A stretch of 40,328 bases of DNA from a virus, in the IMG/VR virus record IMGVR_UViG_3300049810_002844, positions 1-40,328 of that record; one strand, given 5' to 3'. The notes under the pieces are model-generated. The model did no database searches. It was not told where the DNA came from and saw only the letters and a program-made list of their open reading frames with translations. Shown one piece after another: positions 1 through 40,328 of the stretch (the stretch's first letter is position 1; every line of letters begins with the position of its first letter). Both the position numbers and the translations under genes were made by a program.

Positions 1-1
1 C

Positions 2-970
2 GCTCAATCCGAAAAAACTTGGAACTTTGAAGGTGATACGGAGAATAAAAACGGGTCCAACTCTCTTTTAGTTCATTTTTTTGAAGATTTCCCAGCAACA
101 GTTAAAAACTTAAGACATTTAAGGTTTGAGCTTAAACCTATTTATGCCATGGAGGAGAACTTTCATGGAGAGAATCAAGTTTATCTAGATGCAGCAAATC
201 AAAGTGACGCAGCTCCTGATGGCACGAACCATATTCACCAAGGCTTTATTAATCATAATTTTATCAAAGGAACTCGGCAGTGGACTTTAGAAGGTGGGGT
301 TGCGGGGCTTGTACTATCTGATTATTTTGATATATTTAAAGAAGGATATTCTTACAAGGGCAATAGGGCGTATGATGAATTTTCAAACAGAGGCAAGCAC
401 TCTACAACATGCTTAAGTCAAATCATGTCTCTAGGTATTGGAGATCCATATGATTATGCTGTCACACGAGAAGAGGCTAAACAAATTGCGGAAGAATATG
501 TTATAAACATTGCAAAAGAAAGAGAGGGGTTGGATTATGTATGGTACGACGTAAGGCTTGAGTCTTGGGTTGTTGGAAGAAATTGGCTACATGAAAAGAA
601 GAATAATACTCTTTATGCTACCGAATCTAAGGCTAGAGAGGCTGCGCATAACTTAGGAATGTCGGACTCAGATTTAGTGAGCTGGGAAAAAGAATACATT
701 CCGAGAGTTTATAAAAATTCAGATGACACACTGAATAAAAGTTTTGATAAATTACTAGAAACTGATGTTCTATATATCGGAGGAAAGCAACATCATCAAT
801 GTCTCGCTAGAATTAATGGTGTTATTAAAAAATGGGAAGAGGAAATCGAATCTGCTTGTCCTGGAACTTTGGCAGTAGAAAACGGTCAGCTATGCTTTGG
901 TTTGATTGGTGCTATGTTAAATATTAAAGATTGGGTAGAAATTGCAGGAATAAGTTTTGATATATCTTAA
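2..970 (+). CDS. Hypothetical protein, 5'-truncated by the window edge
   Basis: The reading frame is open from base 2 to the stop at 968-970, and the first internal ATG is only at 149. The gene therefore very probably starts left of the window and 323 residues of its C-terminal part are seen here. No signal peptide, membrane segment or recognised catalytic motif is visible. The sequence is globular, with an aromatic-rich middle (many Tyr and Trp) and a C-terminal third that reads as mixed alpha/beta. It lies at the left end of the rightward gene block, 18 nt before the next gene, so a virion or late function is possible from position alone. I do not recognise a family. Confidence 0.75.
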   Translation, partial: AQSEKTWNFEGDTENKNGSNSLLVHFFEDFPATVKNLRHLRFELKPIYAMEENFHGENQVYLDAANQSDAAPDGTNHIHQGFINHNFIKGTRQWTLEGGVAGLVLSDYFDIFKEGYSYKGNRAYDEFSNRGKHSTTCLSQIMSLGIGDPYDYAVTREEAKQIAEEYVINIAKEREGLDYVWYDVRLESWVVGRNWLHEKKNNTLYATESKAREAAHNLGMSDSDLVSWEKEYIPRVYKNSDDTLNKSFDKLLETDVLYIGGKQHHQCLARINGVIKKWEEEIESACPGTLAVENGQLCFGLIGAMLNIKDWVEIAGISFDIS

Positions 971-988
971 AGTTATATATAATTAAAT

Positions 989-1726
989 ATGGATGATGTA
1001 TTATATGGCTGTGTTTGTAATAATGTAGTAATTGTAAGCTATTTATCTGAAGCAGGATTTATTACCCGAGGCTTATTTTCGAATAATCCTAGGTTTGTCA
1101 AACCTTCTAACTTAGTTTATAATAATCATTTTAAATTTGAATGTTATGAATTTTTTAGAAATAAAAAAGTTATTATCGAGGATCAAACTAAAATCCTAGA
1201 AGCTTCTTTTCAATCTCCCGAAGGCGTGAGAGCTGGGCAAATTGTATATGGAGAATGTCAACCAACTAAAAATTTTATAACAGATGTGATGGATAATTTT
1301 CCTGAGATTAAATTACCGTTTGAGAGAGGTAATATAAAATCGGTTTCACTTGAATCAAAAAACAATGCAATTGCTTTTTTTACTGGTTCCGAATTAGAAT
1401 TTTCAGAAGGCCAAGCAGATGAAATATTGGACGATTTAATTTGTAGTGAAATATTTATAAAAGTTCCACTGGAAGAAATGTTTTTGGATTTTTTATCAAA
1501 GGGCGACAGCGAAAATCAGTGGCGTAAAATAATAAATTTATACTGTGAACTGTCAATTAACGAGGTAAAGTCTGACAACTCAATTAAAGTATCACAGAAA
1601 GAAAATTTAATAAAAATAATTGAAAAATCTAAAGATATAAAGATTGATAATTTATCTTCATTAAAAAATGCTAGCTGGCCGCGACAGCTTATGCCCCGAC
1701 CTAATTGGTTTTCTTTCGAGACTTAA
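989..1726 (+). CDS. Hypothetical protein, 245 aa
   Basis: ATG start 18 nt after the preceding stop, with an AT-rich TATATAAT-like stretch just upstream. The 245-residue product is soluble-looking, without membrane segments or a recognised motif. The N-terminal half looks beta-rich (alternating hydrophobic residues), the C-terminal half is helical and Lys/Ser/Asn-rich, and the tail is aromatic and Pro/Arg-containing. Its last 26 nt overlap tail-to-tail with the small leftward gene ending at 1701, so the two transcripts would be antisense there. No function assigned. Confidence 0.7.
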   Translation: MDDVLYGCVCNNVVIVSYLSEAGFITRGLFSNNPRFVKPSNLVYNNHFKFECYEFFRNKKVIIEDQTKILEASFQSPEGVRAGQIVYGECQPTKNFITDVMDNFPEIKLPFERGNIKSVSLESKNNAIAFFTGSELEFSEGQADEILDDLICSEIFIKVPLEEMFLDFLSKGDSENQWRKIINLYCELSINEVKSDNSIKVSQKENLIKIIEKSKDIKIDNLSSLKNASWPRQLMPRPNWFSFET

Positions 1727-1901
1727 TTCTTTTAATTTCTTGGGGCAGTATTCTTTCTACATCCGAGCCTTTGCCTTCTAACATACATTCTGCTGGAGTT
1801 TGTCCATCAAGTAATTGATTTTCTGATTTTAGCCAGCATGTTGATTCGTAACCATTGAGGTTTTTGCTTAACATTTTTAATATAGTGTGGTTATTTTTCA
1901 T
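1701..1901 (-). CDS. Small DUF2384-like (antitoxin Xre/MbcA/ParS toxin-binding) protein, 66 aa
   Basis: The 66-residue product has a WLKSENQLLDGQTPAECM segment followed by a short acidic/Gly turn and VERIL. This is the usual shape of the DUF2384 toxin-binding domain (W-L, N, L-G-G-x-T-P, then a terminal helix). An N-terminal helix-turn-helix of a full antitoxin is lacking, so it is a stand-alone short form. No toxin gene of the usual RES partner type is adjacent. It is the only leftward gene in this part of the rightward block, and its ATG is preceded by its own GTGTATATA element that mirrors the one for the divergent PhoH gene. That supports it being a real gene. Family assignment is from pattern only. 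Confidence 0.6.
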   Translation of the reverse strand: MKNNHTILKMLSKNLNGYESTCWLKSENQLLDGQTPAECMLEGKGSDVERILPQEIKRIKSRKKTN

Positions 1902-1911
1902 TTATATATTA

Positions 1912-1936
1912 TATATACACTCGATTGGTGTATATA
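1912..1936. promoter_or_regulatory. Divergent promoter palindrome between DUF2384-like gene and PhoH gene
   Basis: A perfect 9-bp inverted repeat (TATATACAC at 1912-1920 and GTGTATATA at 1928-1936) with a 7-nt loop lies in the 48-nt gap between divergent starts at 1901 and 1950. Each arm is a copy of the GTG-TATA element seen before many first genes in the window. The rightward copy runs on into TATAAT. The arrangement is that of two back-to-back promoters, and the symmetry could also serve a dimeric regulator. Confidence 0.55.
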
Positions 1937-1949
1937 ATACATTATACGC

Positions 1950-2672
1950 ATGACTGTTAAAAAGTCCAACAAAGAGAAACCTGATTTTGTTATTCCTCAG
2001 TTAAAACAAAAAATTGCAGTAAATTCATTAAAGCTGACCGAAAAACAAAAGAAATTTTTATCAATTGCTTTTGATGAAAATACTAAACTTATGTTTATCG
2101 CTGGACCTGCTGGTTCAACAAAAACATATATGGCAGTATATTCAGCCTTAAGATTGCTGAGCGCTTATGACGAACTTGATTTGTTGTATGTTAGAACAGT
2201 AATTGAAAGCGCAGAAAAAGGGCTGGGAGCACTTCCTGGAGACATAGATGAAAAGTTTAACCCTTATATGGCTCCGTTAGAAGATAAGCTTTATGAAATG
2301 CTACCTAAGAATAACACCTCAAAAAGAGACATGTTTGACGAAGGAAGAATTTCAGCAATGCCGATTAATTACTTAAGGGGTTCGAGCTGGAAGGATAAGG
2401 TTGTTGTTGCCGACGAAGCGCAGAATTTTACATACAAAGAACTTACTACTCTGATCACAAGAATAGGGGAAAATTGTAAGCTATTTATATGTGGCGATTT
2501 TATGCAAAGCGATATTAATGGAAAAAGCGGTTTCGCTCCAATGTTTGATTTATTTAATTGTAAAGATAGTCGGGGCAATGGCATTCATGCTTTTAAATTT
2601 GGAAAGGAAGATATATTACGCAGTGAAATACTTAAATTTATTATCTCAAAGCTTGATTCCGCAAAAACTTAA
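1950..2672 (+). CDS. phoH: PhoH-like ATPase
   Basis: The 240-residue product matches the PhoH family of P-loop ATPases, common in marine phages. Walker A is GPAGSTKT at about residues 51-58, Walker B is VVVADEAQN near residue 153, and the LRGSSW segment before it and the CGDFMQ sensor segment after it are family hallmarks. Length is close to phage PhoH proteins. The biological role in phages is unsettled (RNA- or phosphate-stress-linked ATPase has been proposed). It follows the divergent GTGTATATA promoter and its 3' end runs directly into the papain-like protease gene, so it probably heads the lysis operon transcript. Confidence 0.9.
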   Translation: MTVKKSNKEKPDFVIPQLKQKIAVNSLKLTEKQKKFLSIAFDENTKLMFIAGPAGSTKTYMAVYSALRLLSAYDELDLLYVRTVIESAEKGLGALPGDIDEKFNPYMAPLEDKLYEMLPKNNTSKRDMFDEGRISAMPINYLRGSSWKDKVVVADEAQNFTYKELTTLITRIGENCKLFICGDFMQSDINGKSGFAPMFDLFNCKDSRGNGIHAFKFGKEDILRSEILKFIISKLDSAKT

Positions 2673-2694
2673 AGAAATATATTTCGAGAAAAAA

Positions 2695-3567
2695 TTGACT
2701 AATGTCCCTGTTCAGCAGATAGATGAGAGGGATTGGGTTTTGCCTGCGGATAAACTTTTCAAAGTAGCAGTCAAAGATCTAGAGAATTTTTCTTTGAGAG
2801 ACAAAACTCCTCCAGTTAAAAACCAAGGAAGCATTGGTTCTTGCGTTGGACATAGCGGTAGGGTGGTTTATGGGCACGCTAAAGAGTTTTTAAAGTCTGA
2901 GCCTAGCGCTATGCATATATATAAAACTGGACAACTATTTGACCCCTGGCCAGGCGAAGATTATTCTGGGACAACCATCAGGGGAGCAGCAAACGGATTA
3001 AAAAAGGTCGGGTGTTGTGAAGAAAAATATTGGCCTTATACTGGCAAGGAGAACGCTCCAAAAATCGATGGATATTTAGAGAATGCTGGAAAATTTAAAA
3101 TTAATGCTTTTTATGTAATTGATAAAAATAAAACAGGGCAAATTAAAAACATGCTCACGCAAGAACCCCTTTGGACTTCAATTATGGTTCACAGGGAACT
3201 TTTTAAAACCCCTCGCAACGGAATAATTGATTCGGAAAAATATCTTAATAGTGAAAAAGCAGGAGGTCACGCTATTGCGATGGTTGGATGGAAGACAATT
3301 AATAAAAAATTATATTGGGAGTTTCAAAACAGCTGGGGGAAGTGGTTTGGAGATAAAGGCTTTTTCTTTATTGAGAATTCTCTTTATAAAAAAATAATTA
3401 TTAATTCCAATGGACCTTTTTATATCGAAACCAAATCTGAAACTGAGCCAACAAAACCTGAACCAAAACCCGAACCGAAACCTGAGCCGAAGCAACAAGA
3501 AGGGTTTTTAAAATTTATCAACAATATAATTAAAAGTGTAATTGAAATTATAAAGAAGATTTTTTAA
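2695..3567 (+). CDS. Papain-family (C1) cysteine peptidase with Pro-rich linker and C-terminal amphipathic tail
   Basis: A C1A-type protease with all active-site blocks visible: oxyanion Gln44 and nucleophile Cys50 in PPVKNQGSIGSC, His192 in GGHAIAMVGW, and Asn212 in NSWG (numbered from the TTG at 2695). No signal peptide or inhibitory propeptide is seen. After the catalytic domain comes a repeated Pro-Glu-Pro-Lys linker and a hydrophobic, Lys-flanked helix at the C-terminus that could bind membrane. The frame is open leftward into phoH, so the start is uncertain. TTG 2695, preceded by GAG, gives a start soon after the phoH stop; TTG 2653 is an alternative. It is directly followed by holin-like genes, so a lysis role is inferred in place of a normal endolysin. 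Confidence 0.85.
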   Translation: MTNVPVQQIDERDWVLPADKLFKVAVKDLENFSLRDKTPPVKNQGSIGSCVGHSGRVVYGHAKEFLKSEPSAMHIYKTGQLFDPWPGEDYSGTTIRGAANGLKKVGCCEEKYWPYTGKENAPKIDGYLENAGKFKINAFYVIDKNKTGQIKNMLTQEPLWTSIMVHRELFKTPRNGIIDSEKYLNSEKAGGHAIAMVGWKTINKKLYWEFQNSWGKWFGDKGFFFIENSLYKKIIINSNGPFYIETKSETEPTKPEPKPEPKPEPKQQEGFLKFINNIIKSVIEIIKKIF

Positions 3568-3570
3568 ATT

Positions 3571-3762
3571 ATGGAACAAGAGAAACAATTCTGGAAGAGC
3601 AAGAAATTCTGGGCTGCATCTATGGCGGTCCTAGTCCCCATGCTGAACCATTTTTTAGGGTGGAATATGGATCACGAGGCAGTTACTACAGTTATGACCC
3701 CAATGCTTGCATACGTTGTTGGACAAGGTATGGCAGACCTAGGAAAAAACGCTAAAAAATAA
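3571..3762 (+). CDS. Small membrane protein, holin-like, 63 aa
   Basis: The 63-residue product has a basic N-terminus, one hydrophobic segment at about residues 14-30 and a second weaker one at about 37-55, then a lysine-rich tail. This is the size and charge layout of a class II type holin. It starts 3 nt after the protease stop, and its last base is the first base of the next gene. With the protease, the next holin-like gene and a spanin-like lipoprotein it forms a compact cassette. Function is inferred from topology and context, because holins share little sequence. Confidence 0.65.
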   Translation: MEQEKQFWKSKKFWAASMAVLVPMLNHFLGWNMDHEAVTTVMTPMLAYVVGQGMADLGKNAKK

Positions 3763-4196
3763 TGGGCCCAATATTGAATACTATTTTGGGAGCAGGAATC
3801 AAAATAGGGGCAAATTTGATTAATGCTTGGCTAGAGCAAAAGCGGCAGGACCAGCTGGCATTGGCAGCGAGAGATAAAGATACTCTGGATGCTTTAATTA
3901 AAAACCAGCAAGCTCAAGCATCTGACGGGTTTGTTAAAGCCACTCGCAGGGTTTTATTTTTATCCATAACATTCACTCTATGCTACCTTATGATATATTA
4001 TGCGCATAATCCAAGTATTAGTTATGATATGATTGTTCCTAAAGGAGATAATGCTAAATGGGGCATATTTTCTTGGTTTTTCGGAGCGACAGATTTTCAC
4101 GTTGTGACATTGACAGGAGGCCTTATGCTTTCTTCTTTTATGGATCTATGTTTTATGGTTGTAGGTTTTTATGCAATACCAAGTAAGAAAAGATGA
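3762..4196 (+). CDS. Holin-like protein, 3TM-holin type, 144 aa
   Basis: The 144-residue product starts with an amphipathic Gly/Ala/Ile helix. A charged Lys/Arg/Asp region with an AQASDGFVKATRR block comes next, then a transmembrane segment at about residues 66-82, and a second hydrophobic region at about 105-138 ending in basic residues. The layout resembles the 'holin of 3TMs' family of phages and gene-transfer agents. ATG start with a 1-nt overlap to the preceding gene and a 4-nt ATGA overlap with the following lipoprotein gene, so translation is probably coupled. Two adjacent holin-like genes suggest a holin/antiholin or holin/pinholin pair (inference). Confidence 0.7.
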   Translation: MGPILNTILGAGIKIGANLINAWLEQKRQDQLALAARDKDTLDALIKNQQAQASDGFVKATRRVLFLSITFTLCYLMIYYAHNPSISYDMIVPKGDNAKWGIFSWFFGATDFHVVTLTGGLMLSSFMDLCFMVVGFYAIPSKKR

Positions 4197-4459
4197 AATA
4201 TTTAATGATATTAAGTTTATTATTGTCAGGCTGTTTTTCAACTAAAATAAAGAGTCGGTCAGATTCCATGCCACCAAACGGGATAATTAATACTTTTGAT
4301 AATATAGATTCTGATTCCAATGGAACAATTGATAGGTTAGAATTTTATCAGTCTGCTAATCAAGTTAATTCGTATGATCCTAGTTTAGTACTAATTATAA
4401 TTATTGCTGCAGTTTTTATATGTTGTGCTATAACTTTTCGGTTTTCTTCAAAAAAATAA
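4193..4459 (+). CDS. EF-hand lipoprotein with C-terminal membrane anchor, unimolecular-spanin-like
   Basis: The 88-residue product begins with a lipoprotein signal (LLSGC, Cys14). It then has a canonical EF-hand calcium loop (D39-x-D41-x-N43-G-x-I-D47-x-x-E50), and ends with a strongly hydrophobic segment at about 64-83 followed by Ser/Lys. A lipid anchor at the N-terminus and a transmembrane anchor at the C-terminus is the topology of unimolecular spanins, which fuse inner and outer membranes in Gram-negative lysis. The EF-hand in the short periplasmic stretch is unusual. Start overlaps the holin-like gene by 4 nt (ATGA). Spanin function is inferred from topology and its place in the cassette. 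Confidence 0.7.
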   Translation: MKYLMILSLLLSGCFSTKIKSRSDSMPPNGIINTFDNIDSDSNGTIDRLEFYQSANQVNSYDPSLVLIIIIAAVFICCAITFRFSSKK

Positions 4460-4469
4460 TGTGTACATA
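4460..4469 (+). promoter_or_regulatory. TGTG-TACATA promoter-like element
   Basis: Copy of the recurrent element, directly after the spanin-like stop. The hexamer ends 5 nt before the ATG at 4475, so a transcript starting at the usual distance would be leaderless. Confidence 0.45.
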
Positions 4470-4474
4470 TTCAT

Positions 4475-5071
4475 ATGAATGACCCTTTTGCTTTAATAAT
4501 TGCATCGGTAGTGTCTGTAATTGGAACGCTAGTTAGTATCTGGTTTAAAAATAAACTAGAATATAAAAAAGAGAACTGTTTAGAGTCTAGATCAAAAACA
4601 GGATCTAATGTCTATCAGGCTTTGAAATATATTCACTCTGTTACTGATTGTGATCGAGCATATGTATTTGAGTTTCATAATGGGGAGCACTTTTTTTCAG
4701 GAAAAGGGCAGCAAAAGTTTAGTTGTACTTATGAATTTGTTAAGAACGGAGTTAGTAGTGAAGCTGGCAATTCGCAAAACCATAGAGTGTCTAATTTTAA
4801 CACATACATGGATGATTTAATTTCAGGCGGTATATTCGAATGTAAGGACGTATCCCTTCTTGAAGACCCGGCCTTTAAGAGTGTTTTAAAAAGCAAGGGG
4901 GTTGAGTCTATAGTGAATGTCCCAATTAAGACTTTAAATGGAGCGATCATAGGAATACTTGGAATAGAGTATCTAGACGCAGTTGTAGATTTTAAACGCG
5001 ACCCTTCAGATAGCGATTGTTTTACTTTTTTAAAGAGACAGGCTAGATTAATTGGCGGCTATATTGCTTAG
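4475..5071 (+). CDS. Membrane-anchored GAF-like domain protein, 198 aa
   Basis: An N-terminal transmembrane segment at about residues 6-24 is followed by a basic stretch. The next ~160 residues read like a GAF-type sensor domain: a helix with SNVYQALKYIHS, then the strand-rich CDRAYVFEFHNGEH block, a variable middle, and a VPI-x6-IIGILGIEYL strand pair near the end. Proteins with this FEFHNG block recur in phages, with unknown ligand. It has its own promoter-like element and stands apart from the lysis cassette by only 15 nt, so it may act in lysis timing or membrane sensing (speculative). Confidence 0.6.
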   Translation: MNDPFALIIASVVSVIGTLVSIWFKNKLEYKKENCLESRSKTGSNVYQALKYIHSVTDCDRAYVFEFHNGEHFFSGKGQQKFSCTYEFVKNGVSSEAGNSQNHRVSNFNTYMDDLISGGIFECKDVSLLEDPAFKSVLKSKGVESIVNVPIKTLNGAIIGILGIEYLDAVVDFKRDPSDSDCFTFLKRQARLIGGYIA

Positions 5072-5090
5072 TTGATATTATCTAATTATT

Positions 5091-5100
5091 TGCATATAAT
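5091..5100 (+). promoter_or_regulatory. TGCA-TATAAT promoter-like element
   Basis: A variant of the recurrent element with a perfect TATAAT at 5095-5100, ending 8 nt before the ATG at 5109. It would drive the overlapping sigma-to-terminase block. Confidence 0.45.
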
Positions 5101-5108
5101 AGATTTAT

Positions 5109-5501
5109 ATGCTGTATAATTACTGTAAGTCGTGTGGGTCTAAAAATTACTATGCATTGTCTCCACCTCAATTCTGTTCGAGTTGCGGCGCTTCTTTTGG
5201 GGGGCATCAGGCTGTTGCTAGCCAAGAAACTCAAAATAGCGTAAAGCCTAAGCCTTTTGTTAGAAAGCGCCCTTTAAGGAGTCCGCGAGACCTTAGCACC
5301 GAAGAAGAGACCGATCAAGATGATGGTTTGGACATAAATGAGATTCCAAAGATAAACAATTTTCAATGCGAAACTTCAGGCAACGCTTTCGGGGGAAGAA
5401 TTTTTAAATTAGATTCTTTTTTGCCTCAAGAGGAGGAATCTAAAGTTGAAGAAACCAACAAAACAAAAAGAAAAAAAAGCCGACCAAGAAAGTCAAAGTA
5501 A
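5109..5501 (+). CDS. Zinc-ribbon protein, 130 aa
   Basis: The N-terminus has a two-knuckle zinc ribbon, CKSCGSKN (Cys6, Cys9) and FCSSCGASF (about Cys23, Cys26), as in small zinc-ribbon or transcription-associated proteins. The rest is low-complexity and highly charged: Pro/Arg-rich, then Asp/Glu-rich, ending in a Lys/Arg run. Its 3' end overlaps the sigma-factor gene by 56 nt in another frame, and the AGGAGG at 5431-5436 inside it is the ribosome site of that gene. The tight overlap suggests co-regulation with the sigma factor. Specific role unknown. Confidence 0.7.
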   Translation: MLYNYCKSCGSKNYYALSPPQFCSSCGASFGGHQAVASQETQNSVKPKPFVRKRPLRSPRDLSTEEETDQDDGLDINEIPKINNFQCETSGNAFGGRIFKLDSFLPQEEESKVEETNKTKRKKSRPRKSK

Positions 5502-6249
5502 TTATTCTTTCGAGGATAAATACGAAACCATTGACCAGGAAGTTAAAAAAAGAAAAAATAAATGGTTTTTAGATTCTTTGGCTTGGTTTGATTTTGAAGA
5601 TGTTGAGCAAATTATAAAAGCTCATATCTATAAAAAGTGGGACCAATGGGATCAGTCTAGAGCTTTGGGGCCGTGGATCAACAAGATCATTACCAACCAG
5701 ATGAAAAATATATTAAGGAATAATTATAGTAACTTTGTGCGTCCGTGCCTTAATTGCCCATTCAATCAATCCAAAACTAGCATGGATCCAGGTATTAGTT
5801 CCGGATCTCTTTGTGGTTTTACTAGGACAGGCTTGCAAGATTCAGAGTGCCCATTATATGCAAAATGGGAAAAGACAAAGAAATCAGCGTATGATATTAA
5901 AATGGCGGTAACGATGGAAAACCACACAGGGGAAGTTTCTGCGATGGAAGATCCTCAGTTAGATATTGATGAAGCCATAAAAAAACTATCAGCAGAAATG
6001 AAAAAACATTTACCAGAAAAACAATATAAGGTTTACAAAATGTTGTATGTAGATCATAAAAGCGAAGAGGAGGTGGCGCAAATCATGGGTTATAAAACTA
6101 ATGAAACAGGGCGAAAAGCTGGATATAAACAACTTAAAAACTTAACAAAAATATTTAAAGAAAAAGCAATTTCAATATTAGAGAAAGGAGAAATTATAGC
6201 GTATGAAGAAGCATCTTCAACTCACACAAGAACAAAAAGATCTTATTGA
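5446..6249 (+). CDS. Phage RNA polymerase sigma factor, sigma70 family-like, with Cys-rich insert
   Basis: TTG start, chosen because a full AGGAGG (5431-5436) lies 9 nt upstream. Residues about 40-95 resemble sigma region 2 (aromatic helix, FEDVEQ, KKWDQWD, GPWINKIITNQMKNILR). Residues about 178-245 resemble region 4 (LPEKQYKVYKML, then EEEVAQIMGY, then a basic recognition-like helix). Between them lie Cys101-x2-Cys104, Cys123 and Cys135, a possible zinc-binding insert. The probable role is redirecting host RNA polymerase to phage promoters, most simply the TGTG-TAtAnT elements in this window (inference). The 3' end overlaps the next gene by 47 nt. A distant nucleic-acid-binding alternative cannot be excluded. 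Confidence 0.65.
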   Translation: MKKPTKQKEKKADQESQSNYSFEDKYETIDQEVKKRKNKWFLDSLAWFDFEDVEQIIKAHIYKKWDQWDQSRALGPWINKIITNQMKNILRNNYSNFVRPCLNCPFNQSKTSMDPGISSGSLCGFTRTGLQDSECPLYAKWEKTKKSAYDIKMAVTMENHTGEVSAMEDPQLDIDEAIKKLSAEMKKHLPEKQYKVYKMLYVDHKSEEEVAQIMGYKTNETGRKAGYKQLKNLTKIFKEKAISILEKGEIIAYEEASSTHTRTKRSY

Positions 6250-7261
6250 TTCTAAGGGCGTCAATATCACCGACCTCTCTGCATTAACTAGAGAGGTTTT
6301 TGATGATGAAAAGCTTGACGGTAGAACTAAGCAGGGGCGAGCTGTCAGAGAATATTTAGCAGAGAAAGAAATCGCTTACCAAACAAAACATATCAATAAA
6401 AAAGAAGACGTCAAACTAACTGAGGAGCAAGAAGAATTTATCATGAATAATGCCGCTTCATCAGTAAGCAGTCTTGAACTCGCTAAACTAGTATTTTCAG
6501 ATCAGTCTATAAAAAATATGAGCAAAGAATTTTGGGCTGTGCATGATTTCGTGAAAGATAATCAGCTTAATCTACATTCTGAGGAAACCGCTTTATCTGT
6601 TAGGTATAGCCCGCCAAAAGCTGACAGCAAAATAGTTAAAAAAATAAATGATTGTGTTGGCGAAGAAATGGATCTTGATAAATTAAATGTTCAAGAAAAG
6701 CGGTGTGTAGAATCTATGAGAAAATTTATGTCTGCTCCAAGGTTCCTGCAGGTAATATCAACTTACGGCAATATAGAGGACCGAGATTTATTTGAAGCTG
6801 AATTTGTAAGGGCTGCTTGGGATAAGCCAGACCTCACTACAGATGAAATTAATTTGTATATTAATGTTTGCATGGATTATATTCACTTAAAAAGGATCCA
6901 AAGTGCGATGGATAAGCTTAATAGAATGTTTGATGACGCCCAGGATCAACAAGATCTAACCGTAAGGCTGGCCGAGCTTTTAAAAACTAAAAGCGAAGAG
7001 TATAACCAATGCGAAAAAAGAATGGAATCTTTAATTTCTAAGCTTCAAGGAGACAGGTCTAAACGAATTGCCTCTCAGGTAGAAAAAAATGCAAGTATTT
7101 TAAATTTGGTACAGTTATTCCAGGAAGAAGAGGAAAGAAAGATTATGGTTAAAATGGCAAATATGCAAAAGAAGTTAATACAGGAAGAGGCGGATGTCTT
7201 GGAGAAAATGCCAGATTGGAAATCTAGAGTCTTGGGAGTTTCTAAAAAGGATATCATATGA
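6203..7261 (+). CDS. Hypothetical protein with N-terminal tandem repeat and coiled coil, 352 aa
   Basis: Two similar ~55-residue modules sit at about residues 5-57 and 69-126. Each starts with L-T-x-E-Q-x-x-x-I, continues with a Ser/Leu helix containing LA/LT-x-x-VF-x-D, and ends in a helix with A/V-x-x-(Y/F)-(L/V)-(A/K)-(E/D). They look like small helical, possibly HTH-type, domains. After a linker the C-terminal half is helical and probably coiled coil (about 215-330, Lys/Glu/Gln-rich). ATG start inside the sigma gene (47-nt overlap), and it ends in a 4-nt ATGA overlap. A small-terminase-like or DNA-binding role is possible because TerL lies three genes downstream in the same block, but no family is recognised. 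Confidence 0.6.
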   Translation: MKKHLQLTQEQKDLIDSKGVNITDLSALTREVFDDEKLDGRTKQGRAVREYLAEKEIAYQTKHINKKEDVKLTEEQEEFIMNNAASSVSSLELAKLVFSDQSIKNMSKEFWAVHDFVKDNQLNLHSEETALSVRYSPPKADSKIVKKINDCVGEEMDLDKLNVQEKRCVESMRKFMSAPRFLQVISTYGNIEDRDLFEAEFVRAAWDKPDLTTDEINLYINVCMDYIHLKRIQSAMDKLNRMFDDAQDQQDLTVRLAELLKTKSEEYNQCEKRMESLISKLQGDRSKRIASQVEKNASILNLVQLFQEEEERKIMVKMANMQKKLIQEEADVLEKMPDWKSRVLGVSKKDII

Positions 7262-7929
7262 TTGACCCAATACTTATAGAAGGTCAAACGTTTAAGTCCA
7301 GCGAGGCTCATGTAGATAAATTTAATACTCCTGCGGCATTAGGAATAAGTTGGCGCCCAGGAAAAGAATTAAAAAGCTACGAAATATCAAATTGCGTTAT
7401 TGATGGCTCTGAGGCAGGCGAAGGATTAAAGCTATCATTCTGTTATGATGTTCATGTTAAAAATTGCATCATTCATGGCGGCGTAGAGGATTGTGTAGAC
7501 ATTGTTCGTGGAGGAGATATTTTATTTTATAAATGCAAATTTATATCTCATAATACAAAGCAGCATATTACAGTTAAAGGTGGAGCGAAAAACATAAAAT
7601 TTATAGATTGTGAATTTGTTGGCGACTATAAAAAAACACTGGATGGCGCTTTTATAGACCTAGGAAATTGGACTGATTATGATGATGTTAATCGTCCTAG
7701 AGTCAGAAATGTTGAGATATCAAATTGTAGAATAAAAGACTCTAGCCGGAAAATATTATGCAGAGTGTTGTACTCCAACCCTCCTAAGGTAGAAAATTCA
7801 GACGGCTGGGTATTTAAGGTGCCTAAATTATTTCTAATGTTTTTTTGGCTTGGCCAGAGACTTGGTTGGCTTGGTAAGCGCAGAAGGTTTGACCCAAAAA
7901 ATTTGGAGGTTTATGATATAGAGTTATGA
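7258..7929 (+). CDS. Right-handed beta-helix protein, 223 aa
   Basis: Residues about 35-165 show repeating coils of the type I-x-x-C-x-I/F with stacked Asn and Cys (ISNCVIDG, VKNCIIHG, FYKCKFIS, FIDCEFVG, ISNCRIKD). This is the pattern of parallel beta-helix folds of the pectate-lyase/pectin-lyase type. No clear lyase catalytic residues are identified. The C-terminal part has an aromatic, hydrophobic helix (about 185-205) next to a basic run. No signal peptide. It overlaps neighbours by 4 nt on both sides (ATGA). Beta-helix proteins in phages are usually tailspike or fibre parts, but its place before a nuclease and TerL is unusual, so the function stays open. Confidence 0.65.
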   Translation: MIDPILIEGQTFKSSEAHVDKFNTPAALGISWRPGKELKSYEISNCVIDGSEAGEGLKLSFCYDVHVKNCIIHGGVEDCVDIVRGGDILFYKCKFISHNTKQHITVKGGAKNIKFIDCEFVGDYKKTLDGAFIDLGNWTDYDDVNRPRVRNVEISNCRIKDSSRKILCRVLYSNPPKVENSDGWVFKVPKLFLMFFWLGQRLGWLGKRRRFDPKNLEVYDIEL

Positions 7930-8882
7930 GTGATTACGAATGCAAGGTCTGCGGAAAAACTTTCAAAAACGAAAGAGGTTTGCACTGCCATATAAAAGAA
8001 CATGATTTATATGTCGCAGAATATTATACAAAATATTACCCCCGGAGAAGTCTTTTAAATCAAACTCCAATACCTTTTAAAAAAGGCATGAAGCCTCAAG
8101 ATTATTTTAATCAAGACTTTATAGATAAAAGAGAAATGAAAAAATGGCTACAGCAAGCACATGAAGAAGATGCTCAGGAATATATATTAAAAACATTTAG
8201 GCGTAGGATTCAATCGAAAAATTTATCTTTATTGCCGAGCCATCTAGAAGTTGAAATTAATAAACTTCCCTCAATTGATCATTGTATTAAAAGTTTTGGA
8301 TCGTATTCTGAGCTAGCAAAAAGACTATCTGTCAAACCAATGTTTACCAAGCGACTTCCTGTAGACTTTTGGAATATAAAACCTGAGATAAAAATATTTA
8401 TAGATACAAGAGAGCAACAACCCTTAAGCTTTCGCAAGCAGGAAATGATGAAATTAGATTTCGGAGATTATACTGCTGCTGGAGATCATTACTCTTATAC
8501 TTATATAGACCGAAAGAGCGCTAATGATCTTATAGGAACTTTGAGTTTGAAAAATTTAGATAGATTTAAACGAGAGATCTCTAGAGCTAAGGATGCGGAC
8601 TCCTATGTATTTATTGTAGTCGAATCAGATTTGCAGGGGCTAGAAGCTTATGTCAGAGCCGCAAAAAGAAATAAGTTTGGCCCAAGTAAAACAAATCTTA
8701 GTTTTATATATCACAATATGCGAGAGATAGCACATCAATTTAAAGGAGTTTGCCAGTTTGTTTTTACTGGCAGCAGAGAATCTTCTGAAGATATAATAGA
8801 GAGGATTTTATATTTTGGAGAAAAAATGTGGGATGTTGACCTACAATACTATTTAGATAATCATGAGTTGGGAAGAGGGTAA
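7926..8882 (+). CDS. C2H2 zinc finger + ERCC4 (XPF-type) nuclease
   Basis: An N-terminal classical C2H2 finger (Cys6-x2-Cys9-x12-His22-x3-His26) is followed by a linker of about 130 residues. An ERCC4 nuclease core comes next: FIDTREQQPL, LDFGDYTAAG, then YIDRKSANDLIGTL and a LDRFKREI helix. The usual ERK triad reads DRK here, a conservative Glu-to-Asp change. XPF/Mus81-type nucleases cut branched or flapped DNA. The gene overlaps TerL by 20 nt, a position that in many HK97-type phages holds an HNH nuclease needed for packaging. A packaging or junction-clearing role is therefore inferred. Confidence 0.8.
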   Translation: MSDYECKVCGKTFKNERGLHCHIKEHDLYVAEYYTKYYPRRSLLNQTPIPFKKGMKPQDYFNQDFIDKREMKKWLQQAHEEDAQEYILKTFRRRIQSKNLSLLPSHLEVEINKLPSIDHCIKSFGSYSELAKRLSVKPMFTKRLPVDFWNIKPEIKIFIDTREQQPLSFRKQEMMKLDFGDYTAAGDHYSYTYIDRKSANDLIGTLSLKNLDRFKREISRAKDADSYVFIVVESDLQGLEAYVRAAKRNKFGPSKTNLSFIYHNMREIAHQFKGVCQFVFTGSRESSEDIIERILYFGEKMWDVDLQYYLDNHELGRG

Positions 8883-10731
8883 TCAAAAATATAGAAATAT
8901 AGAGGATATTAATGCTCATATTATGGGTCTTGAGGGTTTCGTTGAAGAGCACGAGGCTAAACTTTTGCTGTATAAATTTTTAAGAGAGAATCCTACGTTT
9001 ACAACAGAGTTAATTTCTGGCATAAAACTATTTCCATTTCAGCACCTGGCAATTAAGTCAATGTTTAATACAGATTATTTTATGGGAGTATGGAGCCGAG
9101 GAATGTCTAAGTCATTTACAACGGGCATATATGCTTTTCTGGATGCTATACTCCACCAGGGTGTGGAGATTGGAATATTATCCAAGTCTTTTCGTCAAGC
9201 AAAAATGATATTTAAAAAAATTGAAGATATTGCTGCTAAGCCAGAGGCTGCGTTCTTAGCTCAATGCATAACAAGAAAATCAAAAAGCAATGATGAGTGG
9301 CTAATGGAAATTGGACAATCAAGAATTCGAGCATTGCCTCTCGGTGATGGTGAGAAACTTCGTGGTTTTAGGTTTCATAGAATTATTATCGATGAGTTCT
9401 TATTGATGCCTGAAAGAATTTATAACGAGGTTATTGTGCCCTTTTTGTCTGTTGTGGAAAATCCAACCCAGAGAGAAGATCTATATAATCTAGAAACTAA
9501 ATTAATTAAAGAAGGCAAAATGACTGAGGAGGAAAGATATAAATGGCCGAACAACAAATTAATAATGCTTTCTTCTGCTAGTTATAAATTTGAATATATG
9601 TATAAGCTATATAGTCAGTTTGATGAATTGATTGCTAATCCACTTGAAAAACAAGATGATGCAAATAGAATTATTATGCAATTTAGTTATGACTGTGCTC
9701 CTAGGCAATTGTACGATCAGAACTTGATTGATCAAGCTAAGGCAACCATGAGTCAAAGCCAGTTCGAGCGTGAGTTTGGTGCTATTTTTACTGATGATAG
9801 TAGTGGCTATTTTAAAACATCAAGAATGGCGGCATGTTCGATTCAGCCTGGAGAAGGTCAATCTATAGAAGTCAAAGGAGAACCTGGCGCAAAATATATT
9901 TTAGCGTTTGACCCAAGCTGGGCTGAGTCAGAAAGCTCTGACGACTTTGCGATGTCTGTATTTAAAATAGCTGAAAAAACAGGCCAAGGTATACTGGTTC
10001 ACTCTTACGCCATGCCAGGTACTAACTTGAGGCATCATATGGATTATTTTTATTATTTATTAACCAGCTTTAATATAGTATCCATTGTTGGTGACTATAA
10101 TGGTGGCGTTCAATTCATTAGTGCTGTTAATCAAAGTTCTTTATTTAAGAAGAATAATATAAAAATCGGCATGATCTCTGCCCCTTTCGATAAGCCAGAA
10201 GAATACAAGAAAGATTTGCTTACTGCAAGAAGGGAGTATAATAAAAATACTTGGAAAATATGTATACTTCGAAAACCAACCTCTTCATGGATTAGAACTT
10301 CCAATGAATTATTGCAGGCTAATTTTGACCACAAAAGAATTTGGTTTGGAGCTAGAGCTACAAACGACGAATATAAAGAGCAGACAAAGAAAAAAATCCC
10401 AATTAAGAAATTAAAGTTTTTAAAAACTGCAGACGCCTATCATAAACAATCTGACACAGCTAAGATGATTGATTTTGTAGAAAACCAATATGATTTAATT
10501 GAATCAACCAAAGGGCAATGTGCCTTAATACAAATAAAAACTTCTCCTCAGGGTAACCAAACTTTTGATCTTCCCGACAATCTGAAAAGACAAACCGGCC
10601 CAGATAAAGCAAGAAAAGATTCTTATTCCGCTTTAGTACTTGGGAATTGGATGATTAAGATACATAATGATATGATGAACGTTAATGTGGATAACATTCA
10701 AACTACTTTCACCCCTATGTTTATAGGATAA
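8863..10731 (+). CDS. terL: Terminase large subunit
   Basis: The 622-residue packaging motor. ATPase domain: Q-motif region FPFQHLAIK (about 57-65), Walker A WSRGMSKS (77-84), Walker B HRIIIDEF (about 172-179), and a coupling SSAS segment. Nuclease domain (RNase H fold): ILAFDPSW (about 346-353) as the first acidic strand, IVGDYNGG as the second, and a late acidic site near AYHKQSDTAKMID or the C-terminal KDSYSAL helix. Length is normal for TerL. ATG start inside the ERCC4 gene. The C-terminus ends 33 nt before the protease-scaffold gene, which has its own promoter-like element. Confidence 0.92.
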   Translation: MSWEEGNQKYRNIEDINAHIMGLEGFVEEHEAKLLLYKFLRENPTFTTELISGIKLFPFQHLAIKSMFNTDYFMGVWSRGMSKSFTTGIYAFLDAILHQGVEIGILSKSFRQAKMIFKKIEDIAAKPEAAFLAQCITRKSKSNDEWLMEIGQSRIRALPLGDGEKLRGFRFHRIIIDEFLLMPERIYNEVIVPFLSVVENPTQREDLYNLETKLIKEGKMTEEERYKWPNNKLIMLSSASYKFEYMYKLYSQFDELIANPLEKQDDANRIIMQFSYDCAPRQLYDQNLIDQAKATMSQSQFEREFGAIFTDDSSGYFKTSRMAACSIQPGEGQSIEVKGEPGAKYILAFDPSWAESESSDDFAMSVFKIAEKTGQGILVHSYAMPGTNLRHHMDYFYYLLTSFNIVSIVGDYNGGVQFISAVNQSSLFKKNNIKIGMISAPFDKPEEYKKDLLTARREYNKNTWKICILRKPTSSWIRTSNELLQANFDHKRIWFGARATNDEYKEQTKKKIPIKKLKFLKTADAYHKQSDTAKMIDFVENQYDLIESTKGQCALIQIKTSPQGNQTFDLPDNLKRQTGPDKARKDSYSALVLGNWMIKIHNDMMNVNVDNIQTTFTPMFIG

Positions 10732-10743
10732 ATATAGATTTTA

Positions 10744-10753
10744 TGTGTATACT
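10744..10753 (+). promoter_or_regulatory. TGTG-TATACT promoter-like element before the head operon
   Basis: Best copy of the recurrent element. The TATACT hexamer is at 10748-10753, 11 nt before the GTG start at 10765. It would drive protease-scaffold, decoration and major capsid genes up to the terminator at 14178-14209. Confidence 0.55.
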
Positions 10754-10764
10754 AAAATAGTATT

Positions 10765-12330
10765 GTGAAAAACTACAAATATACCGCTAGATTCGCGAGC
10801 GAAGTTAAAGCATCAGAAGAATTTGATCCTGCTGGCTCAATGATCTCTGAAGCATCTCTAGATGCGCTGAAAGACTTGGTTCCAGATCAAATAGATTTAG
10901 ATAAAAATATTGATTTAATTGGTGTGGCATTTAATGCTGCAGTTGCGAATACATTTAATAAGAATGGAGATGGAATAAATACAGAGTCTGCAATCGCTAT
11001 TGCTGATTACTTTATTCATAAACCATGTAATATTGAACATCAAAAGAATAATATTGTTGGGCATGTTGTGTCTGCCGGATTTTCTGAATATGGGCATAAT
11101 AATCAATTTAAAACAATTAATGCAGATTATAAAGAACCTTTTAATATATGTTTGGGGGCTGTAGTATATAGGACCGTGGCTCAAGAATTTTCAGAAATGA
11201 TTTTAGATTCATCTGACCCTGAATCAGAAAATTATAATTCTATCTCTGCAAGCTGGGAGGTTGGGTTTAATGAATATAATATAGCTGTCGGGTCTGGAGC
11301 AGAAGCAAGAATTATTACTGATGAGACAGAAATAAAAGAAATGTCAAAATATTTAAAAGCTTTTGGCGGAGAAGGTAAAAACGAAGACGGTCAAGAAATC
11401 AATAGGCTTATCGTCGGGGAGATTTTTCCTCTTGGAATTGGATTTACCAATAACCCCGCTGCTGACGTTAAAGGTATAATCGTTAAGGAAAAAAAATCTA
11501 AAACAGATACCGAAACCTCTACAGAAGAAGATGTTGAGGCACAAGAAACTTTTCAAGAAAAAAGTTCTCATTTAGATAATGAGACTGTAATACAAAAAGA
11601 AGAACAATTTTTCTCACAAATTATGGAAAAAACAGAAATACTAAAAGATATCGAACAGCTCCTTTCTGAAAAGGCGGCTGCGAAAGACTTTTCGGATGAA
11701 GCTATCGCTAACATTACCAAGGTTTTTCATGACGCTATTCGTGAGAAGAGCGAAGAGTATGTCAATGAAATCGAAAAAGCGAAAGCAGAAAAAGCCGAAG
11801 CCCAAAGTGCAAAAGAAGAATTATCTAAAACTCTCTCTGATCTACAAGAGAAGCTCACCGATGCAGAATCCAAGCTTGAGAGTCTTGAGGAAGAAAAATC
11901 CGAAAGAGAAGCTCAAGCAAGATTTAATGCCCGTATGAGCCTGCTTGAAGATTCTTACGAGTTTGATGATGAAGATAAGAAAATTATTGCTGCAGAAATT
12001 TCACAGCTTGATGAAACCGAAGAATGCTTCGCAGAGTATCAAGAAAAAGTTTCTGTTGTTTTTAAAAACAAGAACAAAGAATTTTTGCAAAAATTAGCTG
12101 AAGAAATGGAAGCTAAAATTCAAGCAGAAGTAGAAAAACGCTTGACAGAAACATCTCAAGCCAGTGCTACAGAACAAACCGAAGAGGTTGAAGAGTCTGG
12201 AGATCTTGGTGAAGTTGTTGCTGAAGAAGCGAATATTTCTAACAACAATGGAGAAACCATTGAAACCGAACAAAGTCTTAAAGAAAAATTCCAACAAGCT
12301 TTCCAAGACTCTGTTAAGGTAAAATACTAA
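10765..12330 (+). CDS. Prohead protease-scaffold fusion protein
   Basis: GTG start. Residues about 1-230 form a prohead-protease-like domain: a possible catalytic His in CNIEHQ followed by IVGHVV, a conserved SxSASWEVGF strand, and a GEIFPLGIGFTNNPA block that matches the end of phage head-protease domains. After a Thr/Glu-rich linker (about 235-285) the rest is a long acidic helical region with strong coiled-coil character (about 325-385 and 410-450), typical of scaffolds. Protease and scaffold in one chain resembles lambda gpC/Nu3 in principle and differs from the split T4 gp21/gp22. A FNKNGDGIN stretch near residue 65 looks calcium-loop-like. It lies directly upstream of the decoration and capsid genes, as expected. 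Confidence 0.8.
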   Translation: MKNYKYTARFASEVKASEEFDPAGSMISEASLDALKDLVPDQIDLDKNIDLIGVAFNAAVANTFNKNGDGINTESAIAIADYFIHKPCNIEHQKNNIVGHVVSAGFSEYGHNNQFKTINADYKEPFNICLGAVVYRTVAQEFSEMILDSSDPESENYNSISASWEVGFNEYNIAVGSGAEARIITDETEIKEMSKYLKAFGGEGKNEDGQEINRLIVGEIFPLGIGFTNNPAADVKGIIVKEKKSKTDTETSTEEDVEAQETFQEKSSHLDNETVIQKEEQFFSQIMEKTEILKDIEQLLSEKAAAKDFSDEAIANITKVFHDAIREKSEEYVNEIEKAKAEKAEAQSAKEELSKTLSDLQEKLTDAESKLESLEEEKSEREAQARFNARMSLLEDSYEFDDEDKKIIAAEISQLDETEECFAEYQEKVSVVFKNKNKEFLQKLAEEMEAKIQAEVEKRLTETSQASATEQTEEVEESGDLGEVVAEEANISNNNGETIETEQSLKEKFQQAFQDSVKVKY

Positions 12331-12347
12331 TTTAAGGATTTAATATT

Positions 12348-12998
12348 ATGGCTACAAGATTAGAACCATATAGAGATTACAGCGAGCATGAAGTTATAAA
12401 CATGTACTCGCTTGCGGTTGACGGCGCAGTCGATTTACACGACTGGAAAGCCGGAACCTCCGGTATATATGACGCAGGGGTCGTTGTAACCTTAGGTGAC
12501 TCAGTGTTACCGGGTGATCTCCCTGGATTTGCTGCCGCAGGTTCAAACCTACGAAAGTACTTAGGTGCAGAAATTACTTCCGGCCATGTCGGAATTAATG
12601 CCATGCCCTTTGTAGAAATGACCGTTAATGCCGGAGATAATACAACTCCAGCAATCGGGATTACATTAAGGCAAACTCTTGCTTATGATGAAAACGATGA
12701 AAATCTTCTTCGTTATCCTCTTAAAAAAGACGAGCTTCAAGCTGTCATTCCTGGACAAGCAGTGCCGATTTTGACAAGAGGTTTGGTTCTTTTGAGCTAC
12801 ACCGCTTTTGAGACCGTGCCTGATGCAGGTGATGCTATTACTACTTGTGCTACCGCTGGTAAACTGGATAAAGATTCTGGCGGCGGAGATCAAGTCGTCG
12901 GACGTTGTATCGGTGTTGGACCAGGCACAGTTGATTTGTCGGGTTCAGGTCAATCTGCTACCGCAGCTACAAAGTATCTTTGTAAGCTTTCATTCTAA
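12348..12998 (+). CDS. Head decoration/stabilisation protein (putative)
   Basis: The 216-residue product is Gly/Ala/Asp/Thr-rich, without helix-rich or membrane segments. A beta-rich reading contains VVVTLGDSVLPGDLPGF, ILTRGLVLLSY and a Gly/Ser-rich C-terminus ending in hydrophobic-aromatic. It sits between protease-scaffold and major capsid protein, the standard slot for the lambda gpD-type decoration protein. A good ribosome site (AAGGA at 12334-12338) lies 9 nt before the ATG. Codon use here and in the capsid gene is visibly more GC-ending than in flanking genes, as expected for abundant virion proteins. The call is by position and composition. Confidence 0.7.
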   Translation: MATRLEPYRDYSEHEVINMYSLAVDGAVDLHDWKAGTSGIYDAGVVVTLGDSVLPGDLPGFAAAGSNLRKYLGAEITSGHVGINAMPFVEMTVNAGDNTTPAIGITLRQTLAYDENDENLLRYPLKKDELQAVIPGQAVPILTRGLVLLSYTAFETVPDAGDAITTCATAGKLDKDSGGGDQVVGRCIGVGPGTVDLSGSGQSATAATKYLCKLSF

Positions 12999-13013
12999 GG
13001 AGAATATTGAAAA

Positions 13014-14156
13014 ATGGAAATTAAAATCGAAAGAACTCCAGAGCAGGTCGAGCTAGTAAAAGCTATGGCCTCCAAGAACCGTGAAGTTGCTTATGAAGCT
13101 CAAGCTGCGCTTGGGGATTTCATCGGACCAGTATTGGCCGAAGTTGTTAATCAAGCTCCTACGGTAAGTAACTTGTTTACTAGCCTTCAGTTTAACTCTG
13201 AAGATAACGCAAGCATTCCTTTGGACCTTTATCACGATATTACTGATGAAGATTATGTTCAAATTTGGAGTCAGAACACCCCAGGTGGTCTGCCTACAAA
13301 CCATGTTGCACCAGTACAACAAGAAATGAAATTTACCACCTATCGCCTTGATAGTGCTGTTTCCTTTGATAAAAGGTTCGCTCAGCGCTCTCGCATGGAT
13401 GTGGTAAGCAAGACTTTTACAAGAATTGCACAAGAAATTCTTTTAAAGCAAGAAAAAACATCTGCTACCATGATTATGACAGCATTGGCTAACGCTAGTA
13501 CAAATACTAAGCAACATGTTGTTCGTTCTCATACAGCAGACCGTTTCCTTCTCGCCGACCTGAATGCGTTGTTTACCCTCGCCAAGAGAATTAATTCTGC
13601 TTGGACGGGCGGAACACCTACCGAGCGTCGCGGAAAAGGAATCACAGACCTTCTCGTTTCTCCTGAAATCGTAGAAGAATTACGTGGAATGGCATACAAC
13701 CCAATCAACACGAAAGCTAGCCCTATCGCGGCTAACTCGACTGGAGAAGGTATTCCTGCCACAGACGATGTTCGCAACGCTGTTTTTAATAGCGCTGGCA
13801 TTCCTGAATTCTACGGAGTTTCTATTATGGAGCTTAACGAAATGGGTATTGGTCAAAAATTCAATGATGTCTTTGATACTGTCGCAGGTGCTACAACCTT
13901 TGCTGCCAATGTTGGCTCAGCAGGTGGAGCCGCAGCTGAATTTGACGGTGCTTCCGAAGAAATCATCGTTGGAGCCGACCTTTCTCGTGAGTCCTTGCTT
14001 CGTGCAGTAGCTACTGATTCTGAAAGCGGAGCCGAGTTTGACTTGGTTGTTGATGATCAGTGGGTAAGCCGCTCTCAAAAGATTGGTTATTACGGATCTC
14101 TTGAAGAAGGCCGCATGATTGTAGACGATCGCGTTCTTACAGGAATTATTGTTTAA
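13014..14156 (+). CDS. Major capsid protein, HK97 fold
   Basis: The 380-residue product has the expected layout. An N-terminal helical arm (about 5-45) is followed by a P-domain with the Q-x-E-M-K-F-T-T-Y-R strand and a long spine helix (FTRIAQEILLKQEKTSATMIM, about 135-160). An A-domain region has LLVSPEIVEELR and IPEFYGVSIMELNEMG, and the C-terminal region ends in GYYGSLEEGRMIVDDRVLTGIIV. AAGGAGA at 12997-13003 is a strong ribosome site 10 nt before the ATG. It is the last gene before a strong terminator, and codon use is richer in C- and G-ending codons than average for the window. Confidence 0.88.
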   Translation: MEIKIERTPEQVELVKAMASKNREVAYEAQAALGDFIGPVLAEVVNQAPTVSNLFTSLQFNSEDNASIPLDLYHDITDEDYVQIWSQNTPGGLPTNHVAPVQQEMKFTTYRLDSAVSFDKRFAQRSRMDVVSKTFTRIAQEILLKQEKTSATMIMTALANASTNTKQHVVRSHTADRFLLADLNALFTLAKRINSAWTGGTPTERRGKGITDLLVSPEIVEELRGMAYNPINTKASPIAANSTGEGIPATDDVRNAVFNSAGIPEFYGVSIMELNEMGIGQKFNDVFDTVAGATTFAANVGSAGGAAAEFDGASEEIIVGADLSRESLLRAVATDSESGAEFDLVVDDQWVSRSQKIGYYGSLEEGRMIVDDRVLTGIIV

Positions 14157-14177
14157 GATTTAATCTTAAAGACATTT

Positions 14178-14209
14178 AAAAAAATCCACCTTTTGGTGGA
14201 TTTTTTTTT
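14178..14209 (+). terminator. Rho-independent terminator of the head operon
   Basis: An AATCCACC / GGTGGATT stem with a TTTT loop (14191-14194), extended by A-T pairs and followed by nine T residues (14201-14209), 21 nt after the capsid stop. It is the strongest rightward terminator in the window. Confidence 0.92.
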
Positions 14210-14229
14210 GTTCTCGTATATAATGTATT

Positions 14230-14239
14230 TGTGTATCCT
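14230..14239 (+). promoter_or_regulatory. TGTG-TATCCT promoter-like element
   Basis: It lies between the head-operon terminator and the ATG at 14248 (hexamer ends 8 nt before it). A separate TATAAT at about 14217-14222 is also present just upstream, so two overlapping start signals are possible. Restart of transcription after the terminator is required here. Confidence 0.5.
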
Positions 14240-14247
14240 ATAGAGAT

Positions 14248-14667
14248 ATGAGTCAAAAAAAAGTAACCAAAAAGAGCGTTCGTGCTCGTAAGCCTAAGTC
14301 TAAAAAAGAGAAGCTTAATAAGCTAACTCAAACTAACGGCAAGGTTTATGAAGACGAAGATACAAAAAAAACAAGAAAGCTAGAACAGATTCTGGACGTC
14401 GCAGTTACGAATCCATTTGGAACTTCATCAGTCAAAGTATTCGAAGAAAACTTAGCAAATATGAATCTTTCAGAAATGAAAGAAGTTGCAGTTAGAGCTG
14501 GGATTTTTCCGTCAGGAAATCAAACCATGCTTAAAAATAAACTTAAAAAAGCTTTTAAAGCTGCTAATCCTGATCAGTTACAAGTAATAATTGACAAAGG
14601 CCCACCTATAGAATTAAACCCTGAGAATCCTAAGCATAAACAGCTTATCGATTATTTAAATAGCTAA
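14248..14667 (+). CDS. SAP-like domain basic protein, 139 aa
   Basis: The first ~30 residues are a Lys/Arg-rich tail. Residues about 72-108 fit the helix-loop-helix of a SAP DNA-binding motif: L-S-E-M-K-E-V-A-V-R-A-G-I, then SGN, then a Lys-rich helix LKNKLKKAF. The C-terminus is Pro/Asn/Lys-containing. It is the first gene after the capsid terminator and is followed 1 nt later by a neck-like gene, so a DNA-binding or head-associated role is likely (inference). Independent promoter-like element upstream. Confidence 0.6.
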   Translation: MSQKKVTKKSVRARKPKSKKEKLNKLTQTNGKVYEDEDTKKTRKLEQILDVAVTNPFGTSSVKVFEENLANMNLSEMKEVAVRAGIFPSGNQTMLKNKLKKAFKAANPDQLQVIIDKGPPIELNPENPKHKQLIDYLNS

Positions 14668-14668
14668 C

Positions 14669-15145
14669 ATGCATGCGAATTACAGTCTTGCCGCTCTAGC
14701 TGCTCAAATCTATGATTCTGAGTTGGTGATTGGTGGCACAGGAGCAGAAAGAGACGCTGAATTATTAATTATTCAATCTTGGCTAGAAGCTCATGTCGGA
14801 GAGGTTAACACTTTAATTAACACATCTTTTACTGTAAGTAATGGTGAGGTTGAAGGTTTCCACGAAGAAGAGGCTGGAATATTGCGAGAACTGTATGTGA
14901 TTCAATACTATAAAAAACAAAGTCGTTCGGTCTTAAAGCAGGCTGACGACTCTTCTAATTCTTTAGATTTCTCTGAATTAAGAGAAGGAGATTCCGTAAT
15001 TAAAAGATCTTCAAAACGAGATCATTTAAAAGATTATAAAAGTTTAATAATGCATTCGCAGCAAACATTGGATAAATTAATAGCTAATTATAATACTTAT
15101 CAATCTCCTCCTTCTCAGGTTATAGAAAAAGATTCTTACAACTAA
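14669..15145 (+). CDS. Hypothetical neck/head-completion-like protein, 158 aa
   Basis: The 158-residue, mainly helical protein starts with a short MHANYSLAALAAQIYDSE helix. Its IIQSWLEAHVGEVNTLIN region resembles the helical core of head-tail connector or adaptor proteins (gp6/gp15 type), and the LRELYVIQYYKKQSR segment supports this. The C-terminal part is charged, ending in a Ser/Pro tail. Position just after the head genes fits a connector. No direct family match can be claimed from reading alone. Confidence 0.6.
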   Translation: MHANYSLAALAAQIYDSELVIGGTGAERDAELLIIQSWLEAHVGEVNTLINTSFTVSNGEVEGFHEEEAGILRELYVIQYYKKQSRSVLKQADDSSNSLDFSELREGDSVIKRSSKRDHLKDYKSLIMHSQQTLDKLIANYNTYQSPPSQVIEKDSYN

Positions 15146-15151
15146 ATTTTT

Positions 15152-15161
15152 TGTGTATATA
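15152..15161 (+). promoter_or_regulatory. TGTG-TATATA promoter-like element
   Basis: It lies just after the stop at 15145. The hexamer ends 5 nt before the ATG at 15167, predicting a leaderless transcript for the last gene of the rightward block. Confidence 0.5.
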
Positions 15162-15166
15162 TTGCT

Positions 15167-15706
15167 ATGGAAAACTACTCTGATTTAAAATTCTTGACTG
15201 ACGAATCTATTGCTAACGATGAAGATTTAAGAATGTATAAATCTCAACTATATCAATTAGCTAAATGCGCTCAAAGCTTATTTGAGATGTTGGAATCTGG
15301 GGAGCAGTTAGAAGAGTGGATGAAAAGCGCGATTATAACCTCATATAACGGCCTAGAAAAGGTTTCTAACTATGTAGAGTATGAGACTTCATTCCCAGCA
15401 GTAAAAGACCCTCTAGAAGACCTAGGGGACGAAGAAAAGGAAACTAATAATTATCTTACAAATGAAGATAAGCGATTCCCTGTTCCACAAGAGGGTGAAG
15501 GCGGAGATGATTTTATGGGAAGATGTTTAGCAGACCCAGCGATGAAGGGAAGGTATCCAACTCAATCCGATAGGTTCCTTGCGTGCATGTTGGTATTTAA
15601 TAAGCCACCAAAAAATGAAGCCAACAATCCTGGCGAAAAGTTTGAAGATCCTATGCAGCCTAAAGATGTTGCTGAAATAGATCCTGAGAAACCTATTTTA
15701 CCATAA
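15167..15706 (+). CDS. Hypothetical head-associated protein with paired-Cys motif, 179 aa
   Basis: The N-terminal ~75 residues are helical and acidic (a four-helix-like, LAKCAQSLFEMLE region). A Glu/Asp/Pro-rich linker leads to a compact motif DFMGRCLADPAMKGRYPTQSD followed by RFLACM. The motif C-x6-14-YP-x4-RxxAC is frequent in short domains at the ends of phage head proteins, where its role is unknown. The C-terminus is Pro/Asp-rich. The gene ends tail-to-tail with the leftward Clp gene, overlapping it by 14 nt, and no hairpin terminator separates the two convergent units. Confidence 0.6.
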   Translation: MENYSDLKFLTDESIANDEDLRMYKSQLYQLAKCAQSLFEMLESGEQLEEWMKSAIITSYNGLEKVSNYVEYETSFPAVKDPLEDLGDEEKETNNYLTNEDKRFPVPQEGEGGDDFMGRCLADPAMKGRYPTQSDRFLACMLVFNKPPKNEANNPGEKFEDPMQPKDVAEIDPEKPILP

Positions 15707-18176
15707 TTCCTAATTTATTATCTTTATAAATTAAAGTTGTTTTAGCTCCGTCTTTAATCTCTTTTTTAATAATTAATTCAGATAAAGGGTTTTCGATTTC
15801 TTTTTCTATTATTCTGCCAATGGGCCTTGCTCCAAAATTTTGTTCTGATATATAATCTGCGATATAATCTTTAGCAGATTTAGCTATATTAAAACTTATT
15901 CCCATGTCTTTTAATTTTGCTTTTAAAGGCCTGACTTCTATATTTAATATTTTATTAATATCTTCTTTTGATAAAGGTTGGTAAATTAAAACTTCTGACA
16001 TACGATTGACAAACTCTGGACGTAGTGCTTCACATGCTTTTTGTATAATTTTTTCTTTTTTCTTTTCTTCATTATCTGCAGCATTAAAACCTATTCCTCC
16101 AGATTTATGCGATATTTCAGAGCCAATGTTACCAGTAATAATAATTACTGAATTGGAAAAATCTCCAACTCTGCCTAATCCGTCTGTCAACCTACCCTCA
16201 TCTAATATTTGAAGCATGCATTGTACTGCGTCAGGATGAGACTTTTCGATCTCATCGAACAGAATGACACTATAAGGATTTTTGCTTATCTTATCAATAA
16301 GAAAAGAGCCCTCTTCGTAACCTACATACCCTGGAGAGGCTCCAGAAAGCTTGTTGCTTGAGGTTTTGTCTGAAAATTCAGACATATCTACTCTAATAAT
16401 TTCTGAGTTCTCACCAACTAAAAATCTAGACAATACTTTGGCTGTGTGAGTTTTTCCTAACCCAGTTTGACCAAGGATCAGGAAGCTAGCGATAGGCTTA
16501 GTTCTTTCTCGTAAGCCTGATTTTGATCTTAATATGGCTTTTGATATAGATTCTATAGCTTCATCTTGACCCACAATATTTCTTTTTAATTTACCTTCTA
16601 ATGATAAATATATATCTGCATCACTTTTTGACAATTCTGAAACAGGTATTTTTGTTGCTTGAGATACAGTTTTATATATATCACTTGCGGTAATAGTTTT
16701 TTTATACTTAAATTTTTTCTTCGCCCACGAGTTTAATGTTTGTTTATACCTGTCCAAAAGCGCATCTTGAGCTTGTAGTATTTCAGTTGTGTCTTTAAAA
16801 GAATTACTTAAATCATCTTCTTTTTTCATCAACTCTTCAAGCTCTTTTTCAATATCCAATATTTTCTTAGGTCGTTTAAATGACTTAATTTTTACTTTGG
16901 CTCCTGTTTGATCCATGATATCGATCGCCTTATCAGGAAAGTTCTTGGAGGGGATATATCTCGCCGCCAACTCAACTATGACTTCTAAGCACTCATCAGA
17001 ATATTCTACAACGTGAAAATCTTCATATTTAGACTTTATCCCTTCAAGTATCTGTAGGGTTTCTTCTTTGGATGGAGCTCTACATCTAACAGCTTGGAAT
17101 CTTCTGTCTAATGCTCCGTCTTTTAATATGGTCTTTTTATATTCACCATCTGTCGTAGCTCCAATGCATCTTATTTTTCCTCGTGCTAAGGCAGGCTTAA
17201 GCATGTTGGCCGCATCCATACTTCCTTCAGCGCTGCCAGCGCCAACCAACGTATGTATTTCATCTATGAATAATATTTTTTTATCGTCTTGTGATATTTC
17301 TTCTATAATAGATTTTAATCTTTCTTCAAATTGACCTCTATATTTTGTTCCAGCAATCATTGACCCTAAGTCTAATCCGTAGATACTGCGATTTAATAAT
17401 GGTTCAGGGCAATCTCCTGACTCAATAGAATTAGCCAAACCTTCAACAATAGCAGTTTTTCCAACCCCTGGGTCTCCAATTAAAACTGGATTATTTTTAG
17501 TTCTTCTAGATAATATCTCGCAGACTTCAAGGATCTCTTCATCTTTACCAATAATGTTGTCAAGCTTTCCTTTTCTTGATTGCTCATTATAGTTTATGCA
17601 AAATTTTTCAACAGCAGAAGTTTTTTTATTAGATTGCTGTTGAGTTCCTCCTTGAGCTTGTTGGGCTTCTTTTTGTAAATCTTGAGGAGGGTGAATAAGA
17701 AAAGGTATAAAATTGCTTTCTGCAGATGGCTCCGCTGAGAGTTGAAAATAGTTTTTAATTTCTTCTATAATTAAATCTTCAGGAATTTCTAAGGATTTAA
17801 AATATTTTGATACAGGAGAGCCTTCATACTTTAATAGAGATAAGAGTATATGCTCTATACCTACATAATCATGTCCAAAGTTCGCGCTGATTACGGAGGA
17901 TATTTCAAGCACCTGCTTAAATTTAGAAGAAAAAGTAACAGTTATACCGTTTTCTTTAGCAGGGGAATTTTTTGATTTCATGGAAGATATTAGTTTAATA
18001 GGGTCAATTCCCATTGAAGTTAATACTTCATGCACTATCCCGGCTTTTAAATGAAGAATTCCTAAAAATAATTCTTCAAGACAAGCCTTGCTTTTGTCTT
18101 TTTCTCTTGCTATTTTCTTAGATATTTCGATCGCTCTTTGAGCTCTAGGAGTAAAATTTGGTTTTGGTTGCATCAT
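15693..18176 (-). CDS. clpC: ClpC-like AAA+ unfoldase
   Basis: The 827-residue double-AAA+ Hsp100. Two Clp-N repeats at about 7-75 and 80-145. NBD1 has Walker A GDPGVGKT (234-241), Walker B ILFIDE (301-306) and arginine finger ALDRRF (355-360). A short M-domain coiled coil lies at about 435-485, as in ClpC rather than ClpB. NBD2 has GQTGLGKT (569-576), VILFDE (637-642) and RPEFVNR. IGF at 695-697 matches the ClpP-docking loop (IGF/IGL/VGF), so it may feed host ClpP. An upstream GTG at 18188 is in frame but belongs to the promoter element, so ATG 18176 (or the adjacent ATG 18173) is preferred. Confidence 0.9.
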   Translation of the reverse strand: MMQPKPNFTPRAQRAIEISKKIAREKDKSKACLEELFLGILHLKAGIVHEVLTSMGIDPIKLISSMKSKNSPAKENGITVTFSSKFKQVLEISSVISANFGHDYVGIEHILLSLLKYEGSPVSKYFKSLEIPEDLIIEEIKNYFQLSAEPSAESNFIPFLIHPPQDLQKEAQQAQGGTQQQSNKKTSAVEKFCINYNEQSRKGKLDNIIGKDEEILEVCEILSRRTKNNPVLIGDPGVGKTAIVEGLANSIESGDCPEPLLNRSIYGLDLGSMIAGTKYRGQFEERLKSIIEEISQDDKKILFIDEIHTLVGAGSAEGSMDAANMLKPALARGKIRCIGATTDGEYKKTILKDGALDRRFQAVRCRAPSKEETLQILEGIKSKYEDFHVVEYSDECLEVIVELAARYIPSKNFPDKAIDIMDQTGAKVKIKSFKRPKKILDIEKELEELMKKEDDLSNSFKDTTEILQAQDALLDRYKQTLNSWAKKKFKYKKTITASDIYKTVSQATKIPVSELSKSDADIYLSLEGKLKRNIVGQDEAIESISKAILRSKSGLRERTKPIASFLILGQTGLGKTHTAKVLSRFLVGENSEIIRVDMSEFSDKTSSNKLSGASPGYVGYEEGSFLIDKISKNPYSVILFDEIEKSHPDAVQCMLQILDEGRLTDGLGRVGDFSNSVIIITGNIGSEISHKSGGIGFNAADNEEKKKEKIIQKACEALRPEFVNRMSEVLIYQPLSKEDINKILNIEVRPLKAKLKDMGISFNIAKSAKDYIADYISEQNFGARPIGRIIEKEIENPLSELIIKKEIKDGAKTTLIYKDNKLGIMVK

Positions 18177-18179
18177 ATT

Positions 18180-18189
18180 GATATACACT
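18180..18189 (-). promoter_or_regulatory. GTG-TATATC promoter-like element before clp
   Basis: Abuts the dnaE stop codon (TAG ends at 18188). The hexamer ends 3 nt before ATG 18176 and 6 nt before the adjacent ATG 18173. It would allow clp to be expressed separately from the replication operon. Confidence 0.45.
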
Positions 18190-20767
18190 ATTTTAGGTCT
18201 GCTAATTTCATATATATATTTTCATTTAAGACATTTATGTTATTTACAAAGAATATATCGTCTGCTTTAGAACCATAGGTCACTATTATTGAGTTTTTTT
18301 CAGGAGCTTGATTTGTTGATAAAAATTCATCAAGCTTACTTTCTTTAGAATTATTGCACAGCATGCAATGAAGTGAGCCAAACTCGTCAGAAATTTCTAA
18401 TTTCATATACTTATTTCCAGAACGGCTGACTCTAGTAAAGCAATCATTTACTATGCCTATCACAGAAAGATTTGCGTTCCTTTTCTTTTCTTGATACTCT
18501 TTTAAGTTTGTTAACTTTAGCCCTGGTTTTCCAAATATATTTCTAAGATCTTCACTATAAGAATACCCTAATAATTGATTTTCAAAATACCAGTTTGCAA
18601 AGCTACTAGACTTACTGTTTTGCATATATATATTTTTATATGGTTCATATTTCTTTTTAAAGGTTTGAAATCTAGACTCTTTAAACAGCGGCCTCCCGTC
18701 GTCTCCCACGAGGTTTTTGTCCCTCGCAGCGACTATAGCATCTAATAATTTATAATCATACTTTTCACCTAGCTGTATAAAATTTCTTTTTTCTCTATCG
18801 GTTAGTATATTAAATACTTGAGCTTCTAGCACCAGAAGGGGCCTACTGCCCTCAAAGTGCGACAAAGCTCCAGCCTGTATCAATGCGCATAAAGTCCCTA
18901 TATTTAGACCAGCTTGTTTAGCAGAGATAAACATTTCGTACTTAGTGTCGCCTGATTCAGATCTAAACTCTATGAGAGATTTTAAAGCCTTTTCGCTAAT
19001 GCCTTTTATACTATTTAATCCATATCTTATGTTTTTGCCTTCTATTGAAAAATCCATTTCTGATTTAGATAGGTTCGGTGGCAATAGCTTTATGCCAAAA
19101 TAAGACAGTTCTTTACTAATTTTACCAACCTCTTCTTGTGGAGAGGGTTCAAACTTGGTCATATTTAGAAGAGATAAAAAGAATTGTATTGGATATTTAA
19201 ATTTTAAATAAGTCGTCCACGCTGCCAATGTTGAGTAAGCAATCGAATGGCTTTTATTAAAAGAATAATTTGCACTATCTTCTGCAACTCTCCATAAGAC
19301 TTCTCCTGCGTCGGGGCCTTCTCTGCTTAAGTCTTTATTTGTTAACTTGTTTGACTTAATCTTTTCGAATATTTTCTCTTTCCATTCCGCCATTTTGTCG
19401 ACTTTCTTTTTGCCGACAATTCTTCTGAGCTGCTCAGATTCATCTAATGTAAACCCAACCCTTACCGCCATTTTCATTAACTGCTCTTGATAAAGCGGAA
19501 TGCCTCCAGTATAATCTAAGATTTGGTCAAAGATAGGATGTACACTCTGGAAATTTCCAGTTTGAACGTAAGTCTCGTAATTAGATAAAAAATCTAAGGC
19601 TCCAGGGCGAGCTATAGCCAAAACAGCGCTTAGTTCCTCAAGGTTTTTAGGTTTAATTTTTTTGCAAACTTTGAAATCTGTATCAGCTTCAATTTGAAAT
19701 AATCCGCGAGGTGAAATTAAATCTTGCAAGTTTAAATATACATCTTCAGAGTGGACATCAATTTCTTCAAGCTCTATTCCAACCTGTTTTGCGGTATTAT
19801 GTAAAACACTTAAGGTTCTTAATCCTAAGATATCAAACTTAACCATTAACTCTGCAACCCAATTCATGTCGTAGCCAGTCACTTTTTGCCCTTCTGAGTT
19901 CATGAAGACTGGACATACTTCTGAAATTGCTTTATGAGATATAGCTATGCCTGAAGGATGCACTCCCGTATTCTTATTTAAATTTTGTATCTTTTGAGCA
20001 ATCTTTACAATTCCAGGAAATTCTTTTGACCAATTATGAAAATCTTCGCTTTCTTCAATAGAGGCGTCTATAGAAGCCACTTTTCCAAATTTCTTTGGAA
20101 TCATATCGCTTACGCGATTGGCGTCTTGCTCAGATTGATCTCCTACAATCTTAATGCACTCTTTTAAACATAACTTACTACTCAAAGTATTTAAAGTTAA
20201 AATTTTTGCAGTCCTGCCAGGGTGTTTCTTTTCAATATATTCTACAACTAAATGCCTATATTCGTAAGCTATATCATTATCAACATCAGCAAGTAAACTT
20301 CCATCTAAATATATCTCTCCATTGCTCTCAATTTTTCTAGCTCTACTTTTGGATACAAACCTTTCAAAAAAGAGTTCATTTTCTATTGGATCTATTTTGG
20401 TAACATTAATCAAAAACAGAACTAACGATCCTGCCGCACTACCTCTTCCTGGTCCAGTTGGAATTTGATTTTCATGGCAAAAATTAATAATATCCCAGTT
20501 TAATAAAATATAATCTGTAAAACCTAATTCTTCTAAAGTGTTAAGTTCATATTCTAATCTTTCTCTATATTCGGATTCGTTGTCTTTATTTGTGATTTGT
20601 TTATCTTTTAATCCTTTTTCGCAGATTTTAGAAAGGAATTCGAAATTAGAAACTTGTTGATCTATGTTGAGTTGGGTATAAAACTTTTTACTAATCTTGA
20701 GTTTGGGCAGTTTGACTCCAGGCTCCATGCATCCATCGTAATTTTTAAAGTTATCAAGAAAACTCAT
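18188..20767 (-). CDS. dnaE: DNA polymerase III alpha-like polymerase (DnaE core, without PHP)
   Basis: The 859-residue C-family polymerase lacking the N-terminal PHP domain. The palm shows the nucleotide-binding GPGRGSAAGSL (105-115), catalytic Asp161 and Asp163 in ADVDNDI, and the third Asp312 in VKFDILGLRT, so all three catalytic acids are present. Fingers (FNKSHSIAYS), helix-hairpin-helix (SIKGISEKALKSL) and a C-terminal OB-like domain (about 750-840) follow. No clear beta-clamp motif was identified. ATG 20767 is chosen over the frame-open codon at 20782 because GGGAGGT lies 6 nt upstream. It overlaps the exonuclease stop by 4 nt. The PHP part is encoded separately at 21886-22614. Confidence 0.92.
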   Translation of the reverse strand: MSFLDNFKNYDGCMEPGVKLPKLKISKKFYTQLNIDQQVSNFEFLSKICEKGLKDKQITNKDNESEYRERLEYELNTLEELGFTDYILLNWDIINFCHENQIPTGPGRGSAAGSLVLFLINVTKIDPIENELFFERFVSKSRARKIESNGEIYLDGSLLADVDNDIAYEYRHLVVEYIEKKHPGRTAKILTLNTLSSKLCLKECIKIVGDQSEQDANRVSDMIPKKFGKVASIDASIEESEDFHNWSKEFPGIVKIAQKIQNLNKNTGVHPSGIAISHKAISEVCPVFMNSEGQKVTGYDMNWVAELMVKFDILGLRTLSVLHNTAKQVGIELEEIDVHSEDVYLNLQDLISPRGLFQIEADTDFKVCKKIKPKNLEELSAVLAIARPGALDFLSNYETYVQTGNFQSVHPIFDQILDYTGGIPLYQEQLMKMAVRVGFTLDESEQLRRIVGKKKVDKMAEWKEKIFEKIKSNKLTNKDLSREGPDAGEVLWRVAEDSANYSFNKSHSIAYSTLAAWTTYLKFKYPIQFFLSLLNMTKFEPSPQEEVGKISKELSYFGIKLLPPNLSKSEMDFSIEGKNIRYGLNSIKGISEKALKSLIEFRSESGDTKYEMFISAKQAGLNIGTLCALIQAGALSHFEGSRPLLVLEAQVFNILTDREKRNFIQLGEKYDYKLLDAIVAARDKNLVGDDGRPLFKESRFQTFKKKYEPYKNIYMQNSKSSSFANWYFENQLLGYSYSEDLRNIFGKPGLKLTNLKEYQEKKRNANLSVIGIVNDCFTRVSRSGNKYMKLEISDEFGSLHCMLCNNSKESKLDEFLSTNQAPEKNSIIVTYGSKADDIFFVNNINVLNENIYMKLADLK

Positions 20768-21405
20768 ACTTCTACCTCCCACAACATTTTACTAAATACT
20801 TCCATATTCTTTTTAATATCATACATGGCATCATGTAACTTATTGGGGTCAAAATCTATATCGTAGTCCTTGCAGCACTGTTGAAGGTTAACCTTAAGGC
20901 CTCTTTCCCTAATATTTAAAAGCTTATACATCCAGGGAAGTCTTTCGGAATTATTTTTCTTTTCAATGTTTTTCTTAATCGATCTTGCTAAGCAGACAGT
21001 ATCTATAATTCTATTTATATATGAGTAGTCTGGGGTTTTCTTTAATAGCTTTCTGTGGATGTTATGAATGTATACATCGAAACCTAAAACGTTATGACCT
21101 AAAGGTATAATTGATTCATCATACAAATACTTCTCAAAATGTTCAAGAGCTTTGCGTGGGCAAGATTTTCTTTTATTATACATAGTTTTGGTAAATCCTG
21201 TGATCTTAGCCGCCTCTTTAGATACGTGGATATCTTTCCAGTTTAAAATATAATCTGCTTGATCTAGAATTTTATCCGCCTGAAAAACCATAAATGCTAA
21301 TTGCCAAGGTTTGTTATCAGTCGATATTAAATTTAAATTACATGTTTCGTAATCAAAAATAATATACTTTTGTTTTTTATTGAATCTTAATAACTCTTCT
21401 TTCAT
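20764..21405 (-). CDS. DnaQ-like 3'-5' exonuclease (DEDDh)
   Basis: The 213-residue proofreading-type exonuclease. ExoI is IIFDYETCNLN (acidic pair Asp and Glu near 18-20), ExoII is LGHNVLGFDVYIHN (about 102-115) and ExoIII is LHDAMYDIKKN (about 188-198). ExoIII has the HxxxxD spacing of the DEDDh subgroup. Such enzymes act with C-family polymerases as the epsilon subunit. It lies between the SET gene (4-nt overlap) and dnaE (4-nt ATGA overlap), so translation of the three is coupled, and a proofreading partner role for the adjacent DnaE is the natural inference. Confidence 0.9.
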   Translation of the reverse strand: MKEELLRFNKKQKYIIFDYETCNLNLISTDNKPWQLAFMVFQADKILDQADYILNWKDIHVSKEAAKITGFTKTMYNKRKSCPRKALEHFEKYLYDESIIPLGHNVLGFDVYIHNIHRKLLKKTPDYSYINRIIDTVCLARSIKKNIEKKNNSERLPWMYKLLNIRERGLKVNLQQCCKDYDIDFDPNKLHDAMYDIKKNMEVFSKMLWEVEV

Positions 21406-21905
21406 TTTAAATCTGTTCTATTTTCTGTATTTCCGTAGTTTATGAATAGTTCTTCGTTTTTATTAACATCTTTAATTGTATAATAATCAAAGCAAAAATC
21501 TTTTTTATTAAATTTGTATCCAACATTTGGTTCATGAGAATGATTATATATCATTCCGTGACCTAATACAACTGCATAATTTAGTAAATTGTTAATTTTT
21601 TCATAGCCTAACTTTAATATAGTTTCTGCTTTGTCTTTAAAGTCTTCGTTATAAGATAATAGTTTTGCCATATCTATTTTGGTTTTTTCTTTTTGGATCT
21701 CTTCAGATTTATCTTTTTCAGGAAAACAAAACATGTATCTTCTTAAGTTTGCGTCTTGTCCTCCGTGATCTTTCTCGGGTATAATAAAATGGCACTGCTC
21801 TAGCAATGTGCCTAGTTTTATATCTTCTTTCGCAAAAACACCTCTTCCAGAGATATTAGAGCGGTCAATTTTTATTTTGTTAGAATTAAAAAGGTTGTAC
21901 TGCAT
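21402..21905 (-). CDS. SET-domain protein (putative protein-lysine methyltransferase)
   Basis: The 167-residue product with the main SET motifs: SGRGVFAKEDIKLGTLLE (19-36), the NHSHEPN block (121-127) corresponding to NHS-C-x-P-N with the AdoMet/pseudoknot residues, and FINYG (154-158) corresponding to the catalytic Tyr motif. Pre- and post-SET cysteine clusters are absent, as in small bacterial or viral SET proteins. The substrate is unknown and could be a replication, host chromatin-like or ribosomal protein. The gene overlaps the PHP gene by 20 nt and the exonuclease by 4 nt, so it is wired into the polymerase operon. Confidence 0.85.
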   Translation of the reverse strand: MQYNLFNSNKIKIDRSNISGRGVFAKEDIKLGTLLEQCHFIIPEKDHGGQDANLRRYMFCFPEKDKSEEIQKEKTKIDMAKLLSYNEDFKDKAETILKLGYEKINNLLNYAVVLGHGMIYNHSHEPNVGYKFNKKDFCFDYYTIKDVNKNEELFINYGNTENRTDLK

Positions 21906-22614
21906 GTTCTAAAAAAGATTCAAAACAAAATTCATCGCTGCCAAAATGATCTAGACCCGGATTACTTAAGCTTTTTTGCCCAAACTTTCTATTACAGATA
22001 CATTGATATGTTTGAAAAGCTTCTAAGTCAGATTTGTTTTTGTATTTAATCGATTTAACTTCTTCTGTTTTGTAACCACTTGATTTACAAAACTTAATCA
22101 CTTTCTCTCGAATCATTGCATCAAAAGGCAAATCATTGTATTCTAGGAAGAAAGTCGGATCAAAACTTTTGATGTCTGGGGTGCAATTATCAAATTGCAT
22201 TAGGTTTTTATATATAAACGAATCATAAAAGGGGATAGCCATCAGCAAATCCTTGCTCCAATTATCTTTAAGAGAAGATATTGATACGCAGTTATCCTCG
22301 GCAGATTTAGTGCTAAATATGAGGTTTAATTTCTTGCACCCTCTTGCGTTTTTTGCAAATACTATAACTTTGTGTTTTTGTTCGCAGCACGCGAGCTTTA
22401 GTCCAAAGATTAATTCAATCCCTAATTCTTTGGATTTAGTAAAAGCTTGAGGAAAACCTGTTAGAGAATTCTCGACAAGAACTAATTGTTTGAGATTATT
22501 CTCTTGTGCAATATCAAATACGCTATCTGAACCGTCAGTGTTTTCAGGGTTTGGTTCGTTTAAAGTAAGAATACTCTTTCCAATACTATAATGAGAAGTA
22601 AATATAGGTATCAT
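21886..22614 (-). CDS. Detached, degenerate PHP domain of DNA polymerase III alpha
   Basis: The 242-residue product reads as the N-terminal PHP module of DnaE. It has a TSHYSIG start (HxH motif reduced to one His), then an A-x-E-N-N-L-K-Q-L-V-L-V-E-N helix-strand, then a LTGFPQAFTKSKELGIELIFGLKL block matching the GIKPI-G strand of DnaE. A C-terminal extension includes the FLEYNDLP region. The metal-binding residues are largely lost, so it is probably a structural subunit. The frame is open up to TTG 22653, but that TTG is the -35 box of the promoter. ATG 22614 fits the promoter position. The polymerase core is encoded two genes downstream. Confidence 0.75.
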   Translation of the reverse strand: MIPIFTSHYSIGKSILTLNEPNPENTDGSDSVFDIAQENNLKQLVLVENSLTGFPQAFTKSKELGIELIFGLKLACCEQKHKVIVFAKNARGCKKLNLIFSTKSAEDNCVSISSLKDNWSKDLLMAIPFYDSFIYKNLMQFDNCTPDIKSFDPTFFLEYNDLPFDAMIREKVIKFCKSSGYKTEEVKSIKYKNKSDLEAFQTYQCICNRKFGQKSLSNPGLDHFGSDEFCFESFLEHAVQPF

Positions 22615-22637
22615 ATGGTAAGAAGTATACCATATGA
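22611..22637. repeat. Palindrome over the -10 box and start codon of the PHP gene
   Basis: A perfect 10-bp inverted repeat, TCATATGGTA (22611-22620) and TACCATATGA (22628-22637), with a 7-nt loop. It spans the -10 box of the leftward promoter and the start codon at 22612-22614, so it is positioned to act as a repressor operator. Confidence 0.55.
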
Positions 22638-22653
22638 ACCTATAAAATGTCAA
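22624..22653 (-). promoter_or_regulatory. Sigma70-type promoter of the polymerase operon
   Basis: On the minus strand TTGACA (22653-22648), 18-nt spacer, TATACT (22629-22624). The -10 box ends 9 nt before the ATG at 22614, so the leader would be very short or absent. It drives the PHP, SET, exonuclease and dnaE genes. Confidence 0.8.
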
Positions 22654-22664
22654 GAATAATTAAG

Positions 22665-23438
22665 TTAATACTTCTTGTTTTTAGCTTTAGAATTCTTACA
22701 GTTTCCTGCCTCGGAACAAGCTGTAGGTGTTTTGCAGGAATCACATGTTTCAAAAGCTTTGGATTTTTTCTTTTTGTCTAAAATAGATTTTTTAACCGAT
22801 TCAGGTAATTTTTTTTGCTCGTCTGTCAAACCTGCGTCTTTACTTTTTTTGTCTTTATCGTCTTCAGCTTTAGATTTTTTCTTGGGTTTCTGAGCTTTTT
22901 CGTATGCTTTTTTTGAAGGACGGTCTTTATCTCCAGGTTTTGCTGGGCGATAATTTTTACCTTCTCTTTTCTTTTTTTTGCGGATATTATCCCATAAGCC
23001 TTGTTTACTCTCAGAGACTTCTGACTCATCTAGCATTTCTAAAATCTCTTCCTCAAAGTCTAGACTGCTAGATACTTTGCTTACAGGTTTTTTACTCCAC
23101 ATTTTGCACGACCAATATTTTGCTTTGGTTTTTGGCCCTGGGTTATCGCAGTTGTGTCTAGCTCTAAAAGATTTTCTGCGCTCTGGATTATCTCTCTTGA
23201 TTTCCATGTTTGGATCACCAAAATTTACTTTTACAACATTACCTTTTTCGTTTTTAACATAAACCGAAAATTTCTTTGGCCCACCTGGGGTTCGGAATGG
23301 TTTATTCAACTTTTTACCTTTGTTTTTTTCTTCGGCAAAAACTTCTTCGGAAACAGCTTCTTCATAGCCTTCTTCCTCTTCGAGCGCAGCTCTAATCTCT
23401 TCTGTTAAGTCTATTTTTTGAATATACTTTTTCATCAT
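22665..23438 (-). CDS. Phage-conserved Cys/Lys-rich protein, 257 aa
   Basis: Residues about 55-115 hold a compact domain with FSVYVKNEKGNVVKVNFGDP, a PERRKSFRARHNCD block and KYWSCKMW. This arrangement recurs in phage head-associated polyproteins and may bind metal through its Cys/His residues. The C-terminal half is an extended Lys/Asp/Ser-rich region with a WDNIRKKKKREGK motif and ends with a CDSCKTPTACSEAGNC cluster. The start codon overlaps the DUF1501 stop (ATGA, 4 nt), so it is translationally coupled to that gene. A virion or DNA-binding role is possible. The exact family name is not asserted. Confidence 0.65.
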   Translation of the reverse strand: MMKKYIQKIDLTEEIRAALEEEEGYEEAVSEEVFAEEKNKGKKLNKPFRTPGGPKKFSVYVKNEKGNVVKVNFGDPNMEIKRDNPERRKSFRARHNCDNPGPKTKAKYWSCKMWSKKPVSKVSSSLDFEEEILEMLDESEVSESKQGLWDNIRKKKKREGKNYRPAKPGDKDRPSKKAYEKAQKPKKKSKAEDDKDKKSKDAGLTDEQKKLPESVKKSILDKKKKSKAFETCDSCKTPTACSEAGNCKNSKAKNKKY

Positions 23439-24727
23439 GATAAAATTTCTGTTAATGGATCTCCTTTATGTGCTATAGTAAATGGCCTACCAGAGGGAGA
23501 ATATTGGTAGTCATTTAATGGTAATCCTAAAATGAAAGCTATAGTTGCATTAAGATCTTCGGGCTTTACGGGCTTGCCCTCAACTGGGGATCTACCTGTC
23601 TTATCGCTTTCTCCATAAGTAAAACCTCCTTTTATTCCTCCTCCTGCGAGAAAGGCTGTAAAACAATAAGGCCAATGATCTCTGCCATCTCTGCCGTTGA
23701 TATTTGGAGTCCTTCCAAATTCAGATGTTAAGACAACTAGGGTTTCGAAAAGCATTCCTCTTCTGTCTAGATCTATTAATAGCCCACTTAAAGCTTGGTC
23801 AATATCTGCGCAATTCGCTGCGACTCTTTCAAAATTATTATCATGAGTATCCCAGCCCCCGCGCGTCACTTCGACATATCTGACACCATGTTCTACGAGC
23901 CTTCTTGCTAGCAAACAACCTTTACCGAAATTAGTTGAGCCATACAAGTTACTGGTCATTTCGGTTTCTTTGGTGATATCAAACGCATTTAAATCATTAC
24001 TGTTCATTAACTTAATTGCATCTTTATATAAATCAGAATAAGCTCTTACGTGTTTTAATGGAAATTCTGAAGCAAAGTTTTGGTTAAGTTTTTCTGCAAT
24101 AGAAATTCTACTTTGAAAATGCTCGTGGTCTAGATATGAAGCCATTTTACTATTGGCTAATCCAGATGAAGGGTTATTTATGGGTAGCGCTCCATATTTA
24201 GATTCTAAGAAGCCTGCTCCTCCTCCGCCACCTCCAATTTTTACATTACTAGGAATTGTTTTATTTATTGATCCAGAAAGTTTTGCCACCCAACTGCCAA
24301 AAGTAGGATGAACTATTGTCCCTCTTTTAAGGTAGCTTGTATGCATTAAATAGCTGGCCTGCTCGTGCGCTCCCTGGCTTGTATTCATTGTTTTTATGAT
24401 TGATGCGTGATGCATAAGCTGAGCAGTCTTAGGAAGGTTTTCAGATAATAAAATTCCATCTGCGCTTGTCTGGATCGACCGGGTTGGCCCTTGAATATCG
24501 GGGGCATCAGGTTTAGGGGCAAAAGTATCAAGATGAGACATTGCTCCTGACATGTTTAAATATATTACATGTCTTGCTTTAGGAACTCTAGCTCCAGGTT
24601 GAAGAGCTTGAACATTATTATGTATATATGCTCCTGCCATTGGCATTAACCCTACCCCAAAACAAGCTTTAGCAGCGTGAGCAATAAACTCCCTCCTGCC
24701 TAGTTCATCTATTTTGTTATAGTTCAT
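23435..24727 (-). CDS. DUF1501 family protein with Tat-type signal
   Basis: The 430-residue DUF1501 protein (alkaline-phosphatase/sulfatase-like superfamily). Twin-arginine start GRREFIAHAAKACFG (Arg11-Arg12) followed by a hydrophobic stretch predicts Tat export. Recognisable blocks are VIYLNMSGAMSHLDTFAPKP (about 45-64), NLPKTAQLMH, GAHEQASYLMHT, a glycine run near 165, VEVTRGGWDTHDNN, VVLTSEFGRTPNINGRDGRDHWPYCFTAFLAGGG and a C-terminal RPVxG-like end. In PVC bacteria these genes follow DUF1549/DUF1553 genes, the same order as here. ATG 24727 is chosen over TTG 24745 because the promoter-like element occupies the interval. Biochemical role not established for the family. Confidence 0.92.
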   Translation of the reverse strand: MNYNKIDELGRREFIAHAAKACFGVGLMPMAGAYIHNNVQALQPGARVPKARHVIYLNMSGAMSHLDTFAPKPDAPDIQGPTRSIQTSADGILLSENLPKTAQLMHHASIIKTMNTSQGAHEQASYLMHTSYLKRGTIVHPTFGSWVAKLSGSINKTIPSNVKIGGGGGGAGFLESKYGALPINNPSSGLANSKMASYLDHEHFQSRISIAEKLNQNFASEFPLKHVRAYSDLYKDAIKLMNSNDLNAFDITKETEMTSNLYGSTNFGKGCLLARRLVEHGVRYVEVTRGGWDTHDNNFERVAANCADIDQALSGLLIDLDRRGMLFETLVVLTSEFGRTPNINGRDGRDHWPYCFTAFLAGGGIKGGFTYGESDKTGRSPVEGKPVKPEDLNATIAFILGLPLNDYQYSPSGRPFTIAHKGDPLTEILS

Positions 24728-24734
24728 AATTATA

Positions 24735-24744
24735 TTATTACACA
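24735..24744 (-). promoter_or_regulatory. TGTG-TAATAA promoter-like element before DUF1501 gene
   Basis: It lies in the 47-nt gap after the DUF1553 stop. The hexamer ends 7 nt before ATG 24727. It puts the bacterial-type gene under the same signal as head and fibre genes of this phage. Confidence 0.5.
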
Positions 24745-24774
24745 ATTAAAAATAAAAATCAAGGTTAAGATGGT

Positions 24775-27039
24775 TTATTTTACAAACATAAACTCATGTG
24801 TGTTGATTAATGTCCAAATAATTTCTTTATAAGGCTCTTTGTCTTTAACTATCTCTTCTTTAAAAATTCTTAATTCTGCCGAAGATGGAGATCTGCTTAA
24901 TATATATTTGTAACCGACAGCGATTTTATCATCTAAGGATTTTTTTGATTGAATGGATTTAATGATTTCAAAATTTTTATTTTTTAATAATCTAGTTTCA
25001 ACAAAACCATTTATGAGATTAAGGACTTGTGTCGCAGAGGCGCTTTTATTTGCATTTTCTATCTGTTCTCTATCTGAACCTCCGAACTCGCGAATTAAGT
25101 GTCCTACTGGAGCAGGAGAAGGTAATTCTGAGGCTCTGACAGAATTCCTGTCCTTTACGAAGTTCTGCTTGTATTCTTGCTTTCTTGCTTCTTGTTGGGA
25201 TTGATATTTATCAACGCAAGATTCGCAGCAAAACGCCAGAGTCTCTCCGTTTTCATTTAAAGCTAATAATGTTGGATCTATAGCTCTGCCAGGTTTAATT
25301 GGACAGTCGGTGTTAATGGGTTTACCGAATTTATTTTTATTTTCAGCTATTGGGGTTTTATTTATTTTTGACATAATTTGATTAAAAAGCTCTTCCCCAG
25401 ATAATGCTGATAGGTTTTGAAATTGCTGGTATCCTTTTGTGTTCTGTTCTAATCTTCGAGAGTCTAAATTATTAACGGTTAAATTTACTAGAGAATCCCA
25501 TATCTGCTCACCGCTCATTCTTTCCAAAATTGGCCCCTGGTAAAAAAATGGGACCGACCCTTGAGATTGCTTCTCAGGATTTGGGCCAGCGATCACCCAT
25601 TTAACATCTATAGGTATTGATGTGTCTTTATTGTCTTTTGGGATCACGTCTCTTGTGATCGACGCCCTTTCAAAAATTTTTGTGTTATAAAGTATCCTTA
25701 GAAATTCTTTTAAGTCGTAATCTAATGCAACCATTACTTTTTCTAAGTGCAATTGAAGCACTGGATCTGTTGCTAAAGTATCATCAAACATATTATCTAG
25801 CGGCTCTATCAAAGCTAACCCGAAAACTTCTTTCCATAATCTATTAACTATTACTGCTGTAAATCTTGGGTTAGAATCAGAAGCTAACCAATTTGCATAT
25901 GTTTCACGAGAACCCGCTTCTGGAGCTTTTGTTTTTACATCTATTTCTTTTCCAAAAATGGTTTTTCCAGATAAAGATTGGTTCGGTTTAGCATTATCAT
26001 ATTGATAATCTTTCGGCAAGTTGATTTTCCCATTACCTAAACTAGTTAATCCTGTTTGGAGTATATCTTGCGTATCTCTAACTGCATTCTGAATTTGTCT
26101 AGATTTTTGAGGTTCGTCAGACTGTTCAAGTTTTCTTCTTTCTTCTCTAGCCAATCTATTCAAGGAGTTTAAATTTTCTGCGCTTTTCATTCTTAAGTTA
26201 GTCGATCCGCTTGTGAATGCTGCCATTTCATAAAACTGTTTTTGTGTCCATCGATCAAAAGGGTGATCATGGCATTGGGCGCATTCAAGGCTTGTGCCAA
26301 GAAAAACCCTTACAGTATTAGCCATGCTGTCCAGGGGCATATTTGCGTCACGGGCAAAGTAACTAACGCCTTCATTTCCTTTAACCCATAAGGGCCCAGT
26401 AGATGATAATATTTCTCTCACCCATTCATCATAAGGCTGATTGTTAGAGATAAATTGTTTAATATAATTTTTATAAGGAATTCCTGAAATTCTATTATTC
26501 AGCCTATCTTTTACCCTGAGGATATCTGCCCAAAAATTAAACCAATGGCTAACATAACCCTCACTACCTAATAACTCATCTACTAATTTAGATCTTTTGT
26601 CGTTATCTCTACTCTCTGAAAAAGATTTAAACTCATTGATATTCGGAGTGCGTCCTATAATTTTCAAATAAGCTCTTCTTAAAAAAGTTTCATCATCAAT
26701 TTGTTTGTTTGGTCTTAAATTATATGATCTTAGTTTTTTCTCTGCCAAGCTATCAATATAATTTGAATGTTTTTTTAAGTCAAGTTCTGATAATGGTTTT
26801 TTGAATTTAGGTAAAGACTTATGCATTGGTGGAAAATTATTTTTAATATAAGCTTGGTTATCTTTGGTTAGTGAATCTATAGCTATTCTGAATAGCTGTA
26901 AATCGCTAGCCCTTTCAATTAAGGCGTGCGAAGAATTAGCTTCAAGGATTTTTCCTTCAAGGTTTTTCCCGTTATTAAAATAAAGAGTATCTGCAAAGCA
27001 GAAAGTTGTTGATAGTAATAAAAGCATTAATGTTTTCAT
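24775..27039 (-). CDS. DUF1549/DUF1553 protein with SHD1-like N-terminus and YHS-like insert
   Basis: The 754-residue exported protein. Sec signal peptide at residues 1-16 (cleavage near FA-DT). An SHD1-like domain, typical of Verrucomicrobia, at about 17-68 ends in LTKDNQAYIK. DUF1549 follows, with FLRRAYLKIIGRTPN, WFNFWADILR, the CAQCHDHPFDRW heme-type CxxCH motif at about 245-256, and QFYEMAAFT. DUF1553 lies in the C-terminal half (RFTAVIVNRLWKEVFG and ILSRSPSSAELRIF near the end). At about 575-620 a YHS/TRASH-like metal-binding insert is present (DCPIKPGRAIDP, then FCCESCVDKY). Start overlaps the Nudix stop (ATGA). Its substrate in bacteria is unknown, and presence in a phage replication operon is unusual. 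Confidence 0.9.
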   Translation of the reverse strand: MKTLMLLLLSTTFCFADTLYFNNGKNLEGKILEANSSHALIERASDLQLFRIAIDSLTKDNQAYIKNNFPPMHKSLPKFKKPLSELDLKKHSNYIDSLAEKKLRSYNLRPNKQIDDETFLRRAYLKIIGRTPNINEFKSFSESRDNDKRSKLVDELLGSEGYVSHWFNFWADILRVKDRLNNRISGIPYKNYIKQFISNNQPYDEWVREILSSTGPLWVKGNEGVSYFARDANMPLDSMANTVRVFLGTSLECAQCHDHPFDRWTQKQFYEMAAFTSGSTNLRMKSAENLNSLNRLAREERRKLEQSDEPQKSRQIQNAVRDTQDILQTGLTSLGNGKINLPKDYQYDNAKPNQSLSGKTIFGKEIDVKTKAPEAGSRETYANWLASDSNPRFTAVIVNRLWKEVFGLALIEPLDNMFDDTLATDPVLQLHLEKVMVALDYDLKEFLRILYNTKIFERASITRDVIPKDNKDTSIPIDVKWVIAGPNPEKQSQGSVPFFYQGPILERMSGEQIWDSLVNLTVNNLDSRRLEQNTKGYQQFQNLSALSGEELFNQIMSKINKTPIAENKNKFGKPINTDCPIKPGRAIDPTLLALNENGETLAFCCESCVDKYQSQQEARKQEYKQNFVKDRNSVRASELPSPAPVGHLIREFGGSDREQIENANKSASATQVLNLINGFVETRLLKNKNFEIIKSIQSKKSLDDKIAVGYKYILSRSPSSAELRIFKEEIVKDKEPYKEIIWTLINTHEFMFVK

Positions 27040-27488
27040 AGTTTTTTAATAATTTGTATGATCTCCTCGTCCATAGGGGTAGGTAAAGTGTTTATGTATT
27101 CTATGCGAAAGTATCCTGATTCAGTATGTTCATAGTCTAATTGTATGTCTTCTAGTTTATCTAAGGAATATTCAAATAGAGCTAAATCTCTAATTCTTGA
27201 CAAAATTTTTAATTTATTCTTATCTATAACTAAGCCTGTTTCTTCCAATACTTCTCTAACAGCAGCCTCTTCGTGGGTTTCCCCTTCTTCTACGGCGCCA
27301 CAAAAAGGAGACCAGTATCCGCCAAAATTTACTTTTTTATTTGAGAAAGGGCAGACTTCAATCCTTTTTGCAAGAACGATTAGGTCATTAAACCTTAGAA
27401 TGACGCCTGTGTTTTTTGCAGAACTAAAGCTCGAATGAGATTGCTCCGCATTTCCATGCTGGACATCCACTGTATTCTCGTTTTTCAA
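27036..27488 (-). CDS. Nudix hydrolase
   Basis: The 150-residue Nudix protein with a complete Nudix box at residues 64-86 (G-x5-E70-x7-R78-E79-V-L-E82-E83-T-G-L). It also has the GGYWSPFCGAVEEGE lead-in and a VKNTG-like first strand at about 25-40. It would hydrolyse a nucleoside diphosphate linked to X, perhaps sanitising nucleotides or decapping RNA. Start is TTG 27488, because AAGGG lies 8 nt upstream; GTG 27470 is an alternative. It overlaps the PD-(D/E)XK gene by 65 nt and the DUF1549 gene by 4 nt, so it is tightly packed in the replication operon. Confidence 0.9.
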   Translation of the reverse strand: MKNENTVDVQHGNAEQSHSSFSSAKNTGVILRFNDLIVLAKRIEVCPFSNKKVNFGGYWSPFCGAVEEGETHEEAAVREVLEETGLVIDKNKLKILSRIRDLALFEYSLDKLEDIQLDYEHTESGYFRIEYINTLPTPMDEEIIQIIKKL

Positions 27489-28500
27489 TTTTAAATCCCT
27501 TTTCTAATTTTTCTGATAATAGACCTTTCTCCTCAGGATATACACTTTTTTTTATATTTCCTTCTTTATCTAAGAGAACATAATATTCAAAAGGCTTTCT
27601 GAATTGACAAATAAATGCCTTAATCGGCTTCCCCTCTTTATCAAGAACCTCTTTACCTTTTGACATTTTGTACCCATCTTTGCCGCAAGACAGAGGGCCT
27701 CCGAAAGTGCCATCTTTCGGGTATGGCTGATTCGAGGCGAAATTTGATTTTGCTTCCTCCTCTGTAAAGTTTTCTAAATAATTCTGTATGCCAGAGAGTT
27801 CATATTCAAAACCTTCCAATACATCATCTGAAAGCTCTGCCATTTTAATTACTCCTGGCCCAGGCTGATCTAGCATATCTTTTTCAAGCTCGAATTTTAG
27901 AAATAAAAACTCACTAATACTTTTATATTGAGGGTATAATTTCTTAATAGCTAAACAATACATTAAATCCTGCATATTGTCGCTAATTTCTTTCCCTTTA
28001 AATTTTTGCTTGCTAGATTTAAAATCTCTAATTATTGCTGAGTTGTCTTCATATAAAAAAAGCTTATCAATAAAACCTCTGATATTGTACCTCTTTACTC
28101 CTTCGTCGATCTCTAAATTAAATTCTTTTTCGGAAAAAGAATCATTCATAGGGCCATAGTCTTCCCCAAAGAAATCGTAATTTAATCCATTGACCACCAT
28201 TCTATCAATGTCATCTAAACTTTCTTGGTTGTATACATCTAATTTTTTCGCATGTTTCTCAACCATTTTTTTAATTGATTCTACGCTCCATATAGATTGC
28301 GATTCTATTATTTTCTTAAAATGCTCCGCCCTTCTTTCGACTCCTAAAACCTCAAAAACCAAATGGCATATCCATCCTTTAGAAGCTCCATCATTACTCT
28401 TATCTGGAAGTTTAAGTACATACTTAGCCCAATAAAGCCAAGAACATTGCTGGGCTGTTTTGATCCTACTAGCGGAAAGAAATAAAGGTTTTTTACTCAT
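27424..28500 (-). CDS. PD-(D/E)XK nuclease, RecB/Cas4-like
   Basis: The 358-residue product. N-terminal SASRIKTAQQCSWLYWAKYVLKL (about 9-31) is the typical RecB/Cas4-type opening helix with a first Cys. A HLVFEVL helix follows, and motif II/III NIRGFIDKLFLYEDNSAIIRDFKSSKQK (about 135-165) has Asp and D-F-K-S-S-K, then QDLMYCLAI (Gln motif). C-terminal SCGKDG, FICQFRKPFEYY and SGCPAWKC cysteines resemble the iron-sulphur cysteines of AddB/Cas4 proteins. ATG start overlaps the primase stop by 4 nt. Likely acts on recombination or replication DNA ends. Confidence 0.8.
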   Translation of the reverse strand: MSKKPLFLSASRIKTAQQCSWLYWAKYVLKLPDKSNDGASKGWICHLVFEVLGVERRAEHFKKIIESQSIWSVESIKKMVEKHAKKLDVYNQESLDDIDRMVVNGLNYDFFGEDYGPMNDSFSEKEFNLEIDEGVKRYNIRGFIDKLFLYEDNSAIIRDFKSSKQKFKGKEISDNMQDLMYCLAIKKLYPQYKSISEFLFLKFELEKDMLDQPGPGVIKMAELSDDVLEGFEYELSGIQNYLENFTEEEAKSNFASNQPYPKDGTFGGPLSCGKDGYKMSKGKEVLDKEGKPIKAFICQFRKPFEYYVLLDKEGNIKKSVYPEEKGLLSEKLEKGFKIEKREYSGCPAWKCGAISFEL

Positions 28501-29576
28501 ATAGATTTTAAATTTTTAGCGAGGTTTTTACTGATTTTACCTTCAGACCAAATTTTTTCACAATACTCCTTGATCGCACTAACTTGATCTTCTGATAGTG
28601 CTGCCTCTAACTTGGAAGACCAATTAGAAAAATCTTCTTTACCCATATCTCCAAAATCGTTTTGTAAGGGTAGACACATTTTAATTTTGTGAGGCATGAA
28701 TAAGTGAGAAACCATTTTAAGAAAATTCTTGTGAGAGGAAATTAAGCCCCGGTTTTCTGTCGAAGACTCATCGTTGTTTAATGAGATTATAATGTTTTCT
28801 GGATTGATGAATGTTAAATAGTTTAATAGCTTATTTGAAAAATCTAAACCAAAGGAAACAAGGACGTTATCAAACCCATGTTTTTTTAAGTTTAATAAAT
28901 CACCTATACTTTCAACAATAATTACAAATTTATTTTTACTAATAGAATCTTCTGTGATCGAATCTGTAAACGCTGGATATATCCAATTGCTTTTCCTTCC
29001 TATATGTTTCCATTTTGGGCGGTTTGAATTATTACTATATATATCTCTTCCAGAAAAGCCGTGGATCTGCTTATTTTCATTAAATATTGGAAATACAAAT
29101 CTCTGATTTAGCTTTCCTGATGTTGCTAATCCTCCCTTGAGCGACTTTAATATTTCAGTATCTATGCCTTTATTGTTGTAGAATTTATAATGCGGAAGTA
29201 ATCTTGATAGCATTGACTCTGGATAAACTTCTTCCATTTCTATTTTTTTTGCATCAGTTGAAATAATTTTATCATATTTAAATCCTTTATCATCAGAAAT
29301 ATATTTTTTTACTTCTTCTGGATCATTTGTCCCCAGGGTGATTTGAACTAATCTGTGGAAACTATTGAATGTTGTGCCTTGGACATAGTCTTTCCACACT
29401 CCTGAGTTTTTATATATTTGTAAAGCTGTTGGATTATCTCCGTTTCTAAAAAGAGCGGTAGTTTGCCAGTAAGAACCTCTGTCACTTAACTTGTAACCAA
29501 GTCTTAAGAGGCTATCTTTAATTTCCTCTGGATCCATTTTATGAAAAGTTCGGCGCTTGAAAAAAGTCGTTTGCAT
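28497..29576 (-). CDS. DnaG-like primase
   Basis: The 359-residue product. An N-terminal domain shaped like the primase zinc domain but without its cysteines (YWQTTALFRNGDNPTALQIY) comes first. An RNAP-basal-like region (FVFPIFNENKQIHGFSGRDI, about 165-185) follows. A Toprim domain comes next with Glu in VIIVESIGDLLNLKKHG (about 225-240) and IIISLNNDE where the DxD is reduced to a single Asp. The C-terminal ~80 residues are helical. ATG 29576, preceded by AGGA 8 nt upstream, is inside the helicase gene (38-nt overlap). ATG 29537 is the alternative start just after the helicase stop. Partners with the adjacent DnaB in priming. Confidence 0.85.
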   Translation of the reverse strand: MQTTFFKRRTFHKMDPEEIKDSLLRLGYKLSDRGSYWQTTALFRNGDNPTALQIYKNSGVWKDYVQGTTFNSFHRLVQITLGTNDPEEVKKYISDDKGFKYDKIISTDAKKIEMEEVYPESMLSRLLPHYKFYNNKGIDTEILKSLKGGLATSGKLNQRFVFPIFNENKQIHGFSGRDIYSNNSNRPKWKHIGRKSNWIYPAFTDSITEDSISKNKFVIIVESIGDLLNLKKHGFDNVLVSFGLDFSNKLLNYLTFINPENIIISLNNDESSTENRGLISSHKNFLKMVSHLFMPHKIKMCLPLQNDFGDMGKEDFSNWSSKLEAALSEDQVSAIKEYCEKIWSEGKISKNLAKNLKSI

Positions 29577-31059
29577 TATTTAATCCTACATCTTCTATGT
29601 TCATACTTTCAGACAAGTCTTGCATGTCTCCTTTATCAGTAATATTAAAATTAGCAATATCTAAATTAATAGCATTTCTAACTTTTGCGCCATCAGGCAT
29701 CTCTACCAAACTTAAAGCCCTGACTACATCTTTACCTAAATCTCTATGTTTTAAGCATGTTAGTCTGTGAGAGCCGAAACCTTCTGGTTCGTTTTGTAGC
29801 TCGTCAGCAGTTTTTTTTCTAAGGCTGAATAAATGAGAGGCAAAGAAGGTAATTCTATCAGACAAAGACACGATGCTCTCATCGTCTACTATGGCATTAG
29901 AATTTCTGTTCCCAACAATACCACTCCTGTTACTTTGGACACTAGTTAACATAGCTATCATCGGGTCTTTCTCAAAGACGATATCAGTCTGAACTAACTT
30001 CTTAAATTTATCTACCATTTCTCCTACTACTTGCCATTCTGTTTTTGAATTAAAATTTTCGAATGTTGTTTTTATATAGTCAAAGTTTAATATCATTTTA
30101 TTTCCTCTTCCTACTTTTGAATAATAAAACCTTCTAACTAAATTTATCATATTATCTACAGACATTCCTCCTACGCTATAATAGTAAAATTTTAACTTTT
30201 CTATTTCTTTTAAACCGTTTCTCATTTGTTCAACCATTTCTTTTCCTGCGTTTCTCCATTTTCCTGTTTGAACTAAATGAAGTGGGACTCCTGTTATGGC
30301 AGCGCACTGTCTATTCATAATTTCTTCTTTGCTCATTTCTCCATTATCTAGATGTAATACTGGAACATTCCCATATTTTGCCGAAGTTTTTGAGCAAAAA
30401 TCCATACAGAACTGCGTTTTACCAACGCCAGACCTAGCAACAATAACGGTGATATTTCCAGGCTTAAGTAAAGATCCATATAAATTATTAATAGATTCGT
30501 GCGGACCCATGAAGCCAGATTCTTCGATAGGATTTTCCCCTCTTTCTTCCATAATATCTTTCATATCGGAGAATATATTTTCAGGATTACTTGACTCTTC
30601 TTGGAATACATTTACATTTTTATTATATATTGCATCTGCCGTATCAACAATATCCGAATAAGATGCGGTGTTTGGCAGGGACCTGACTTTTTCAATAATT
30701 TCTGATGAAGACTGACAGAGAGTTCTTTTTACAGAAAGCTTTTTTAACTCTTTTGCCGAAGCTACTACAGAACCTTCTGAGGTCTTTCTCATAGAAAGAG
30801 CCTTGATATAGTCTACAATATTTATATTATCTTCGAAATCAATCCCTAAAGATTTAACTCTTTCAGCAAGAACTATTTCATCGATCCTTTCTGTGTTATC
30901 TAAACCCTGCCTAAGCACACAAAATATTGTTTTGTTAACTTGACTAGCTTCACTAAAAAAATCTTCTTCTGAAATATAGTGTGCTACTTCTGGATAAATT
31001 TCTGGAAACTTAATTAAGCCTGATAAAAACTGTTGTTCACAATCGTAGGAATAAATCAT
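29539..31059 (-). CDS. dnaB: Replicative DNA helicase, DnaB-like
   Basis: The 506-residue DnaB-family helicase. The N-terminal domain (about 1-110, DCEQQFLSGLI, FFSEASQVNKTIF) is the primase-contact domain. The RecA-type ATPase core has Walker A ARSGVGKT (208-215), the LDNGEMSKEEIMNR H1a-like segment, Walker B MILNFDYIKT (about 319-328), and QSNRSG (H3-like) with a late arginine-finger region near LKHRDLGKDV. It follows a 34-nt gap with a weaker GTG-TTAATA element and is next to the primase gene, as in many phage replisomes. Confidence 0.9.
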   Translation of the reverse strand: MIYSYDCEQQFLSGLIKFPEIYPEVAHYISEEDFFSEASQVNKTIFCVLRQGLDNTERIDEIVLAERVKSLGIDFEDNINIVDYIKALSMRKTSEGSVVASAKELKKLSVKRTLCQSSSEIIEKVRSLPNTASYSDIVDTADAIYNKNVNVFQEESSNPENIFSDMKDIMEERGENPIEESGFMGPHESINNLYGSLLKPGNITVIVARSGVGKTQFCMDFCSKTSAKYGNVPVLHLDNGEMSKEEIMNRQCAAITGVPLHLVQTGKWRNAGKEMVEQMRNGLKEIEKLKFYYYSVGGMSVDNMINLVRRFYYSKVGRGNKMILNFDYIKTTFENFNSKTEWQVVGEMVDKFKKLVQTDIVFEKDPMIAMLTSVQSNRSGIVGNRNSNAIVDDESIVSLSDRITFFASHLFSLRKKTADELQNEPEGFGSHRLTCLKHRDLGKDVVRALSLVEMPDGAKVRNAINLDIANFNITDKGDMQDLSESMNIEDVGLNNANDFFQAPNFS

Positions 31060-31069
31060 ATAATTGTTA

Positions 31070-31079
31070 TATTAACACG
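31070..31079 (-). promoter_or_regulatory. Weak GTG-TTAATA element before dnaB
   Basis: Partial match to the recurrent element. The hexamer ends 10 nt before ATG 31059. It is weaker than the others and could be coincidental. Confidence 0.3.
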
Positions 31080-31093
31080 GCGTGCCTTAAATG

Positions 31094-31351
31094 TCAATCT
31101 CCTTCTGGGTTAATGTTGGGTCTTGTCGCTTCTTCTATTTCGCAAAGATAACTTTCTGCAGCCTTTCTTAGCCCCATTTCCACTATGGCTGTAGAACTCT
31201 GAGAAACTACTTGCGGTACGCCCTGTTGGTCAACAAAGAACAGTAAAAAACCTTTGTTTTCTTCAGAGAAGCCAGTGAATTCATAAATATTCTCTAGCAA
31301 TGATGGAGGCATACTAAATTGAGGCAAGTTTTCTGGGTCAAATTCGTCCAT
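31094..31351 (-). CDS. Hypothetical protein, 85 aa
   Basis: The 85-residue acidic protein has a Pro-rich start (DPENLPQFSMPPSLLENI), a hydrophobic strand GFLLFFVD, and a helical C-terminal half containing MGLRKAAESYLCEIEEA. No cysteine cluster, membrane segment or known motif. It starts 1 nt after the stop of the endonuclease-like gene in the replication operon. Not recognised. Confidence 0.65.
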   Translation of the reverse strand: MDEFDPENLPQFSMPPSLLENIYEFTGFSEENKGFLLFFVDQQGVPQVVSQSSTAIVEMGLRKAAESYLCEIEEATRPNINPEGD

Positions 31352-31352
31352 C

Positions 31353-31757
31353 TTATTTAATTACACCCTTATTTATTAATTCATCAATTTCTTTTTCCTC
31401 AAAGACCTCAATGAGCTTGATGTCATTCATTTCGCAATACTCTCTTTTTTGATGGTCTCGGCGCATTTGTGATATGAAGTTTATTTTGTTTTTGCCATGA
31501 AAATAAGGAACATACTTTACGTGCTGCCTACCCTGGACTTCTATAGCAATTCTTTTGTTCGCATTATAAAAATCAAACGACATTTTACTGCCGGCGACAG
31601 GGAACTCTTCGAATACAACATGGTTCTCCCATACATTTTTAAGCTTGCTTTTTACGGCGAATTGTATTTTGCTTTTGCTTTGAGCTTGCCAATCTATTCT
31701 ATATTTATAAGGCTTTGACACTCTTTTTGTCGCACCAGATAATGTTTTAAATTGCAT
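31353..31757 (-). CDS. PD-(D/E)XK endonuclease-like protein (VSR/DUF559-type fold), 134 aa
   Basis: A basic N-terminus, then a core with SFDFYNANKRIAIEVQGRQHVK (Asp and Glu-x-Gln of the PD-(D/E)XK type, about 60-80), a RRDHQKREYCEMN helix (about 97-110) and an IKLIEVFEEKE end strand. The layout matches small restriction-type or VSR-like endonucleases in phages, where IE-x-(D/Q)-G-x-Q-H precedes the RD-x-x-K-x-x-Y/F-C helix. It overlaps the recombinase gene by 11 nt. A recombination or repair role is inferred from context. Confidence 0.75.
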   Translation of the reverse strand: MQFKTLSGATKRVSKPYKYRIDWQAQSKSKIQFAVKSKLKNVWENHVVFEEFPVAGSKMSFDFYNANKRIAIEVQGRQHVKYVPYFHGKNKINFISQMRRDHQKREYCEMNDIKLIEVFEEKEIDELINKGVIK

Positions 31758-32844
31758 TAATTATATTTTTAAATTCTACATATAGAAAATCAAGTAGTTT
31801 ATCATTGCTCTCCAGATAAGAAAGGAACTTTTGCTCTCCTTGAAATTTTGATTCAAATTCTATTTCTTGAGATTCTAATTCAGATTTAAGCTCTTCACTA
31901 AAAGATATCCACGCGCCGCTTTTAGAGGCCATCTGGAATGTAAACATTAAGTCAACAACTTCTTTTGCTACCCAGATTGAATTTCCGTCTTTTTGTCCAT
32001 ATCTAATAGGATACTTCACAACACTGCCAGTCTTTTCGTTAATGCTTTTCCTGAATCTTATTTTACAATAATGACCAATAGGGTCACCTTTATCTTCAAT
32101 TTTTGTTGCTGACGGATTGGTATACATTATATCTCCACTCCAACGCTCTTCAAATTCTAAAATAAAGTTTGCGTAATGCTTAACAGCATTTCCGCCTGCC
32201 TGTTTTACTTTAGGTCCGCCTCTAGAGGCATACGGGTTTGTTGCAACCTCAACTCTCACCTGAGATGTAAGTATCATCATATGTCCCATTTTACTGATAG
32301 GGAGAACCATTTTCTTTAAAAAGACAGAGGTTATTAACGCTCCTCCAGCTACCTGTTCTGGTTCGTCGAAGCCTTTATCAATATCATTAATTCTGCATAA
32401 AGCATCGACGCTATCTACAATAAACATAAACTTTCTGTTTTCAGTATTATTAAATACAAGCTCTCGAATTAATTCAAATACCTTTTCAAAAATATTACAA
32501 TCAAATACGAAAAATCTTTCAGGTGAAGTATCAACCCCACTTCGCTCCAAGAGCTCCTGGCTTAATCTCCCCTCACTTTTGATTACAACGATCATTGCAT
32601 CTTCACCAAAATGATCTTGGAAATTTTTCGCAAAACCTAAAGCGCAGCTAGTTTTACCACCTTCATTAACGCCTGTAAATCTATGCGCACCCGCAGTTAA
32701 ACCTCCACTTAAGGCTATATCCAAATTAATACTACCCGAGGGTATTTTGTAATTTAAATCTTCAAAATTATTGAAATGATATTTTTTATTATTCTTATCC
32801 GCTAGGAAAGAATTAATCTGATCTAATGCTTCTGTTTTACTCAC
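31747..32844 (-). CDS. RecA/UvsX-like recombinase
   Basis: The 365-residue strand-exchange ATPase. Walker A GVNEGGKT (58-65) resembles GPESSGKT of RecA. Walker B is FMFIVDSVDAL (about 134-144), a SQVRVE segment follows, and the L2-type GGNAVKHYANFILEFEE (about 208-224) matches RecA GGNALKFYA. GTG start: AAGGAGGT lies just upstream and the stop of the preceding gene overlaps by 8 nt. Role: recombination-dependent replication or repair with the adjacent helicase, primase and nucleases. Confidence 0.9.
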   Translation of the reverse strand: MSKTEALDQINSFLADKNNKKYHFNNFEDLNYKIPSGSINLDIALSGGLTAGAHRFTGVNEGGKTSCALGFAKNFQDHFGEDAMIVVIKSEGRLSQELLERSGVDTSPERFFVFDCNIFEKVFELIRELVFNNTENRKFMFIVDSVDALCRINDIDKGFDEPEQVAGGALITSVFLKKMVLPISKMGHMMILTSQVRVEVATNPYASRGGPKVKQAGGNAVKHYANFILEFEERWSGDIMYTNPSATKIEDKGDPIGHYCKIRFRKSINEKTGSVVKYPIRYGQKDGNSIWVAKEVVDLMFTFQMASKSGAWISFSEELKSELESQEIEFESKFQGEQKFLSYLESNDKLLDFLYVEFKNIINAI

Positions 32845-33169
32845 TTAAGAACCTCCTTATTGTTTTTTTTATAATTGGTTTATAAGGCACCTTGCCTCCT
32901 GATTTTCTTCCAAGCTTGTATTCATTATATTGATTTGCTGGGCTTTGGCAAAATTCTTTATATTTTTTCTCTAAAATTTTTTTACCATGATCTGTTTTAA
33001 AGAAGTATAGAGATTTTACTTTTTTATTTATTTTAAACCAATCCCAGAACTTAGGTTTACTATATTTTTTAAGTAAACTATTGAGTATGCTGTATTGTTT
33101 AATATAGTCTTGTTTACCGTTTAAAGTTTCTTTAACAAGAAGTTTTTGGATTATTTCTTTTTTTTTCAC
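32837..33169 (-). CDS. Hypothetical lysine-rich protein, 110 aa
   Basis: The 110-residue, very basic protein (Lys above one fifth), helix-rich, with aromatic FWDWF and LYFF patches and a KSGGKVPYKPI tail. It looks nucleic-acid binding. GTG start at 33169 falls 6 nt after the end of the TATACT box of a consensus promoter, so this is the first gene of the replication operon with a predicted leaderless mRNA. The 8-nt overlap with the recombinase gene suggests coupling, and a mediator or single-strand-DNA-related role is possible (speculative). Confidence 0.7.
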   Translation of the reverse strand: MKKKEIIQKLLVKETLNGKQDYIKQYSILNSLLKKYSKPKFWDWFKINKKVKSLYFFKTDHGKKILEKKYKEFCQSPANQYNEYKLGRKSGGKVPYKPIIKKTIRRFLSE

Positions 33170-33175
33170 TAATAG

Positions 33176-33204
33176 AGTATAGCAAAAAAAAAATCTTATG
33201 TCAA
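33176..33204 (-). promoter_or_regulatory. Consensus sigma70 promoter of the replication operon
   Basis: On the minus strand TTGACA (33204-33199), 17-nt spacer containing a ten-A/T run, TATACT (33181-33176). Perfect -35 and near-perfect -10. Start of transcription is expected at about 33169, the GTG start codon itself. The -35 box lies in the last two codons of the upstream gene. Confidence 0.9.
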
Positions 33205-35106
33205 GACATTATATTTTGGAGGGGAGTTTCTAATAAATTTTTGCATTTCCTCTTTGTATTCATGAGGTAAATATTCTATATTATCTATCAAGGATAGTTT
33301 TTTTACCACAGAATGATAATATTTATGACTAAGGTCAAAATGTTCGGCAGGAATAAAGAATTGATGAACCCTTCCTTTAGCGTCTGATATGCAAACAATT
33401 TTTTCTGAATTTTCTAACATAGAAACTGTTTCGTTAAGTTTAAAACTAGAAAAAACATTTTTAAGTTCGGATGTATCTTTGGTCTCCTGATATGAATTCT
33501 TTAGTGATTCTATTAGTTTTTCTTGAGCCTCAGCTTCGGATGATAACTTTTCAATTTCAGATTTTATTTTATCTTTCTCAGCTTTTAGTTTTATGTTAGA
33601 TTGAGCTAAATCTTCAGCTTCTTGTTTTAATTTCAGAACGCCTTGATTAACTTCATCTTGTTTCTGGCTTAATGTATTTTGTTGAGATATGATATTTTCT
33701 CTGTCAAGCTTAATTTTTTCTTGTTCTTTTTTAATTGAAGATTCTTCTAATAAAAGTTTTTCTGTTAACTCATTTAGCTTTAGTCTTTTTTCGTCTGATT
33801 TGTCTTGATAATCTATGATTTCTTTTTTAAGCTCTTCTATTTTGGAGTATTTAAGGCCTGCTTCTGCTTCAAGGTTTTTAATTTTGCTTTCTTTTTCTTG
33901 TATTTTTTCATCTGTTTTTACAAAGAAAAGTTCTGAGCTTTCTATTCTGTCTTTAAGTTGGTTTAATTCGCTTGTTTTATCTGATATAGATTTCTTTAGA
34001 GCTTCAAATTGCTCTTTGGCTTTATTTGTCGCTCGCTTGGATACTGGCATATATTTTTCAATACTAATATTAGCAGCAATAACTAAAAGTATAGCCAGCG
34101 GATCAAAAACTAAAACTAAAATAATAATTACTATTCGTACTGCTTGTGATATATCAAATTCTTTACCTGTAAAATCTGCTATGGCTTCTGCTACATATTT
34201 TACTGGTCCAACTTCAGCCTCAAGCTGTCTAGCGTTATCTGAGAAGCCTATTTTTTCTGCCTCTAGTTCGTCAATTCTTCCGAACGCTTGAGAAATCTTT
34301 AAGGTATATTCCTCGATCTGGGGTTGAATGGCGGTATCTTTTTGGTTGTTATCTTCTCTAAATTTAGAAATATTTTGCTCGATGGTTTCAATCTTTTTAT
34401 TCGCTGCATTTCTGAATCCACTGATATTATTATTGTATGTCGAAATCTTTTCTGTCAATTCTTTTCTCAGAGGCTCTTGAGTGTTTTTAAGTTCTTCTAT
34501 CTTTGTTTTTTTATTAGAAAAAAGCCCTCCAGAGGAGTTTTCTAATTCAGATAAAGCGCTGTCTAGCTGCATGACTTGATTATTAACTTCATTGATCCTG
34601 TTTTGTTCGAATGTTATATCTTTATTTAATTGATCTGTTATGTCTTTGACCTTAGAGTTCTCAAGATCTATATCTAGCCTACTGGTCGATTGCTTCGCTG
34701 AGGCATTATCTTTTAATCTGTCAATATTTTCTTGTTGCCTTTGAATGAAATCATTTTCTCTAGTAATTTTATTATCTATAACCTGCATTGCTGCTACAGC
34801 TTTATCTGTGCTTGTTTGATGCTCAATATGCGCTCTAGAAAGGAATCCAAATATACCCATGCTGGTTATACCCATTAAGACTAAAGTCGCAAAACTTAAA
34901 TAAGTCTTAACTAAGAACGGAGAAGATTTCCAATTTCTATGTAGCCATATAGCAGTAACAATTTTTCCAATTTCCAATACTCCACCCATAATGATTATAG
35001 CTCCCATAGAACCTGGGAAGATTGTAGCTAAACCAATAACACTAAAGTAAGCAGCTATAGCAGAAATACTAAGCGCAGACAACAAATATAATGCACAAAA
35101 AAACAT
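33196..35106 (-). CDS. Membrane-anchored coiled-coil protein, 636 aa
   Basis: Three hydrophobic segments lie in the first ~95 residues (about 5-25, 30-52, 68-90). A long coiled coil follows (about 100-290, Lys/Glu/Gln/Asn-rich), then a further membrane segment (about 312-335, IVIIILVLVFDPLAILLVIA), a second long coiled coil (about 350-545), and a C-terminal globular part with a FFIPAEHFDLSHKYYHS stretch. No ATPase motif is seen. Proteins of this membrane/coiled-coil layout occur in large marine phages without a known role. It could organise a membrane-linked compartment or act in lysis. It begins 10 nt after the stop of the small Asn-rich gene, and its last two codons form the -35 box of the next operon. 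Confidence 0.75.
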   Translation of the reverse strand: MFFCALYLLSALSISAIAAYFSVIGLATIFPGSMGAIIIMGGVLEIGKIVTAIWLHRNWKSSPFLVKTYLSFATLVLMGITSMGIFGFLSRAHIEHQTSTDKAVAAMQVIDNKITRENDFIQRQQENIDRLKDNASAKQSTSRLDIDLENSKVKDITDQLNKDITFEQNRINEVNNQVMQLDSALSELENSSGGLFSNKKTKIEELKNTQEPLRKELTEKISTYNNNISGFRNAANKKIETIEQNISKFREDNNQKDTAIQPQIEEYTLKISQAFGRIDELEAEKIGFSDNARQLEAEVGPVKYVAEAIADFTGKEFDISQAVRIVIIILVLVFDPLAILLVIAANISIEKYMPVSKRATNKAKEQFEALKKSISDKTSELNQLKDRIESSELFFVKTDEKIQEKESKIKNLEAEAGLKYSKIEELKKEIIDYQDKSDEKRLKLNELTEKLLLEESSIKKEQEKIKLDRENIISQQNTLSQKQDEVNQGVLKLKQEAEDLAQSNIKLKAEKDKIKSEIEKLSSEAEAQEKLIESLKNSYQETKDTSELKNVFSSFKLNETVSMLENSEKIVCISDAKGRVHQFFIPAEHFDLSHKYYHSVVKKLSLIDNIEYLPHEYKEEMQKFIRNSPPKYNVLT

Positions 35107-35116
35107 GACTTAAATA

Positions 35117-35341
35117 TTAAACTGGGCCGCCGAGATTAGAATTTGGGTACCTATCTGCTCGTGGACTTTTATTGTCTGTGTTATTACCGCTATTTGAATT
35201 AGGGTAGTAGTTGGCATCGTTATCATTGCCATAGTAACCTCTGTCTTGCTTTTGCTTAGACGGGTCAAATACTCCTTGGTTGGAGTAGTTTGGCTTATTT
35301 AGATCGTTTGGGCTTTGGTTGTTTGGATAATTAATACTCAT
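35117..35341 (-). CDS. Asn/Pro/Tyr-rich small protein, 74 aa
   Basis: The 74-residue, low-complexity product is rich in Asn, Pro, Tyr, Ser and Gly, with repeats of the type YPN(S/N)(N/Q) (near residues 5, 46 and 66). It looks intrinsically disordered. A TGTG-TAATAC element ends 6 nt before the ATG, and the stop is 10 nt before the membrane coiled-coil gene, so the two are probably one unit. It may be a linker or surface-exposed peptide. Function unknown. Confidence 0.65.
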   Translation of the reverse strand: MSINYPNNQSPNDLNKPNYSNQGVFDPSKQKQDRGYYGNDNDANYYPNSNSGNNTDNKSPRADRYPNSNLGGPV

Positions 35342-35347
35342 ACGAGA

Positions 35348-35357
35348 GTATTACACA
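35348..35357 (-). promoter_or_regulatory. TGTG-TAATAC promoter-like element
   Basis: The hexamer ends 6 nt before the ATG at 35341, in the gap after the nrdB stop at 35364. Confidence 0.45.
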
Positions 35358-35363
35358 AGAAAA

Positions 35364-36377
35364 TTAAAAATCATCCTCTAGCGATCCGCTTTGTTGGTAC
35401 TCTCTAACTCTTCTTTCGAAGAAATTCCCCATTGCTTGCACGTCAACAACCTCTCCTAGCCAGGGAAAAGGATTTTTATCACTAGGAAACCTATAATCCA
35501 AGCCAATAGCTTCTAACCTTCGGTTTCCAATGTAATGCATGTAGTCAACAAACATTTCAGCATTCAATCCTAATATGCCTGTTGGAAGAACATCGTGAGC
35601 ATATGCAATTTCTAGTTCAACTGCTTTTTTAATATGCTCTACAAATTCTTCTTGTATTTTTTTTGTCCATATTCCTGGGTTTTGTTCGATAAGGGTGTTA
35701 ATTAAGTAAGTTCCAAAGGCGATGTGTGAGCTTTCGTCCCTTAAGGTATACTTAATTTGGTCGGAGATGCCCTGTAATTTGTTTTGCCTCCCAAGAGCTA
35801 GTAACATTGCAAACCCGCTAAAGAAAAAAGTCCCTTCACACACAATCCAATACGTTAAAAAATTTCTGAGTATTTCTTGTTTCCCTTCTTTAGAATGAGG
35901 GTTGAAGTCTTGACGACTGATATCGTTAGTTATTTCCATTAAAAAATCATCCTTAGCTTTAATACTAGGAATATTTTCGTATGCAGCAAAAACTTCTTCT
36001 ATGTCTAAATCAAGACTATCGCACACATAAACTACAGTTAAGTTGTGAAGGCTTTCTTCAAACGCTTGACGAAGGATGTACTGGCGGCACTCAGCGTCAG
36101 TAATATATCTAAAGGCACTAAGCAAAAGATTATTACCAACCAAAGACTCAGATCCAGCAAAAAACCCAAGACAGCGTTTAACAAGAAGTTTTTCATCTTC
36201 TGTAATGTCCCCGTTTTTCCATTGTTGTATGTCATTTTGCATTGATATTTCTGTTGGCATCCAGTTGTTAGCACAACTTTTTAGAAAAAGATCCCAAGCG
36301 TATTTGTGTTTATGGGGTAAAATTCTATTTACCCCAGCTATATTTTTAGTTAAAAGTTCTCCTGTTTTATTTTCCAT
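35364..36377 (-). CDS. nrdB: Class Ic-like ribonucleotide reductase small subunit (NrdB)
   Basis: The 337-residue R2 protein, closely similar in sequence blocks to chlamydial NrdB (CANNW-x-PTEI, ESLVGNN, YILRQAFEES-x-H, IKAKDDF, GILGL, NPFPW). Metal ligands Glu77, Glu108, His111, Glu181, Glu215 and His218 are present, and Glu77 replaces the Asp of class Ia as in class Ic. The radical-tyrosine position (His+4) is Val115, where Chlamydia has Phe, so the enzyme should use a metal-only Mn/Fe-type cofactor. No nrdA is in this window. A TTGACT-N17-TATCAT promoter lies immediately upstream. Role: dNTP supply for phage DNA synthesis. Confidence 0.93.
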   Translation of the reverse strand: MENKTGELLTKNIAGVNRILPHKHKYAWDLFLKSCANNWMPTEISMQNDIQQWKNGDITEDEKLLVKRCLGFFAGSESLVGNNLLLSAFRYITDAECRQYILRQAFEESLHNLTVVYVCDSLDLDIEEVFAAYENIPSIKAKDDFLMEITNDISRQDFNPHSKEGKQEILRNFLTYWIVCEGTFFFSGFAMLLALGRQNKLQGISDQIKYTLRDESSHIAFGTYLINTLIEQNPGIWTKKIQEEFVEHIKKAVELEIAYAHDVLPTGILGLNAEMFVDYMHYIGNRRLEAIGLDYRFPSDKNPFPWLGEVVDVQAMGNFFERRVREYQQSGSLEDDF

Positions 36378-36384
36378 AGTTATA

Positions 36385-36413
36385 ATGATAACCTATAAAA
36401 CGAACCAAGTCAA
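36385..36413 (-). promoter_or_regulatory. Sigma70-type promoter of nrdB
   Basis: On the minus strand TTGACT (36413-36408), 17-nt spacer, TATCAT (36390-36385). The -10 box ends 7 nt before ATG 36377, so transcription would start at or next to the start codon. Confidence 0.8.
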
Positions 36414-36421
36414 TAAAAAGA

Positions 36422-37060
36422 TTAATTTTTTTCTATTGGACAGATCATTTTAATTAATTGCTCTCTTTGATCTTTGCTTGCCTGCATCCATTGGAGGGCT
36501 ATATCTTTTCTTTTGTCTTTTATTATTTTTTCTTTTTCATTTAAGTCTTTTTCTATCTTTTCTAAAAAATCTACAGATATCTCTGTTAAATCTATATCAA
36601 GATCAAAAGATATTTCGACTAGCTCATCTATTTTGTTTGTGTGTTTGGCTTCTGTTGCATGAATAAAAACTTCTGTCAAATCTTCTCCTTCTTTATCTGG
36701 ATGCGTGGCTTTTGCGATTTCTCTATACAAAGCTTTTGCTTCGCCTTCTTCCTCTTCAGTTATTTCTTGTATAGATTCTTTTGTTTTTTCTGTGTCTGCC
36801 ACGAGGGGGTTTTTTGCGCTAGGGTTTTCTTGGCAGTATTTTATTATCGCTTCAAACATTTTAGACTTAGCTTCTTGTAGCTGCTCATTAATTAAATCCA
36901 TTTCAATAGATAAATATTTACTTCTATGTTTTAGCCTTAATAGAATTTTATTTTTTTCAGAATTATTAACTTTTTTAACTTTTTTCTTTTTTTTAGAATG
37001 GGTGTTGTGTTTATCTAATTCTTCTTTTTTCCATTTTTTAAATAAATCTAAAAATTCCAT
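36422..37060 (-). CDS. J-domain (DnaJ-like) protein
   Basis: The 212-residue product with a Lys-rich N-terminus, then helices and a J-domain-like segment at about 107-152 (ALYREIAKATHPDKEG) with the HPDK motif at 120-123, followed by a further long Glu/Lys helix. Isolated J-domain proteins recruit Hsp70/DnaK and stimulate its ATPase. The frame is open upstream of a possible start at 37114, but this overlaps a terminator hairpin and promoter-like element. ATG 37060, 5 nt after the hexamer of the TGTG element, is the better start. It may act with host DnaK or with the phage ClpC-like protein. Confidence 0.75.
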   Translation of the reverse strand: MEFLDLFKKWKKEELDKHNTHSKKKKKVKKVNNSEKNKILLRLKHRSKYLSIEMDLINEQLQEAKSKMFEAIIKYCQENPSAKNPLVADTEKTKESIQEITEEEEGEAKALYREIAKATHPDKEGEDLTEVFIHATEAKHTNKIDELVEISFDLDIDLTEISVDFLEKIEKDLNEKEKIIKDKRKDIALQWMQASKDQREQLIKMICPIEKN

Positions 37061-37065
37061 AACGC

Positions 37066-37075
37066 TAAATACACA
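37066..37075 (-). promoter_or_regulatory. TGTG-TATTTA promoter-like element
   Basis: It begins in the T-run of the terminator that ends the fibre gene. The hexamer ends 5 nt before ATG 37060. Terminator and promoter are fused in about 40 nt. Confidence 0.55.
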
Positions 37076-37099
37076 AAAAAACCTCCCCTTTCGGGGAGG
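37075..37099 (-). terminator. Rho-independent terminator of the fibre-like gene
   Basis: On the minus strand CCTCCCC-GAAA-GGGGAGG (37099-37082) followed by seven T residues (37081-37075), 33 nt after the stop of the repeat protein gene. Confidence 0.9.
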
Positions 37100-37132
37100 C
37101 GTGATTAAAATCAACTTTAATTTTTCACCATC

Positions 37133-38053
37133 TTATTGGTGTGGCTCCACAGTAAGGATGACGTCCATGCTGTAGTTTCCACCAGCGATTTCATCTGAGA
37201 AATCGAAGATAGCCGCCTCAGCCGAAACTGAGCGAAGCTGGCAAACCATAATAGGATCAGTGGTTACTCCATTTTTGATCATACCAACAATCTTTGGAGC
37301 TTCAGAGAAGCTAAACCCACTGTAGTTACAGGTGATCGAGCTTGCGCCGGAAGCAATCGCATAATTAGATACGCGAATATTGTTGTCGATGGTTTGTAGC
37401 GCGGTTGACATCCGAGTTTCCAAGGAAGATGCAACACTGTCTTGGTCAGACTCTTGAGTGCTGAGACGTGTTTCCAAGGAACCTGCAACGCTGTCTTGGT
37501 CAGACTCTTGAGTGCTGAGACGTGTTTGCAAGGAATCTGCAACGCTGTCTTGGTCAGACTCTTGAGTGCTAAGACGTGTTTGCAAGGAATCTGCAACGCT
37601 GTCTTGATCAGACTCTTGAATGCTAAGACGTGTTTCTATCGAACCAACGCCGTTGCTTGAGAGGTCTGCTGTAGTAGACTCTGCAGTGCTAAGGCGTATT
37701 TCCATAGAACCTGCAACGCTGTCTTGGTCAGACTCTTGAGTGCTGAGACGTGTTTGCAAGGAACCTGCAACGCTGTCTTGGTCAGACTCTTGAGTGCTGA
37801 GGCGGGTTTGCAAGGAATCTGCAGTACTATCTTGATCAGACTCTTGAGTGCTGAGACGTGTTTCCACTGAACCAACACCGTTGCTTGAGAGGTCTGATGT
37901 GGTAGACTCTGCAGTGCTAAGGCGTGTTTGCAATGATTCGGTTACGTCTGTTCCAGCTTGGACTTGTCCATCGAATACTAATTTACCATTAGCATTTTTT
38001 GCGATGATTACTGAGTCAAGCTTTATCTGTTCAGCAGCAATAATTTTTGCCAT
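37133..38053 (-). CDS. Repeat-built fibre-like structural protein, 306 aa
   Basis: A 40-residue N-terminal domain (MAKIIAAEQIKLDSVII, with a GTDVTES end) is followed by coiled-coil-like tandem units. There are seven 18-residue units of the type L-Q-T-R-L-S-T-Q-E-S-D-Q-D-S-V-A-x-S and two 22-residue units ending SSNGVGS, then a truncated unit. A ~80-residue C-terminal beta-rich head (from about 225) has a CNYSGFSFSEAPKIVGMI stretch. This is the style of trimeric tail-fibre or whisker proteins in marine phages. ATG 38053 is preferred to TTG 38056 because the TGGG-TATAGT element ends 6 nt upstream. It ends in a strong terminator. Confidence 0.85.
   Translation of the reverse strand: MAKIIAAEQIKLDSVIIAKNANGKLVFDGQVQAGTDVTESLQTRLSTAESTTSDLSSNGVGSVETRLSTQESDQDSTADSLQTRLSTQESDQDSVAGSLQTRLSTQESDQDSVAGSMEIRLSTAESTTADLSSNGVGSIETRLSIQESDQDSVADSLQTRLSTQESDQDSVADSLQTRLSTQESDQDSVAGSLETRLSTQESDQDSVASSLETRMSTALQTIDNNIRVSNYAIASGASSITCNYSGFSFSEAPKIVGMIKNGVTTDPIMVCQLRSVSAEAAIFDFSDEIAGGNYSMDVILTVEPHQ
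37400..37933 (-). repeat. Tandem 54-bp (plus 66-bp) repeats inside the fibre-like gene
   Basis: Seven 54-bp units, two 66-bp units and a truncated end unit, coding 18- and 22-residue modules. Neighbouring 54-bp units are almost identical at DNA level (for example 37441-37602), so copy number probably changes by slippage or recombination. Confidence 0.88.
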
Positions 38054-38059
38054 CAAATT

Positions 38060-38069
38060 ACTATACCCA
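38060..38069 (-). promoter_or_regulatory. TGGG-TATAGT promoter-like element
   Basis: Variant of the recurrent element. The hexamer ends 6 nt before ATG 38053 of the fibre-like gene. Confidence 0.45.
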
Positions 38070-38088
38070 TAAAAGATAAAAATGTGAA

Positions 38089-39213
38089 TTAAATTTTTTC
38101 AAACAAATCAGAGGTAGCTTTTATTACTTCTGGGTTCTTAACGCTATAATTCCAGCAAAGCTCTCTACCGTTTGAAATTTGATTTTCAAGATAGTCCGCA
38201 TGGATTGAAGTTGCAATTTTAATTTGCTCTGCAGCGTCGATCATGTTGAATTCTTCGTAATAGTACCCAAAGTCTTTGATGAATTCAGAATTATGAATAA
38301 GTGGGTATCCAAAATACGCTGCCTCTAGATAGGTATAGTTTAAGGCGTTTAAATGCTGGTGGCTTAAAAACATAGGGTTATCTCGGTCGAATATTTTAGC
38401 AACTAATTCTCTTGGGTCGAAAATCATTTTTTTAATATGCTTTTTTAAAACTCTATCTCCTAAGATTCTGGATTTAAATAAGTTATCTTTTTGCTTTATG
38501 ATTTTATCGGTCCCAAAGAAAATAGCTTTATTGAAAATTTCTGGATCATGTTCTAGTAAATGTTTTATTGTGAAAAGAGGCGGTATGAAGGTTTTGCTAA
38601 AATTTATATTAGGTTCTGTGACTGCAATATTATTTTGCTTCTGAGGTTTAAACTTTAAACATTCAATCCCTAATTCACGAGCAGATCCAATAATGAATTT
38701 TTCATCCCAAAGATATGGAATCTCAAAAGTTCTCTCGGACTGATTAATTTGCAAGTATTGCTCTTGAAATTTGTAATGAGGAGAAAATAGAGCTGCGTCA
38801 TGGTATTTTTGCTCAGGTTCGACACCCCAGTTGCCTCTACTCTTTGCTTCGCATAAATGATTGCAGATATCTGTAACTAAAGTATTTCCATAATGTATTG
38901 ATACTATTTTGCAATTAGGGCTAATTTTTTTATATTTTTCTTTATGTTCTGGATTGCAAGCAATTCCTGGTGTACAAATAAGATCAAAATGATGTTTGAT
39001 CGGAGTTAAATCTTTGTAGTTTATAATGTTTTTATTAGCTAAGCATTCTTTTTCAAAGTTTGTGTCAACTATTTTCTCAGAATCATCGCAAAAATCTATA
39101 TAAAATACTTTATGTCCAGCAGATTCTAATATCTCATATAATAATATTATGTTTTGATAGAGTCCGTTAGAGAAAAACCTATAATTAAATCTGGTAGTAA
39201 TTCCAATATGCAT
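38089..39213 (-). CDS. DUF2827-like glycosyltransferase-type protein
   Basis: The 374-residue product resembles DUF2827 proteins (GT-B glycosyltransferase-like). It has IGITTRFNYRFFSNGLYQNIILLYEILE at the start, YGNTLVTDICNHLCE near 135, SPHYKFQEQYLQ near 172, an IPYLWDEKFI block, and the C-terminal HQHLNALNYTYLEAAYFGYPLIHNSEFI with GYYYEEFN. That last block is the strongest family signature. It could glycosylate phage fibre, host surface or phage DNA; the neighbouring fibre-like gene favours virion or surface decoration (inference). It has its own promoter-like element and opens the leftward block. Confidence 0.75.
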   Translation of the reverse strand: MHIGITTRFNYRFFSNGLYQNIILLYEILESAGHKVFYIDFCDDSEKIVDTNFEKECLANKNIINYKDLTPIKHHFDLICTPGIACNPEHKEKYKKISPNCKIVSIHYGNTLVTDICNHLCEAKSRGNWGVEPEQKYHDAALFSPHYKFQEQYLQINQSERTFEIPYLWDEKFIIGSARELGIECLKFKPQKQNNIAVTEPNINFSKTFIPPLFTIKHLLEHDPEIFNKAIFFGTDKIIKQKDNLFKSRILGDRVLKKHIKKMIFDPRELVAKIFDRDNPMFLSHQHLNALNYTYLEAAYFGYPLIHNSEFIKDFGYYYEEFNMIDAAEQIKIATSIHADYLENQISNGRELCWNYSVKNPEVIKATSDLFEKI

Positions 39214-39218
39214 AAAAA

Positions 39219-39228
39219 TATCTACACT
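39219..39228 (-). promoter_or_regulatory. AGTG-TAGATA promoter-like element
   Basis: Leftward member of the divergent promoter region 39214-39308. The hexamer ends 5 nt before ATG 39213. Confidence 0.45.
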
Positions 39229-39292
39229 GAAATTTAAAAAAATAAAAGTTGAAAGTTAACTTTAGACTTTACTTAGACTTTTATATAATATA

Positions 39293-39302
39293 TGTGTACA
39301 GT
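39293..39302 (+). promoter_or_regulatory. TGTG-TACAGT promoter-like element before portal gene
   Basis: Rightward member of the divergent region. The hexamer ends 6 nt before GTG 39309. A TATAAT at 39284-39289 just upstream is a second possible -10 box. Confidence 0.5.
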
Positions 39303-39308
39303 AATAGC

Positions 39309-40328
39309 GTGAGCAAAAGAAAATATAATAAAAAGTCTGATTATTGGAAGAAATTTGACAAGAAGGCTGATGCTAGTTTGCCTAGTAATATAGATATCCC
39401 GCCTATATTTGCGGGAGAATCTTACTACGCAGAGACAAATAACGCTTCAGTTATATTAGAATCTTTTGCGAGCAGAAATGAGCCTTTAGGCGAACGGACT
39501 TCGAGAAGACAAAATACCAAAGGCAAAGCTTCCAAAAAAGATAAATATGAAAATATTCGGAGCGGGCTTTTACCTTATGACTTTTCTAATTCAGGCGTGA
39601 CCATAAGGGACTCTGTTGAATTGTGTCAAAAGGCATATGCAAACATATCTATATTTAGAAATGCAGTAGATATTATGTCTGAGTTTGCTAATTCAGAAAT
39701 ACAACTTCAAGGCGGCAATCAAAAGTCTCGAGATTTTATTTATAAATGGTTTGATAAGATAAATCTTTGGAAAGTTCGTGATCAATATTTTCGAGAGTAT
39801 TATAGATCTGGTAATATATTTATTTACCGCGTGGATGGAACATTTACGCAAGATGATTTTGCTAAAATATCAAAGGTTTATGGAGGGCTGCAACCAGGTA
39901 AGATTCCTATTCGATATATATTTTTAAATCCTTATGATATTATGGCTCATAGAGCTACAACGTTTAGTGATGGACAATATTTTAAGGTTCTATCTGAGTA
40001 CGATTTAGAAAGATTAAAAAGCCCTAAGACAGATTACGATAAACAGGTTTTTGATAGCTTGCCTCCAGAGATGAAAGAAGATATTAATAACAATTCTTAC
40101 CCTAGGGATGGGGTCAAGATCCCTCTGCCAGAAGATAAATTAATTCATTCTTTTTATAAAAAACAAGACTATGAGCCTTTTGCTATACCTTTTGGGTTTC
40201 CTGTGTTAGATGATATTAATTATAAAATCGAATTGAAGAAAATTGACCAGGCTATATGTCGCACAATTGAAAATGTAATACTGTTGATAACAATGGGGGC
40301 GGAACCAGATAAAGGAGGTATTAATCAT
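39309..40328 (+). CDS. Portal protein, 3'-truncated by the window edge
   Basis: A frame open from GTG 39309 to the window end (340 codons, no stop). After a basic, disordered ~90-residue N-terminus there is a portal-type core. It has an NAVDIMSEFANSEIQLQGG-like segment (about 119-137), KWFDKINLWKVRDQYFREYYRSGNIFIYRV (crown/wing), an IRYIFLNPYDI strand, a KLIHSFYKKQDYEPFAIPFGFPVL clip-like region and a KIDQAICRTIENVILLITMG helix at the end. This pattern matches phage portal proteins (N-terminal half of ~500 residues). TerL and capsid lie at the other end of this window, so the head genes are split by the leftward replication block. Confidence 0.85.
   Translation, partial: MSKRKYNKKSDYWKKFDKKADASLPSNIDIPPIFAGESYYAETNNASVILESFASRNEPLGERTSRRQNTKGKASKKDKYENIRSGLLPYDFSNSGVTIRDSVELCQKAYANISIFRNAVDIMSEFANSEIQLQGGNQKSRDFIYKWFDKINLWKVRDQYFREYYRSGNIFIYRVDGTFTQDDFAKISKVYGGLQPGKIPIRYIFLNPYDIMAHRATTFSDGQYFKVLSEYDLERLKSPKTDYDKQVFDSLPPEMKEDINNNSYPRDGVKIPLPEDKLIHSFYKKQDYEPFAIPFGFPVLDDINYKIELKKIDQAICRTIENVILLITMGAEPDKGGINH

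Follow-up and report, generated by a model that had tools for sequence, protein, structure and literature searches.

Sequence comparison indicates that a group of uncultured marine phages carries a protease whose fold is exchangeable, being either a papain (family C1) or a subtilisin (family S8) domain joined to a common tail predicted to anchor it in the membrane. The starting point was a virus record of 40,328 bases, a fragment of about 40 kb (hereafter the window), in which all coordinates without a locus label are given; the features from PhoH to the GAF gene lie on the plus strand. Our tentative preference is to see this protease as an interchangeable, inner-membrane-tethered enzyme that acts late in infection and probably assists lysis, and not as a soluble endolysin of the classical type. 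In the literature open to search we found no description of two unrelated proteases with a common membrane-anchoring tail.

In the window the protease gene occupies positions 2623 to 3567. Scanned in a 290-aa form, its product matched the Pfam papain family PF00112 with residues 33–234 (E = 2.8e-19), covering positions 6–210 of the 220 in the profile and thus nearly its full length. This was the sole Pfam match above the cut-off, and the catalytic domain of a known wall hydrolase was absent. The oxyanion-hole Gln (2824–2826) and the catalytic Cys (2842–2844) belong to the motif NQGSIGSCVG, the catalytic His (3268–3270) to GGHA and the catalytic Asn (3328–3330) to FQNSWG, and in an alignment of 16 homologues all four are invariant. 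The protein was modelled with AlphaFold2 (mean pLDDT 78) and the model compared to solved structures with Foldseek; it has a papain fold, the best 50 matches listed were all C1 proteases, and the top match was xylellain (PDB 3ois; E = 7.5e-14, 22% identity). Pairs of homologues gave dN/dS values of about 0.02–0.14, i.e., purifying selection. The initial annotation, which had been made from the DNA letters of the window, had described a C1 protease with an intact Gln/Cys/His/Asn set and an amphipathic C-terminal tail, and both descriptions are borne out, the former by the profile match, the invariance in the 16 homologues and the model, and the latter by a real helix with a hydrophobic moment of 0.70. 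The catalytic residues are common to the phage enzyme, xylellain and the bacterial C1A cysteine proteases; in contrast to these, the phage enzyme has a Pro-rich linker, a predicted membrane anchor and a site within a phage lysis block.

The start codon is uncertain, with candidates at GTG 2623, TTG 2653 (used in the initial annotation) and TTG 2695. GTG 2623, which is in register with the ATG start of the homologue at locus L009 and would overlap the 3' end of the upstream gene, is the probable one, and the choice of start leaves about 30 to 70 residues ahead of the C1 domain. An inhibitory pro-domain and a secretory signal are usual, although not universal, in C1A proteases. The form of the phage protein scanned with Pfam gave no I29 match and has no pro-domain, and its N-terminus contains neither a signal peptide nor a SAR-type sequence. 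The C1 proteases of these phages are also poor in cysteines.

The neighbours of the protease gene form a compact block. Upstream is a PhoH-like ATPase gene (1950–2672; PF02562, E = 2.4e-46), which is conserved at this place and the 3' end of which probably extends into the protease gene. Downstream are hol1 (3571–3762), encoding a 63-aa holin-like membrane protein (PHROG phrog_9987 'holin', E = 4.3e-9), hol2 (3762–4196), encoding a 144-aa protein with hydrophobic segments that is conserved in IMG/VR, a u-spanin-like lipoprotein gene (4193–4459), and a gene for a GAF-domain protein with an N-terminal hydrophobic segment (4475–5071; PF01590, E = 3.6e-5), whose place is conserved by synteny. From the protease to the lipoprotein the spacing is operon-like, with a gap of 3 nt followed by overlaps of 1 nt and 4 nt. 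The earlier description of two holin-like genes and a spanin-like lipoprotein behind the protease holds for hol1 by its family match and for the lipoprotein by its anatomy; since the window copy of hol2 has no Pfam or PHROG family and two divergent copies have no Pfam match, hol2 can be called holin-like only from its hydrophobic segments and position. We found 132 stretches homologous to hol2 in IMG/VR, with 71–100% identity among the 80 listed. Such conservation is unusually high for a lysis gene, and hol2 may have another function.

The lipoprotein has an N-terminal LSGC lipobox (MKYLMILSLLLSGC; Cys codon 4232–4234), an EF-hand-like loop (4307–4342; EF-hand matches fell below the Pfam cut-off) and a C-terminal transmembrane (TM) segment at about 4385–4441, SLVLIIIIAAVFICCAITF, as read from the sequence. 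This is the anatomy of a unimolecular spanin, the predicted function of the protein, as judged from the published u-spanin architecture and lipobox consensus (PMC6139136). Like T1 gp11, it combines an LSGC lipobox with a C-terminal TM segment (PMC6139136), lacks periplasmic Cys and stands at the end of its block, whereas its short length and EF-hand-like loop set it apart; the likeness to known u-spanin families is one of architecture, with no sequence match shown.

Relatives of the C1 protease were present at 21 loci in IMG/VR, and neither C1 nor hol2 had a detectable homologue in the GenBank phage collection. At loci L002–L011 the order PhoH, C1, hol1, hol2, lipoprotein, GAF and sigma is kept, and because the block recurs in these ten other contigs, chance association can be ruled out. 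At L015–L022 the C1 gene instead stands between the genes for large and small RNR. Behind it come a 105-aa gene and a lipoprotein that resembles a u-spanin and has an EF-hand-like loop, the distance from C1 to this lipoprotein being one or two genes; no holin lies alongside, and in five contigs hol2 is found elsewhere in the same record. We considered the 105-aa gene as a lysis gene and rejected it, as it is found in many other places. At L012–L014 the C1 gene lies elsewhere again, beside another small lipoprotein and away from hol2, with hol1 6–9 kb off. In a close relative, L033, hol1 directly follows PhoH and the slot holds no protease.

Some other genes at these loci may be recorded here. 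Members of a phage lipoprotein family with conserved Cys/His/Glu (L020:11143-11757, L052:3584-4171 and L089:6432-7064) adjoin C1 in L020 and hol2 in L052, L056 and L089. The L052 member was considered as a second lysis enzyme on account of these residues and of a weak match, below the cut-off (E = 0.0014), to PF18022, the Marasmius lectin C-terminal (papain-like) domain, and was dropped because its model was of too low quality (pLDDT 55). Near hol2, some relatives also encode secreted proteins that resemble metalloproteases and have an HExxH-type motif (L097:4375-5754, L052:1939-3357 and L053:1470-2879), with weak Pfam matches only.

Swaps of enzyme fold at a fixed lysis position are familiar for endolysins. 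When loci were collected by means of hol2 and 80 of them read, one of them, L024, was found to have a 379-aa subtilase at the position of C1 (PF00082, E = 1.3e-44). Across 38 records, C1 was present in 13, S8 in 12, both in 0 and neither in 13, a set in which thirteen records had been picked for C1 and a few for S8, and in which some of the neither-protease records are fragments. In a less biased subset, S8 occurred in 9 of 22 records chosen by hol2 versus 0 of 13 C1 records (one-sided Fisher p = 0.007, an optimistic value given that the records are related). The exchange is seen at more than one locus. Behind PhoH or before hol2, C1 is found in the window and L002–L011, and S8 in L024, L053, L100, L101, L173, L175, L178, L182 and L235, with PhoH directly 5' of S8 in several relatives; between RNR large and RNR small lies C1 in L015–L022 and S8 in L244 and L245. 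S8 also lies beside TerL (L181, L246) and among unrelated genes (L247, L248), so that in several S8 phages the neighbours of the protease are PhoH, TerL or unrelated genes and not a holin. As the slot takes either of two unrelated folds and never both, proteolysis is the conserved property, and what these phages conserve is, by sequence prediction, a protease at the membrane with its fold free to change.

The S8 partner is of the same type as the intracellular subtilisins (PDB 7xr8, 7y6m and 2wv7), to which it aligned from residue 3–4. With 7xr8 the alignment started at residue 3 (E = 8.6e-48), leaving no large pro-domain, and like the intracellular subtilisins it has no classical pro-domain. 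Related ISP-like proteases occur in large Bacillus phages (e.g., FADO and SP-15). The matches to proteases of cultured phages stop by query residue 300, before the linker, TM helix and tail, whereas nearly all intact S8 copies in the present phage group have a Pro/Glu linker, a TM helix and mostly an acidic tail.

The C-terminal part of the window protease consists of a Pro/Glu/Lys-rich linker (3442–3501), which is evident from the sequence and coincides with low pLDDT at residues 290–309, and of the amphipathic helix (3502–3564; residues 309–328 of the model), which occupies the position where relatives have a TM anchor. Linkers are longer in relatives, except that those of L013 and L014 are short and less Pro-rich, and the amphipathic helix is confined to the window's own clade (window, L002, L003 and L005). 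Outside this clade, the intact proteins of both families have a charged linker, in most cases rich in Pro/Glu/Lys, that leads into a C-terminal TM helix, followed in many of them by a short acidic tail, (D/N)(W/F)DxK. When the non-redundant ORFs from all loci read were scanned, 2443 in total with a minimum length of 100 aa, 18 had this motif within the last 60 residues, and all 18 were C1 or S8 proteases, a count that is partly circular because the motif was defined from these same proteases. The independent test is the comparison of tail to tail: the C1 tail of L020 and the S8 tail of G016 agree in 18 of 24 residues, and 0 of 2000 shuffles reached their score, while the remaining C1/S8 pairs range from strong down to chance level. 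For 25 of 28 sequences the flanking charge bias, read by the positive-inside rule, predicts a cytoplasmic protease side, from which we infer that the C1 or S8 domain lies on the cytoplasmic face of the inner membrane, the window copy having no TM helix to which the rule would apply.

We also looked for a conventional lysis enzyme. None of the window ORFs scanned against PHROGs or Pfam was an endolysin, in agreement with the earlier remark that no muramidase, amidase or CHAP endolysin is visible in this 40-kb fragment. In the records of 19 relatives, nothing above the cut-off was found with PF00959, PF01510, PF13539, PF01464, PF01551 or PF01520; PF00182 is not counted since its control failed too. 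PF00877 matched eight records. Where the neighbours were readable, the matching gene stands immediately behind one for a lambda gpL-like tail protein and its product is JAB+NlpC-like, and for that reason we regard it as a gpK-like tail-tip protein and reject it as an endolysin. The gpK-like copy in the genome G005 is JAB only (115 aa); more generally, this tail protein is JAB+NlpC in RNR-locus phages (L164–L171) and JAB only in the window lineage (L131:8766-9113). When 75 unknown proteins of G005 (211 kb) were compared to Pfam and PHROGs, no lysis family was among the matches listed, which for one PHROG set cover 25 of 29 families. Across relatives' records of 65–211 kb, no classical endolysin domain was detected among the families searched. 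The separate endolysin gene that the initial annotation had set against its own idea was thus sought in relatives and not found; it could belong to an unrecognised family, and these genomes probably encode, at some other place, an enzyme of novel type that degrades peptidoglycan.

Several relatives encode DUF1501 proteins, possibly as auxiliary genes (L014:3875-5176, L134:7430-8704, and L245); in L245, a PSCyt2/PSD1 (DUF1549/DUF1553) protein, possibly auxiliary as well, lies beside DUF1501 as its partner (L245:12327-13610 and 13632-15902). The DUF1501 and PSCyt2/PSD1 families are concentrated in Planctomycetota and Verrucomicrobiota. The hosts are therefore likely to be PVC bacteria, for which DUF1501 clusters have been discussed (PMC4452313). 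This does not support the speculation in the initial annotation that the host envelope depends on protein, as an S-layer or a crosslinked wall: Planctomycetes possess peptidoglycan (PMC4432640), which weakens the protein-wall idea and leaves a host lacking peptidoglycan unsupported. A search of genome contigs gave one match, in a Flavobacteriaceae MAG (L103, CAJQLD010000031.1). We rejected Flavobacteriaceae as a host, this probably being a misplaced phage contig because its genes closely resemble phage locus L016.

Sequence comparison establishes the integrity of the active site, the predicted anchor module, the common tail, the mutual exclusion of the two folds and the conserved linkage to PhoH and the holin/u-spanin block in the window lineage, and from these a working model can be proposed. 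A flexible Pro/Glu/Lys linker and a C-terminal anchor would attach the C1 or S8 protease to the inner membrane on its cytoplasmic face; in the window the anchor is the amphipathic helix, and in most relatives it is a TM helix that often carries an acidic WDxK tail. It would be made late, together with the holins and the u-spanin, and would stay tethered until the holins open the membrane; it could then cut inner-membrane or envelope proteins, which would allow the u-spanin to finish the disruption. Since the protease is linked to the holin/u-spanin block here and, in the RNR-locus phages, to a u-spanin, the most economical reading is that it functions in the final step of infection. That relatives replace C1 by a subtilisin-like protease on the same tail suggests that phages of this group depend on proteolysis by an enzyme bound to the inner membrane, which perhaps helps to break the host open, and the tethered protease probably acts as a lysis accessory. 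Against this reading, the protease and the holin/u-spanin genes are not always adjacent (L033, L246–L248 and L012–L014), 13 of the 38 records have neither protease, some of these being fragments, and the genes may lie together as members of a late-gene region and not because they function jointly. If correct, it offers a candidate proteolytic step in lysis for phages in which no known wall hydrolase was found, and is relevant to the way in which planctomycete-type cells, with their long-debated wall, are opened by phages.

The initial annotation had gone further and proposed a protein-cleaving 'endolysin'. Let out by the holins, such an enzyme would degrade protein that holds the envelope together. 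In favour of this proposal are the conserved holin/u-spanin block, with C1 between PhoH and the holins, a slot at which one protease is swapped for another, and the lack of any known peptidoglycan hydrolase, among the families searched, in the 19 records and among the matches listed for the 75 unknown G005 proteins; the long flexible linker could also give the enzyme reach. Other observations speak against it. An endolysin would sit beside a holin and a spanin, as the protease does in the window and L002–L011 but not in L012–L014 or in several S8 phages. To reach the wall, an endolysin would either be soluble and depend on a holin or have a signal or SAR sequence; the protease has no N-terminal export sequence of either type, and the charge bias around its C-terminal anchor suggests a cytoplasm-facing tether. 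Many relatives have neither protease and must therefore lyse by other means, and peptidoglycan is present in Planctomycetes (PMC4432640). We regard an endolysin of this kind as rather unlikely, and are just as sceptical of the broader proposal that in large marine phages, probably of Planctomycetota/Verrucomicrobiota, a membrane-tethered protease with its fold exchangeable on a fixed anchor replaces the peptidoglycan hydrolase. PeiW and PeiP are cysteine peptidases of MEROPS family C71. These pseudomurein endoisopeptidases are a precedent in that phage peptidases lyse a host devoid of ordinary peptidoglycan (PMC4592898). The bond they cleave is an isopeptide bond in pseudomurein, and they are likened to C1 as a precedent and not by sequence.

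A serious rival, which we nevertheless consider doubtful, is that the protease works at the inner membrane in host takeover or counter-defence, where it would clear away membrane or defence proteins of the host, and lies near lysis genes by chance. The cytoplasm-facing tether suits such a role, as do the accessory, patchy distribution, the several S8 phages without an adjacent lysis gene, and a swap partner of the intracellular-subtilisin type that is also found in large Bacillus phages (the match ending before the tail). It sits less easily with the recurrence of a u-spanin nearby at two unrelated loci and with the strict limit of one copy per genome. Far less probable is a capsid- or virion-processing enzyme: phages commonly carry such proteases and the block is about 5 kb from the terminase gene, but the C1-bearing genome G005 encodes, as a separate protein, a head maturation protease of ClpP type (PF00574; phrog_94, E = 1.7e-50), which makes C1 unlikely to be the capsid protease, and neither a membrane anchor nor a patchy distribution is expected of capsid maturation.

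Two further features of the window lie outside the lysis block. Its DNA polymerase III alpha-like sequence is split between 18188–20782 and 21886–22653, which match different parts of the same PHROG (405) and are separated by an exonuclease-subunit gene and a small gene. An HNH homing endonuclease gene (31353–31757) is located between the UvsX-like and DnaB-like helicase genes.
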